A stretch of 64,000 nt of DNA from Sanghuangporus weigelae (lineage: Eukaryota; Basidiomycota; Agaricomycetes; Hymenochaetales; Hymenochaetaceae): the NCBI GenBank assembly GCA_033182465.1, contig CP137323.1, forward strand, positions 372,001 to 436,000, read 5' to 3'. How positions within the stretch are numbered: position 1 is the stretch's first letter; each line of letters opens with the position of its first letter. A program made the position numbers and the translations under genes. Positions 1-64,000 of the stretch are shown one piece after another. The notes under the pieces were generated by a model. The model was not told where the DNA came from and made no database searches. It was given only the letters and a program-made list of their open reading frames with translations.

Positions 1-351
1 CGAACGGGAACATCGTAATTACTGCAAAAGCTGCATATGATTATATGATTGACAATTGGGTCGTGAATAACGGGGATGGAACGATGAACTGGGAAGCGAC
101 TGTCATTGTAAGCATTCTCCTCCATCCTTAGATTTAGGTTACGTGATAAATGTTCTTTGTTTGTTGTTTAGGTGGGAGCCCTCGATACAGACGGAAGCTT
201 CGACGTAGGGTGGTTTCGGTCTCTCTTCCACGTCCGAACACTGATTCCCCCCTTTTCTGGATAGTATTACATATCACAACTAATCAATCTCAACGACCTC
301 AAAGGTCTAGCTGCATTCGTTCTTGCCAGTATCGAATACGAAAAGCTGTAG
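1..351 (+). CDS. GH105 unsaturated rhamnogalacturonyl hydrolase, 3' end only (first tandem copy)
   Basis: This is the C-terminal end of a glycoside hydrolase family 105 enzyme; its 5' part lies outside the window. Such enzymes remove the unsaturated galacturonyl end from rhamnogalacturonan fragments. Three exon pieces can be read: about 1-107 (AKAAYDYMIDNWV, NNGDGTMNW), 172-204 (VGALDTDGSFD) and about 265-351, ending DLKGLAAFVLASIEYEKL and a TAG stop. Both introns (108-171 and 205 to about 264) are GT...AG and sit at the same places as in the complete neighbour that starts at 930. The last 18 residues are identical in the two copies, so they are tandem duplicates on one strand. The family call is firm by comparison with the neighbour; nothing can be said about its N-terminus or signal peptide. 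Confidence 0.8.
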
Positions 352-929
352 GAGCTGCTGGCGGAAAACGAGGTACAATTAGTGGCTCTAACATTACATG
401 TATATTTCTTTACTCTGCAATTCATAGGTGGTCATTAACTTTTAGCCTAATCCAGAAACAGTCTTCAGAACAGACGGACCGGCCAGTATTGTTACCCTGT
501 ACCGACAGCCGATCATTGAATAATCCCGTTCTATTCTGGGACCTTGTGACTTGCTTCCGCGCAACTACTTGCTCGGCAAGAGTCCCTTGGCAGTTTTCTA
601 ACAGAATATGCTGTCCTGACCGCGTGTACTTGCGTGTATGTGCGATCCTTAAGAATTCGCCGAACCGGCTGTAAATTACTCGTGGGACTTGCAAACCCAG
701 GAAGTAATTGGTCAGAGGTCATTTGATAGCATTAAAAGACGGGTAGCTTTCACTCTTCTGTTGATTTTGCACATACATTCTGGATCACCATCCCGGACCG
801 GTCATCTTCTCAGTACCCTTTGATGGTGTAAGCGAATTTTTTCCGAGTATGAGCAAAGGAAGTATTTATACACCTATACCATGCTATCGGTGACTGTCCA
901 GGAGTTCTTTTCCCATTCACACTGCTCCC
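352..929. other. Intergenic region between tandem GH105 genes
   Basis: No coding exon is recognisable here. It holds the 3' flank of the first GH105 copy and the promoter of the second. The overlapping reading frames on both strands match nothing and run across the end of the upstream gene, so they look like chance frames. Confidence 0.6.
863..870 (+). promoter_or_regulatory. TATA-like box of the second GH105 gene
   Basis: TATTTATA lies 60 bp upstream of the ATG at 930, followed by a CT-rich leader (TTCCCATTCACACTGCTCCC) directly before the start codon. Position and context fit a fungal core promoter. This is a pattern match only. Confidence 0.4.
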
Positions 930-2533
930 ATGTTCTCAGTAATCGTCTCAGCATCCACTCTAACTCTATTTCTCTCTTTCGCGATCTGTCTTGATAATAC
1001 GGCGAAAGCTGCCGCTCCTTTCTCCTACGCTGTCTGGGCTGCTGATTCTGGAATCGCGCGCGGACAAGGAAACGGTCTCGTGAATGGCGTACCGGGTGTC
1101 AGTTACGAACATGGAGAATTTCAGTGGGCTCTACGACTACTTTATGAGTCTACTGGAAATAGGTCCTATTTTGATTACATCAAACTTGGAGCGGATACTA
1201 TTTTGAGCGATGATGGGAGGTCCATTGCTGCTTATAGGTACGTCTAACTGTATTAAGTATCAGCGTTCGCGCACTTACTGTAAATCTGCGGCATTAGTGT
1301 CTCGGAGTACCAGCTTGATCACTTGAGAGTTGGACCTACGTTTCTCTATTTGTAAGCTGATTGAAATCGAACATGTAACTGATCATTTATTCATTTCTTC
1401 TCGACAGGTACGGTAAAACAGGTGACGAGAAGTACAAGACTGGTGCGGACGTCTTGAGAGCACAACTTGATATCCAGCCTCGTACGACAGAAGGTCAGTT
1501 CTGGCACAAGCAAAGGTATCCCGACCAAGGATGGTGCGTTCGCTACCGTTTCTCATGAAGTATTTCTAATCATGATATAAAGGCTCGACGGAGTGTACAT
1601 GGTCGGTTATCACAATATTGATCTCAATATGCCTGATCTCAGAGTCTGTCCCGCTTCATAATTTAGGGTGATGTCTTCTACGCGGTTTACACGAATCGTT
1701 TTGAGAGCAGGAACCAAACAGCATGGGGTGAAGTCCTCTAATCTGTTTGGCTTCACGTGTACATATGCACTAATCAAAGTTCAGACGACGTCAATCTGCA
1801 GCTTTCTCTAATGTTCAATCATACAATACAATTACCGAGCAACGCGAACTATACAGGACTTCTCTATCACGGGTATGACGCATCGTTAAGCACTGTCTGG
1901 GCCTCTCCAGATCGGGGTCATTCTCCAGAAGTCTGGGACCGTGCAGTCGGCTGGTACTTCATGGCTCTCGTCGACTTGCTCGAATTTGTTCCTCCAAGCC
2001 AAGCACTGCACGAAACAGCGTCAAAGCAACTCCACGCGCTTGCTCCGAAGATTATTGAGCAGGCTGACCCTGTATGGTGGTTAGTTATTACAGAGCCTGG
2101 ACGAGAAGGGAACTATTCTGAAAGCAGCGGCGCTGCGATGTTTTTATATTCTCTTTTGAAAGCGGTAAGATTGGGTTTCTTGGACAATGCTGATGGGAGA
2201 ATTGTTGCGGCTGCAAAAGCTGCATATGAATATATGTTGACACACTGGGTTACGGATAATGGCGACGGGACGATGAGCTGGCAAGGAACAGTCCACGTAC
2301 GTTCATACGTGTTTCAAATCCGTCTTTTGGTTAACAATTACTGACCTTATTCGCTCTTACAGGTAGGAAGCCTAGACCAGGATGGAAGCTTCCAGGTGCG
2401 TTGAATTCTTTGATATACTCTATCCCTTGCATTAATATTGGCGTAGTATTACATCTCTCAATCTGTTGATACCGATGATTTGAAAGGACTAGCTGCCTTC
2501 GTTCTTGCTAGCATCGAGTACGAAAAGCTGTAG
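930..2533 (+). CDS. Secreted GH105 unsaturated rhamnogalacturonyl hydrolase (second tandem copy)
   Basis: The predicted enzyme trims the unsaturated uronic acid from rhamnogalacturonan fragments made by pectin lyases, outside the cell. The ATG at 930 opens a hydrophobic signal peptide (MFSVIVSASTLTLFLSFAIC). Family blocks follow in order: GVSYEHGEFQWALRLLYEST, a small exon at 1298-1351 giving YQLDHLRVGPTFLYL, then YGKTGDEKYKTGADVLRAQL, GQFWHKQRYPDQGWLDGVYM, GDVFYAVYTNRF, TGLLYHGYDAS, SPEVWDRAVGWYFMALVDLL, ESSGAAMFLYSLLKAVRLG and DGSFQ, ending LASIEYEKL. About eight short GT...AG introns are needed and every join keeps frame, so the gene looks intact. It is a tandem duplicate of the partial gene upstream. 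Exact exon edges were read by eye; the family call is confident. Confidence 0.85.
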
Positions 2534-3671
2534 GTGGCGTATTGACGATGAAGAGATACGAAAACCCTCCTTAGTAATATGGAATACCCAATCTGTATCT
2601 TCATATTTTTGTTAATTGAGTAGCATAGAACTGAATCTGGAACTCACTGGTTTCGGTAGAAACGGCTAAGGAAGATACGAGGAATATAGGAAATGGACTC
2701 AAAAACAAACATGAAAGAGCAAGCAAATTTCGCAAAGCACAGAGAGGATTATTCGCATTATCGTCCAGGCTACAGATACTTTCTGGTGTAAAGATGAATT
2801 CGAGACTGCAGATGATGGCTGGAGTCACCGGCAACCCGGACAGGCACACCAAGCTCTGGACCGATTGCTTAGCGCACAGCAGATCCTAGACAAATACAGG
2901 GTACCTTCTGATTCTACCCCTATCAGTCGTTGCTAATTCTTTCCTATGTTGATTTAAGCGCCCTCCCACCTTTTAAGTCCAATCCTTCTTTGTCAGACCT
3001 TACATACTCGGGTATCCGATTCATCCAGACTTGTAGAGCCAATCTTCTCGCCCTTGATTGAGAGCATTGAGAACAATGAGCCAGCAGGCTTCGATAATCT
3101 TAATCTTCTAATGCGCTAGATCGAGCAAGTATGACTCGAGATGGAAATCGCCTCCGAGCCGGTAATAAGCGTTCATTTAATCGTTAGATGCTGATGTTCT
3201 TTTACGTGACCCAGTACGAGTCAGGCAGCGTCAGTCAGCTGCGCATTTGGTGCTAGTCAACTCTAATGAAAACATAAAAGTAGATGTGGAAGGATGAAAC
3301 GAGGCAAACTGGGCAGAGAAAGGATCAAACGGTCGATTACATAATGCTAGCGGAAGATGCCAGACTTCCCGATATGGTGTGATCACCGGATTTGCATAGC
3401 TCACGTGACCACCTTAAGGCGTGCGCGCGTCCTTGGCGCTAGGACGTCACGACCCGCGCTCCCGAGGCTGAACACGACGAAGAAGCGAGCCTCGACGACG
3501 CGCAGCGACTCATCTTGATTCACTACCACCACCACCACCACCACATCAATAGACTTACTTTGCGTCTTTATTCTTTTCTTTATTTCCTGATGGTCGCCTT
3601 CGCTTGATATCTCCCAATTCCTTGCTTGCTTACCTCCCTTGTCTCCCGATCGTCTACTGTCTCTCCAGGCA
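2534..3671. other. Intergenic region and ATG13 leader
   Basis: No gene is recognised. The last part is probably the ATG13 promoter and 5' leader: a GC-rich stretch around 3415-3510 followed by a CCA/CAC triplet run at about 3521-3543 and CT-rich sequence up to the ATG at 3672. A minus-strand frame at 2601-2852 resembles nothing known. Confidence 0.5.
3521..3543 (+). repeat. CAC/CCA trinucleotide microsatellite
   Basis: About seven consecutive CAC units (ACTACCACCACCACCACCAC) lie about 130 bp upstream of the ATG13 start, probably in its promoter or 5' untranslated leader. Confidence 0.6.
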
Positions 3672-6600
3672 ATGTCGCAGGACTCAACAGCACAACAGAA
3701 GGCCGACCAGATTGCTCACCGCTTTTTCTCAAAGTTCGTGTCGGTTATTGACAGTGCTCGAAACGTCCTATCTGAGCCGCGAGAGGACGCCAAGGTCGAC
3801 AAATGGGTGAGTGTCTCAGCGGTTCTTCTTCCACCTTATCGCGAAGTTGTATACTTGCTGGGATCTTCTTGCGTGTTGCAATTTCTAGCAATATATCTTG
3901 CGAAATAAGCAAGCAAGCAAACCTATTCTGTCATTTCGACGGTTGGGCTCTAATGAGAGCTCGTCCGACTACACCTTTCATTTATCTCTGTTCATGAGAC
4001 ACACTCATGTACTGATGCCATACGCAGTTCAACATAGAAACAACAGACTCGGACCTGTCCAGGGAACACACCCGCCTGTACAAGTCTATCTCGCAACTTA
4101 GGGTCCCGCCTCCGCCTCTGGAGCTCTTGGTTCTCCTAACTGTTCCGGAGCTAACGGATAAGCAGGTGCTGGTACAACATCCCCCCAATTCATCGCGTCA
4201 GCGTGTAGAACCAACACCTGCTCACGTATTACTCGAGCGATGGACGCTTGCTTTCGTCATGTCTAACTCCGGGTCCCCATCATCCTCACAGATGAGTACT
4301 GGGGAAGTGACGCTCGCGACGGTATACAAACACATCATGTCCGTGATCCGCAGCCTTTATACACTGCTTCATGTCCTCCCCGTATGGAGGATTTGCAAGC
4401 GCCTACGTAGACGCCCTGGTCAAGGCGCCCGGAACGGTCAACTAGGTCTCATGCTGCGCGTTCGCGCCCGAGGAATAGATGGTTCAGCTGACGATAATGG
4501 TTATTTGGGTTTCGGTATGTCTGATCCGTATTCATAGCTTTTTGTTCTTAATCAGACTTTGAACAACTACTTTCAGATGAACCATTGTCACCGAATGCTT
4601 CCCCTTTAGACACAGCAACTCATACTTTCGAGCCAGTCACGCATCCTATGGGCGTCTTTTCTGTCTCCGTCACATACTTGAAGGCACCGCACTTTGAGAT
4701 CGACACCGTGGAGGCACTCCTTTCTTCACGCTTCCTGTCTCTCGACGCTGGTCCAGGATTCACCCCGACTCTTGCGCGCACTTCACAACGTGAGAGTATT
4801 TCAGGATCTCCGGGAAGCCTTCCCATGCGTACCAGTCTTCCTCATTCCCCTCCTGGGGACAGGACAGACAGAGATAAGACTGGACTCGGGCTCGCTCTTG
4901 GTACAGGCACAACATCCGGCATCGCGGATAGATTTGTCTTTCCCGCGAGTAATTCAGCAGCAACAGGAAGTCGTACTTCGCTTCCTAGCACAAGTCCACG
5001 ATCTCGCAACGTCCCTTTGCCGAGCGCAGGACCCGTGCAACGGTCAATATCTGCGCAAGCTGCGGCTGCTGCAGCTTCTGCAGGATCAATAGGCTCATCT
5101 TCACGCCACTCGCGCGAAGAGGGCCGTGAGAGTCTGCCTTCACTCGCTCGCGTGAGGCGCGAAAGCATGGGCCGTGGATCGGTATGTTTAATCCCATTTT
5201 TCATCTGCGACTGTATAGTTCATATACTGAGATCGCACCTAAGGACCTACCTTCTACTCCAGCTCCTCTCCTAATTCGTCGACAATCTACGACCGTGAGC
5301 CCATTCAAGTCGGGTACACTCTCTTCAGGATCACCATCATTGTACAGCAATTCTCCGTCCTTACGGCATGCGTCACCTCTCGCGGGTCCGTCTCTCCCAG
5401 CAGCTCCTGCAGGTCGGACCTCCACCGCCGTTCCCCCGTCGCCCACAAGTACACGGGTTACAGGAGGCCGTGGAGACACCGGCGCCGGTCCGAGCTCGCC
5501 GATCATTGCATATCGAGCGGGGTCTTCACCAGTCCTACCTCTACGGCCGTCTCCGCCTACACCGTTCGCACCGTCTAGCCTTGGCGAGCGGCGTTATATT
5601 CCTTCACCTGCGGCTCCGAGTCCTTCTGCCGAACTTGTCACGTCAGGTACAGAGCCGTTGGCTGCTCCCCCTCGGCAAAAGAGGTACTCTAGTAGTTTTG
5701 GATATAGGTACGGAGCTGCTGGCAGTGAAGGGAGTACCGGTAGCGGTGATAAGGGCAAGGATCCTGAGCGACCTGGGGTACGTGTTGAATCATGCGTTTT
5801 GATCGTCATTCAGCCCTTTATTCACGAATTCTTAATTTCTTTCAGAGTGCTTCTTATTTAAGCACAAACACGGATGATGACGATATCTCTGCCTTTGTGC
5901 AGGACATTGATGCTCGCAAGCCAATCGGAGGAGGGTTCAATACGAGGCATGATCGTGAACGAACACTGAGCGAGACAGGTCTGGCTGGACGAGCCATTCT
6001 TGCTGGGGCGGGACTACATGAACAGACTGGGCAGACTCAGACTTCGGAGGCACAAGGGTTGCGACAGCCAGCTCCGGTCCTTGGACATAATAGAACGCTC
6101 TCTGAAGGACAGCGAGGGACTGTTCTTGCGGGTGAAGCAGATACCGAGTCCAGAGAAGAGCCAAATCCGAGACAGACTGGCGGACCTATCTTGAGTCACC
6201 TTGATGAGCGGCTGAAGGCTCTGAACAATGCGTTCCGGACAAGCATGGATCTTGTGGCGCGTCGGCCCAGCAGTGCAGGAGCAGCTTCTGATCCAGAGCC
6301 AACCCTGTCGTCGCCCTTCCCAGCGCGTCCAGCGTTCCCTATCCCAGGGGCTGCTCACTTACGAACGCCATCTTTCAGTGCAAGCGGTGGTATTCCAACT
6401 GATCGTCCCTCCTCTGCGCCAGGTCAGGCGCGTTCCAGCTCCGGCTCCGAGCTCGCGCCTCGCAGAAGATTTGTTGGGACGCCAGGAGGCAGTCCGGGAG
6501 GGGAGAACATCAGTGTCTGGGATAATCGTCGTTTGCGGGCGGACTCAACTGGATCGTCGGCTTCTGCGCTCAGCGATATGGACCGTGCACGACTGTTCTA

Positions 6601-6721
6601 CGAACAAGGTCGCGCATCGCGCGGGTCTGGAGCCTCAGTTGGGAACACAAGTCTAGAATCTGAGGAGGCTGTCGGAAGAATGAGCTTCGAGCGACCGGAG
6701 CAGCAAGATGGAGGGCCGTAG
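3672..6721 (+). CDS. ATG13: Autophagy-related protein 13 (Atg1 kinase complex regulatory subunit)
   Basis: Atg13 links the Atg1 kinase to nutrient (TOR) signalling and starts autophagosome formation in the cytoplasm. The ATG at 3672 (MSQDSTAQQKADQIAHRFFS) opens the N-terminal HORMA domain, which runs through KFVSVIDSARNVL, FNIETTDSDLSREHTRLYKS and LLERWTLAF to MGVFSVSVTYL at about residue 270. A long Ser/Pro-rich disordered tail follows. It carries DDDDISAFVQDIDARKPIGG, a conserved Atg13 tail motif, and two phospho-site-like RTLSE repeats (RERTLSETG, HNRTLSEGQ). Four introns can be placed: 3807-4027, 4515-4576, about 5182-5232 and about 5776-5846. The third has the least clear acceptor. About 880 residues, within the usual basidiomycete range. 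The stop is TAG at 6719. No sign of damage. Confidence 0.9.
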
Positions 6722-7961
6722 AGAAGAGTCCACTTGAGTGGATATATATAACATCAGGAGGACACGGAAGCGATGTATTCCCGCACTAACAACATGTGAT
6801 GTGATCGCAGTCGCATTCATTATGCATTATTACACTCGGCATTGCTCCGATACGATGCCGTTCAAGAACCTATGATCCATTTTGTTACAAAGTACGAGAT
6901 TCCGCTTTGAGTGGCCCCGGAAAGGCTTTCGAACGATCGAGTGACTTTGTACTTGTTGTCAGGAGGGTTTCGGCGTCCTTTCATGAGACATGCAGCATTA
7001 TTATCAACGCCGGCTTAGATGAGATCCGTTGTCTCTACGTTACATCAAACCAGAGATAATTGTTCTGCCTCCACCATCTCCACTTTTCCTCAAGTTGTTC
7101 TCCATTCTTCTGGCGGTCCTGACTCTCCTATTTGTTAGCTTTGTCCTGTTTATTCTTTCACTCCGCCAGGCAACAGCTATTTTTACTTTCTCTTTTTCAC
7201 CCTCCAGCCTTATTATAGCGGCGACCACGTCCTATGCCGCTTTTATTATTTTCTTCTTTCTTCTTTCTCTGTTTTTGACTTTACAGGCTCTTTTTATCGC
7301 ACGTACAGCACCGTTTCTCTACTTCCAGTTGTCCAGTTCTTTTTGCATCGACACGGATCCCATCATCTCCTTCTCGCCTTTACGCCCCTATTCTTCCCCT
7401 CTTCACACTCTCGCCCTCATCTCCACCCAACCACGCCGTTTCGCCCGTCACCTTCTTCCTCGTCTCCTTCTCGATGCATATTCATTGGACTCATCTCTCT
7501 CTTCCACATCAATCCTCTCCTCGTTCATATTCGTCGGTACTTCATTCCATTCCCGTAAAGGTAATGACTCCCACTCCGGATCGTCTATCTGTCTACCTAA
7601 CTGTTCATTGCGTCTATTGTAAACCCTCTCTCCCTCTGCTCGTTGCTCGATGTAGCTGACTATGCTATTGCGTATGCTTTCATAAATGTGGATTGGTTTT
7701 CTTTCCTCTGATTCCCAGGTTCGTGCCGTCCTTCCGGGTCGCAGTTGATCGATGGTTTGGTTCGACTTTCGAAGAGAGCGCAGACTACAGAAGTAAGCGA
7801 AATCAAGTTTCCTGCTTCGTAATCATTAGGACCCTTCAACGAACGGATTCTTAAGTACTAAGTAATACAAGAAGAGCATAGCATGAAGTGAAAACATAGC
7901 AGATACAACATGTGGTACAAATGAACGCGTCGGATAGGTCAGCACAATATTGCTGCAATGT
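6722..7961. other. Convergent intergenic region with a long pyrimidine-rich stretch
   Basis: This lies between the 3' ends of ATG13 (plus) and the ECM14-like gene (minus). From about 7060 to 7560 the plus strand is strongly C/T-rich, with CTTCTTTCTTCTTTCTCT-like runs. That composition yields a spurious hydrophobic 197-codon frame starting at a TTG (7029-7622). The stretch resembles the CT-rich leaders of fungal genes, but no supported coding exon follows it. A short plus-strand peptide starting MTPTPDR near 7564 could be the first exon of a small gene; I cannot support it. Confidence 0.45.
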
Positions 7962-9805
7962 TCATTTTGCAGGGTTGACGATGAATTTAACGATATACTC
8001 AACAAGAGTAGCCGTCTCCTCGCCAACGGGTCTGATCCATTCTTGTGGTAGGGAGTAGCCATACTATAAACATAATATAACGGATACACAATCAACACAC
8101 GGTTTATTTTGGAATATTGATAGATGTGTGATATGAGAGAGAAGGAAGACGTACCGTACCGGTATCCCGTAAATGCACCGCATACGAGTATTTGATACCT
8201 GCGGAGGCGTACATCCAGTCGAGGATGTTCCCTGGTGCTGGGTATAAGGCTGAGCACAGGCTCCCGGTCTAGGCCACCCATATATGAACATCATTCATAT
8301 CATCAATGGGAGTCATGGAGTCATAGGACCAAGCGGTGATTAATCTAATGTGAAGAAGGGAAGGGTGGGTGTGGCGTACAGTGTAAACAGTCCCATGTTT
8401 CTTCCTCACTGCGTAAGCTGCTCCGAGCGCGGCTTCGTAGAGGTCTTCTGCGTCCGCGGGAAGAATATCGCACGCGTAGGAATATGGCCAGCTCACTATA
8501 TCGTCCATCTCAGTCAGTTAAACAGTCAATCCTCCTCCAATACCACAGCTTAAATACAATGAAAGAGAATAGAAGAGTCACTCACGCATCTGTCCATAAC
8601 TCCTCAAATCGATAAACGCATGTAAATTGGGGAGCTGCATGATATAGTTTGCGATATTGTTCACTTCTGGAGCTTCGAACGGACGATACCCCGGGAACCA
8701 GTGCGAACACGGGTCGGCCGGCGCGGGCCAGTTCTTCTTTGGCTTCTTTGGCTTCTTCTTCTTACCCTTCTTACCCTTCTTTTTCTTGAGAGGACCGATG
8801 TCGTCGTCATCAAATTTCGTCAAGTCGAGATATAAGTCTGCCTCTTCCTCAATGAGTGTCCTGTCTGATGGTGACCAATGATATCCCTGTGAGGATCTCA
8901 GTAAGACACTACAGAATCCCAATGGATGCAAGTCGTACCCAGTTCCTGCAGAGATAATTATGAAAATCAGCACGACGGAGGGTTTATCACGAAAGAACTG
9001 CAAAGTACCTATTCATATCCAAACCTCGGCACGCCTCATTCGGCCCTAGAGACATCCGGTTCTTATACCACAATCTATCATTCTCCCATGTGAACACGTA
9101 GCCATCAGGGTTTGGCACGGGAAGGACGTAGAAGTCGAAGTTATCCAGAATATGAGAAATGGAATTAGGCTCGGAAGAGTTGGCGAGTAGTGCGTGTGCT
9201 AAGTAGAGAGCTGATGCAGACGCAACCCACTGAAAACATAAATAAGGAACGATAAGCTTTCGAACGATGGAACCGGAAGACACCAGAAAAATAATGTACT
9301 TTCCTCTCTGGCGTGTTGAGCCCCGAAAATCACAAAGCCCTTCTTCACAATCCTCCGCCCGTTCCCATCTACGGTCGCACCACCAGATATTCGCATGGCG
9401 TACATCTCTCGACCCTCCGAAGAGTGGCCAAGCTCAGATACGCTGACGTTCGCAGGGTAGAGCGCAGCCAAATGTTCCATGTATTCGTCGATTTCAAATA
9501 GTGGATGGTATGTGTCGTGATATGTTGTATTTGTCAAGGATGATAGATTCCATGGATCAAAGCCACTCCCTCGATTTGGAGGTATAGGATGTTTCTGACA
9601 GATTGCAGATAATAAGATATAGAGTGCAGATATGAGATGTGCAACGAACTGGCTGTAAAGGAGTATCATGATTTTCAGAATCAACGTTCCACTGGTTTCC
9701 GCCTGATAATAAGGCTTGTAGGCTGTCTCGATCCTGAGCGAGGAATATTGAAGAGAAAGCGGAAGATATGGCCAGTGAAGTTGTGAGCAAACGTAGATTA
9801 TGCAT
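7962..9805 (-). CDS. ECM14: ECM14-type M14 metallocarboxypeptidase homologue, probably catalytically inactive
   Basis: The fold is that of zinc carboxypeptidases of family M14; fungal ECM14 proteins are inactive members. The ATG at 9805 (MHNLRLLTTSLAISSAFS) gives a signal peptide. Next come SGFDPWNL, a YHDTYHPLFEIDEYMEHL segment, GHSSEGREMYAMRIS, GAQHARE (first zinc His and Glu), LPVPNPDGYVFTWENDRLWY, LDMNRNWGYHW, HAFIDLRSYGQMLSWPYSYAC, LDWMYASAGIKYSYAVHLRDTGTYG and the end YIVKFIVNPAK. Two active-site positions differ from carboxypeptidase A: the third zinc His (HSY) is Arg (LRSYGQ), and the catalytic Glu before LRDTG is His (VHLRDTG). A Lys-rich insert lies at about 8741-8793. A 7-nt exon (8939-8945) and a GA...AG intron (9230-9303) are needed to keep frame. 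An in-frame ATG at 9853 is an alternative start. Confidence 0.82.
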
Positions 9806-11071
9806 ATTATTATGGTGGTAAATGAACAAGTCCAACTTAGCATTTCCGTACATGGATCACGTAGTCAATGAATAATCCGGAAACTGCCGAAGGAAGAATC
9901 GTGACGCTTTCTTTCAACCACAATACTTGCCTGCCTGCACTATTTCAGAGAATCCCAGAATGACTTTTGATTTTTACCAGATACTAATCAACCGAAAGTG
10001 GCTGGCTCTGATAGTCGGACAATTGTGCGACTGAATTGTGCGATGAGCAAAGTCGGAGAACTGCAATCATTTCATGGATTTGCTTGGGCTGCGATGGAAA
10101 AACTCATTCGTATGCCTTTTTTCTGTTCTTGGTGGTCAAAGCTGGCTTAGCGTGGGCTTCATAATAGCTGAAACGGCTACTGAAGCCGCGAAGGTGCAAA
10201 GTCAGGAAAGTCCTGGCGACCCTGACCTGAACGCCCAAAAGTAATAATCCTATCTGGTACATGTTTTACGTTGCGGAATAAACCCGTTTGGTCTTGCCAA
10301 GGCATTATTTAGCATCTGCGCCCGCCTATCTTAGGCGATCTTCGCGCTCGTTGCAAAACGATTCCGGTGTGCATTACTCCGTAAAGCAATATGGAATCAG
10401 GCTGCGAAACTTTTCAACAGCGTTAACGTCGCTGAACGTGTTGACGTTCAAGCTCTATGATCAAAGGCCAGGAGAAGCAGCTGGGGAGGATAACACGTTT
10501 TCCAAGGTCATATGAGGCTTCAGTACGTCCACAATCAAATGATCCCGTCATTAATGACATCTCCGAATCACTGGAAATCTGTCACTTTGCTGGACGGTCC
10601 CGTTTATAATCCAACCGATTGGTTTGCGTGGGTTAGGTGCAACTTGCGCCTTTCTGACCCAGGCATCATACATCAGGCCGATCAGAAAGGCGAACATTGC
10701 CTCCTAGATGATCGAATTCAATTCAATTTGAACTAATACTTGGCGGGACGGATTGATCAGACCGATCAAGCCTATCCTTTCTCGGCGTCCCCAATCTCGA
10801 TGCTCGACATCCATTCTGGTGGTATAAATGTCTGATGTCTGATTGGAGGAGACAAATTTATCATAGACAAGTCTTCGTCTTTCCTTTTCGCCACACTCTT
10901 TTCTGTGGTCATCGTCATCCCCGTCGACTTCCCTTTCGACAGACATTCCTTTCTTTCTTTCAAGGTTGGTGCCTTGATTTGGCTGGCAGTATTCTCGAGG
11001 CTGACAGTGCAATATTAGTTTAATCAGGATTGCGCGGAGGCAGTAATAGATACTCTTGTTCGTGTCCCAAC
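9806..11071. other. Divergent intergenic region between the ECM14-like and six-hairpin glycosidase genes
   Basis: This must hold the promoters of two secreted-protein genes that point away from each other. I see no coding exon; frames such as 10288-10515 and 10704-11126 are short, resemble nothing known and overlap each other on opposite strands. Confidence 0.5.
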
Positions 11072-12768
11072 ATGTTGTTTTCATTCGTGGCGAGCGTATT
11101 CGCCACTGTCCTCGCTCTCCTTCCATCCGGACGGGCAGAGGCGAACCTTACTGAGGCCCAAATAGCCATCGTGGTTCAACGGCTCGCAGATGTCACAAGC
11201 CATAGGTGAGTTGTACTGATTATTCGACTCTGTGGGTTGCGTTCTCTGCGGGGTGCAGTACCTCCAATGAGCAAGGTAGTCGAGGACATCGTGTCCCCCT
11301 CCATACACATGCCAAGCTCGACTGGACGAGCGTCTCGTGCTGGCACCGTCTGCGCCACATGACTTGGCCTTGCCTTTTGCGTTATAGCTCTATCGTTTTG
11401 CAGAACGCTGACTGACCGTGGTTTCTGCAGTTGGGAATACGGTACACAGTCCCAGACTCTCATTGAGCTGCAGACACCTTCCTTCTCGGTACTCAATGAC
11501 ACGAAACTTCCTCCGCCTCGTAGCGCACCGGATTCGCTCAAGCCTGTATTTGATATCATCACTGAAATTGTCGTGAACCGGTCACGGCTTCTGGAAAAGG
11601 GTGACTACGAGGGTCCGCAGCCCCTCTTCCCAGATGAGGGCAGTTCAGCAGATCCGGCGAGCAACGGCGTCGACGCCCTCATAGCAGATTGGACTGGACA
11701 AAGCACAGACAAAATCGATTTCGGGCAAGCTGCTCAAGACCAAATGGATTTTCTCTGGTCTTCTGAGGTCCCAAAAACTAGCGATGGTGCGATCAGTCAT
11801 CGTAGAGAAGAAGCTCAACTTTGGTGAGCTCTCCGTGTTTACTTGCGCCGCGCTTCACGGTATTTAACGTCCTGGATTCTTTTCCTTATATAGGAATGAT
11901 TTCATATACATGGTACCGCCATTTTTGGCCTATGATGGCGTTCTGAAAGGGAATCAATCGATGGTTGAGGAAGCGTATAATCAGTGCAGACTATATCGCA
12001 AGTATCTCCGAGATTGGACAGCGGGCGGCCTCTGGAAACACATTTTACTTGGCTCATGGGACGACCAAGGTTATTGGAGCACAGGTCATGGGTGGGCCGC
12101 GGCTGGCATGTTAAGAGTTTACGGGACCATCAAGAACAGCCAGTACGCACATGAGTTGAAACGCGAGCTGTACGACTTGAAGAACTGGGTGTCTGAGGTT
12201 CACGACGCGATATACCCGCACATGGTAAGCGTTCAGTCTACTCGTGTTTGTTGCGCCGTCTGGAAGTGTGAGCTGACGTATCTCTACGAAATAGCGGGAA
12301 GATGGCATGTTCCACAACTACGCAAACAACCAAAGTACCTTCGTCGATGCTGCCTCCGCCGCTCTCGTCGCGTCGACCGTCTACCGCCACGCTCTGCTCA
12401 CCGGAACATACACTCACATCCCCCACGCGGAGTACGTCCGGCGCAAACTCTGGGCTCCCAAGTCTGGGGAAGGGAAGGACTTCACCGACTCATCCTCGTT
12501 CAAGGACTTTGTACACTTCACTCCCGACGGGTACCTCACTCCAGTAGTGAACCCGAACAACTTCGTGCTGGAGGGTGAGAAGAGTCCCGAGGGCCAGGCG
12601 TTCGTGATCCAGATGTGGGCGGCGTGGAAGGACTGGGTAGCCCATGGTGCTCCTGGCGCGGATGGAGAGCAGCACGGTGACTATGGTTCTGCGGACCAAA
12701 CTGAAAAGCGAGAGTTCAGTGCTCATAGAAGCCGCATGGCGCGCGTTAGACGCTCGATTCATGACTAA
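11072..12768 (+). CDS. Secreted six-hairpin glycosidase, GH105/GH88-like
   Basis: A second type of six-hairpin glycosidase, more distant than the tandem pair at the start of the window. The ATG at 11072 opens a signal peptide (MLFSFVASVFATVLALLPSG). After an intron at 11206-11430 the fold begins with SWEYGTQSQTLIELQTPSFS; then IITEIVVNRSRLL, an intron at 11824-11893, DFIYMVPPFLAYDGVLKGN, GLWKHILLGSWDDQGYWSTG, HGWAAAGMLRVYGTIKNS, an intron at 12225-12294, REDGMFHNYANNQSTFVDAA and a conserved-looking C-terminal part ending RRSIHD. The GHGWAAAGMLR block corresponds to the WxRAxGW block of GH105. Likely a secreted uronyl or pectin-fragment hydrolase; substrate unknown. The 225-nt first intron is long for this genome and could hide another small exon. 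Confidence 0.72.
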
Positions 12769-13556
12769 TGCGATACCATCTACCAACAACCCACTCGACT
12801 AGACGATGATACCTTACACAATCGGTTTCACACCGCCTTCTTTTCAAGCCACAATCGTTCGTTATTTCTCGGAGAACCAACAATGAACCGTTCCTTGCTT
12901 TCTTGCTATCTCGGACGGCACTCCCTTCATTCATCATGACGATTTCTTGATGTTATTCTCTCGCACCGTTCCCGTCGTAGCTCAAGGATTTATACCTTCC
13001 ATTCGTCATCTTCGAGGCGCATAACTTATTGTCTGTTGAGCCTAAATGGCCTAGTTGATCAATTAAATTATTTTTATCTACGTGCTGGAATCCATGAATG
13101 AGTGAGTCTGTAAAAAATCGCGGCTTTGCAAGAATTCCAGGAGGAAAGACTACGGTATGGTGAACACTATGGACTGTACGCCCGATCGACCGCGACTAGG
13201 AAGTCAGAGATCAGTCAGCTGGTCTAAAGAGATCGATGATTTCTACTAGATAAAAATAGCAGCTGTATTCTCACCCGCATATCCTAAAGCCATTACCATA
13301 GGAAAACACTTAGACTGATAAAAGCTCCCATGCACTGAACTTACGGTCGTTATCTCGAAGAATGATGACTCAGGCATCGGACCTTGGAGACAATAAGCTC
13401 ACACCAAAAAGCTTCTCGCCGGAGAATACAGTCACAAGCTATTATAACTTCTCAGGCTTCAAGTGTGCGTCCTAGTTCTAGATAAGCACCATAGATGCGA
13501 GAGCTGAATGTAATTTCTCTCCTTGCATATGCATATCAACGCCTACATACGGCCAG
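12769..13556. other. Intergenic region upstream of OYE copy 1
   Basis: No coding exon seen. It holds the 3' flank of the glycosidase gene and the promoter of the first old yellow enzyme gene. Confidence 0.5.
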
Positions 13557-14915
13557 ATGTCGAACTCCGGAGCAAAACTCTTTCAGCCCATTCGAGTAGG
13601 CGGCGTCGAACTCGCCCACCGCGTTGTCCTAGCACCTCTCACGAGATACCGCGCAGACGATGCCCACGTACCCACAGATCTCATGGTCGAGTACTATGCT
13701 CAGCGCGCAAGTGTTCCGGGCACGCTGTTGATCACCGAGGTTGCCTTCATCGCTCCGAGAGCAGGTGGATTTAACAACATCCCAGGGATCTGGAGTGAGG
13801 AACAGATCGCGGGATGGAAGAAGGTATAAAGGATTCGGGTCACTTGAAGCACGTTACATACGTAGTTGGTTCTGATATGGACTTGAAGGTCGTTGATGCC
13901 GTCCATAATCAAGGCTCCTTCATTTACATGCAGCTTTGGGCTCTTGGTCGCGCAGCGCAACCTGCAATCATTTCGCAACCCGATTCGCCGAGGAATCCTG
14001 GAGGACCTTATCCATATGTATCGGCATCCGACATCCCGCTTTCTACTCACAATGACGGAATCAAGCCGCGTCCGCTCACGAATGAAGAAATTATTGAGTA
14101 TATAGATCTCTATGGCCAGGCTGCGTATAACGCGGTCCATGGTGCCGGCTTCGACGGCGTTGAAATCCATGGAGCGCACGGATACTTGATAGACCAATTT
14201 ACACAGGACGTGTCGAATAAACGTACGGACCAATGGGGAGGAAGCATAGAGAATCGCATTCGCTTTGCACTAGAAGTGACGAAGAAAGTAGTCAGTGTCG
14301 TTGGTGAGGAGAGAACGGGAATTCGGTTAAGCCCATTCAATACCTTCCAAGGTAAGCATGCATGGCAACATGATTACTGCACCATGCGTCCCTCATCCGC
14401 AGAAATAAAGACATGAGAATGAACCATCCTCAGCCAACGTTTGCTGCGCTCGTTTCACGTATCAGGGACGCCTATCCACGTTTCGCCTATTTGCATGTCG
14501 TCGAGCCTCGTATCGCAGGCGCCTCGGACCGCACGCCACTAGAAGGAGAGTCGAATGATTTCCTTCGTGTAATTTGGAAAGGACCGGATAGCGTGAAGAA
14601 TGGGTCTGTGTACATCAGCGCCGGCGGATACACCCCCCAGGATGCTCTCGAGCACGCGCAAAAATACGAGGAACTCGTTGCATTCGGGAGGCACTTCATT
14701 TCAAACGTGCGTGCACCTCACGTTCTAGTTCTTCACTGTACCTTTTTATTCATATCTTACAGCCAGATTTGCCCGCACGGATAAAGAACAACATTCCATT
14801 CGCGTCATATAACCGTGATACGTTCTATACGGTAGGCCGTCCAGAAGGATACACCGACTATCCGTTCGCGGATGATGAGACCGAACACAAATACCAGGAG
14901 AAACGTGCAGAGTGA
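13557..14915 (+). CDS. Old yellow enzyme (NADH:flavin oxidoreductase), copy 1
   Basis: FMN-dependent ene-reductase that reduces activated C=C bonds with NAD(P)H; the natural substrate is unknown. It is a TIM barrel of about 393 residues, starting MSNSGAKLFQPIRVGGVELA. Family blocks: HRVVLAPLTRYRA (FMN-binding PLTR), GTLLITEVAFI, MQLWALGRAA, NPGGPYPYVSASDI, GFDGVEIHGAHGYLIDQF (His-x-x-His active-site pair), RTDQWGGSIENRIRF, NGSVYISAGGYTP and FGRHFISN. Exons are 13557-13823, 13889-14351, 14411-14706 and 14763-14915, all joins in frame. The C-terminus reads PDLPARIKNN to YPFADDETEHKYQEKRAE. One of five paralogues in the window; it shares all three intron positions with copies 3 and 4. Convergent with the methyltransferase gene, about 300 bp away. 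Confidence 0.9.
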
Positions 14916-15217
14916 AAGTAGCGAGATCGCTTACGTTAGCTGTTTCCTGCGGGTACTTTGAGATCAGATACCAAATGAAATGCAGCGGAGGATTCGGGAT
15001 ATGAGAGTGAGGAAAGATAGGAGGCGACCACTGCTTCCTTTTCTTGGGATGTGGTCGAGACGGACCGAAAATGCAATGCAGATTATGATAGATGAAGTTG
15101 AATTGCCTGTAGATCAGCGAATATTTAACACATAGATATTGGAAGCCTCCAGTAGGATATGCTTAGTATCGATGAGATCCGAAAATCAGAGAAAGTAAGA
15201 TGAATCACTGATACGAC
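14916..15217. other. Short convergent intergenic region
   Basis: Probable shared 3' flank of OYE copy 1 and the methyltransferase gene. No coding exon or clear terminator hairpin seen. Confidence 0.5.
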
Positions 15218-16460
15218 TCAAGCTTTTTTAGCTAGTATGAGCGCCAGTGGCCACTCGATTTCTATTTCTCCCGAGTCCAGATCATCCCGAGACTGACGAT
15301 TGTCTACGTCACGTATTCCATTCTTCAACGTGTTTATGAACCGCCGTACGATGTCACCGTCTGGATGCTTTGCGTCATCCGGGTATTCGGCCTGGAAATT
15401 GTTCAACGAGGAAAATGAACGAAGATACGCTTCGAAATCATCCCAAGACATCTTCTTGCTCAGAACGACGGGTCGGGCGTAGGAAACGTCAGGGAAATGA
15501 GGACCTAAGAATCCCAAGAGGCAAATCAGAGGAAGGTCCGAATTAAGCAGAAGCGAATGATCCACCTGAGAAATAGATGCGGCGTTCGGAGTGGAATTGG
15601 CCGTAGGCTACAGAGTTCGGACCTGGTATGTCTCGTAATAGGTTTTCAACAATGCTTCGACCCGGTTGCTGCCAATGTGGTCCTAGGCTCGTAGCACGGT
15701 CACTTCCATGAGTGTAGGCGTCTATCAGAGGTGTCAACGAAGGGTAGCGCGTCAGACGCATTTCTGAATAGCCCTAAACAGCAAATGCAATCTTCAGCGT
15801 GCTAATACGAGGCTCAAGCGGATTCATCGGGACTAACCCAAATTGCTACTGTCCCGTTAGGTCGCAACACTCGAGCCAACTCGGGCCAAAGCCGTTCCCA
15901 ATCGAACCAATGTGCAGCCTGAGCTGCAATGTTATGAGCACACTACAGATAAGTAAATCTTAAACAACTGAATTAAAGAAACAGTGCCCCGTACCAGCGA
16001 CAACTAGGTCGATACTATCCTGCGTCAGGAAGGAAAGATCTTCTGCTGGACTCTCGACAAATTTGAAACGCTCTTTGAGCTGATTCATTCCTTGTCGTGA
16101 CAATTCTTCATCGATATATTTGCGCCCAGATTCAATCATCTTCTTGCTCGGATCCACTGCAGTGATTTGGCTGAATCGGAGTAGATTTATAGTCGCCTGC
16201 CCTGGGGTCAAAGGATGCTCATCGAATATTCTTCAATGACAACGAATGCAGTTGTATGGCGACTCACCAGTCCCACAGCCTAAATCAACTGCGTGTTGCC
16301 AATACTGCCGCGGATCTCCTCCAGATCGACCTCGCCTAGATCTGAATGCTGCTCCGAACTCATGATAACGAAAGATAAAATCGTACAGTTGACCTGGATA
16401 CGTTGGGCGTGACGCCGAATATAGTTGCGCACTGAATGTCGATTTCGCAAATGTGGTCAT
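15218..16460 (-). CDS. SAM-dependent methyltransferase (class I, trans-aconitate methyltransferase-like)
   Basis: A small-molecule methyltransferase of the Rossmann (methyltransf_11/25) type. The ATG at 16460 (MTTFAKSTFSAQLYSASRPT) starts a typical N-terminus for the TMT1/CRG1-like fungal group (SRPTYPGQLYDFIF). Motif I reads HAVDLGCGTGQATINLL, joined across an intron whose phase restores GTGQ. Then come ITAVDPSKKMIESGRKYIDE (acidic loop), VESPAEDLSFLTQDSIDLVV and, after another intron, AAQAAHWFDWERLWPELARV plus LRPNGTVAIWGYSEMRL. The C-terminal exon ends EIEIEWPLALILAKKA. About 330 residues, four or more introns. Divergent from OYE copy 2 across an AT-rich palindromic spacer and convergent with OYE copy 1. 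Substrate unknown; membership of a local biosynthetic set is inference. Confidence 0.82.
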
Positions 16461-16574
16461 CTCGAACAATTGCTGTTAAACAGAAAGACCTTGTCGTCAC
16501 TGCCGTCGGGTAGCTACGAGACCTGCAGGGGACGATTGGCATGGCAGGACAGCAGTCCATCCCACCACGTGATA

Positions 16575-16616
16575 CATAAATATATATATATATATATATT
16601 ATAGTATATATTTATG
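16575..16616. repeat. AT microsatellite inside a perfect inverted repeat
   Basis: About ten AT units (16580-16599) are framed by CATAAATATATA (16575-16586) and its exact reverse complement (16605-16616), so the stretch can extrude as a hairpin or cruciform. It lies about 115 bp upstream of the methyltransferase start. Confidence 0.7.
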
Positions 16617-17136
16617 CTTCCGTGTATGAAATCTTGATTGATTGGATTGAGGGATTGATTTGCATAGTTCATTCAGTGAAATCCTGAACACCCGCTTGCA
16701 ACGAATATGGTTTGGACAAAGGCGTTCCCTGTACATGTACATGAATAAGCGACAATCTGAATAAACTAGAAAGCTTCTTGTCTTAACAACCACAGAGCAC
16801 GGCCTTGGCTGAGAAATAGAGCAGAGCACAAATGACCAAGCATACAACTATCTTTCGACTGTTCAGTTGCGCAACTTTGCGGAACGAGCAGCAAAACTGC
16901 AACAAAACAGGCTGAGAGAGCTCGTCGGACAGTCTCGGGAATTACAAAAGCCGGGCCGAGCCTATCGCCGCTCGGGAGATATGTACCTAAGAACTTACAA
17001 AAATAGTTCTCCCTTGAAGTCGATTTGTAAACGGATAAGTAATGAGGCCTGTGGATAGATGAATGTTATTGGAAATTGATGAGTAATTCGAATCGAAAAC
17101 GAGAACTTTCTAGGAGAGGAACCATGAGTCGTCTTG

Positions 17137-17143
17137 TATAAAA
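17137..17143 (+). promoter_or_regulatory. TATA box of OYE copy 2
   Basis: TATAAAA sits 95 bp upstream of the ATG at 17238, a normal distance in fungi. Pattern match only. Confidence 0.5.
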
Positions 17144-17237
17144 TCGGGTGGTCGGGAAACGAGATGAAAGTCAACGCTTCCACACACTTTCAAAGGTGAT
17201 TTCCGCAGTAAACCGTGTTCTTCCTACTTTTAAAAAG

Positions 17238-18563
17238 ATGCCAAACGAGGACGCGAAGCTGTTTCAACCAATCCGCGTTGGCAACCTGAACCTCGCCCAC
17301 CGCGTTGTCCTCGCCCCGTTGACTCGGTACCGAGCGTCTGAGGCGCATGTCCCGACGGATTTTATGCTTGACTATTATTCACAACGCGCAAGTACTCCAG
17401 GTACTTTGTTGATCACAGAAGCGACTTTCATCGCCGCAAAGGCAGGTGGATACGACAATATTCCGGGCATCTGGAGTGACGCACAGGTCGAAGCTTGGAA
17501 GAAGGCGAGTCATGGGTTCCTTCGCTTTATTCGTTCCAGCGTATTAAGGACCACATAGATTGTAGATGCTGTCCATGCACGCGGCTCCTACATCTATCTG
17601 CAGATGTGGCAGCTTGGGCGAGCCGCTGATCCCGAGGTTCTCGCCAGGCCTGATTCCCCTTCGAACCCGGGAGGCCCGTATCCATTTGTATCTGCATCCG
17701 ACATTAAAACGCCCGAAAAACAAGACGGCCCAGCACCGCGTCCGTTAACGCATGAAGAAATCCTCGAATACATTGAACTCTTCGGTCAGGCTGCACACAA
17801 TGCAGTGCACCGTGCACGGTTTGATGGAGTAGAGATTCACGCGGCTCACGGGTATCTCATTGATCAGTTCACTCAAGATGTATCCAATAAGCGTACCGAC
17901 GTGTGGGGCGGAAGCATCGAGAACCGGACGCGTTTTGCGCGAGAGGTCGTCAAAAAGGTCGTGAGCGTTGTCGGAGAGGAACGAACTTCAATCCGATTGA
18001 GTCCGTTTAACACATGGCAAGGCATGCATATGGAGCACCCTCAGCCAACCTTTGCATATCTCGTTTCTCGCATCCGCGAGGATCATCCACGCCTTTCGTA
18101 CCTCCACGTAGTCGAACCACGAGTAGCAGGGATCTTCGACAGAACTCCCTCCTCCGGCGAATCCAATGAATTTCTTCGCGCCATTTGGAAGTCTCCACAG
18201 GCAGCTCAGAACGGTTCAGTATATTTTTCTGCTGGAGGTTACACGCCAGAACGAGCGTTGCAAGGCGCCGAGCAGGCTGATGACGTTATTGTATTCGGAC
18301 GCTTCTTCATTTCTAATGTAGGTTCCCTTCTTCTTACCTTCACTCGCGATATTGAAGTACTTTCCGACATTCCGCAGCCCGACCTCCCGACACGCATCAA
18401 GAAGGGCCTCCCGCTGACTCCGTATGACCGCAAGACATTTTATGACGCGTTGAATCCGAAAGGCTACATCGATTACCCGTTTGCCGATCCCGAGGCCGAA
18501 GCTCATTATAAATCGAGAAAAGGACTTCGTAATGGCGCTCCAAGCGAACAAACACCCGAATAA
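17238..18563 (+). CDS. Old yellow enzyme, copy 2 (lacks one family intron)
   Basis: FMN-dependent ene-reductase, substrate unknown. It starts MPNEDAKLFQPIRVGNLNLA and shows LAPLTRYRA, GTLLITEATFI, LQMWQLGRAADPE, GFDGVEIHAAHGYLIDQF-type active site (read as RFDGVEIHAAHGYL), RTDVWGGSIENRTRF, NGSVYFSAGGYTP and FGRFFISN. One intron follows the ...QVEAWKK exon and another lies at 18318-18377. The latter is 60 nt with no in-frame stop, so its retention would simply add 20 residues. The intron that copies 1, 3, 4 and 5 carry after ...FxTFQ is absent: the codons run straight through TWQGMHMEHPQPTF. The C-terminus is longer than in the paralogues (LRNGAPSEQTPE). About 400 residues. Convergent with the FAD monooxygenase about 210 bp downstream. 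Confidence 0.88.
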
Positions 18564-18774
18564 CTAGAGACTCCGAGTTCTATCGCGGCATCCGTATCAT
18601 TGCTGAAGTGTATTCTTGAGAAGATAGTTTTTAGACGTCCTGGCACTAGGAAAGACATCACATGATGTAAAGAAGCAATAATTGTTACTGGATAAATAGA
18701 TCATTCATACATTACGACTGATAAGGATGAAAACAACATACGATGCAAAGTTCACTCGTTCAATCGCTCATGCC

Positions 18775-21200
18775 TCATACTATCAAGCCTATCGCCTCGC
18801 GTGCCCACCATAATTCAACTGGTTCGAATGGATCGTACAACCACTCAGCACGCTTCTCGTCTTCGCTCAGGAGCCCACCTTCTCGTAGCGTTTCGTCACG
18901 TATTCTCTGATGCTCGCCATCCTCAAGTAAGAATAAATTCCGGCCTTCCCTCAACGTGAGTTGTACGCGTATACACTGAGGACGACGTAGTACTGAGAAG
19001 GCATGGAGCAGGTTGGGAACGAGGTCTGGAGAGTGTATGTCGAATCCCGGACGAACATTCAATGGACTTATGGAGAGCTTGCGAAACAGGGCACCGAGAG
19101 TCAGGGCATCGAAAACAGTATTATTAAGCGTCTGATGTGTAAGGGGCTTATCACCGAAATTAACGATTAGATTTGTCAACGGGAACAAATACGACACACC
19201 AGAAGCGAATGGGCTGCTTCTCCCATTACTGCTACTCGTCCTGAGTTGCTTATCCACTTCTCCAAAGGATTATAATCAAGTACCGGTTCATACGTTGCCG
19301 AATCCACGAGCGCAATTAGCTTTCTTACTCTGAATTATGCAATACACAGGTCAATCGTCGTAGAATCTGAGAAGCTAAGCTGACGGATACGTACATTGGA
19401 CACCAGTCTGCAACTTCACTCTTCATTTGATGTGCAATAACTTCACCTTCCTCGATGATAGGAACACCATGCCTCCAACCGCCGCTCACAGTAAGGGATA
19501 CATACAAACTTCTATAACTCTTAAGAGGTTCGCCGACATATGAGACGAGGCGGAGGTTAAATAAGCAGAACACGTACGATAGGATACGCCAACACAAATC
19601 TGCCAGGACCAAGCCAAGTTACTAGTTTGCCTGTCAGGCCCCTTAGATCTGGATCCTCAAGGAGACGCAATGTGGATACCGTCACCCTATCAGTAAATTG
19701 GTCATAAAATTCGACGTGATGGACAGAGAGCAGAGAAGCTCACTTGAAAGCTCCGTCTTCACGCACTACTTCGCCGCTGTGTCCATCATTGCCACCTGAC
19801 CCAATGGCATCCAATACTTTCGATTCTGGACCTTCTGTACCTAGAACGGCATCTGCCTCGATCCTCTCACCAGAGGTTAACACAACCGCAGGCTTAAACG
19901 GTCCCGGCGCTTTCTCCATTTCGCCATTCGGTTTCGTGGCAGAAGAAGGAATGTCTATAGGAAGATCCTCAGTCGAGAAAGGACCACGTTCGGGCGACCG
20001 AGAAGGGAGATTACGCAAGAGATCGCTCAGAGAAGCGTCCGTTCCGGAGTACGGAATGGAAGCATTAGATAGTGGAGACAGATAGTCGTACTCATCATCG
20101 TCAAGCTGAATAAACGACTCCCGTACTCTTCGGCGCCGTTTGCGATCTTGTTTAGGCGACGCAAAGGCATAGGCGCTGTGTGTATTTTGAGATTTGAACT
20201 CCTTGTATTCTCCCGTTCTCGTAGATTCACCTTGAAAATGTAAACACTGAGCAGCTATAGTGCAAAGCTCATGGTATGAAGACTTACTTATGCTGGAGTC
20301 CTGATAAGGAGGAGAAGAGGTACCAGGTAAGACCGATCTTACTATGCCACGTGGACGAAGCTCGATGCGCGGGTGAGATAGGCAGGCATCACGTAGAACA
20401 GTAAGGAGCACATTTGTCTATTGCCATAAGCATTAGGTGCAATTAAGTACTAATAATGACAACCCACATCTATTCCATACATTGCCACATCTTCACCAGT
20501 GGGAACAGTGTACGCTTGAGTTGTCAGAACTTGACCAGTCGAATCTGCCAGCAGGTCAGACCGCAAGATCAAAAGAAGTTTCCATCCAAATGATCTCACA
20601 TCGTTGCAACTGATACTCCTTCAGACGGATTCCTTCATCTTTGATCCTCTCTCCGATACTAAAGAAGTCACTCGCCGGCCCCTTGCCCTTCCACCTGCCC
20701 AATCTACTCTCTGAGTCGAAGGGTGTGCCTCGCTGGGGGGTGTGGTAAATTTGTCCTCTCCATCTCCCGAGTTCATCGAGATATGAAAGTGTCCGAGCAC
20801 TCAGAAGAGCACCTCGTGGGACATCATCATTTCCTGGAGCAGTGAGAGACCCAACTCCCACATTGACGAGGGTGACGCGAATCTGCTCCGACTTTGCTAG
20901 TGCGAGTGCCGTCATGAATGCTCCTACATCGCCGCCTACAACGACTAAATGTAATTCAGGCTCATCAACTTCTCGTCTTCCGGACTCGAGAGCTGTAGCT
21001 TCATCTCTATACGGATCAATCGCGGTAATAGCATTTCCTTGCTCCAAATGTTGGTACGGATCAACACTTGAAGCAAAGGGCGAGTGCAAGATTGGCGATG
21101 TGCTTGGAATCTGCTCGGTCGACGAGGAACCAGGACCACGGAGTGTGTCGCGAGTGGTAGCATCAGAGACGTCCAGTTTTAAATTGAAAGCAGATGGCAT
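18775..21200 (-). CDS. FAD-dependent monooxygenase (PHBH/salicylate hydroxylase-like) with a large insert
   Basis: Flavoprotein hydroxylase of the aromatic-hydroxylase (PHBH) fold; substrate unknown. The ATG at 21200 starts MPSAFNLKLDVSDATTRDTL. The FAD Rossmann motif is LHLVVVGGDVGAFMTALALA, an imperfect GxGxxG. A DG-like motif follows in the middle (ERIEADAVLGTEGPESKVLD), then WLGPGRFVLAYPI, and the GD motif appears as RVAVMGEAAHSLL near 19210, spliced to TLNNTVFDALTLGALFRKL. The C-terminus is DPFEPVELWWAREAIGLIV. Between the Rossmann half and the DG motif lies a roughly 100-residue Ser/Pro/Asp-rich insert with a basic run (KQDRKRRRRVRE). At least six introns. Exon edges around 19260-19740 and 20240-20560 are uncertain. 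Its 5' end faces the Kex2-type peptide gene across 2 kb. Confidence 0.72.
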
Positions 21201-23243
21201 TCCTTAAGAGGCCGTAGTCGAAATACGACTGGTAGGGTCAAGGTCTTCGTTATCAGAGCTAAGAGGAATGTCGCCTGGAAGAGAGTCGTAGGACTGTGTC
21301 ACAACGCAGATGGTGGAGTACAGATTGAAGTGTCGTTACCACGAAGTCTACGGTGGAAATGTCATCACGAAAACCGAGACGAAAGCTGACGGGATCAGAA
21401 GACCCCTTCCGGACTTGGACCATTCTTCCAGAAGGAGTCAGATCCGTGGTTTAGGCCCGCTGAACTCCGAAAGATGTTCGGTTCTTAAGACGCCGAGGAA
21501 CTTTGTAGATATATCTTCATCCAGCAAATAGGGGATAGGAGGATGGGTCGATCTACATGGAGGTCAAAGAAGAAGTCAGAAAGTAAATTTTGAGTTCGAA
21601 TCCGGCGTCAGTATACTGACCAAAAAGGAAAGAGGAATTTTCCGATGGAGTCTCGCGCGTTTCAACCTCGACGCTCAATAGTCGTGTCTTTTGCTTCCAC
21701 ATTCTACGTCAAATGTCGGTTCATCTGAAAGGAGGACGTGCTGTGTCTAGCGCGACTCAAGAAGCCATCCACGCCAAGGAAAAAATTACGTAACTGGCGA
21801 AGAAACGGAGGCAGCTCAGTTGCGCCTAAGGCGGAAGTCAAAGATCTGAAGCTTTTAAAAAAAGATTTCTATTTCCAATGACCTCATGGAACACGAGCGT
21901 ATGTTTCATTTTATCCGAACAGCAAACCGTCTCAAACGGCGCTCACAGAGATGAAGAAGAACGATGGCAGAGGAGATCTAGCTCCAGCGTTTGGATACTA
22001 CATATATTTGATTGATTAGGAAAATATATACTCTATTTCTTCTCAGCATCAAGTGCGTATGGATTGATGTATAAGATGGTCGCAGCATTGCAAAGCGAAC
22101 CTATTTAATGCTCCTTGCATTGTTCTATTGAAAAATGAATCAGCGTCGCCAGCGGGGATGATCTACAGTATCTGAAGATTCCCTTGCCTGCCATTAGACT
22201 TCCGAAAGATAAACCGGGGTCTTACATGTTGGAAGGTCGATAAGCTCTGTGGGTAGACAATGCTTCTTTCATATGAGGAGATGTAAGAATTACTCTAGAA
22301 CTACTCTGAGAAACTATCGTTAGAATCAGATGGGGGGAACTACTTCGGAAGACGTGGGCCCTTGCCCCATTACGAAGTATTACTATACATGTCCATTTTA
22401 CTAAACATTGTATTCCTTGAGTCTGATACAACTGACTTCTTTTTATCTTAATTACACAGACTTACGTCTTGGTTAGTGCCGATTGTCCATCTCTTTCTCG
22501 AGCCGTCCATGCACACATAATGATGAACTCCAAGTCTATACCGTATCAAGAAACCAGAGTTTCGTCTTTCTAGACCGTTATGTGCAGTCGTCTATCCTTT
22601 ATTCTCTGAGGTGACTTCCTTATACAATCCATGAGTAAAAAGAGATTGGATGACAACAGATTAGGCATCTGGACGATTCCTACTCATGCGAGAACAAAGC
22701 TGCACAGGCACGTACAGTATACTGGTAACTAGGAGCCAGGGGAGATTTGATTTACAAGAGCTCGTTGATATCGGTGGGCAGTGATACTTCGGAAAGCAGA
22801 TGAAGAAACTCGTAGCCCATTTTCTATGTTTTTTAAAGGCATAGGTATGCTGAACTTCTAAACATCACAGAGCACCTACAAGGCCATTATTTTCCTAGTA
22901 TCTGCTCCGGCCGTCGCTTCTTTCCATTGTTTCCAGGAACCCGAACCGATCAATTTCGGTTTAGTCTCACGTGCCACAAACTTTGAGGAAATTTCTTTGC
23001 AGAACATTTTCGTCAGTTTATGAATAGAAAGACAGTGATGGCGTGACAAGTGTGAACTTATCAGTAGGGTTCCCACATGCTCCATCCATTGATGCAATAA
23101 TGAAATTCATAAAAGCGCCCGCAGCCCTCGATAATTCAGTCCTGTCAGTATCCTCAATCACATCTTCATCACCTTCATCAACCACACTCACTCCGCTCTC
23201 ATACTTCGCCTAATCTTCTGCGAAAGCCAAATATTGTCCCGCT
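21201..23243. other. Divergent 2-kb intergenic region
   Basis: No gene is recognised between the FAD monooxygenase and the peptide precursor gene. The part next to the latter (about 23100-23243) looks like a promoter and leader: an ATAAAAG element at 23109 and then CATCAC/CATCAAC-rich, C/T-rich sequence up to the ATG. A T-loop-like string near 21594 does not belong to a tRNA. Confidence 0.5.
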
Positions 23244-23468
23244 ATGTATTTGAGGCGTTTGATCGCTTTACTCTCGTTCGCGTTATTCGCAGCCGCAGCT
23301 CCGGCTCCGGCTCCCATTGTACGTAAAGTCGTCATGGTTTTTTGAAGATGGATTCTGACCTACATAAATCAGGCCGAAACTGAAGTGAAGCGCTCTGCTG
23401 GGGGCATCCAGCAAGCGGATTGGAAGCGCGGTGGTGGTCAGGATTGGAAGCGTGGTGCCGAATGGTAA
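23244..23468 (+). CDS. Small secreted Kex2-processed peptide precursor (56 residues)
   Basis: A two-exon gene. Exon 1 (23244-23318) encodes a signal peptide, MYLRRLIALLSFALFAAAAP, followed by APAPI. A 54-nt GT...AG intron (23319-23372, with a CTGAC branch-like site and an in-frame stop) joins in phase 0 to exon 2 (23373-23468). The mature part reads AETEV-KR-SAGGIQQADW-KR-GGGQDW-KR-GAEW-stop: three dibasic Kex2 sites release peptides that all end in Asp/Glu-Trp, and the last needs no cleavage. The Ala-Pro run before the first KR resembles dipeptidyl-aminopeptidase trimming signals of pheromone precursors. This matches the organisation of fungal Kex2-processed repeat proteins (alpha-factor-like and dikaritin precursors), but I do not recognise the peptide family. 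Basidiomycete mating pheromones are CaaX-type and this has no CaaX end. Role unknown. Confidence 0.75.
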
Positions 23469-26400
23469 CGCATGAACGCTGCGTAAGCGCCTCCTTTTTC
23501 CTTGCGCCAAAATCGCATCTTTATATTTGTAGATAGCCGCTTTTTTTTCGAAACCTGGTAACATGTGGCGGGAAGCGAGGGAAGATGAATTGAAGAGGTG
23601 AAAGGCTTATTGAATAGAATAAGTGAACGACGGTGGATCCGGGTTCCTGGCCCGAAGAGTAGTGCAGTTCGCGTTGCCCCCGGATGCTTCTAGCAGCACT
23701 TGGAATGCTTAATTGTGGTGTTGAAAAACGAGTTCAACCCAGGATGGTGAAGCACGGTGTATGTATCATGTTAATTTTTGCGAGCTCAAAGGGATCCCGA
23801 ATTTGTCGGTGTCTGCCTACATTGCGTCGCATGTAACTGCGTCTGAGTGCGACTGCGCATTTTCGCAACGGAGTTTGAGCACAGTACCGCAGCCCCTTGC
23901 TGAACGAAATGTCCCAGGCAATGCACGACGGTTCCGGAGTCATCGGCCTTTATCGAACATGAGCATCATGGGAAGTCGGATGATGACCCTGCATGTATCG
24001 TGACGACAAGTAAGGAATGTCGTAGTCAAACTCGGAGTAAAGGATAAACTGAGGTCCTGCAGTGCCTAAGAGTGCCTAGCGAAAACTTCATGACTTGCAT
24101 CAGGGCAGACTTTTTGCTCCGTCCGTATAATACGACCTCACGAAAGTCCACGGATCTAGGAAATTGAATCGGTTGAATTTTCGCTCGTTCATGTTTACCA
24201 CTTAAAATGAGCCAAGATCTGTGAGCAAGCACAGACACCGGAGACGTTGAAGAAGAAAGGCAGATTGATTACAAGAGTGGCTTGACGTCATATTTTTGAT
24301 TCGGAGTTTGTATTTCCGTTTCACACGATGATCGACGGATCCTACACTTTCTTCTAACCCTTCGGTTTACCTTGTTCGGTACTTCAAACGAGCCTATTTC
24401 CTGGCCATACTCATTCCGAACGTTTTATAGCGAGAATAACATGCGATTTAATCTTTCTGGAGCGTATTGATGAGCATGAACAGCGATTACCGGTTACGAA
24501 TGCAACAATCTGTCAACTTTGTATCCTCCAACTGCGATCCGACTCGGGTTTATTCTTTCTAGGTACGTACAATGCTGCGCGATGGCCATTGCAAGAAACA
24601 CACACATATATTTCCAATCAAATAGCAGTGGTACAGACGTTGTTTATTTTCACATTGTCATGGTGGCAGATTACTTCTACAGTTACCCTCAGGAACGATA
24701 TTTGCACACTTTTGCAGTGCTCAGGGTTGCATTCAGATCAATCCCGGACAATCACACAAGCCTTGAGCCTCCACAGACTCGATATCCTTGTACACCGCTC
24801 TTCAGGATGCTGCGATGCTCTGTTCGACCTCATTTCCTTGTCATGGCGGTACATTTCTTATAACAACAAGACCGCCAAGTTGGCAATGAATCACTGTCCT
24901 CAAGGATATTAATCATCGGATATGCAGTATGTTTCCGTGAGAATATCTCTCTTATGCTATCTCCGGCCTTGAAAACCTTTTCGTTTTATGCCGAGGAGCT
25001 CTTGTTACTGGTCGCATAGCTGGCCGACAGGACCTGTTTTCTCCTAGGTTGAGATTATTTGGCTTACATTGAGTTCGGCAAGTGAGTCCGGCTCGTTGTT
25101 TGTAGGAAGCTTGTTCAATCAACCACAAGGTCGCTCAGTTTCTGCTGCATTGACGAGCCACGCATTTCTTCCTGCAACGCGAGTGTCAGAAGCAGTATAT
25201 ACTGTTGCTAGAGTATCAGTGCCACGACTATGTGAACGGACGTCTCCCTAGGACCGGAAGCTCGAGCTGAGACATGCGATTCGAAGCTTATACTCACAGC
25301 TCGCTTGCTGCCTTGGTCATCGGTCAGTGAAAGCCAGACTGCAGGTGATTTGCCCTACATCGGGATGCTGTGTCTGCGAACAACACTAGATACACAGGGC
25401 TCTTCGAGAACAGGAAAGTTCTTGAGTCTATGGAAAGACTTTTCCCATTCTGGTCGCCCTGTGAACACGTTTCGTGTTCATCAGTATGATGATCTGCGGG
25501 AGTCGACCAAAGCTTCGTGCGTCTATACAAAGTTGCCGGCTTTCAGTCTGCTACTGACTGGTAAATAATTGCGGGCTTCTCACGGCACGGCATTCCATCT
25601 TTGGGCCAACGGGCCGTGTGCTTACATTGACAATCTCTGACGCAGGCCGCTCGGTGGATCAAGGAGATAACCTATCAAGCAGGCAGCGAAGCAGGCAGCG
25701 CTACCGCAACAAGGTTTTGCAGACGTCCTGTACTCCAGCAACCCTGTCGTAACTGAGAGACTTCGTCACATGCACGAGCGGCGATTAGGGAGCGCGGGAT
25801 ACATAAGAACATCCCATTGTGCTCACGATGTGACTTCCCCCCGTATATGCATTAGTCAATATCGGACATCTCATCTTACTCAAGTTCATCATGCATCTTT
25901 GCTTAATAGGTTGCCAACGGGCAATGGATTCGATTTTTCCAATCCGGCGAAAAAAGATCATCATTCTGCTCCCAACATCTTTCTACAAGGCCCGAAGATA
26001 AGGTCCAGACATTGAGACAATGGTCGTATCCACCGTATCCATCACCAGAGCTCCCTGCCCATCCGTTTGCTCGCCGGCGCGCCTTTGACATCTGATTCAA
26101 ATTGGTCGATGTTGATTCACCAAAACTTTCTATTACATAGTGTGGTGTAGAGCATGTCAAAGCCTTCCTAAACTCTCATGATAGCACTAGTGGTGTTCCA
26201 TCTTGTGCTGGAATGTTCTCCCCTTCTGAGTTAATTTGCACTTGAGTGTTTTGTTTGATCTGTGATTTTGATCTCCAGCACGGAATGCGTTGCAAATATA
26301 TCATGTGCATACGCCGAATCAGTCGTTCATGGTCGCTGACTCTTCTGAATCTCCCATCAAAGTCCATGCAGGTTCGTGCAGATACCATATCTGCTGCCGG

Positions 26401-27316
26401 CTTTTCTCTTTCGTGGTTCATCAGCGGCCCGGATGCGCCCCTTATCGCCTACAGTTTGTGCGGGAAAATGCCGTAAAATGTGACTGTTGTTTCAAGCTCC
26501 GAAAGATCACATTAATCTCCATTGCTCCTTACGTGGAGTGTCCAGGTGTTTTGATATGTACTGAGCGCTTTTGCTGATTGAACATCTCTTCTCCTGTCTT
26601 TTGCTTGACAACTACGATCGAACGATGATAATGGATACTCTACCCGCATTATTTGCTCGGGTTTTCCGGAGGACGACCCTGCTTCAGGATGTTCTTTGGA
26701 AAAACCATTGACAATAGAGATCTGGTGGAGCAGAGTAGATCGAAGCGTGTGCGTGTGCAGTGATTCCAATGAATGAAGAATGAATAACTTTGTTACGATT
26801 GTATATAATGAATACATAAAAAGAGCGTACGCTAAAGTTATATGCAGAGCAATAATCTGAACAGATCAGGTAACTGGTCATGGGTGTCCTTATGTCTTTG
26901 CTAAAGGGAATGAGGGTGGAGATGAGGATTAAGTGAATTAGTGCGTGATTAAGCAGTGGAGGGAATAGAATAGAGTATTCGAGAAATGCTAACGAACGAA
27001 TGGCGAATGGGTCATGAGAGTGATGTAGACTATGCACAGATTAACAAATAATTATACTTAAATTTTGGATACCGGATGAAGCGAGGAGAGATAGAGCAAG
27101 GAGAGAAGTCGTGAATAACAACAATGAATGTGAGAGGAGACTAGTGGTGTGTGTGAAAAGCAATGATACAGAAATATTGCACTTTACTAGATCGTTCGAC
27201 GCGATATGGACGATCCCAACCGCAGGTATAGGCATAATTTAATGGCATGGCGTTCATGACGTTGCATTGACGGCGAATGTACTCTGCCGCGCAATGCACG
27301 GGTAACCGGGTTTTGC
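23469..27316. other. Gene-poor region, 3.8 kb
   Basis: I could not support any gene here. Several frames of 70-115 codons occur on both strands (for example 24519-24863, 24589-24912, 25305-25568, 26246-26577), but they overlap each other, lack recognisable domains and show no clear splice continuity. I also saw no transposase, reverse transcriptase, long terminal repeat or obvious terminal inverted repeats. The last part is the 3' flank of the Zn2Cys6 gene. Confidence 0.4.
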
Positions 27317-29425
27317 TCAGCAAGCCCACGCCGGCGATTGCGTCCGCGAGTGTAGGGAAGGGGAATCCGTCATTTGTTGGAAATAGCCACCCAACCCCGC
27401 CCCAAGGACCGCCTGAGGCTGCGGCTGCGCTAGCGGCGACTGTCCGAGCAAAGGTGAGGAGCGCCAACGGTCCATTCCAACCGTACCGGAGCCGTCTAGT
27501 GAAATTACACCATGTCTCATGTAGGGAGAAGGTACTGCCGATGGAACGGAATTCGCAGTCGAGGGCCGGGAAATGCATGCGCTTGTGTAACCGCTCATCG
27601 CGTTAGTTCCATCGAGGGCCATGTCGCCGGACGTCCGGCCGAGCTGGAATGAGAACGGAGACAATCCGAGAGGGGGATAGTCACTTGTCCCTGATCCGCT
27701 GCTGGAACTAGTGGGGCGATGCATAAATTGATGCCCATTGATTGATGCGCCCGATGCCGCGCCGACATATGATCCGGCTGTGGACGGTCGCGAACTAGCA
27801 GATGCGCGTTGGAGGGAATGGGAAAGCGAAAGCGAGCTGGCGGCAGTTGAAGGCCGCGATGATGCGCTGCCCGTACTGATATTGGGGATAATTGCCATAT
27901 TTCCAGGCGACGACAATCCTAGAAAGCCAGATGAGGGGAGCGGCGTCTGCTGCGACACTTGAGTACGGGCGTGCGGGTAAAGAAAGTCGCTCGGCGTCGA
28001 CGGCCGGGTGCTCGCTCCGAACTGGTCTAACGATAATCCGAGAGCGTCATTTCCAGGGCTGACACCGTGATTATGACTGTGCGGATTGTATTGATGTTCC
28101 TGGTGTGAAATGTGGTGTGTATACTGTTGCCCATCGGTGATGTCTGCCAGACTGTTTCAAAATTTAGAAATTGCAAATTAGACCCAGTTGTCAGAAGTCA
28201 ATTCGACAGATAATCAAATGAAATAAGGTACTCACCTGTGACGACGGGGCTCGTTGGCTGATGGTACGAAAGGAGGCATGAGATGCGGCTCGCTATTTGC
28301 AAGAAAGGTAAATCAAGATCAGTCTCTAGAAGATGACGGCGCGAAGAAACGGGAGTAGCGTCGTCAAGCAAGGTGCACGTACCTGTGTCGACGGTCGGAG
28401 TTGAAGCTATTTCCTACATGCAACAGGTTTGGGTCTGCAAATGCCAACGAAGATGCACCGGATGCGCCCTCTTGCTCTATTTCGGGGGAAGGCGCCTCTG
28501 ACTGGAACGACGGTTGGGGTGTTCCGTCAATATTGCCTGAGTCCGTAGGCGATACTGATGACGTTCCTGCTTCACTCGGCGCTGCGGAATCAGCTTGATC
28601 GGCAGGAGAGCGACCCTTGCGAGCGGTTGCCTTCTTCTTGGGCGGCGGGATTTCAGGCCAAGTGCACTGCTTGGGTCGATTGCGAATATGCATATTTGTG
28701 CCCGAAAATTCGAGATTACGACGCATGAAAAAATTAATTAGAAGTCAGCGCATGCCGAGAGCAATAGAAACGAATCGATGCTAAGCTCTGCGCGAAGCAC
28801 ACGAAGAAAAAGCAGGCGAATGAAGTGGATGCCGGATGGGCAAATATAAAACAAAGGACTTACGCTGAGTTGCGAGTTGCTGCAGCGCTGACAAGTTGGC
28901 TTTGTTTCATCGCACTGTAACAAACACATGAGATCACTGATTTCTAGACGATAAAACCGGACAAAGCCAGGTCATGGATGGGGCCGACAAATTCAAGCGG
29001 CGCAAGAAGCCACGACTCAAACCACAGCGATCAGGGCTCAGTCACGAACCTTCACTTTCTTTTTCCTGCAAGTCAAACAACCCGTCTTACTGCGCGTGTA
29101 TTTTGGGCGTCTGCGTTCTGTTCTGAGTGTGCGTTCTGGATATGACGAAGGACCGTATTGCGCATAAGGAGTCGAATAATATTGAGGTAAATAGTGTAGT
29201 TGTTGGCCCGCAGTATACATGATCGGACTGAGAAAAGGCAACGATTGAAAAAATATGTCAGTAAAAGGCATGAAATTGCTTGCAAAAAGTGGCCCAAACT
29301 GAACGACAAGACAGAATGAGCAGGAATACGACAGATGAAAAGACGTACTGAGGCAAGGCCTGTGCCATTGTATTCGCGTTGGGAAGGGGGAAAGAGTTTG
29401 ACTGGAGGGGGACGAAAGAGCTCAT
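27317..29425 (-). CDS. Zn2Cys6 fungal transcription factor
   Basis: DNA-binding regulator of the Gal4-type zinc-cluster class. The ATG at 29425 (MSSFVPLQSNSFPLPNANTM) is preferred; an in-frame ATG at 29530 would add 35 residues. After an intron, a Tyr/Gln-rich stretch (MYTAGQQLHYLPQYYS) leads into a basic YTRSKTGCLTCRKKKVK, which continues across an intron as CDETKPTCQRC and across another as CTWPE, completing the six cysteines CX2CX6CX5CX2CXnC. A basic linker (PPPKKKATARKGR) follows, then a long Ser/Pro-rich low-complexity tail with repeated SSRPSTA motifs, ending HSRTQSPAWAC. No fungal_trans middle domain is visible, so it is one of the shorter zinc-cluster proteins (about 550 residues). 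About 4 kb from the Kex2-type gene; a regulatory link is unproven. Confidence 0.85.
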
Positions 29426-29530
29426 TGAAGAAAGATGTAAAGTAGGTCTTATATCTGCGTTGGAAAGCGCTGGATCTCTTGAAGCCTGAATGGAGGGTTC
29501 TTGCCGTGGCACTGACCGGATCAGAAGCAT

Positions 29531-30712
29531 AGCGTAGGGTTAACTAGATCTCGATGGGAGATAAATGCATATGTTGAAACAAATCCATCAATTGAAAGCA
29601 ACCCAAGATTCTATAACTGGCAATCCCCGTTTCTAGCTTAATCCATCAGCTTGACGACCATACCTGGCAGCCGTCCGCCCTCCCGGACCTTGAGCTTGGT
29701 GGTCCCAGTTTTGTCCTTCTCCCGTTCACGGACAGAGAGTAAATACGCGTTCCAATGTTTTTCTATTTCGTTGTAAAGTGCGCACAATCAGAGCTGTCGC
29801 TGTCAACACGTTAGGAACGACAACAAGACTCAGGTCCCTCGCGATCATTTATACCCCATTTTTTGACGTAACCACCAAGGGGTAAACATTCCACCAATGA
29901 TGCTGGAAAAAAAAGCACGAGATGTGCACCTGTATTCTAGCTCCTTTTCTATTTAGTATTTTACCACGATCCGCCGCGACCCTAGTGATTGGATGTGATT
30001 CTCTTGATAGACCTGATTGAATGTGAGGATAAACAAGGGTACCACAATGAATAGCCGCTTCGGGGAAGGCCTCTACCTTGAACAAGCTCAGTATTGTTCC
30101 TCTTTCATCGCGAAATGACTGAGCTTGACCGCTCGCGACAAAAGAAAATCGTGAGAAAGAAGAATGAATATGGATGAGCCTAATGTTTCACCAACGATTT
30201 AGAAAGATTCCGATCGGTCGCCTTACTTAATTTACACACTCTTCTTTCTGTACACCGCCGATGTGGGGATGGAAATTCCATTTTGGTTTCCAGAAGGAAC
30301 GGAACTGAGAAAGCCGTGACTGTGGTATTTCTTGATATTATGTTTCTCACTCTGCTCCTCGGGACTCCTTCTCGTTTTACGAGACTCCCAGCAGGAACGA
30401 GTTTTTGATGATCACTGTATTGTTGCGTTACTTGGATCCTCGGCGCTTCTACGTACGGTGAGAGTTTTGGTGCCACTTCAGACCTAGCTAGAGCCCCTTA
30501 GCTTCGAATTTGAAGGGTTGGATAGAAGAGTTGATCCCTGTGAGAGACCAGAACTAGAACAAAAGTCCTTCCCACGGTACTTGGCTGAAGGCCTATATTC
30601 CTGTTATCTCCTGCCTTGTAGGTATTTCAGAAGAATTTATCTCGGATATATTTGTCTTCTTCCGAGCTTGTCAGAGCGTCTCAAATAAAGTCCGCTGTCT
30701 TCAGCCATCAAC
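29531..30712. other. Intergenic region upstream of the Zn2Cys6 gene
   Basis: No gene recognised. The part near 29531 is the promoter side of the transcription factor. A minus-strand frame at 30180-30476 (98 codons) has an ATG but no similarity or splice context I can use. The last 60 bases are a C/T-rich leader before the small frame at 30713. Confidence 0.45.
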
Positions 30713-30979
30713 ATGTACGCCACCGCACGCGAGAGCTCCTGCGAGCTTAATGTAGTACAGCTTCCGCGATCTCCGCACTTTTCACGAAAAACGACCAGTT
30801 TCAAGTCGGGGATTCAAAACAGTCTCAAACGCCACCACGACAGCGCCGCGCCGTCAATACCTCTCGAGCACGCGAGCATTCCTGGTACAGACGACAGGCA
30901 CGCATCATTGATCCGCACATACCACGGCATACTACCTCATGCCCGTCCTCGTCGGACTGCTTACTTACCTACACAATAA
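30713..30979 (+). CDS. Possible small hypothetical protein (88 residues)
   Basis: A single uninterrupted frame from an ATG in good context (CAGCCATCAACATG after a C/T-rich leader) to a TAA stop. Codon third positions are mostly G or C, unlike the surrounding AT-rich intergenic sequence, which favours a real gene. The protein is polar and Arg/His-rich (MYATARESSCELNVVQ at the start, LPHARPRRTAYLPTQ at the end), with no signal peptide, membrane segment or known motif. I do not recognise it; no function is proposed. Confidence 0.4.
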   Translation: MYATARESSCELNVVQLPRSPHFSRKTTSFKSGIQNSLKRHHDSAAPSIPLEHASIPGTDDRHASLIRTYHGILPHARPRRTAYLPTQ

Positions 30980-33311
30980 TGAACAGAATTGCGATGTCAA
31001 AGGCAAACGACAAAAGGCTGCGTAGGTTTTTAGACGCAAGCGAGGGTCTGAGCGTACTTTGTCAGACGCTGCCCGGAAGCCAGAGCCGATTACTCGACCT
31101 GAAAATGCCAAGTAAGATTAAATGAGCACTTAGAGCGGAATGAGTTTGACGACTTGTTTGTCAAAATGGACCGAGACGTACCGAATAGCGTAAGCAGTGC
31201 GCAATTGCGGTCCGACACCAAGTATAGCGCAGAACCACAATTAGCCTTTCCTCACGGTTGAGATCACCTCCCCGCCGAAGAGGCGCGCGATCGGAGACTG
31301 TGCTTACGCTGAGAAGAGGTCAGGCTCGCCGAGACCGCAGTTTTGAGTACTTTATCAGTGGAGCTGCGATTAGGCCTGCCTTGAAGCGAGTAAATTTGGT
31401 GTTTGGCTGCACTCTTTGTATATTGACCTTGTTCACTTGCACCATGCAATGCTCGTGGATGGTAATCCATTGTAGTAAGGAATACGGTTCTCGACCAGTC
31501 GACAGACAAGAAAGAGAAACTCGGTTCGGAATTAATCTCGTGGATAATTCAATCCAGTTGCCTAGAAAGCGGTCCAGCGGCGAGATGACCAAAGATGAAG
31601 AGAATCCAGATTCTTCGGGACCACCTCAAGTAGAGCGAAGCACCTGATTAGGTGAATAACTGGAAGTGAAATACAACCAAGTAAAGGATGGACGATGAAA
31701 ACTCAAACAAGGAAACCTATGGGGCACAATCAATGATTTATCAGTCTATTTCTTGCGACATATTTCAGGAATAATCTCTCGAAACCGACTTGAGCGTTGA
31801 TTCCAACTGATTGTCAACAAGCGCTCTCTGATTGACATTCAGATCATTGGCACGATTGCAAAGGAAGATAGAATTTCGTTCTATCCAACTAGCTTTCAAT
31901 CCTGAATGTCAGAAGTATGATACACATCGCTGCCGGCGGCTGTTTGGCGGAGAAGCAGTTCTAGGCATTGCATACTGCAGAAATGCAGTGCAGAGTTTAC
32001 GATAAATAAAGCAGATCAAGATGCGCACCGTCGAATTCTCCATAGCATTTGACGGAGAAGCTGGCCCGGATGCACAGGAAGCAGGCCCCATCGTTGGTCG
32101 ATCACATCGGCCATCCAAACGGTCGTAGCATCGCAGTCTTTAATAACCGCGATGTGTCTTCTTGATTTATGATCACGGTAATGGATGTCACCGTCTCATT
32201 ATCAAGTTGGTCGCGGCGCCAGAGTTGGAACCTCATACTATTACGAAGCCATCCTGCAACCTGTCTAGCTGCCGAACCAGTTCTCGGAGCCAATACCCAA
32301 AATGAAATGCTTGCTTAGCGTAACGACGAGTCTCGATGAGATAAACGAAGAAACTAGGAAACTGAATACACCGAGCTCACTGCATCATGAATTTGATTTC
32401 AGCGAGCTGAGAAGATATCTATGGTAAGCCTCACCGAAAACAACTGCGTAATAGATACCAGCAACAGCGCAAGGGATGACGCCAATTATTTGATGAAAAG
32501 GCTCCGAGAAATGTGATAGAGCAGATAGAGCACAGTTGCGAATCGCTTGAGCCACAGACTGGGTTGGCAAGAAACTGAGGTGTTGTATAGCCACCGCGAC
32601 TTCCATAGTCATGATGCCATCGCCGCGGCCCTGTGTGATACAGGCATGTTGCTGTTGGACGAGGGACGTTGCTCTAGATACATAGAGATCATCACAGCAT
32701 CAAGACATCGATATCAATAACGTACACTAATACCTGAGCAGTGCCACGCAGTAAACCTTGAGATGCAGTAGCTTTGATATATCTTCAGCTAGGTGGAGAA
32801 GGCCCGAATCGGGGCGTTTCGCCATTATGGCCAATACACTCAGATGATGACTTGCACATACCAAACAGTAAGTTTTCTGGCACACATCAGTGCTACTGAT
32901 GCGACGGGCCAGCCCGAGGAGAAAATGCGTGGTTTATCGACCAGGGACGATCAGTGGCAATTACAGGCGCAGATTCCGGTCCGATTCAGTCGTAAGTCTA
33001 AGGACTGAGGGTGTGATGAGGTGTGATGGTGGTACGGAGTGAAGCTGTGCGCGAATGATCATGTCTGGCTGCACATCACAAATTAAGCTTGGAAATGCCT
33101 TATAAGGAAAACCGAGCATAGCCACACTAACGAAGAGATGGAGAAACAATACAGTAATCAAAATAGAGCTACATGTACAACCTTGTCGTAGCAGAAGTTC
33201 ACAGTGCGAGTGCGAGTACAAGGAAAAGAGATGTCAGAGAACAGCTATCAAAACGGGTATGAAAATCGTGAGCGTCATGACCAATAGTACACAGAATTAT
33301 ATCAAATGTCC
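30980..33311. other. Intergenic region, 2.3 kb, no supported gene
   Basis: Several short frames occur. The best is on the minus strand at about 32385-32612 (MTMEVAVAIQHLSFLPTQSV), followed by a possible donor at GTGAGGC and by open frames at 32102-32330. I could not find a consistent splice model or a known domain, so no gene is called. The plus-strand frame 31258-31647 starts at TTG and is not supported. Confidence 0.4.
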
Positions 33312-36300
33312 TCAGGATCCAAACTTTCTAGGAGAACCTGCAGGCGACTGCAAAGCCGATGAAGGCCGTTCCAAACGAGCTCTGAGTCGCTCTACTTCGC
33401 GTTCCAAACTGAGGGATACAATCGGTCAGATCGTATCATCGGCAGAGTACAAGCATAGCCTACCTGAGTACTCTCTGTTTGTATTCCCCAGCCTCTCGCT
33501 CTGCCTTGCGCTTCGCTATTTTCAAATTCCCCTCCTTCGTTGACTAAAGACTCTGATTAAGAACGGCAAACGTCAGGAGGGCAGTCTCAACATACAAGAG
33601 TAGCCATCTCCTCTCTCATGGCGACAATTTTTACTTCGTATGCCTTCACTTCCTCTTCGAGACGTGATCGCAATCGCTCGCTGTCTGCCGGCGCGTTGCT
33701 AGCCCGGGATACAGACCTCTCTCCTGTCCGAGTCTGCCGGAGCGTCTCTCCCTTCAATCTTGATGCATTCGCGTAAGCTTTTGTCTCCAAATCCACGATT
33801 CGAACATTTAGTTCCTTGACCTGCTTCTCCAAATTGGCCTGATGACGGTAGTTGAATGAATTAATAATGTAAACCAAGAGAGTGGACATGAACGACTTAC
33901 ATTCTTGCGATCAAGTTCCGAGTTTTCCACTCTGATTTCTCCAAGCTCAATCTGACATTCCTGAGCGTGAACCTCCGCTTTCTTCATACGCTCCTCCGCC
34001 ATCATCACGCGGTCCTGGTGCTCCTCCAGCGCTCGTTCCAAGTCCTGTTTCTTCAAGTGAAGATCTTGAAGTTTAGATTCAGTTGACATTTTATCCGGAT
34101 CAATATGATCCAACTTTATCCCATCAAGCTGTGCCTGAAGCGCTCGCCTGGCCTTCTGCAGCATGACCCTCTCTGCCTCGGCATCTTCAAGGACGGCGCG
34201 GAGTTCTCGAACCTGAGAATGTAAGGCAACAATCTGTGACTGCTGTTCAGAGCGAGCCGCGGTGGAGGATTCGTAAGCGTTCGTGAGGTCAGTAATCTTT
34301 GTCTCAAGTCGCTCCTTCTCCTTCTTCCACGCTCCTCCACTATAAACCTCGTCGTCGTATTGGAGCTGAAGCTCATCATAATCGCTGCGCAACTTGCGAT
34401 TCTCTTCGCGTAACCTGCTCATGCTGTCACGCTGAGATTGGAGTTCTTTGAAGATAGGTTAGCAATAGTACCAAATCAGTTATCCACTGCCGCGTACCGT
34501 CGCTCAACTCTGCGAGTTTGGCTAATGCATCGAAGCGCAATCAGTTTCAGATTAACCGACAAACTGAGGAGGACACTCACTTTGATAAGTTATCTGCGTC
34601 TGACTCATCGCGAAATCGCGCTCGGCTAGGTCAGCCACATGCCGGTCACGCTCCTCTTGGAGCTCTTCCTCAAGCCGCTGCCGGACCAGTTCCAGATCCG
34701 AGGACTGACGGTCTCCATGCTCAAGCTGGGTGGAAAGGTTACGCAGGTTCTGCTCTGCCTTCGCAGCGCGTTCCTCTGCTGCCTTGCGTTCCTTGAGAGC
34801 TTGCGAATGAGCTTTCTCCAGATCCTCAAGAGCCTTCCGAGCTACAAATTTGTAAGACAAGTTGCATTACCATCGCAGAGAAGGAATTACCAAAGGCTTC
34901 GCCATTGGCCGCTTTCGCTCTTTCTATCTCATTCTGCTCCAGACGCGTCAGATAGTTTTCTGCCTTCGCACGGTATGCCTTTACGGCTTCGGCTAACTCG
35001 GAATGCTTGACGGACGCCGCAGCAGAGGAGACCTTCAGATCTTGCAGTTCATTCTGAAGCTTGCGTTTCGCGCCTGCACTGAAGATGAGTACCACGAAGG
35101 CAATCATCCATGCGCAACTCACTGCTCTCTTCACTCTTCGCCAATTTCTCGCGTTCAACTCTCTCCTGGAGATTTGCCAGATCGCCCTGTAGCTTCATCT
35201 TTACTTGAGTGAATTCGGCATTTTGATGTCGTTGGGCCTCCAATTCCGTTTGAGCATTGCGTTGCTGGACGAGCTAAAGAGGACAGAAATGAGAATCGAT
35301 GCATCAGAGACCGATTCCGTGACTCACCAGAGCGCGACGAGATTCTTCCAGACGATTGTAGTTCTCTCGTTCCTCAGAAATAGTGTCTTGGAACTTGTCC
35401 CACATACTCTGTAGTCCATCTAGATGATCGGCCTCACTCGCGCGGCGGGCTTGCGCCTCCTCGCTAAGCAGTTCGTTAAGTCTAGCATTCTCTTTTGCCA
35501 TGCGCGCTTTGTATGCTCGAAGAGATTGCTTCGACCCATCAAGTGCTTCAAGCTCAGCGGCCATGTCTCTCAGCGACGCCTCCAGATGACGTCGAACTCT
35601 CTCACCGGCAGCCATCTGAAGCTCTAGGGCTTGTACCTGCTGCTTCAGGCGATCAACCTGACGATCAGGTGTCTTCGGGGCTTCAGGAAGATCCTTTGCA
35701 GTACGAAAGACACCATTTGCCGGCCTGTTTGTTGATTTCGACGGCGTGGCGGGAGTGGAGCGTTGAGCCGAGTTACCTAGATCACGGAACATGTGCGACC
35801 GGTTGCTCATTTCTTTGTAGAGATCTTTTTCTGTTTGCTGTAGTTCCTGCAGGAGCCGAGAACGAAAAGAGTCGTCTTGAGGACCGCTCTGAAGGATTAA
35901 TTTACGAATCTCTGCGTGCTGACGTTCCACAAGATCCTTCACGCGATTCGCGATCGATTGAGCAGCCTCTGATTCCTCGAGCTCATTCTGCAGCTGAGCA
36001 ATCTTTGATTCGTATTCGCGTCGGACCTTAGCTAACGAATTGGGCGTTGTTGTCTCGTCAGCAAGAGTTGACAGCTCCGACTCTAGTGTACTCTTTGACT
36101 TCTGCACTACCGTCAGTTGCTGCTCGAGGAAAGTTACTTGATCTTTCGCGCTCTGCAGGTCATTCTGAGCGCGACGAGCTTGAATCTCGGCAGCTTCTTT
36201 GGCACGCTTCGCGTCCAGAGCCTCGGCGATTGCCCGATTAGCCTTCTCTTCATTGGCTCGTGAGTCCTTGTCTTTAGTACGGGATGCCTGTTCGGCGGCT

Positions 36301-39300
36301 CGAGACAGATCCTCGGCTTCACTAACAAGCCGAGCCTTCGACTTCTCGAGAGATCGGATGTATGATACATTCTTCTGCAGTTCTGCCTGAGCCTCAGTTA
36401 ACTGACGATCGGTGACGCGTTTGGCCTCTTCAAGAACATGGACGTGCTCGACAATAGTCTTGTCCTGACGCGACTCCAGCTGTTTGACCTCCCATTCCTT
36501 TGCCTTGAGATTATCAAGTGCCTTATTGAGCTCACGATCAAGCTTGATGTTTCTGTCCTTGAGACGAATGATCTCAGCTTTCTGCGTTGCCGCATGCTTG
36601 TCCAGCTGCTGCCGTTTCGCCTTTTCGTCATCGAGCTGTTGTCGCGTTTGTTCCATCTGCTTGACCCAATTGCTCTTCTCCCGTTCGAGCTGGATCACTG
36701 CTTCCTCGTAATCTTCGACTTTAGCTTGGGCGCTGGTCAGTTGACGCTCAAACATCTGACGTGGGAAAGAAGGGACAATGTATTAACAATGGTAGCCATG
36801 CAGATAAACTGCGATCATTCAGACTAACCTCCCTAGATTTGATGGTTTCGGCGAGCTGGCCTTCTATGTCGGTCAGACGTGATTTTGTCATTTGTAGTTC
36901 CGATTCCAAAAGGCGCTTTGTGCGGTCCGCATCGGACAGAGCGACTTCAACTTCCTTCTGCCGACTCTGATTAGCACGTTCGTTGTCAACCAGTTCCTGA
37001 TATTCCCTCTGGATCGAAGCGTTCTCGCGCAAAGCCATCTCAAGATCTGTCTTTAGACGATTTTGACCTTCAATGGATACTTTCCGCGCCTCAGAAAGAT
37101 CCTTCTGGAGCTGGGAAAGCTGTGTGCGCAGGTCCAAGAGCTCCTTTTCCTTGCTCTTCTCAACTTCCCTGCGGCGGGTCTCTTCGGATGTTTTCGCCTG
37201 CATCAGTGCGCGAAGCTCGTCCATCTCCTTCTGCAGTCGAGCTTGCATCTCTGTATTTCGGATATTTTCATTCTTCTGAGCATCAAGTTGGGACTTTGCT
37301 GTCTCGGCTTGACCCTGAAGCTGGGTGATCTTCTTCAGTGCCTCGTTCCTTTCATCTGATAAGCGTCCCAGGTCGGCGGCGAGTCGTCCAATTTCGGCTT
37401 CCTTCTTTGTAATCAGGGCGTCATACTGGCTCACGGTACGAGCCATCTCCGCGAGTTGTTCTTGAGCTTGACGTGCCTCCTGTTCCAACGTATCCGATCG
37501 CACTTTTCCGAGATCACTAATTAGACCATTAGTTTTAGTCTCATAAATCTCTGATATCAGTGCGTCGACTAACCGGTTTCGAATCTCGGAGGCAAGTTTA
37601 CCTTCAAGATCAGCGACGGTAGTTTCCAGTCTCTCACGGGCACGCATCAAGTCCTCTTCTCGCTCCGTCAGCTGCTGTTTTGTGTCGGCCGATGCCCTGC
37701 GCAGTTCGTCGCGCTCCGATTGCAGGGCTTCCATCTTTTCCTCAGCGATCATCAAGCTCTGAGATAGCTCCTCTTCCCTGATCTTCCATTCTTTCTGTTC
37801 TTGCTCGAACCGGACGAGATGATTAGCAGCCTCATCGAACGCCTCCCTCAAGGCCTCGTACTTCTCCTCCGTTGCCTTGTGGTTCGCCATCACTCTATCG
37901 AGCTGCGAGTCTATCGTGTCCAAGTCGGTCTGGAGAGCCGCGACGTCGTCTTCGAGTTCTGCGATGCGCTCTGCACTTCGCTTCAGTTGAGCATCCTTTT
38001 CAAGGCCAACGGATCGCTCAGCCTCAAGGTCGTCCTCGACCTTTCGCTTGTCTACTTCGAGCTTCATCTTGAGGGTCTCTAACGCCTCCTTCTCGCGGAG
38101 GTCACGTTCGGCTCTCTCTTTGATAAGAGCAAGTTCAGCCTCCTTCCTGCGTAGCTCTTCATCATTCCGAGTAGCTGTAAGCAACGGTCGGACCTGTACA
38201 GTAGCATTGAGTACTCGTTGTAATAAAGCGACCCACAAAGAGACATACCTTGGTGTAAAGCTGCCACCACGGCCAGTCCCTCAGTTCTCCATAAACACGA
38301 GCATTACGCTGAATGGTTCGAACAGCGATTGCACGATGTAAGATCTTCTTCATTTGCCGACGTGCAGTCCACATGCGTGCACAGGCCTGTAACCTTGCAA
38401 AGATGTCAAAGAGCAAAGCGTCTCGTCGCTCTTCCAGCTCCGCAAGAATGCCTGCCTTGAAGAAAAGTTTGGATGTACCAATGCGATACGTCGACTTATC
38501 GAGCTCAAGCGCGTCGACCATGCGTAAACACGCTTTCCGCCCATCCATGTATCCGCGAGGGATGATACCAGGAGTGAGCACCTCATAACGCTGTCGGAAC
38601 TCAACGAAAGGAAGTCGATTAGGATAACCCAGTCGTGCGATACGAATACCCTCCAAAACACCGTTACAACGCAGTTGGTCGAGGACGAGAGGAACATCCA
38701 TCCGTCCAGCCTTCTTGTTTCCATTCGGTACAATGCACCGAACAAAATGTGGTTGGGTCGCCTTGAGCTGATTCATCAGGCTTGCTAGCTGCTCTTTATG
38801 CCGTTGTGCGACGGTTCGGAAGGCACCCTTCTTCACGGTACGCTTCTTCCCAAACGTACCGTCCAGGCCCCTGAGTGAACCGTTTCCAGGTAACGCTTCG
38901 GCGTAGTCTGCGAACAGCCTTGCTACATAAGGCTCATCCGAGGCAGCAAGGAGGCGCGTCAAGTTGTCATTCAGAGGATCCTTGTTTTTCTCCAACCATC
39001 CCTCTGTCCGATACTCGACGTCACCAGCATAATGCTTGATGATGAAGCCTTGTTCGAAGCGAGTAGGGGTATATTTATCTCTACCGGAATGAGGCACTTC
39101 ACCGTGCTGTAGTTCTCCACTCCATAGCTGATGTAACTTCTGCGTAAACGTCGAATCGTTTGCTTTCGGCATGATACATTCCTCGTCCAAGCAGCTCAAA
39201 ATACCAATAGTGTTACCACTGGATTCAATGAGCTCAATCGTAGGCTGCGAGTCGAGCCCGAAGTCATGATACTCCCATTCGATGCTCTCACGAGCATACT

Positions 39301-41086
39301 CCTCTTGCTCGAGCTCAAACATGTGATGATTAAAGAATTGCTGAAGCCGCTCGTTGGTATAATTGATGAGCAGCTGCTCATATGCATTCGTTTCGAAGAT
39401 CTCAAATCCCGCGATATCAAGTACACCGATAAATGTCGACTTGGATGAAGGTCTGTCTAGCGCGCGATTGATTCGATCGACCAATGCACCGAAGCTCCTC
39501 TCGTAGAGAGTTTTGCAAAATGCAGAAAGTTCATCCAGAGCCTGCTGGCGAGTACGAGCTTGCGTGACCCACTCACGGCCTGCAAGTACGCGGGGTCGCA
39601 GCACAGCTTTCGTGAGCTCGCCGACCGGAATACCCAAGAGATGGCAGACGCGTTCAGCTTGAGAAGTATCAGGCATCAGAGCATCGTCAGCCCTAGTAGC
39701 TGTAATTGTGATGTTTCCGATGTGCATAATAGCAGCAACGATGCGGAAGAGGTCGAATTGCTCAGCAGGTGTAAGGCCAACGACCTCCAGAGCATTCTGT
39801 AATGGCACAGAGATTAGTTAAGTGCATGAATGGCCCAATAACGACTGACTTTGAGATGTTTCCATTCTTCTCGGTCATCTACGCCATCGACTTCTCTGCG
39901 GCTCTTGTTCAAATACTCATAATCCTCAACGCCGCCGTCCAAGAGTAGTTGTCCTATTAGGGCTGAGCAACTACCCTGTAGAAGGAAACTTAGAACTTAC
40001 GCTTGAGCTCAGCCTCGGCCTCCATGAGCTGATAGAATACGTGGAAACTCCTCTCGGCCTCGCTTCTTATAACGACTCGGCTCTTCTCGAGTAGATACCA
40101 ATCAATGTTGGCACCAGCGATGCTTCCATCCGGTGCAAAACTGATGCGAATGAACTTCCCGAAACGACTCGAGTTATTGTTCCTTTGAGTCTGAGCATTC
40201 CCGAACGCCTCGAGAATTGGGTTCGCTTGTAAAATCTGTCGCTCAAGCAGTCCAAGCCGACCCTTCGCAGTCAAAGGAAGTTGGGAAGCTCCGCTAATGC
40301 TTTTACGGTTCATGCTTTGCGACCGAGGAAGACCGGAATTGAACGAGCTGGATGCCGATGCAAGCGATGGGGAACGAGTATGCGATGAATACACATCGGA
40401 GGCGATAGCAGCGAGATACTGGATAACCTTCTTGGTACTCTCTGTCTTTCCTGCACCAGACTCCCCGGTAATCAATATGCTCTGATTTTCTCGCTCTTCG
40501 CCCATACTGACCCACGCACGCTCAGCTACGGCGAATATGTGTGGAGGGTTCTCGTCTCGGCGCTTGCCGCGGTATTGTTGAACGATAGCATCGGTATATA
40601 ATGGCAAGTTCTGGTATGGATTAATAGCCACCAGGAAAAGTGACGAATAGGTCTGGAAGCGTGTTAGTTCATGCTTAAGAGTGACTTTTAGACCACAGAA
40701 TTCTCACATAAATAGCACCCGAGCCGTAGCGAAGACGGAGATTATGCACCACGCTGGCCTCATTTAGAAATGTCAGATCCGCAATATCATCCACTCTATC
40801 GAACTTGGGTGGGTTCATCTTTGACAACGCATACAAAGGCACTCGACGCATCTATGTCGACGTTGAAAGCTCAACATATGCACCAGGTCAACGACCACTA
40901 CAAACTCACCTCTCCACCTGCTGCCATAACCACCCATCCATCATCACCTTCCTCTCTAACGACCCACCCCGCAAGATATCCCTCCTTGTCATCGGGCACC
41001 CAGACCCATTTCTTCTCGTTGAACTCGGCTTGCGCAGCCGCTATGCGTGCTGACTCTGCTCCTTGTGGCAGTCGAGGGACGGCCAT
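33312..41086 (-). CDS. MYO1: Class II myosin heavy chain (cytokinesis motor)
   Basis: Conventional two-headed actin motor that acts in the contractile ring at septation. The ATG at 41086 ([20 protein letters not shown]) leads into the SH3-like myosin N-domain ([17 protein letters not shown]). Exon 2 reads [20 protein letters not shown] and [12 protein letters not shown]. Motor motifs: P-loop [10 protein letters not shown], switch [11 protein letters not shown], switch [10 protein letters not shown], relay SIEWEYHDF and actin-binding [10 protein letters not shown]. The converter ends at [19 protein letters not shown], followed by one degenerate IQ segment ([20 protein letters not shown]). The rest is a long heptad coiled-coil tail ending [20 protein letters not shown] at 33312. 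A Ser-rich loop ([18 protein letters not shown]) is inserted after the P-loop helix, as in other fungal myosin II proteins. More than ten short introns, roughly 2,200 residues, no breaks seen. Confidence 0.93.
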
Positions 41087-42042
41087 GCTGTCCCTCGCTA
41101 TGTCTTACAGCTATGGTCCAGCAGTTGACTTCGGAGGACTCGAAGTTTCGAATAGAGTACAGCAGTGATCCAAAGACCGTATAGAGCCTCAATAAATGAT
41201 AGGGGCCTCCGAGTCGACACACACCCGGGCTTTTGCCTTTCAGCGCGCGCAGCCTGTGTATCTGAAGGTATATATGGCTGTGTCCAGAAGACTGCAGAGC
41301 GTCGAGCGTCCTTAAAGGAGTGAAGACGCGTCGTGGGGAAGGGAAACGCGTTCGACACCGGGCACGTTCAACGAACACGACGTGCTCGATTTGGTAAAGC
41401 TACGTAACATGCAATTACATAACTGATCGGCGGTATCGCAAAGTGGCAAATTCATTCTCTCATTGGGTCAGACTCTGATTTCTGCAGCTTAGGGTACTCC
41501 CGATAGCTTTTTTAAGCCAATTAGGGATCCAGTACTAGTGCTCAAGATATGATCCATTCCCTTCATTCAAATAATCTGAGTTGTAGCCTGGATCAAGCTA
41601 CCAATGCAGATTTAACCAACTTACTACATTATTTCGAAACTAGCTGATCGACCTGGTATAGCAAGTATCTGACGTAGATGAGTGCGATGAAGGAACGTGC
41701 TGGAACGTCTCGGTATAGTATACACTAGCCTTGAGGAATGGCGTCATCCCGATCAGACCGTCGGGACCAAAATTGGTGACGTCGATCTGGGACTCGGACT
41801 GTCTGCTTAACTATCATCTGCTCACACGCAATGGATTGGATTCGTCAGCGAGATAGCTTTCTGCCACCGAACACCGTCAGTCCGTAAAGTCCGTCAAGGC
41901 AAGTGACCGTTGACTTGCTGATTGAGAACTCCAGCCTGCAAATCCAAGTTGCGCAGTTCTTTAGACTCCATTACCAAGGTAGGGGTCAAGCGATGTGGCT
42001 ATATGCTCTTACCACAACACTCATTGAACGTCTCCCATCCAG
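41087..42042. other. Divergent intergenic region, myosin and OYE copy 3
   Basis: Promoter space of both genes. No coding exon seen; frames running across it from the myosin first exon are antisense shadows. Confidence 0.5.
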
Positions 42043-43434
42043 ATGCCAAACTCCGGAGCGAAGCTCTTTCAGCCCATCCGCGTCGGCAGCGTCAACCTCT
42101 CGCACCGTGTCGTACTCGCACCGCTCACGCGGTACCGCGCAGATGCAGCGCATGTCCCGACGGACATAATGGCGGACTACTACGCGCAGCGCGCAAGTGT
42201 ACCTGGGACGCTGCTTATCACCGAAGCGACTTTCATCGCTGCGAAAGCTGGGGGGTATGAGCAGGTCCCCGGCATCTGGAGCGATGCGCAGGTCGAAGGG
42301 TGGAAGAAGGTGAGGGCATTGAGAATGTTAATTATACGGTATTGAAAAGACGATAGGTTGTCGATGCAGTGCACGCGCAAGGCTCCTATATCTACATGCA
42401 GCTCTGGGCAATCGGACGCGCAGCGATCTACGATGTTATTACTCAACCCGATTCTCCGAGGAACCCAGGCGGGCCGTATCCCTACGTCTCTGCATCTGAT
42501 ATACCACTCAGCTCTAAGAAGGACAACCCTAGTCCCCGCCCTCTCACACATGAAGAGATCCTAGAATACATAGAGTTGTACGGCCAAGCTGCGCAAAATG
42601 CCGTGCATAGAGCTGGCTTTGACGGTGTGGAACTTCACGGCGCGCACGGATACCTTATCGACCAATTCATACAGGACGTGTCAAACAAACGGACAGACCA
42701 ATGGGGCGGAAACATTGAAAACAGGACGCGTTTCGCGCTCGAGGTTATTAAGAAAGTTGTGAGCGTGGTAGGAGAGGAACGCACTGGTATTCGTCTGAGT
42801 CCATTCAGCACTTTTCAAGGTAGGTTTACTACATTCGGCTAGGTCAGGATTCTTGTGATGATGGTTTTCTTCCGTGAAGATATGCACATGGAACATCCAC
42901 AGCCGACGTTCGCGTACTTGGTCGCACGCATGCGCGAGGCATATCCGCATTTCTCCTACATCCATGTTGTTGAACCCCGTGCAGCTGGAAGTGCGGACCG
43001 TACCCCGCTCGCGGGCGAGTCAAATGATTTTCTCCGTGCCATTTGGAAAGGTCCCAGCAGCGAGAAGAATGGATCCGTATACCTTAGTGCTGGAGGATAC
43101 AAGCCTGAGAGTGCTCTCGAAGATGCAGAGAAGACTGACGACCTCATTGTCTTTGGAAGATTCTTTATTCCAAACGTACGTTTCATTTTTCGGCTTTGAC
43201 ATCTCCGTCTCTAAAAACCTGTTACTAAACCGCGGCTTTTCACCTTGAACGACACACTAACAGCCCGATCTTCCGGCGCGTATCAGGAAGGGCATTCCGC
43301 TCGCACCGTACGATCGCGCGACATTCTATACTCCTGGAAACCCGGCTGGATACATCGATTACGCTTTTGCGGACAAGGAGACGGAGGAGAGATACAAGGA
43401 GAAGAAAGGCGAGCGCGAGAAACTTAGTGCATAG
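42043..43434 (+). CDS. Old yellow enzyme, copy 3
   Basis: FMN-dependent ene-reductase, substrate unknown. Starts MPNSGAKLFQPIRVGSVNLS; blocks are HRVVLAPLTRYRADAAHVPT, GTLLITEATFIAAKAGGY, MQLWAIGRAA, NPGGPYPYVSASDIPL, GFDGVELHGAHGYLIDQF, RTDQWGGNIENRTRF (the usual GGS is GGN), NGSVYLSAGGYKP and FGRFFIPN. Three introns at the family positions, including the phase-1 intron after ...FSTFQ whose next exon begins AT-ATG (giving QDMHMEHPQPTF). The C-terminal exon after the last intron starts PDLPARIRKGIPLAPYDRAT and ends EKKGEREKLSA. About 390 residues, apparently intact. Closest in sequence to copies 1 and 2. The next gene downstream on the same strand is the small serine palmitoyltransferase subunit. 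Confidence 0.9.
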
Positions 43435-44330
43435 ACTTGTAGACTTGTAGTCAAATAGTCAAGATTGTACGTGAAATACATACCTGGATCCATGATTCAG
43501 CTTTTCCAACGATGGCGGTCTGATGCAGATATGCCCAATTATTTTCCGAGGCGACTATCCAAGTTCCTTCCGATCCTATTCCATAAGGAATTCGCTTGAT
43601 TCGACCCTTCATCAAAATTCTAATGTAAGTTGAAAACTATAATTAGAACGAGATGAACGAGAGATCAATAGAGACATACACTGTCCCGATACGCAGAATG
43701 AGCCAGATATCACAAAGTGCGAGTCCTTCGGCGGTGTTTGTGACGTGGTATCTCATATCTTCTTTTGATGATTGCGCCTTGGTTGACGAGAAAATTCTGG
43801 TGAGTCTGGTACCGCGGCAGAACGCAGTTCGGAACTTGTACCGCTCGTTAGGTTTGTCCTATCAGTAGAGTCTGAGAGGGAAGTTTGTCACGGACACGTT
43901 AGAGAGGCAAAGGCGACAATACTTAGTGTTATCAACGTCGCTGGAGCTGTTCATTTGTCTGTACCATGAAGGATGGGATCCAAGCTCGGCTAAAGTTCGA
44001 TCTCGCTGAAACTACGTCATCGATGTGCCGACGGTATTCTCCGGCGTCCAGGAAAGCGGCCAACGCGGTCACGCTGCCTTGCCCGATGCAGCCCGATCGA
44101 CCTTCATAACTCGAGCGGTGTAATTATTATTGTTATTCGTCATCATCCGTTTTTTCCTTCTCTTCTCTTTTGCACTAGATGATTTCTTATAAATTATGCC
44201 CCGGTCGACGCTTGTTTTTCATCGATCGTATCAGCATCTTCTCACTTTGGCGACATCGACCTCTCCTTTGCTTTTGTCAACGCAGCGGTAACAACATCAT
44301 CACACGCGAGTGAAGAGAAAAACGCACAGT
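43435..44330. other. Intergenic region with SPT small-subunit promoter
   Basis: No coding exon seen. The distal part has a TATA box (44185) and a leader with CT-rich and CATCATCACACG-type sequence directly before the ATG at 44331. Confidence 0.5.
44185..44192 (+). promoter_or_regulatory. TATA-like box of the SPT small-subunit gene
   Basis: TATAAATT lies 146 bp upstream of the ATG at 44331, in a C/T-rich promoter. Pattern match only. Confidence 0.4.
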
Positions 44331-44715
44331 ATGCAGCAGAGCCTTAGATGCGAAGTTTACAGCACTAGTGCGGCGTCGATTTCGTCTCCGTCCATCGCAC
44401 AGAGTGAAGAGAAGAAGAAGAAGAAGTACAAGCAGCCTGATCAGCCGTTCGCTGCCTTGCTCTGGCGGCTGTCGCTCTGGATCTCGGTCACTTTTGGGCT
44501 CAGCGTGATGGAACCTTGGGAAAAGCTACTCGTCGGTGAGTCTTTTGATGTGAGTATGGCAACGAGGTTCGGGTATTGAGCGTGAATGTATCTCGCAAGT
44601 TATCGTCGTCGCCTTGATTCTTGGTCTAATAGGTTTTGGTTTTGTGCGGTTCATTCCACAGTTCGTCTCTGTATCGTTTGCTCGGACGCGCTATTACTTC
44701 CTCGGGCAAGATTAG
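44331..44715 (+). CDS. Small subunit of serine palmitoyltransferase (SPT_ssu-like)
   Basis: Predicted activator of serine palmitoyltransferase, the first enzyme of sphingolipid synthesis, in the ER membrane. Exon 1 (44331-44535) gives a polar N-terminus with a Lys run (SEEKKKKKYKQPDQPF) and then LLWRLSLWISVTFGLSVMEP followed by WEKLLV. The VTFGLSxxEPWEK signature is that of the animal and fungal SPT small subunits. A GT...AG intron (44536-44599, AAG acceptor) joins in phase 1 to exon 2 (44600-44715), which continues the membrane helix as VIVVALILGLIGFGFVRFIP and ends QFVSVSFARTRYYFLGQD. The total is 106 residues, the size expected of the family. The second exon is too short to stand out as a frame. 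ATG 44331 is preferred over the upstream GTG. Confidence 0.8.
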
Positions 44716-45326
44716 TCCAGGGCCTTGGATTCTGCATCATATACTCGTCGTTGTTTTAGAGTCTGTTTCCGTTGGTGCGTGTTTCTCAATCTTTGAAGCA
44801 CCCTTCTGACTCACCGGTGTGTAGTTTCCTTTAGGGTTCCTCAAATACCAAAGCTACGCGGATATACCTACTTCTGCGTCCACGTCAATCTATCTTCTGT
44901 TTACTAATATCTGTATCAGCATCACTATCACGGCATTTTATGACCACATCTGTGTACTTTACCAACCGCGACGGCGGCAAATCTTTCGTAATGCGAATAT
45001 TTCATATCATATATACTTTATTACGTCATCTCGAGGTTTTTTCTCCGCTGACCAATCGAGTCCCTAACCTATGATACGAACACCTGGATCGTGCCGAGCG
45101 TTGTAAACCATTTCCGCCGGCCGTTCATTCTGTTTCCTTGCCTTCTTTGTCCTTTTTCCAAAGTCCCGTCAGTTGTGTTGATGGGGTCATTATTTGGACT
45201 GATTTGTCTTGTCCTACAGACTCCTACTTGGCACTCTCGAGCCGCGAACAGGACGAATACTAACGTACTAGTAAACCTCTTTGCATCGAAGAGGCATGCC
45301 GCATAATCAATATCTCATTTCCACGG
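44716..45326. other. Convergent intergenic region
   Basis: 3' flanks of the SPT small-subunit gene and OYE copy 4. A plus-strand frame at 45091-45306 is short and hydrophobic but has no supporting context. Confidence 0.45.
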
Positions 45327-46741
45327 TCAACTGGTACGATGTACATTTGAATTCTTCCGTTTGTTCCAAATCTTCTGGTACTTGTGCTCCGTCTCATCAT
45401 CCGCAAACGGATAGTCAATGTATCCCGCCGGCAACCCTATTGCGTAGAAAAGATCGCGGTTGTATGGAGCAAAGGGAATATCTTTCTTGACTCGTGCGGG
45501 CAGATCGGGCTGTCATATCGAGAAGATGAGTAAGCGTCCATTCAAGAAGAAAAAGGAAGATTAAAATATATAAAAGCTCACGTTTGAAATAAAGTGTCTC
45601 CCAAACGCAACGAGTTCTCCATCGTTCTCTGCTTGCTCCAGCGCTCCCTTTGGTGTGTATCCGCCGGCATTTATACACACGGACCCATTACTTGCACTAT
45701 CGGGCCTCTTCCAGATGGTCCTCAGGAAGTTGTTGGACTCGCCAACAAGCGCCTCGCGGTCAGATGCACCGGCTATTCGAGGCTCGACGACGTGCAGATA
45801 GGCAAACCGGGGATAGGCTTCTCTAATACGAGAGACAAGTGCGGCAAAAGTTGGCTCAGGATGATCCATCCTCATATCTGAGGGGCAGAAAATCAGTCAG
45901 CATACCAGTCAGTCTGCTATTAAACGTAACTGACCTTGAAATGTATTAAATGGGCTTAAGCGAATGCTCGTCCTCTCCTCACCTACAACTCCAACAACTT
46001 TTTGGACTACCTCCAAGGCGAAGCGTATCCGATTCTCCATACTGCCTCCCCACTGGTCTGTACGTTTGTTCGATACGTCCTGCGTGAACTGGTCTATCAA
46101 ATATCCGTGGGCTCCATGAATCTCGACACCATCGAAACCTGCACGGTGGACGGCGTTATGCGCTGCTTGCCCGTAAAGTTCAATGTATTTAAGAATTTCG
46201 TCGTGAGTCAGAGAACGTGGTTTAATCCCATCGTTGCGGTCACTGAGAGGGATGTCAGATGCGGATACATAGGGATACGGTCCACCCGGGTTCTCTATGC
46301 AATCATGCTGCGAAATGATTGCTGGATCTGCTGTCCGTCCTACTGCCCAGAGTTGCATGTACATGAAGGAGTCTTGCGCATGGACGGCATCAACGACCTA
46401 GCAGGATTCTTTCCGTCAGAGAAAGAGAAAAAAAGAAGTGGTATAAGGTACTATGAATAAGCAATCCTTACCTTTCTCCAACCTGAAATTTGTTCTTCGC
46501 TCCAGATACCCGGGAGATTATTGTACCCACCTGCCCTCGGAGAGATCACAGTAGCTTCAGAAATCAGCAGAGTACCAGGAACGCTGGCGCGTTGTGAGTA
46601 ATACTCCACCATGAGATCGGTAGGTACGTGGGCATTGTCTGCACGAAAGCGTCCGAGAGGCGCTAGGACAATGCGATGCGCTAGCTCGATGTTCCCTAAG
46701 CGTATCGGTTGAAACAGCTTTCTTACCTCGGAACCGGTCAT
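45327..46741 (-). CDS. Old yellow enzyme, copy 4 (divergent FMN site)
   Basis: FMN-dependent ene-reductase, substrate unknown. The start at 46741 (MTGSEVRKLFQPIRLGNIEL) aligns with the other copies; an in-frame ATG at 46840 would add 33 residues. Blocks: HRIVLAPLGRFRADNAHVPT, GTLLISEATVISPRAGGY, MQLWAVGRTADPA, NPGGPYPYVSASDIPL, GFDGVEIHGAHGYLIDQF, RTDQWGGSMENRIRF, NGSVCINAGGYTP and FGRHFISN, ending PYNRDLFYAIGLPAGYIDYP and KIWNKRKNSNVHRTS. The FMN-contacting Thr of the PLTR motif (Thr37 in yeast OYE1) is Gly here (PLGR), and the segment before NPGGP (QHDCIE) also differs from its paralogues (QPDSPR). Three introns at the family positions. Intact reading frame; possibly altered redox behaviour. 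Confidence 0.88.
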
Positions 46742-48275
46742 CTGAGAATAAGATGCTGGCGCAAGTTGATACGGAGATGGTCGAGTCTGAGTCTTTTGAA
46801 ATGGATCTCTGAGGGGTTCTCTTGGGTATTGTATAGACATGCGGGTTGACGACTATAAATAAAATCACCCACGGCACCAACGTACGTCCGCAATCTTTGT
46901 TCAAGTCCGTGTGACACCCGGAATCGACTAACATCTCACAGATAAGAAGAAGGGGGAGTTTCAATCATGAATCATCTCACCATAGACGCCGGGATACAAG
47001 TGCCGAAGAAAACACCCATAGTACTATTTTCTTCTTACAGTGTATGGTGCACTGACGTTTCTTCTAGTTGTTTACCTGCATTCCCGCAAATTGAAATTTG
47101 GCTCAGTCATTCTCAGGGACAGTTCCAAATGCTTTCCTATTAGCCGTTTCCAGGAAAAGTCTCTGCATGGAGCGAAGGAAGCCAATCTGGCATTCAATAT
47201 TGATACTGTTTCAATAATACTATTTTAAATAATCAGTTAATATACAACATGATAAGTGGAACGGAAACCTACCAATACTTTGCTCTTGACTCGGAGATTG
47301 CAAATGCAAAAGAAAACATGGGTATTTGAATACAGTTTTCAGTGGTCATGTGTCGTTGCCTTCAGAAGATTTAAACAAAATTTGCTTTGCAGAGACATCA
47401 TTCAAACTTGAGACTTCTAATGAAATATGCCTTCATGAATAATTCCAGTTTATACAAAGAACAAGTATTGCGACTAGCGTGATGGTGGCCAAGCCATTAC
47501 CAGTCCAAAAGGGATGAGGTGCACCAGCAATATAATGACCATAAAACTGAAAACCCATTAGCAACAGATGGAATCGACAGGTCCATGAGGGGACGCACCT
47601 TTCTATGAGAATAGCACGAGTCTTGTTTAGCCATTCCTTCTACCACAAGTGATATTGAGAAGTAACAAGATGTGACGCCGACTGCTCTCTGAAGTATGAG
47701 ACCTTATACACCTGCCAAGCTCTTTGTTGATTCAACAAAGACACCATGAGCGCTATTCGGGGAAGAATGTATACCAGTAACTCCAAGAATTGTTCTGTCA
47801 TGGCTATTCATCAGTGCTGCTCCTTAACCTCGTAAAAAAAGTATATTACTCGATATATGAGAGCAGAGCTACAAACATATTGACAATATTGTCTGCTTTG
47901 TTATTAATGTAATAAAATCTCCTATGGAGGGTGGAGACAGATTTCATTCTCATCGGATAGGAAGATTAGGAGGTCCGACCGAGACAGATAAAACAAGATT
48001 TAGAATTACGGAGGAACAGTTAACAGAAACGGAGGATGAGAAAGACGGTGCCAAAAGTAGACAATACCTTTCCTTCTACACCGTACAGCTTATGAATGAC
48101 TCGAGTACTCAGATTGTTATATGGTTGCGCGGAAAATTGATTCTAGGGGGAAATTGAGAGGACCGAGATCGACGTTTACAACGGCCTCGGAAATTACCGG
48201 TCACGGCGGCACTATTTTTTTTTTTTACTCTCTTCTTCACACCACATTCGGCTGACTCAGTCATCTGCAGGAAGT
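46742..48275. other. Divergent intergenic region, OYE copy 4 and F-box gene
   Basis: No gene supported. A plus-strand frame of 77 codons with an ATG (47924-48157, starting MEGGDRFHSHRIGRLGG) is polar and unrecognised; I leave it uncalled. A run of about 13 T (near 48218) and a C/T-rich leader precede the F-box gene. Confidence 0.45.
46853..46861 (-). promoter_or_regulatory. TATA-like box of OYE copy 4
   Basis: Read on the minus strand, TATTTATAG lies about 112 bp upstream of the ATG at 46741. The distance also fits that start better than the upstream ATG at 46840, which would be only 13 bp away. Confidence 0.45.
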
Positions 48276-49526
48276 ATGTTCAGATTTCCACCCGAAATTC
48301 TGTCGCACATATTTTCCAAGGCAGTTCCTGGAGAAGATCGGTACCGTGATTTTCGGGAATGCATCAAGCCCCCGCTTCGTATATCACAAGTGTGTCGTGT
48401 CTGGCGGGACATAGCTATCTCTGATGGGAGGTTGTGGTCGTATCTTTTCATCGATCGCAATACGATACGCTTTTACAAGCACGCGAAGGAAGTTTTTGAC
48501 ACCTGGCTCGAGCGTTCGAAAGGAGCATCACTCAATTACAGGCTTGAATTCGATCATGGAAAGCGCTTTGAAGAGGCAGAATTCGTTGCTTTGGACATGA
48601 TAAAGGCATTGGTCTCCCAGCAGCATCGATGGGGCAATATCAACATTGACTGGTATCCAAGTCCGTACGTCGACGAGGCTCCGGATTTGTGTCTGGCGAA
48701 CATGCCAATGCTGACCTCGCTGAGCTTGTCGGTCACGCGACACTCGCGCTTCTCCATCGATTTTAGCAAGTCATCGCGACTTAGAGCGGTCAAACTTCAT
48801 GGTGACTTTGATTTGTCGCCGTGCGACGAATCGCTTCGCCTCTTGAGGTCGCCAAGCACACTGACGTTCCTGCGCGCTTGCTTGAGGGATGGCGCCATCC
48901 GCTCGTGTCTCAACTTTATGGAGGCCGCTCCGTTCCTCGAAGAGCTTCATATTACTTTTCATGGGCCTGTTGAATTACCTACCTCTCTACAATCCGAACA
49001 TGAGAGCCCCGTTCTAGTGCCTGCACTCAGGCGCCTGATATTGTCGGGTGACTGTAGGAGTCCGGAGTCGCTCCTGGACTACGTGATTCTTCCGTCCTTG
49101 AATGCTCTTATGTTGTGGGGCGAGGCACTCGTCAATTTCTTCAAGCGTTCTCTACCACCCTTGACATTTCTGCTCATCAACTATGAAATTACTCGCGAAG
49201 ACACCGTACTCGAAATTCTTCGCCTTTTGCCTACCCTCAAGGACTTCCGATACCTTTTCGCGTCCGTCTCTACGCTCTTATTCCGCGAATTAACGGTCGC
49301 GGACCACAGAGATTTAGTCTGTCCGGCACTTGAGACCCTTTATTTGCAATCGATGGTGTTTTCAGAGGACAGAGCGCTGTGCATCGAGGCTCTGATATCT
49401 ATGCTCGAGTCTCGAGCACAGATCAAGGAGTCGTTTAGGACTCTCAAGTTTATTCGTGGTGGTCAGCAAAGCACGAAGCTCGTTTCTGCTCTGAGGGAAT
49501 ACTTCGGAATGTTGGGAATATCTTGA
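48276..49526 (+). CDS. F-box protein with LRR-like repeats, single exon (416 residues)
   Basis: Predicted substrate-recognition subunit of an SCF ubiquitin ligase, as in the large F-box families of Agaricomycetes. The F-box is at the N-terminus: FRFPPEILSHIFSKAVPGED, RISQVCRVWRDIAISDGRLW, about residues 2-55. The rest has irregular leucine-rich units (NMPMLTSLSLSV, LRAVKLHGDFDLS, PVLVPALRRLILSG, LRLLPTLKDFRY, LVCPALETLYLQSM). There is no intron. Target unknown. An intact relative of the broken copy that follows on the same strand about 600 bp downstream. Confidence 0.75.
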   Translation: MFRFPPEILSHIFSKAVPGEDRYRDFRECIKPPLRISQVCRVWRDIAISDGRLWSYLFIDRNTIRFYKHAKEVFDTWLERSKGASLNYRLEFDHGKRFEEAEFVALDMIKALVSQQHRWGNINIDWYPSPYVDEAPDLCLANMPMLTSLSLSVTRHSRFSIDFSKSSRLRAVKLHGDFDLSPCDESLRLLRSPSTLTFLRACLRDGAIRSCLNFMEAAPFLEELHITFHGPVELPTSLQSEHESPVLVPALRRLILSGDCRSPESLLDYVILPSLNALMLWGEALVNFFKRSLPPLTFLLINYEITREDTVLEILRLLPTLKDFRYLFASVSTLLFRELTVADHRDLVCPALETLYLQSMVFSEDRALCIEALISMLESRAQIKESFRTLKFIRGGQQSTKLVSALREYFGMLGIS

Positions 49527-50103
49527 ACAAGCAGGATTGTTCGTGTCTCCGTTTGCTGAACTTCCTCCTTTTCCATCCTCAGATATCAGCATACAAGCGA
49601 AATGAGCACGTTGTCGCTCAAAGTACATTGCATCATTTCTTAGCCTACAGATTATCCACTGTTCTCCTGCCAGTGGTCGACAACAGCAGATAGATATTAG
49701 AGGATATCGATATTCCACTCTGCTTTCCTCTCTGTGTCCGACTATTTCCATTTTCGCCCGATATGTTGCACAGTACCGACACAGTACGGTTGCATAGTAT
49801 TAAATATTAACATCCTTGCTGTTTGCGTCTTTCGCTGGATATTTTCTTATTGACGAGTTCTTGTAAACGTTCTTTACCATGTTACCAAATCGAAGACCTG
49901 CGAATACCTATGTATACCACATGCGGTCCCTCTTTTTTGTTTTCTGTTCCCGGAGGGGCCTTTAGGAAACGATACCTGAATGATTGCGCCATAAAGAAAT
50001 AAAAAAGTCTTTTATCACAGCGCTTTGTAGAAGTAATGGCACTCCCAACACCTGACCTTATTGTAAGCTTGTGTGAAAATTCGGCCTGCATGCAAGGATC
50101 GAC
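49527..50103. other. Intergenic region between the F-box gene and its broken copy
   Basis: No coding exon seen. The part matching the F-box domain itself is missing upstream of the pseudogene. Confidence 0.5.
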
Positions 50104-51043
50104 AACATCACGAGCTGGTCGTCCAGCAGCATCGATGGAGGAGTATCAAAATTCTCTGGTCCCCCTCACGAGAATACGTCGGGAAGGATCTGGAATTGTA
50201 CCTGACAAACATGCCAAAGCTGACCTCGCTGTACCTGAAGATCGCGCAGTCAATTCGCTTCTCCATCGATTTTAGCAAGTCATTGCGGCTAAGAGCAGTC
50301 AGGCTTTCAGGTGACATCGAACTGAAGTCGTGCGATGAAACGCTTCCCCTTTTGAAGTCGCCAAGTACACTGACGTTCCAGTACGGGGTACGCTGACATT
50401 CGATCGCGCTTGCTCGAAGAAAGGCGCCATCTACTCGTATCTCAACTTTATGGAGGCCGCACCGTTCCTCGAAGAGCTTCATATCATCTTTGATGGGCGT
50501 ATTGAAACACTTGCCTCTTCACGATCGCAACGCGAGTATCCCGTTCTGGTGCCTGGGCTCAGGCGCTTGATCATCGGCCATAATCTTAGTCGGCGTTATT
50601 CTAGGTGCAATGAGTTGTTCCTAGAGTACGTGACTCTTCCGTCGTTGGATGCTCTTCAGTTCTCGTGTGAGTTCAGGGATGACTCACTCGTTAATTTCGT
50701 CAAGCGCTCTTTACCATCTTTGACGTACCTGTCCATCGATTGTGAAAATGTGCGGGAGGACGCCGTGATCGAAAGTCTTCGCCTTTTGCCCACCCTCGCA
50801 GAATTTCGGTACCACTTCTGGTTCACCTCTGCAGATTTCTTCCGCGAATTAACGGTTACGGACCGCACTCATCTGACTTGCCCGGTACTCGAGACTCTTT
50901 ATTTGCACCGCATCACATCTTTTGAGTGTCCGCCGTTTTGCACCAGGCCTCTGATATCCATGCTTGAGTCTCGAGCGCAGATCAGCAGACAATCAAGTTT
51001 ATTGAGGGCGGGCGCCAAAAGGAGTACGATGTTTCTGCTTTGA
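50104..51043 (+). pseudogene. Broken tandem duplicate of the F-box/LRR gene
   Basis: This stretch is a diverged copy of the preceding gene without its first 100 or so residues, so the F-box is gone. Similarity starts at QQHRWRSIKI (QQHRWGNINI in the intact copy) and runs through SIRFSIDFSKSLRLRAVRLS to a stop after STLTFQYGVR. It resumes in another frame as FDRACSKKGAIYSYLNFMEA, APFLEELHIIFDG, LRLLPTLAEFRYHF and LTCPVLETLYLHRI, then loses frame again near 50990, where the parent reads LKFIRGGQQS and this copy drifts to an unrelated end. Around 50370-50400 the sequence ACACTGACGTTCCAG is partly repeated (TACGCTGACATTCG), which explains the first shift. At least two frame breaks plus a 5' truncation. 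Confidence 0.75.
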
Positions 51044-53331
51044 GGGGTGCTTTCGAGCGACATCTATTGCTCCGTGCCGAAGGAATCTCTGTGTCTCCCG
51101 TTGGTGAAACCTCTCATCATCCATTCGCGGAGATCTAGACGCGTACGATGTATTGTTGATAAATGGCACAGATCCACTCTGATTATTCGGCCTTTATATT
51201 GTGTATGTACAAGTATGACTTCTGAAAGATCCTGTTCGTAAAAACTCTTTCTTTGTCCCGAACCTTCTCTAGAAATATATTTTACAACTCATGCATGACA
51301 ATGGCGGGTCTTACGCAGCCTGCTTGAGAAAGACCGTGCGAACTCTAACTCAAATACTTTTTCGTTCTTTCCCCTCTTTTTCCCTCCCTTGGAACGCATC
51401 ATCGACCAGGAGAGCATGACCCCTACCTCCCGGTATATCCACCGCTGATCAAACACTTTGGCGGAATATAATTTCAAGTTCGAAGCAAGGGTGATCAGAG
51501 TGCCTTCCCGCACTTGGTTTCAGAAAAGCAAATGACTGAAGTCAATCGGAGTCGGATTTGGATTTATTTTATTGAATGCACCGACTATTCATTGAGTTGC
51601 TGAATATCAGATGAGCAAATGATACTCGAATCGACCTTGTGTTGAAGTAAGGTATACGTATAAAAAAAGGAAAGAAAACGCTTTCTTTCCCGTCATTATC
51701 CCATCGACATAAAAGACTTTCCAATGCTCAGAACCACAATCTATCTTCTATCTATGTACATGTATGTCGATTTTGATCTTTATGAGCTAGTGCCAGACAG
51801 ACACAGGTGAACTTGAGATTAGAGCTTGAAGGGATCAGGGACCTGAAGAGCAAATTGACAAATCGAATTACTTGCTTGAGTTGTCAGCGGTCATTTTTCC
51901 ATCTGCCTCGGTTCGGCACATACGGTCCGTTAATGGTGGGTCTGTGGCAAGCAAGACAAAAACTTTCTTGATCTGTGGTTTTCTTCCCGGATAAAACATT
52001 CCATGGTATGGAAGAAAGAAGAATCGAGACGAAACTGAACGCAAGGGACGCTGTACCGTACCGTATGTACCGACTGCCGAATGAGAACTCACTCTGTACA
52101 TAGACGATGAAGAGGTCATTCGGAAAAATTTTCGTCAAGATCAAACACGTATGGCGGATAAGGATTTGGCAACATACTAAGCCTGCCTCACGCATTCGGA
52201 CGAAAATGCGCAAGTATTTCATTCGAGTCTTGGTTCGAATACATCCGCATGTAATACATATGTCGCCATCTTGCTTCTAACTGCGCGAAGTTAAGAATGA
52301 GCAAGCCAATCCATACGGGATTAGCCAGGCAAAGTGTATCAGGAATCATATAAGATCACGAACAGTTTCAGCATTGGTACCAGTGTTGGGAGATAAAGCG
52401 ACCAGAATAGGTAATAAGGTTGTTTGTACGGTTGCAGTTCTAATTCAAAGTTTCTTCTCCTTCATCGGACTCCGAACGTCGTGCGTAGATGACCGGATAC
52501 TGTTGTCACTTCGTCTTCTTCACGACAGTTGATTCAAATATTGAAGGCACTCTTTTGCGCTAGACGTTGAGTTAGTGGACGGTGGAAGACAGATGAGGAG
52601 CCACAGAAGTTCACGTTTCACGTTTGAATCTCCGTCTGAATATGACAGAATGAGTCAGCGAAGAAAAGCATGATTGGCACTGTGGCAACCTCTACTTGTG
52701 CTCCTATCCTCCCTCGAGATGAATATGTATCTTCTCATGTGATAGAACTTTACTGAATTGTCGAAGGAAGGGACAATACAGTAATACGACATGCTGCACA
52801 GCATTCTATATACATCACGCGCACCTTTTTCCCTTTCGCGCTCATCCTGCGCACACGCGCTACTCACGCTGTCTCCTCTTCATTCGTTCCTTTCTGGTGG
52901 GGAAGGGAACAAAATGAACACAGGAATGTGATTATGACTGATTACTAGGGAAGGCAAGTGAATCTCTTGGACAAGTTTTATGAGACATGGTATGTTTTTT
53001 TTTCCGTTCGTCTGATTTCGGAGACAAGCAACTCCCGTGTGGAGGTGGGGTCTGTTTCCGGATCTGCAGACCTTTGCATTCCAATTGGTCTGCACGGCAG
53101 TTTTGTCAATGGATCTGACATGCTGATTGAATGCTATCGCACCGAATCAAACGAGTGGCGTGTCGGAGTCAATCTCTCCGTTTTCACGCTCGTAGCGCGT
53201 GGAGGACACGGGACTCGTCCGAACGAATTGAGTTGGACCTTGTTTTGGTGTGGGTGATTCGAAGAGAATGTTCGCAAAGTAAACTGAATGAATGGAGCAA
53301 CGTCCGATGCGGGGCTAGATCCAATTTGTCG
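51044..53331. other. Intergenic region, 2.3 kb
   Basis: No gene supported. Frames at 51868-52222 (minus) and 52958-53257 (plus) have no recognisable domain; the latter has a non-ATG start. The 3' end abuts the MITE-like element. Confidence 0.45.
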
Positions 53332-53364
53332 TAAGGTAGGGAAAGTATAAACTCGACTAGCTGT
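53332..53364 (+). repeat. Left terminal inverted repeat of the MITE-like element
   Basis: 33 bp, identical to the reverse complement of 53926-53958. Confidence 0.85.
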
Positions 53365-53925
53365 CACATGTGACTGATGACCCTGAAAGTCCCTGATTTA
53401 GCCTAATTAGGAAGGACCCTAGCGGCAAAAATCTCGAGGTCAGATATCCCGGTACTTGTTGAACACCAAAATATCATAGCATTTGTCTACCAATGTGTTT
53501 TAATGTATGATAGAATGCTTTTTATGATGTTTAAGCAAGTCTATGCTGAGTTCCAAGCACCATAAGAAATGACTCTTACTAATAACAGTTAACTAAGCAT
53601 AAAATTACTATATATAGGCAGTATTAGTCACTCGGAGTTTTCCGGGACACGGCAAAAGTCCAGAGGTCAAAATTTCAAAAATTTCTGAAACTTCGCCAGG
53701 ATGGTGGAAAATGAATCCTGAGCCATTTGGTACAAAAACATTTGTTTCCTTAATTGGTCGGCCAAATCTTAGTATTTTTGAAATTTAAAAACATATATCT
53801 GTAGATATCTACAATCCAAAGACATGTATGCAGGACAAATGTATGCTTCTGAGGTGTGGGAGGCAGAATTAAAGAGTTGTGTTGTTGTGCCAAATGAGGA
53901 AGGTCAGGGTCGCGCGACGCGCGTC

Positions 53926-53958
53926 ACAGCTAGTCGAGTTTATACTTTCCCTACCTTA
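53926..53958 (-). repeat. Right terminal inverted repeat of the MITE-like element
   Basis: 33 bp, identical to the reverse complement of 53332-53364. It ends CTACCTTA before GAAGG. Confidence 0.85.
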
Positions 53959-54349
53959 GAAGGAAAGCTGGGGACTGCAGACGAAGGACGACGACGCCTC
54001 CGATACATCAGATACATTCTGTGTAGCCTGTGTACCTCGTGGAGCGTATGGCCCTATGGACATTGCATGACCGTAGATTGGACGATGAGCACTTCCAAGC
54101 ATGTCTTGTCGTTCTCTTCGCGCACGCTATCCATGTTCCGATACGGCATGCATTTAGTATTTTCTATCGGCCTGCCTATGTCATTGATGCGTGTGACCTA
54201 TTCTTGTACCTGCTATACTAAAAGCCGTGCCACTTTCAAACTTCGTCTCCTCTTCAGCCCCTCTCTTTCCTCTGTGCCACTCTCATCATCTGTCTTTACA
54301 CCTGCTCCCGGCGAAGTTTGACTAGAGAATATCATCTGGTATAGTCAAC
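53959..54349. other. Promoter region of the four-helix membrane protein gene
   Basis: Short intergenic stretch; the last 100 bp are C/T-rich (CCCTCTCTTTCCTCTGTGCC), as usual for fungal leaders. A 165-codon frame that begins inside the MITE and crosses this region (53824-54321) has no support. Confidence 0.45.
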
Positions 54350-55227
54350 ATGGTGGGACTAGTAACTTTGGGCCTTTTATTCCTGTCCTTCGCTTTTGGC
54401 ATTATTGGCATGTCTGTTGGGATCAATGCCTTGATCAAGTACGTTTCTTGCATCCTGCATTTTCATGTCTACATGCTCATACTTGCGTTACAGGTCGAAC
54501 GACTTGAAGGACTTTGTAAGGCAGAACGCTCCCGCAGGAGTGACTGTCGACATCGACACAAGTGGTCAGTCCTTCAAATTTTCTTGGCGCCGATGCCGAT
54601 CTAACCCAAACATTTTTTTTTCTTTCTTTGGGGATACAGAGGCCTTCGACTCAGCTGTAGTCCTCGCCGTCGGGTGCGGCCTCCTCGCGCTTACCTCGCT
54701 CCTCACTTTCCTGGCCTACGTTAGCATCTTCAAGCCCGTCTCGCGTCGACCCGTCCTCTTCGCCTCGCTCGTGCACTGGTTCTTGGCGGTGTGGATTTTC
54801 GCCTCACTCGTCGCTTTCGACGTCATCGCGGTCAATCGGTCCGCCAAGGTCGCTGCGTTCTTGGGCCAGACGCAGTTGCCCGATAGCGTTGTGCAACAGC
54901 AGGAACAGGCGTTGGGTGTTAGTCCGACGTACTGGGATCATGATTATAGTGCGTCTCAACTTGTATTTATTTACTATTGTGCTTCTCATTCTCACTGTTT
55001 TTCTTAAAGTTAAATTGCTCGCGATCTTGCCTTGGTTCGCGTTCCTCTTCGCCGTGATCGTCGGCCTGGAGAGATTCTTCGCCTCGAAGAACTTCAACTC
55101 GCATCGTGGTGCACGAACTGCGGCTGTGGACGCGTCTGAGACCAATGAAACTGGAGTAGCTCGCGATGAGGAGGACTCGAAGGAAGATGCAGGCAAGCGG
55201 AGTGTGGAGAAACGAGAGTCGGTCTAG
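54350..55227 (+). CDS. Small integral membrane protein with four predicted helices (228 residues), unknown function
   Basis: The ATG at 54350 starts MVGLVTLGLLFLSFAFGIIG, a first membrane helix. Four exons (54350-54438, 54494-54564, 54640-54948, 55010-55227) join in frame to 229 codons including the stop. A short loop (NDLKDFVRQNAPAGVTVDID) follows, then helices AVVLAVGCGLLALTSLLTFL, FASLVHWFLAVWIFASLVAF and LLAILPWFAFLFAVIVGLER. The C-terminal tail is hydrophilic and acidic (RDEEDSKEDAGKRSVEKRES). The layout resembles fungal tetraspan membrane proteins of the MARVEL/SUR7 style, but I see no diagnostic motif and give no function. Confidence 0.75.
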
Positions 55228-55874
55228 AATCAGTAAAAACGAAATTAAGTGGCCCAGTAGGTCTTTATGGTACTCTTCTTCGAGTCAAATAACTTGGTCT
55301 GCATTCATGATCGTTATGCACGTCGATTACATGTAGCACAACGCAATAATGACTACCCCCTTACTTCAATTTCATTCACATGTCGCGGTCTGGCTGGAGG
55401 TTAGTTGCAATAATCGAGTGGTAAGTTATTTATTCGCCTTTTCAAGTCTTCGTTCGTGCATACCTCGATTTGAAATAATTACAATAATATGTTATACTTA
55501 TACAATGTACTTACTGCATTGCATAAGTTGCTTGAATCCGTACGCGTGATCGTTAGGGTCCGCCGATCGCCGGCATTGCCGGGCCGCCTACAACGATAAT
55601 TTTGGCGTCGATCATAGCAGATCTGCACCTCCCCCCAATCCATTTCCCCCGTTTTTTCCAAGCAAACAGAGAGTGAAGTTTGCAAACTTCGCTTGTCGCC
55701 ACTGCCATCGGATCAAACCGTAATATTTTAGTTGTGCATGTTTCATCGATCTGACAATACCTGGTTCAATAAAGAGAATGAGGGATGACTCGGATCCGCT
55801 ACTCCCTCTCAGGATTGTTACTATAGTACAGTACATACATACAAGGTGGAGAGGTGGAGAAAGAAGATCGCGAG
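55228..55874. other. Intergenic region upstream of the transposon
   Basis: 3' flank of the membrane protein gene, then AT-rich sequence up to the transposon's target-site duplication. No coding exon seen. Confidence 0.5.
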
Positions 55875-55882
55875 CGCACACA
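55875..55882. repeat. Left 8-bp target-site duplication of the DNA transposon
   Basis: GCGCACAC directly precedes the left TIR and recurs exactly at 63056-63063 after the right TIR. Confidence 0.85.
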
Positions 55883-55918
55883 GGACCCCCGACAATCTCG
55901 ATAAATGTATGAGTCCGA
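55883..55918 (+). repeat. Left TIR of the DNA transposon
   Basis: 36 bp, exact reverse complement of 63020-63055. It contains AATCTCGATAAATG. Confidence 0.9.
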
Positions 55919-56338
55919 TCCGGAACAAAATGAGCCAATTTTTACCCCTATGCCTGATTTTTTCCGGATACTTTTGGCCAAAAATGAGCAATATGCCTGA
56001 TACAATATCCGGGTACGGAGGTCATGTGGGAGAGGAGGCCTGAGTCCCCGACATGAGCGAGTGCGGTCATGTGATAATAAAGTCATGTGGAGCGTGTGAA
56101 CAATATACTTACAAAAGCGAAGTATCTTGACTCAGATCTCACAAGACAGTAGTTACGGATCAATACAAGATGTATTTTATTACAAGATGTAACGGCTGAT
56201 AAGGGTTATCAATATTAGCTAACTATTTCGATTTCGAGTTTGAAACGAACCATACAAACCGAACCACACATCCGAAACCTATTTCTCCAGTTGCATACAT
56301 CCACTCGACAGCCGTCTTATCCATCCAGAATACGCGAA

Positions 56339-59300
56339 ATGGCTTGCCAGGAGCCCATAAAGATGTTTTTTGGAACTATACCTGTCGAAATACAACAACC
56401 CAAGTCAGCAACCAACATACCGAAAGAATTCAAAGAGCACGAAATACCTTCGAACCTGTCCGTCAAAGCTATGCTACCACGCATATCGTTTGTTACCCAA
56501 GGCAAATCGGAGGTCACAGGCAGCTGGAGGAGGCATCTGAGCAAGGAAGAACCGAATACTGGCCTGGAGGAGTTGTTTCGACGATGTGTGCTGCCCCCGG
56601 GGAATCTTCTGAATGAAATGGTGGAAAATCGAACGAAAGAAGGTACGAGGTCAGTGAAGGACTGGGCCAACGGAGAAAAACGATATCAACTTACTGCACT
56701 TGGAGTATACCGCGAGCTTGACCGGGCAAACAAGACTCGGATGGCATGGAGAAACGCCGAAGAATGGATCGCACGCTGGGAGGATCGCACAGAAGGAATG
56801 ATAGATGCAACATACCTTACGCATAATTTGATGCACACGCTCGAGTGGGATACACATATACGTGCCACGGGGACCAGTGTGCCTACGATCGACCTGCTCG
56901 GAATGTTGAGCGATGAATGGATGTCAGACAATCAAATTGATTTGACACTCCAGGTACTTACCGAGCGACTTCGCGACTCGACTCAGCACTCCGCCATTAT
57001 AATTGCGCCTTGTATCTTCTATCAGCATATCAGCAATGTGTACGATGCGCGATTTAAGGAGAAACGACTCACCGTACAACTTCTCGAACGATACAAAAAT
57101 GATTTTTCGAGCGGAAGGAAAAACTTATTGTACTTCATATCGCTTGTGAACCACAATCACTTTGTTCCTTGGGTACTGAACTATAGCGATCGGACATTGA
57201 GCCATGGTAAGTTACATTCCATCTAATCACTTAATGGAGTGCCAGGTGTATTTTTGACGAAATGAAACAGGGGACTCACTTGGAGTCGGCGAAATATGTG
57301 TCGAACCTATTACAGCAAGAGTTCTGTGGTGGATGAGATCACTGTACAGTGAACCGGTGAATTGCACATACCTAGGCAACAGTCTGCCCCATGGAAACCA
57401 GTACGGTGATAGCTTTTCGTGCGGGACAATTTCGTGCAACACTATTGCACACGCCATTTTTGGAGACGAAGTATGGAACCTGAAAAATAGGAGACGGCTT
57501 CGTGTCGAAGCCGTCAATGTAATTATTCTTCACCATAACCAACGGGTGAGTACTAAAGAGCATCCAGAAGAGAAAGTACTTACCTTTCTTTTAGCGGGAC
57601 AAGCATCGGCAGAAGCAAGTAGCCGATGACAGTGCTGGAGAAATTGAGATACTCGAAGTACAACGAGTCCCGGTTGCGAGTCCGTCTGAGAGCACAATGC
57701 TGCAAATCGAACCAGCAGAGTCGGAACAGCGCGAACGAGACAAGACGGAACGGATTCCAGATACCGAAGATGAATGCGAGGTTTTTAATGTTGGGAGCAA
57801 CGACATCTCGGAACCACCTACTTCCGTTACATGCAGCCGAGCATCTTCGCCCATGAGCATTACCAAAGAATTGGAAAACAACTCATATTCGAAAATGTTG
57901 CTTCGGATTCCAGATACCAAAGATGAATGCGAGGTTAGGCATGTTGGGAACAACGACATCTCGGAACCACCCACTTCCGTTACATGCAGCCGAACATCTT
58001 CGCCCATGAGCGTTACCAAAGAATTGGAAAACAACTCATATTCGAAAATGTTGCTTAATGCAACAAGTGGATTACAGGGCCCCGAGGAGTCAGACAGTGT
58101 CAGGCTGGGAAGGGGAGATCAAGCAACATTGAAGCGCGTAGCAAACGAGAGGACAGATATCAGCACAAGAAAGAAGTCCAAGACCACTCAGACTGGGCCG
58201 ATGGACTTATTTCTCAGGCCGAGGCAGGAAACCGCAGACAACCAAATTAGAGCCAAAGGAGCTGCCAAGAACGGGGCACGATTTCGCAAGAACGTGGGAC
58301 CAGATTTTGATGACACGGCTGACGGTGGAAGTGAAGATCTTGACGAGTCCATAACAAGCAGTAGTGGTGAAGACGAAAGACAGAGTAGCCGGTACACACG
58401 CTGTTCAGATTTGGAAGCAACTCACGGGATCACGGGAGTCAGTCATTCAGCGCGACACGCTCAAAAGTTGCGTGCCGCGCGACTTTCTGGAAACCAAAAC
58501 GTCAATAAACAACGTTACAATAGCTTCAAGGATGAAATTCTTACTCGAGACCCCTTTGCGAAGTTCGACGAGACAATATGGGGAGTTTGGCACTCGACCT
58601 GTCGGCGATGGTACATCATGAAGTCCTTGTATGCTCCTGGGTCTTTCTTCAAACACCTCTCGCGTTGCAAAGTACCTTCGAACCTCCATACCTTTATACA
58701 CGCTTCCTCGGAGTCATCTGCCTTAGGCAAGAGATTGCCCAACAAGCCTCCTGTGGACTCGAAATCCTCTGGGTCGGATGACAGAGCAGCCAGCAGGTCT
58801 TCTGTGGACTCGAAATCATGTGGCTCAGCTAAGGGATTGCCCAGCAAGCTTCTCGGTAAGATAACTCGTTCTTGTCCTGGACTCCTTGCCTCTCGGGATG
58901 ATAGAATCAAAACTTACCTATTGAGGCCGTCGGCTCTTGGAGGAGGTGGGAAGTCAAAGACCAAACTCACGAAGGAGAAATTTGGCCGGCAGTATAGAGA
59001 CTTGACGAAGAAACAGAAGCTTGAGGTAGACCGCCTGAACGAAGGCGGTTGGTTATGGGTTGCACGGCACCAACTTGGTGCCGTGTTCTCTACGTCGTGC
59101 AAGAAAACAGTGGAGGTTCCCGAGACTTACAATCTTGATCAAAACATCGCCTGCTCGGCCTGCAAGAATCTTTATAAAGTTAGGGGGTTTCGAAATGCGA
59201 TCAGAATACCCGAGCCGCATACAGCAAACATGAAGTATACTAACAAAACTTACCAGCATCAGGAACTTGGGGTCAAGTTCACGAGAATCAAAGGTGTTCA

Positions 59301-62300
59301 AGAGTTGTTGAATGCAGAGGTGAGCAATGTAAATGTGCTTATTTTCATGCAGAACTGACATTTTTGCAGAATTCTGATTCTCGGCTGGCCATACGGTATG
59401 CGCTCGCCGTAGCAAGAGGTGAATTGAAGGATCATGTCGTCTTCACTGGTCTTGTTGAAGTCGTTTTGAAGCGCATGGAACGCAAAGCACAAGGGAAGGA
59501 GTTAACTAACTTTCGGTACCCCCCTGCATTCGACGAGTTTATCATGACAGTCCATCTTGCGGCACCACGCGCATATCGTCTCCTCAGTGACCATTTCCCA
59601 GTGAGAACCGATCGGAGTATCAGGTAAGTTATCAAACGGTTGTTCATCTGTATTTTACTCTATTCTACAGTTGTTCATTTGAATCTTGCCTTCTTCTACC
59701 AGGAGACTGCGCGCAAAAGAGCCTCAATTCATTGGTGGCATCTCTAAACGCTCGTTCGAACTTACTGCAAAGTTCGTGAAGGCTCTTAATGTCCCAGAGA
59801 ACATCGTGGCTCTCAGCGCAGATGATACGAAGCTTCTTTCGACATTTCGCCCTTTTTTAGATCGAGAAAGTGGCCAGTGGTCCATTGTAGGTGGTACTGG
59901 CAAACCGTATCTTGTGAAGGATCCGGAGGACCTACGTGCTGAACTAGAAAGGGCACAGTTGGAGAAAGCAACCAAGGCAAGTTCATTTCACTCCTTTTTT
60001 ATGATTTACATCTGAATACGTCTAATTACATAGGTTCGAGTTTGGGCGGTTCAGGTGCCATTCCCAAAAATACCACCAATTGTCCTCGCTGTAATGGCTA
60101 TTTCGGACAGCATGAATTCGGACACGCTTCTGGAATACACGATGGAGATTGTCGAGGGGCTTCATAACGAAGGCATATGGCCTGTTTCGTACTCTTGTGA
60201 CGGCACGGAGAAGGAGAGAAGTACTCAAAAGAAACTACGCGCAGAAGCACCTGGAATGGACACAAGATGCATCAAAGCTCCTTCGCCGAATGCAAACGAC
60301 ATTATCATCAATATTCCTCTCTTCAATGGAAAACCGATCGCTTTGGTTCAGGATTCTTTGCATGCACGGAAAACTGGCAGGAATAACATTCTTTCCGGGG
60401 CCAAAACAATGGTAATGGGCGATTTTCCCATTCTTTACAAGCATCTACGAGACATGGCATTCCATCCCGATGCACCTTTGTATCATCGGGATGTGGAAAA
60501 GCCTGATAAACAAGACGATCGTGCTGCAGCGCGAGTTTTTTGTTCACGATCACTTGCTTGGCTACTTCGCCACGGAAAACAGTACTTTGGAACAGCCATT
60601 TATGTCTTTGTTTATGGCGAACTGTACGATGCTTTTCAGAGCAGGGATCTCAAGTTTATTGATCGGTTTCGAATGGTTTTACGAGCATTTTACTTCACTG
60701 GAATCTGGACGAACTTCCTTCGAAAAGCAGGATACACCCAAAGTCGAGCGTGCCTGTCCCGGGAAGCATTGGATATCAATAAAATGGTAATAGAATCTTT
60801 TTTCGAGTTGTTTTTCATTTACAGGGATTATGTTTCCGGCCCACGGATTCCTTTATTGACATGGCTTCACTCGAGCGAACCATGCGAACACATCTTCGCC
60901 GAATGCAGGAAAGAGATCAAGGATTTCAATTTCGCAAATTTTCTGCATTTGATGCCTAAGGTTCATTCCATGCTACGGTACGCTGTGGGACGCGAGACGA
61001 CTAGCTCAAATGATGCAAAGGGGCGCGCCCAAGGCTATATTCATACTTGGATGGATATCGGGGGAATATCGTTGCAAAACCTAGCGGAGTTCCCTTCTGA
61101 TGGGGAACTCGATACGATCGCAAAGCTGGCATACGATGATGTGGAGGAGTTATGGATGCAACTTGAGGTTTTCCCCGAGGACATCTATCAAGCGGTACAA
61201 GGCGATGGAGGTGATTCCGACGACGAAAGCTGCGATGCGCTCCCATCCCTGTCGTTCTGGGCACCTGAAACATCGCAGCAGATCTCACAGTCTACGTCCC
61301 AGAAACCTCAGCTCACTGATTCTGCGGCTTCCATTCTCGAGAACGAATGCGCTGCTCTAGAACGCATGTTTGAGAAAGAGCAATATGAAGCCGAAAACGG
61401 AGCACTTCGACTTGAACAAGTAGACGATACGATGCTCAACTTATCCTGTGCAAAATTATTCTTGGATTTCGACACGGAGCTTCAAATGTAAGTCTGTTTT
61501 GATGTATAACTTCAGGATCACATTGATTTTATTTTGTCTCTAGCGATGAGAAATACGAACCAAATCAAGAAGAATACAACTCCTGGGTTGAAGAGTACAC
61601 TCGTGAGGTGGGGAGGACTCTCGCAGATAGCCTTCCCACAGTGAAGGAGCCGTCTGGTGGTGGAGAAATCCCTCGGCTCTCGAGTATGGACGTACAGATA
61701 CAACTTACGACAGAGATGCTCGTCTCATTACAAGAAGCGCATGAAACGAGCCTAGAGAAGAAGGCCGCAAGACCAGCAGCTGCAAATGCAAAACATGTCG
61801 AGACATTGGCCCAGGAGCCTTCCAGTGTCGATCCAACGATGGACTCAGAACAACAATCAACCATGGATACCTTGAGAGCTCGTCACCTTATCAGACGAAT
61901 GAACGAAGTTCTAAAGCTACAGCAAGATGTTGGTAAGGGAACTGGCCTAGAACGTCGTTCCAGATGGATTGAGAACGAATCATCGGGGAATTCTGCGAAT
62001 GCAGCAGCTACAGCGAAGACAAGAGCATTAGAGGTGAGTCGCTCGATACTGTTCTCTTCGATGCCTTATGCCTGATATTCTCTTATGCTTTGTAGATTCT
62101 TTCCAAGCGATGCGAAATCTATTCGAAAGTTACTATCCCTGCTACTGTCTCTCAATGGTTGTCGACTGCTGGTATACACAATACATATCCACTGCAAGAA
62201 GACATGTATGCTATTATCTACACTCGACATCGTCTCCTTCTTGCTCAAGGTCAGTTAGGTGACAAATATGACATCCTTACTGAATCATATTTTTAGTGCT

Positions 62301-62631
62301 CTCTTTATATTCGCGGAGCGGTGGTACTCATGGAATGCACGGTTGGATTCCACGAGCTGGCCAGGTGACGGAAACATCCTACATTGCCTGTCAGGCATAC
62401 GAACAGGTTCGCGGTCCGATTTTCAGAGCGAACACGAACTACACAGGGCTTCTTGCCACGAAATTTTTTGCGCACATTACTTCCTATGAACTTCTTTATG
62501 TTCTACCAGACAAAGCAACCTCTAGGAAGGACAAGAAGGTCGTCGAGTTGTCTAGAACCTCATTCGCCGTCTGGTCTGATATTCAAAAGGTTTCGAAGAT
62601 TTTCGACAATGTAATGAAAGCTTCAAAATGA
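56339..62631 (+). CDS. Transposon protein: Ulp1-like cysteine protease fused to a transposase-like region (1,942 residues)
   Basis: Nine exons (56339-57206, 57271-57545, 57595-59319, 59370-59623, 59703-59976, 60034-61487, 61544-62033, 62096-62249, 62297-62631) join in frame to 1,943 codons. Residues about 200-380 look like a C48/Ulp1 protease: DEWMSDNQIDLTLQVL, then VNHNHFVPWVLN (catalytic His), GDSLG (Asp) and QYGDSFSCGTISCN (Gln and Cys). A Ser-rich linker holds an in-frame 51-residue tandem repeat. The later part carries acidic motifs that could form an RNase H-like transposase site: LSADDTKLLSTF, SYSCDGTEKERS and SEPCEHIFAECRKEIKDF. A Cys-x2-Cys pair (ACSACKNLYKVRGF) precedes them. The intron at 59977-60033 uses a GC donor (AAG|GCAAGT). 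No stop or frame break inside. The superfamily is unresolved. Confidence 0.78.
57751..58056 (+). repeat. In-frame tandem duplication, 2 x 153 bp
   Basis: Units 57751-57903 and 57904-58056 differ at only a few bases. Each encodes 51 residues starting RIPDTxDECEV and ending ELENNSYSKMLL. It lies in the linker between protease and transposase parts, so it changes length without breaking frame. Confidence 0.9.
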
Positions 62632-63019
62632 AAATAGATGATTCTTTTCTGTAGTTTAGTCGTATTTTACTGTACACACTCTATCTTACGTCTGTGTTCC
62701 TTATTCCGCAGACTTGCTCTTGTTTATTGCCTCTTTTCATGATATTTCTCTTTCATTGAGTGCCGATCTCCTTCCCACATCTCGTACCAAGCACTCTTTT
62801 TGTTATTCTCATTTTTATTTTCGCTCTATCTAAAAACTAATTGTACTATGGTAAGAATGTATTTTGTACATGCCTGAGGCCCATTCGGAGGTTTTGAGGG
62901 GTCTGGGAGGCCTGATCCCGAAATCCGGACTTTTTTGGGCTCGGAACCCTAAGCCTGGTACGATCCGGACACAAAATGGTCATTTCGGGCAAAAAAATCC
63001 GGACAAAAAGTATGGCTCA

Positions 63020-63055
63020 CGGACTCATACATTTATCGAGATTGTCGGGGGTCCT
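63020..63055 (-). repeat. Right TIR of the DNA transposon
   Basis: 36 bp, exact reverse complement of 55883-55918, ending GTCGGGGGTCCT. Confidence 0.9.
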
Positions 63056-63063
63056 GCGCACAC
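63056..63063. repeat. Right 8-bp target-site duplication of the DNA transposon
   Basis: GCGCACAC, identical to 55875-55882. Confidence 0.85.
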
Positions 63064-63321
63064 GCGTACTACAGGTATAGAATCCTCTCGGTTACTGAAA
63101 CTTTAAAGGCTGTTAGACCCGACAAGCCGCATTCATCATAAATACCAAGTGCGTAGTCGATAAGCACGAGTTCGCATATTTAGAATCGCAGCGTAGCATA
63201 CTCCTCACATGTTCCAAAAGTCTAAAAGCAGATGTTCCGAATTTCATCTAACGAAGAAGTTACAGTCGTGATGCCTGACGATGTGCTACACCGATACTTC
63301 CCAAGCAAGGAAGCATTTACT

Positions 63322-64000
63322 CTAATACTTCCTGATTAAACTGTACCTCGCCTCAGTCTCAGGATCCGCAAATGAATAGTCAGTGTACCCCTCATGTGTA
63401 CCAGAATAAAACTTGCTCCTGATGTACGGTGTAAGAGGGATATCTTTCTTGATCAGCGCGGGAAGGTCAGGCTAGAGAATAAATCCGCACATCAAACAAA
63501 TGCTCTAAAAAGATAATGTCGAATAATACGTACGTTGGAGATGAAATACCTCCCAAAGACAACAAGCTCGTCGATATTCTCCGCGTGCTCTATCGCCGTC
63601 TCCGGATTGTACCCACCAGCGGAAAGGTACACCGACCCGTTCTTCAAACTATCCGGTGCTTTCCAGATAGATCGAAGGAAGTCATTTGACTCGCCTTTCA
63701 GCGCGACACGATCGACTGCCCCTGCTATGCGTGGCTCGACAACGTGCAAATAGGCGAGCCGAGGGTACGCTTCTCGCACGCGGGCTGTGAGAATTGCGAA
63801 CGTTGGGTAGGGATGATCCATTCTCATATCTAGCCCAGTGTCACGTCATTGATGAAATAAGATCTCGCAATCTGAGATATTTTTCTGTACCTTGAAAAGT
63901 GCTAAACGGGCTTAGTCGAAAGCCAGTCCTTTCCTCTCCCACGACGCTGACCACTTTCTTGATCACTTCCAGAGGGAACCGAATCCGATTATCAATGCTG
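63322..64000 (-). CDS. Old yellow enzyme, copy 5 (N-terminal part beyond the window)
   Basis: C-terminal half of another FMN-dependent ene-reductase. From the window edge inward it reads NRIRFPLEVIKKVVSVVGEE, then an intron at the family's phase-1 site after ...STFQ, DMRMDHPYPTFAILTARVRE, YLHVVEPRIAGAVDRVALKG, NGSVYLSAGGYNPETA and FGRYFISN. A last GT...AG intron follows, then PDLPALIKKDIPLTPYIRSK to YSFADPETEARYSLIRKY and a stop at 63322-63324. Intron positions match copies 1, 3 and 4. Nothing suggests damage in the visible part. The 7-kb transposon inserted just downstream of its 3' end. Confidence 0.88.

Follow-up and report, generated by a model that had tools for sequence, protein, structure and literature searches.

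The window analysed here is a stretch of 64,000 nucleotides spanning positions 372001-436000 of contig 6 in a 13-contig, 33.87-Mb genome. Its plus strand carries a small two-exon gene, hereafter the target, whose predicted spliced product is a precursor of 56 amino acids, MYLRRLIALLSFALFAAAAPAPAPIAETEVKRSAGGIQQADWKRGGGQDWKRGAEW-stop. Exon 1 (23244..23318, 75 nt; MYLRRLIALLSFALFAAAAPAPAPI in translation) encodes a signal peptide and an Ala-Pro spacer. It is followed by a phase 0 intron of 54 nt (23319..23372) that reads GTACGT...CTGAC...CAG, with CTGAC resembling a branch site, and by exon 2 (23373-23468, 96 nt including the stop). Exon 2 begins with the end of the pro-region and the first Kex2 site, AETEV-KR (23373..23393), and continues with core peptide 1, SAGGIQQADW (23394..23423), as delimited by predicted processing, a second Kex2 site, KR (23424..23429), core peptide 2, GGGQDW (23430..23447), a third Kex2 site, KR (23448..23453), and the C-terminal peptide GAEW with the stop codon TAA (23454..23468). 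The overall plan is therefore a signal peptide, an Ala-Pro spacer and AETEV-KR-SAGGIQQADW-KR-GGGQDW-KR-GAEW-stop. The original prediction had described this gene from its letters: its coordinates, intron and translation all matched on re-checking (75 nt, 54 nt and 96 nt), and the spliced translation bears out the signal peptide, the spacer, the three Lys-Arg sites and the Asp/Glu-Trp peptide ends.

The signal peptide, MYLRRLIALLSFALFAAAA, contains the hydrophobic core LIALLSFALF, whose mean Kyte-Doolittle value is 2.81 over 10 residues, a heuristic estimate with an assumed cleavage point. The ATG has a G at the third base before it and a C/T-rich stretch upstream. Left unspliced, exon 1 reads on to APIVRKVVMVF-stop, and the frame of exon 2 presents no Met upstream. 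Thus, only splicing would unite the signal peptide with the repeats. The three KR sites cut the precursor into four fragments, three of which end in Trp, the exception being the pro-region end AETEV. Each of the three Trp residues of the target closes a fragment (p = 0.0008 by the hypergeometric test, on the assumed cut of the signal peptide). Cores 1 and 2 are alike at 7 of 12 alignment columns (58%), and the tail GAEW shares three and two residues with them. Two of the three fragments that follow a Kex2 site start with X-Ala (SA and GA), and GGGQDW starts with neither X-Ala nor X-Pro.

When the genome was searched with the target precursor, one weak match was returned besides the target itself (52% identity over residues 4-55, E 0.015). 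The coding frame of this match, which we named KEP-A, lies on contig 1 (3325750-3326052), has no intron and stays open for 101 residues from its Met; it reads MRVTALIVALAAITFVSAAPAP...NADW-KR-GPPDW-KR-EADAEPGAPAW-KR-DADAEPGAPAW-RR-...TPHW-KR-EADASQE-KR-...IYTW-stop. A second gene of the same plan, KEP-B, is located about 4 kb before KEP-A on the same strand of contig 1 (3321041-3321599). It comprises four exons; the three GT-AG introns between them measure 62, 76 and 64 nt and are uniformly of phase 0. The first intron lies just after the Ala-Ala-Pro that closes the signal peptide, a place similar to that of the target intron. The cores of KEP-B are QNGMGGSGKDW (twice), QGGFGGFSKDW, QGFGGVSKDW and QGGFGGFGKDW, and in most cases EA, EP or a longer run of X-Ala/X-Pro comes before the core.

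All three precursors terminate in Trp-stop, and their plan is strongly shared. Fragments ending in Trp number six of seven in KEP-A and five of six in KEP-B, and the placement of Trp at fragment ends departs from chance in both (p = 1.3e-6 for KEP-A, where two of eight Trp are internal, and p = 1.7e-7 for KEP-B). With the first fragment of each precursor excluded, fragments after a Kex2 site start with X-Ala or X-Pro in two of three cases in the target, six of six in KEP-A and five of five in KEP-B. Both contig 1 genes are thus richer than the target in repeats and STE13 spacers. Judged from the sequences, the kinship of the target to KEP-A and KEP-B is weak: when KEP-A and KEP-B were each searched against the genome, up to E 10, the query alone came back, without the target. 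Common descent of the three genes is nevertheless likely. A Pfam scan assigned none of the three precursors to a family.

We also searched the genome with two nucleotide patterns, both of which cover AAR-MGN codings only, such that W-RR or otherwise coded members may escape. The single DWK pattern (GAYTGGAARMGNG) was found at 67 sites, hardly above the 52 of the reversed control. Sixty of these sites were examined, 58 with up to 45 same-frame residues per side and two in the window, the other seven being on contigs 11, 12 and 13; eight of the 60 form repeats, and all eight belong to the target, KEP-A or KEP-B. The double W-KR pattern yielded 34 matches (reversed control 21), of which 30 were checked in frame and four as matched letters only. 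In-frame matches beyond the three precursors (L008, L010, L011, L013, L014, L015, L017 and L026) were classed as chance by frame alone. Five loci with a single DWKR were viewed more widely, and none presented a second DW-KR unit with the repeat plan. One locus (L049, 1477-1533) contains an open stretch of 19 residues ending in ADWKRDWGHHGI and then a stop; it has a single DW-KR with no same-strand repeat nearby and is probably due to chance. Among the double W-KR matches, a near-identical sequence of 51 bases occurs six times on contigs 3, 5, 8 and 10 (e.g., contig 8, 1985380-1985430, and contig 10, 1549901-1549951) and is perhaps a dispersed repeat. One of its copies is located about 3.5 kb from an STE3 match on contig 10.

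Enzymes able to process such precursors are represented in the genome by Pfam domain matches: two loci for P_proprotein (KEX2 type), one locus for DPPIV_N (STE13 type) and 24 exon matches at several loci for Peptidase_S10 (KEX1 family). Together with the two richer genes of like plan, these domains support the prediction of a Kex2-type secreted precursor. We consider it probable that the target belongs, as a short example, to the Trp-ending KEX2-processed repeat precursors (KEPs) of basidiomycetes, which would yield linear secreted peptides trimmed by KEX2, KEX1 and STE13. The signal peptide would route the precursor into the ER, and in the late Golgi each of the three Lys-Arg pairs would be followed by a KEX2 cut. 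Lys-Arg would then be taken off by a carboxypeptidase of the KEX1 type, and an STE13-type dipeptidyl aminopeptidase would probably take off X-Ala, that is, SA from core 1, leaving GGIQQADW, and GA from the last peptide. The secreted products are expected to be linear, (SA)GGIQQADW and GGGQDW being examples. A guess from the class is that these peptides most likely serve as signals outside the cell or in interactions with other organisms. Since Trp also occupies the true C-terminus of the target, KEP-A and KEP-B, where no KR follows, it is probably part of the function of the mature peptides and not just a feature of the cleavage site.

Precursors of this kind are already known. Umemura (2020) counted 1680 KEPs in 271 of 317 basidiomycete strains (PMC7329392), and many basidiomycete KEPs have a C-terminal Trp in their cores, including Lentinula edodes 2599, Pleurotus ostreatus 1091723, P. 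eryngii 1439342 and Coprinopsis cinerea 490115 and 447393 (PMC9769878). Mass spectrometry has detected KEP peptides ending in Trp: SGTGEASAADW in Lentinula edodes, and the three peptides MSGVAADW, SGVAADW and LSGVAADW in Pleurotus ostreatus (PMC9769878). Vogt et al. (2022) pointed out the common -AADW ending and the STE13 motifs (PMC9769878), and the string AADW also appears in a review of mushroom peptides (PMC10417677). The view that the target belongs to a family not previously recognised is therefore not sustained. A further Trp-ending peptide, QYKAPSW, came from Coprinopsis KEP 490115 expressed in Pichia (PMC9769878). No phenotype was seen in Coprinopsis when six KEPs were deleted, and synthetic peptides had no antibacterial activity (PMC9769878).

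The target shares with Trp-ending KEPs of Agaricomycetes a signal peptide, dibasic Kex2 sites and short cores ended by Trp. Its core 1 ends in -ADW, close to the -AADW of the published Lentinula and Pleurotus peptides, and KEP-A and KEP-B have STE13 spacers like several published Trp-ending KEPs. In contrast to these, the target presents two loosely alike cores and a tail with almost no STE13 spacer, and its cores are unlike the published ones except for their ending, in a comparison based on reported peptides and descriptions with the precursors unaligned. The target is thus ordinary in kind and slightly unusual as a minimal form of two cores and a tail. Published detection rules demand three or more fragments that resemble one another (Le Marquer; PMC6339444) or a fragment that resembles two or more of the rest (Vogt; PMC9769878); judged from these rules as described, the target probably fails them. 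Our literature search found no paper joining the string DWKR with KEX2 and signal peptide. A search of a collection of viral contigs, where no relatives were expected, returned 119 stretches that match by pattern, none of them related.

The small size of the target raises the question of whether it is a decaying copy, a former full Trp-type KEP resembling KEP-B that has since been shortened and is perhaps unexpressed. It is the shortest of the three precursors, its repeats are the fewest and the least alike, it lacks long STE13 (EA/EP) spacers and its last peptide has only four residues. However, the frame, the start, the splice sites, the signal peptide, the three KR sites and the three Trp ends are all intact, and we regard such a relic as unlikely.

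Alternatively, the target could be the precursor of an alpha-type mating pheromone. Ascomycete alpha-factor precursors have the same layout of signal peptide, Kex2 sites and X-Ala/X-Pro dipeptides, which is pronounced in KEP-A and KEP-B. Le Marquer et al. (2019) described alpha-pheromone-like KEPs in Basidiomycota, which are discussed there as possible hormones or pheromones, with hormone roles being speculative (PMC6339444). Nonetheless, mating use of alpha-factor-type precursors is not expected in a basidiomycete (PMC9769878, PMC6339444). We rejected this candidate on the lack of any match to the STE2 profile (PF02116) in the genome, a weak test given that 14 control genomes gave none either. 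STE3, a pheromone receptor, gave 14 exon matches, which fall into five places distributed over contigs 10 and 7 and are all unlinked to the target, KEP-A and KEP-B. These STE3 places, the lack of an STE2 match and the type of KEP point to a basidiomycete as the source. A mating pheromone is a very improbable reading.

Returning to the target as a short Trp-ending KEP, its products may still serve communication of another sort. C-terminal Trp, mostly as Asp/Glu-Trp, is found at 14 of the 17 fragment ends of the target, KEP-A and KEP-B, while the rest of the fragments varies freely; of the three ends without Trp, two close pro-regions and one closes a fragment of KEP-A. It is conceivable, if quite doubtful, that this Trp is a shared address for one receptor family, for instance of a non-mating STE3 type, and that the precursors constitute a system of endogenous peptide hormones with a role other than mating in basidiomycetes, the target being its minimal member. 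Among basidiomycete peptides, the Rep1 repellent peptides of Ustilago are likewise secreted and released by Kex2 but differ in being 37 residues long and acting on the hyphal wall (PMC6339444).

The original prediction had also considered a RiPP precursor. Dikaritins such as ustiloxin, phomopsin and asperipin derive from precursors with a signal peptide and repeated Kex2 sites, a layout matched by the target (PMC9769878), and their cores are cyclised by UstYa-type oxidases. UstYa-type genes (DUF3328) are present in the genome as 13 exon matches. Moreover, a DUF3328 neighbour was reported for 17 of 76 KEPs homologous to six reference putative pheromones of Basidiomycota, Pleurotus 1091723 among them (PMC7329392), which speaks somewhat for a dikaritin-type precursor. 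Across all 1680 basidiomycete KEPs, however, only 103 have such neighbours (PMC7329392), and the cores of the target, unlike dikaritin cores, contain no Tyr. All 13 UstYa matches are located on contigs 2, 7 and 8 and none on contig 6 or contig 1, in an exon-wise search of the genome that divergent copies may escape. We therefore rejected a dikaritin cluster; the RiPP branch of the prediction finds no local support, and cyclised products seem highly improbable.

Nothing around the target suggests a cluster for peptide modification among the 10 open frames of the window that were given to Pfam. Family assignments were obtained for four of them, of which two are GH88 pieces, one is an M14 carboxypeptidase and one is an FMN oxidoreductase. 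The last of these, at 17559-18563 of the window, is one of several similar frames resembling paralogs of the old-yellow-enzyme (FMN oxidoreductase) type, the others (13799-14416, 42357-42842 and 45909-46397) having been recognised by eye. On contig 7 (about 540257-588114), two divergent UstYa-type pairs (540-541 kb and 587-588 kb) are arranged in mirror order with an STE3-type match between them (564-565 kb), which might represent an inverted duplication around a receptor gene.

Finally, we asked how often the arrangement arises by chance, simulating 660 Mb with an order-3 Markov model that had been trained on the two strands of the window. In-frame W-(K/R)R pairs occurred 738 times, or 38 per 33.87 Mb, indicating that Trp before a dibasic site is not rare by itself. 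Pairs of [DE]W-(K/R)R in one open stretch occurred twice (0.10 per 33.87 Mb), and such a pair followed by [DE]W-stop did not occur in the 660 Mb. The window contains one W-(K/R)R pair, one [DE]W-(K/R)R pair and one pair followed by [DE]W-stop, and at least three loci of the genome carry [DE]W-(K/R)R pairs against the 0.10 expected, on which basis a chance arrangement was rejected. An informal signal-peptide filter applied to both strands of the window passed a single ATG, that of the target, with cut-offs chosen with the target known and too strict for gene finding. As predicted, a longer frame of 107 residues is present on the minus strand (23283-23606). It is extremely improbable that there is no gene here or that this minus-strand frame is the true coding sequence: the longer opposite frame and the slight excess of pattern matches over reversed controls would favour this, but two frames exceed 107 residues within 3 kb around the target (184 and 127, the 184-residue frame without a Pfam family), two more genes share the plan, and an exon with a signal peptide and fitting splice sites lies directly upstream of the repeats.

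The target thus probably falls within a class whose Trp-ending peptides are present in edible mushrooms and known from mass spectrometry. With at least three genes of this type, including a minimal one and a pair lying 4 kb apart, the genome offers a small set suited to deletion and peptidomics. If the target is real, it suggests that short members slip under the published repeat-count rules, and the counts of the Trp-ending KEP class may therefore be too low.
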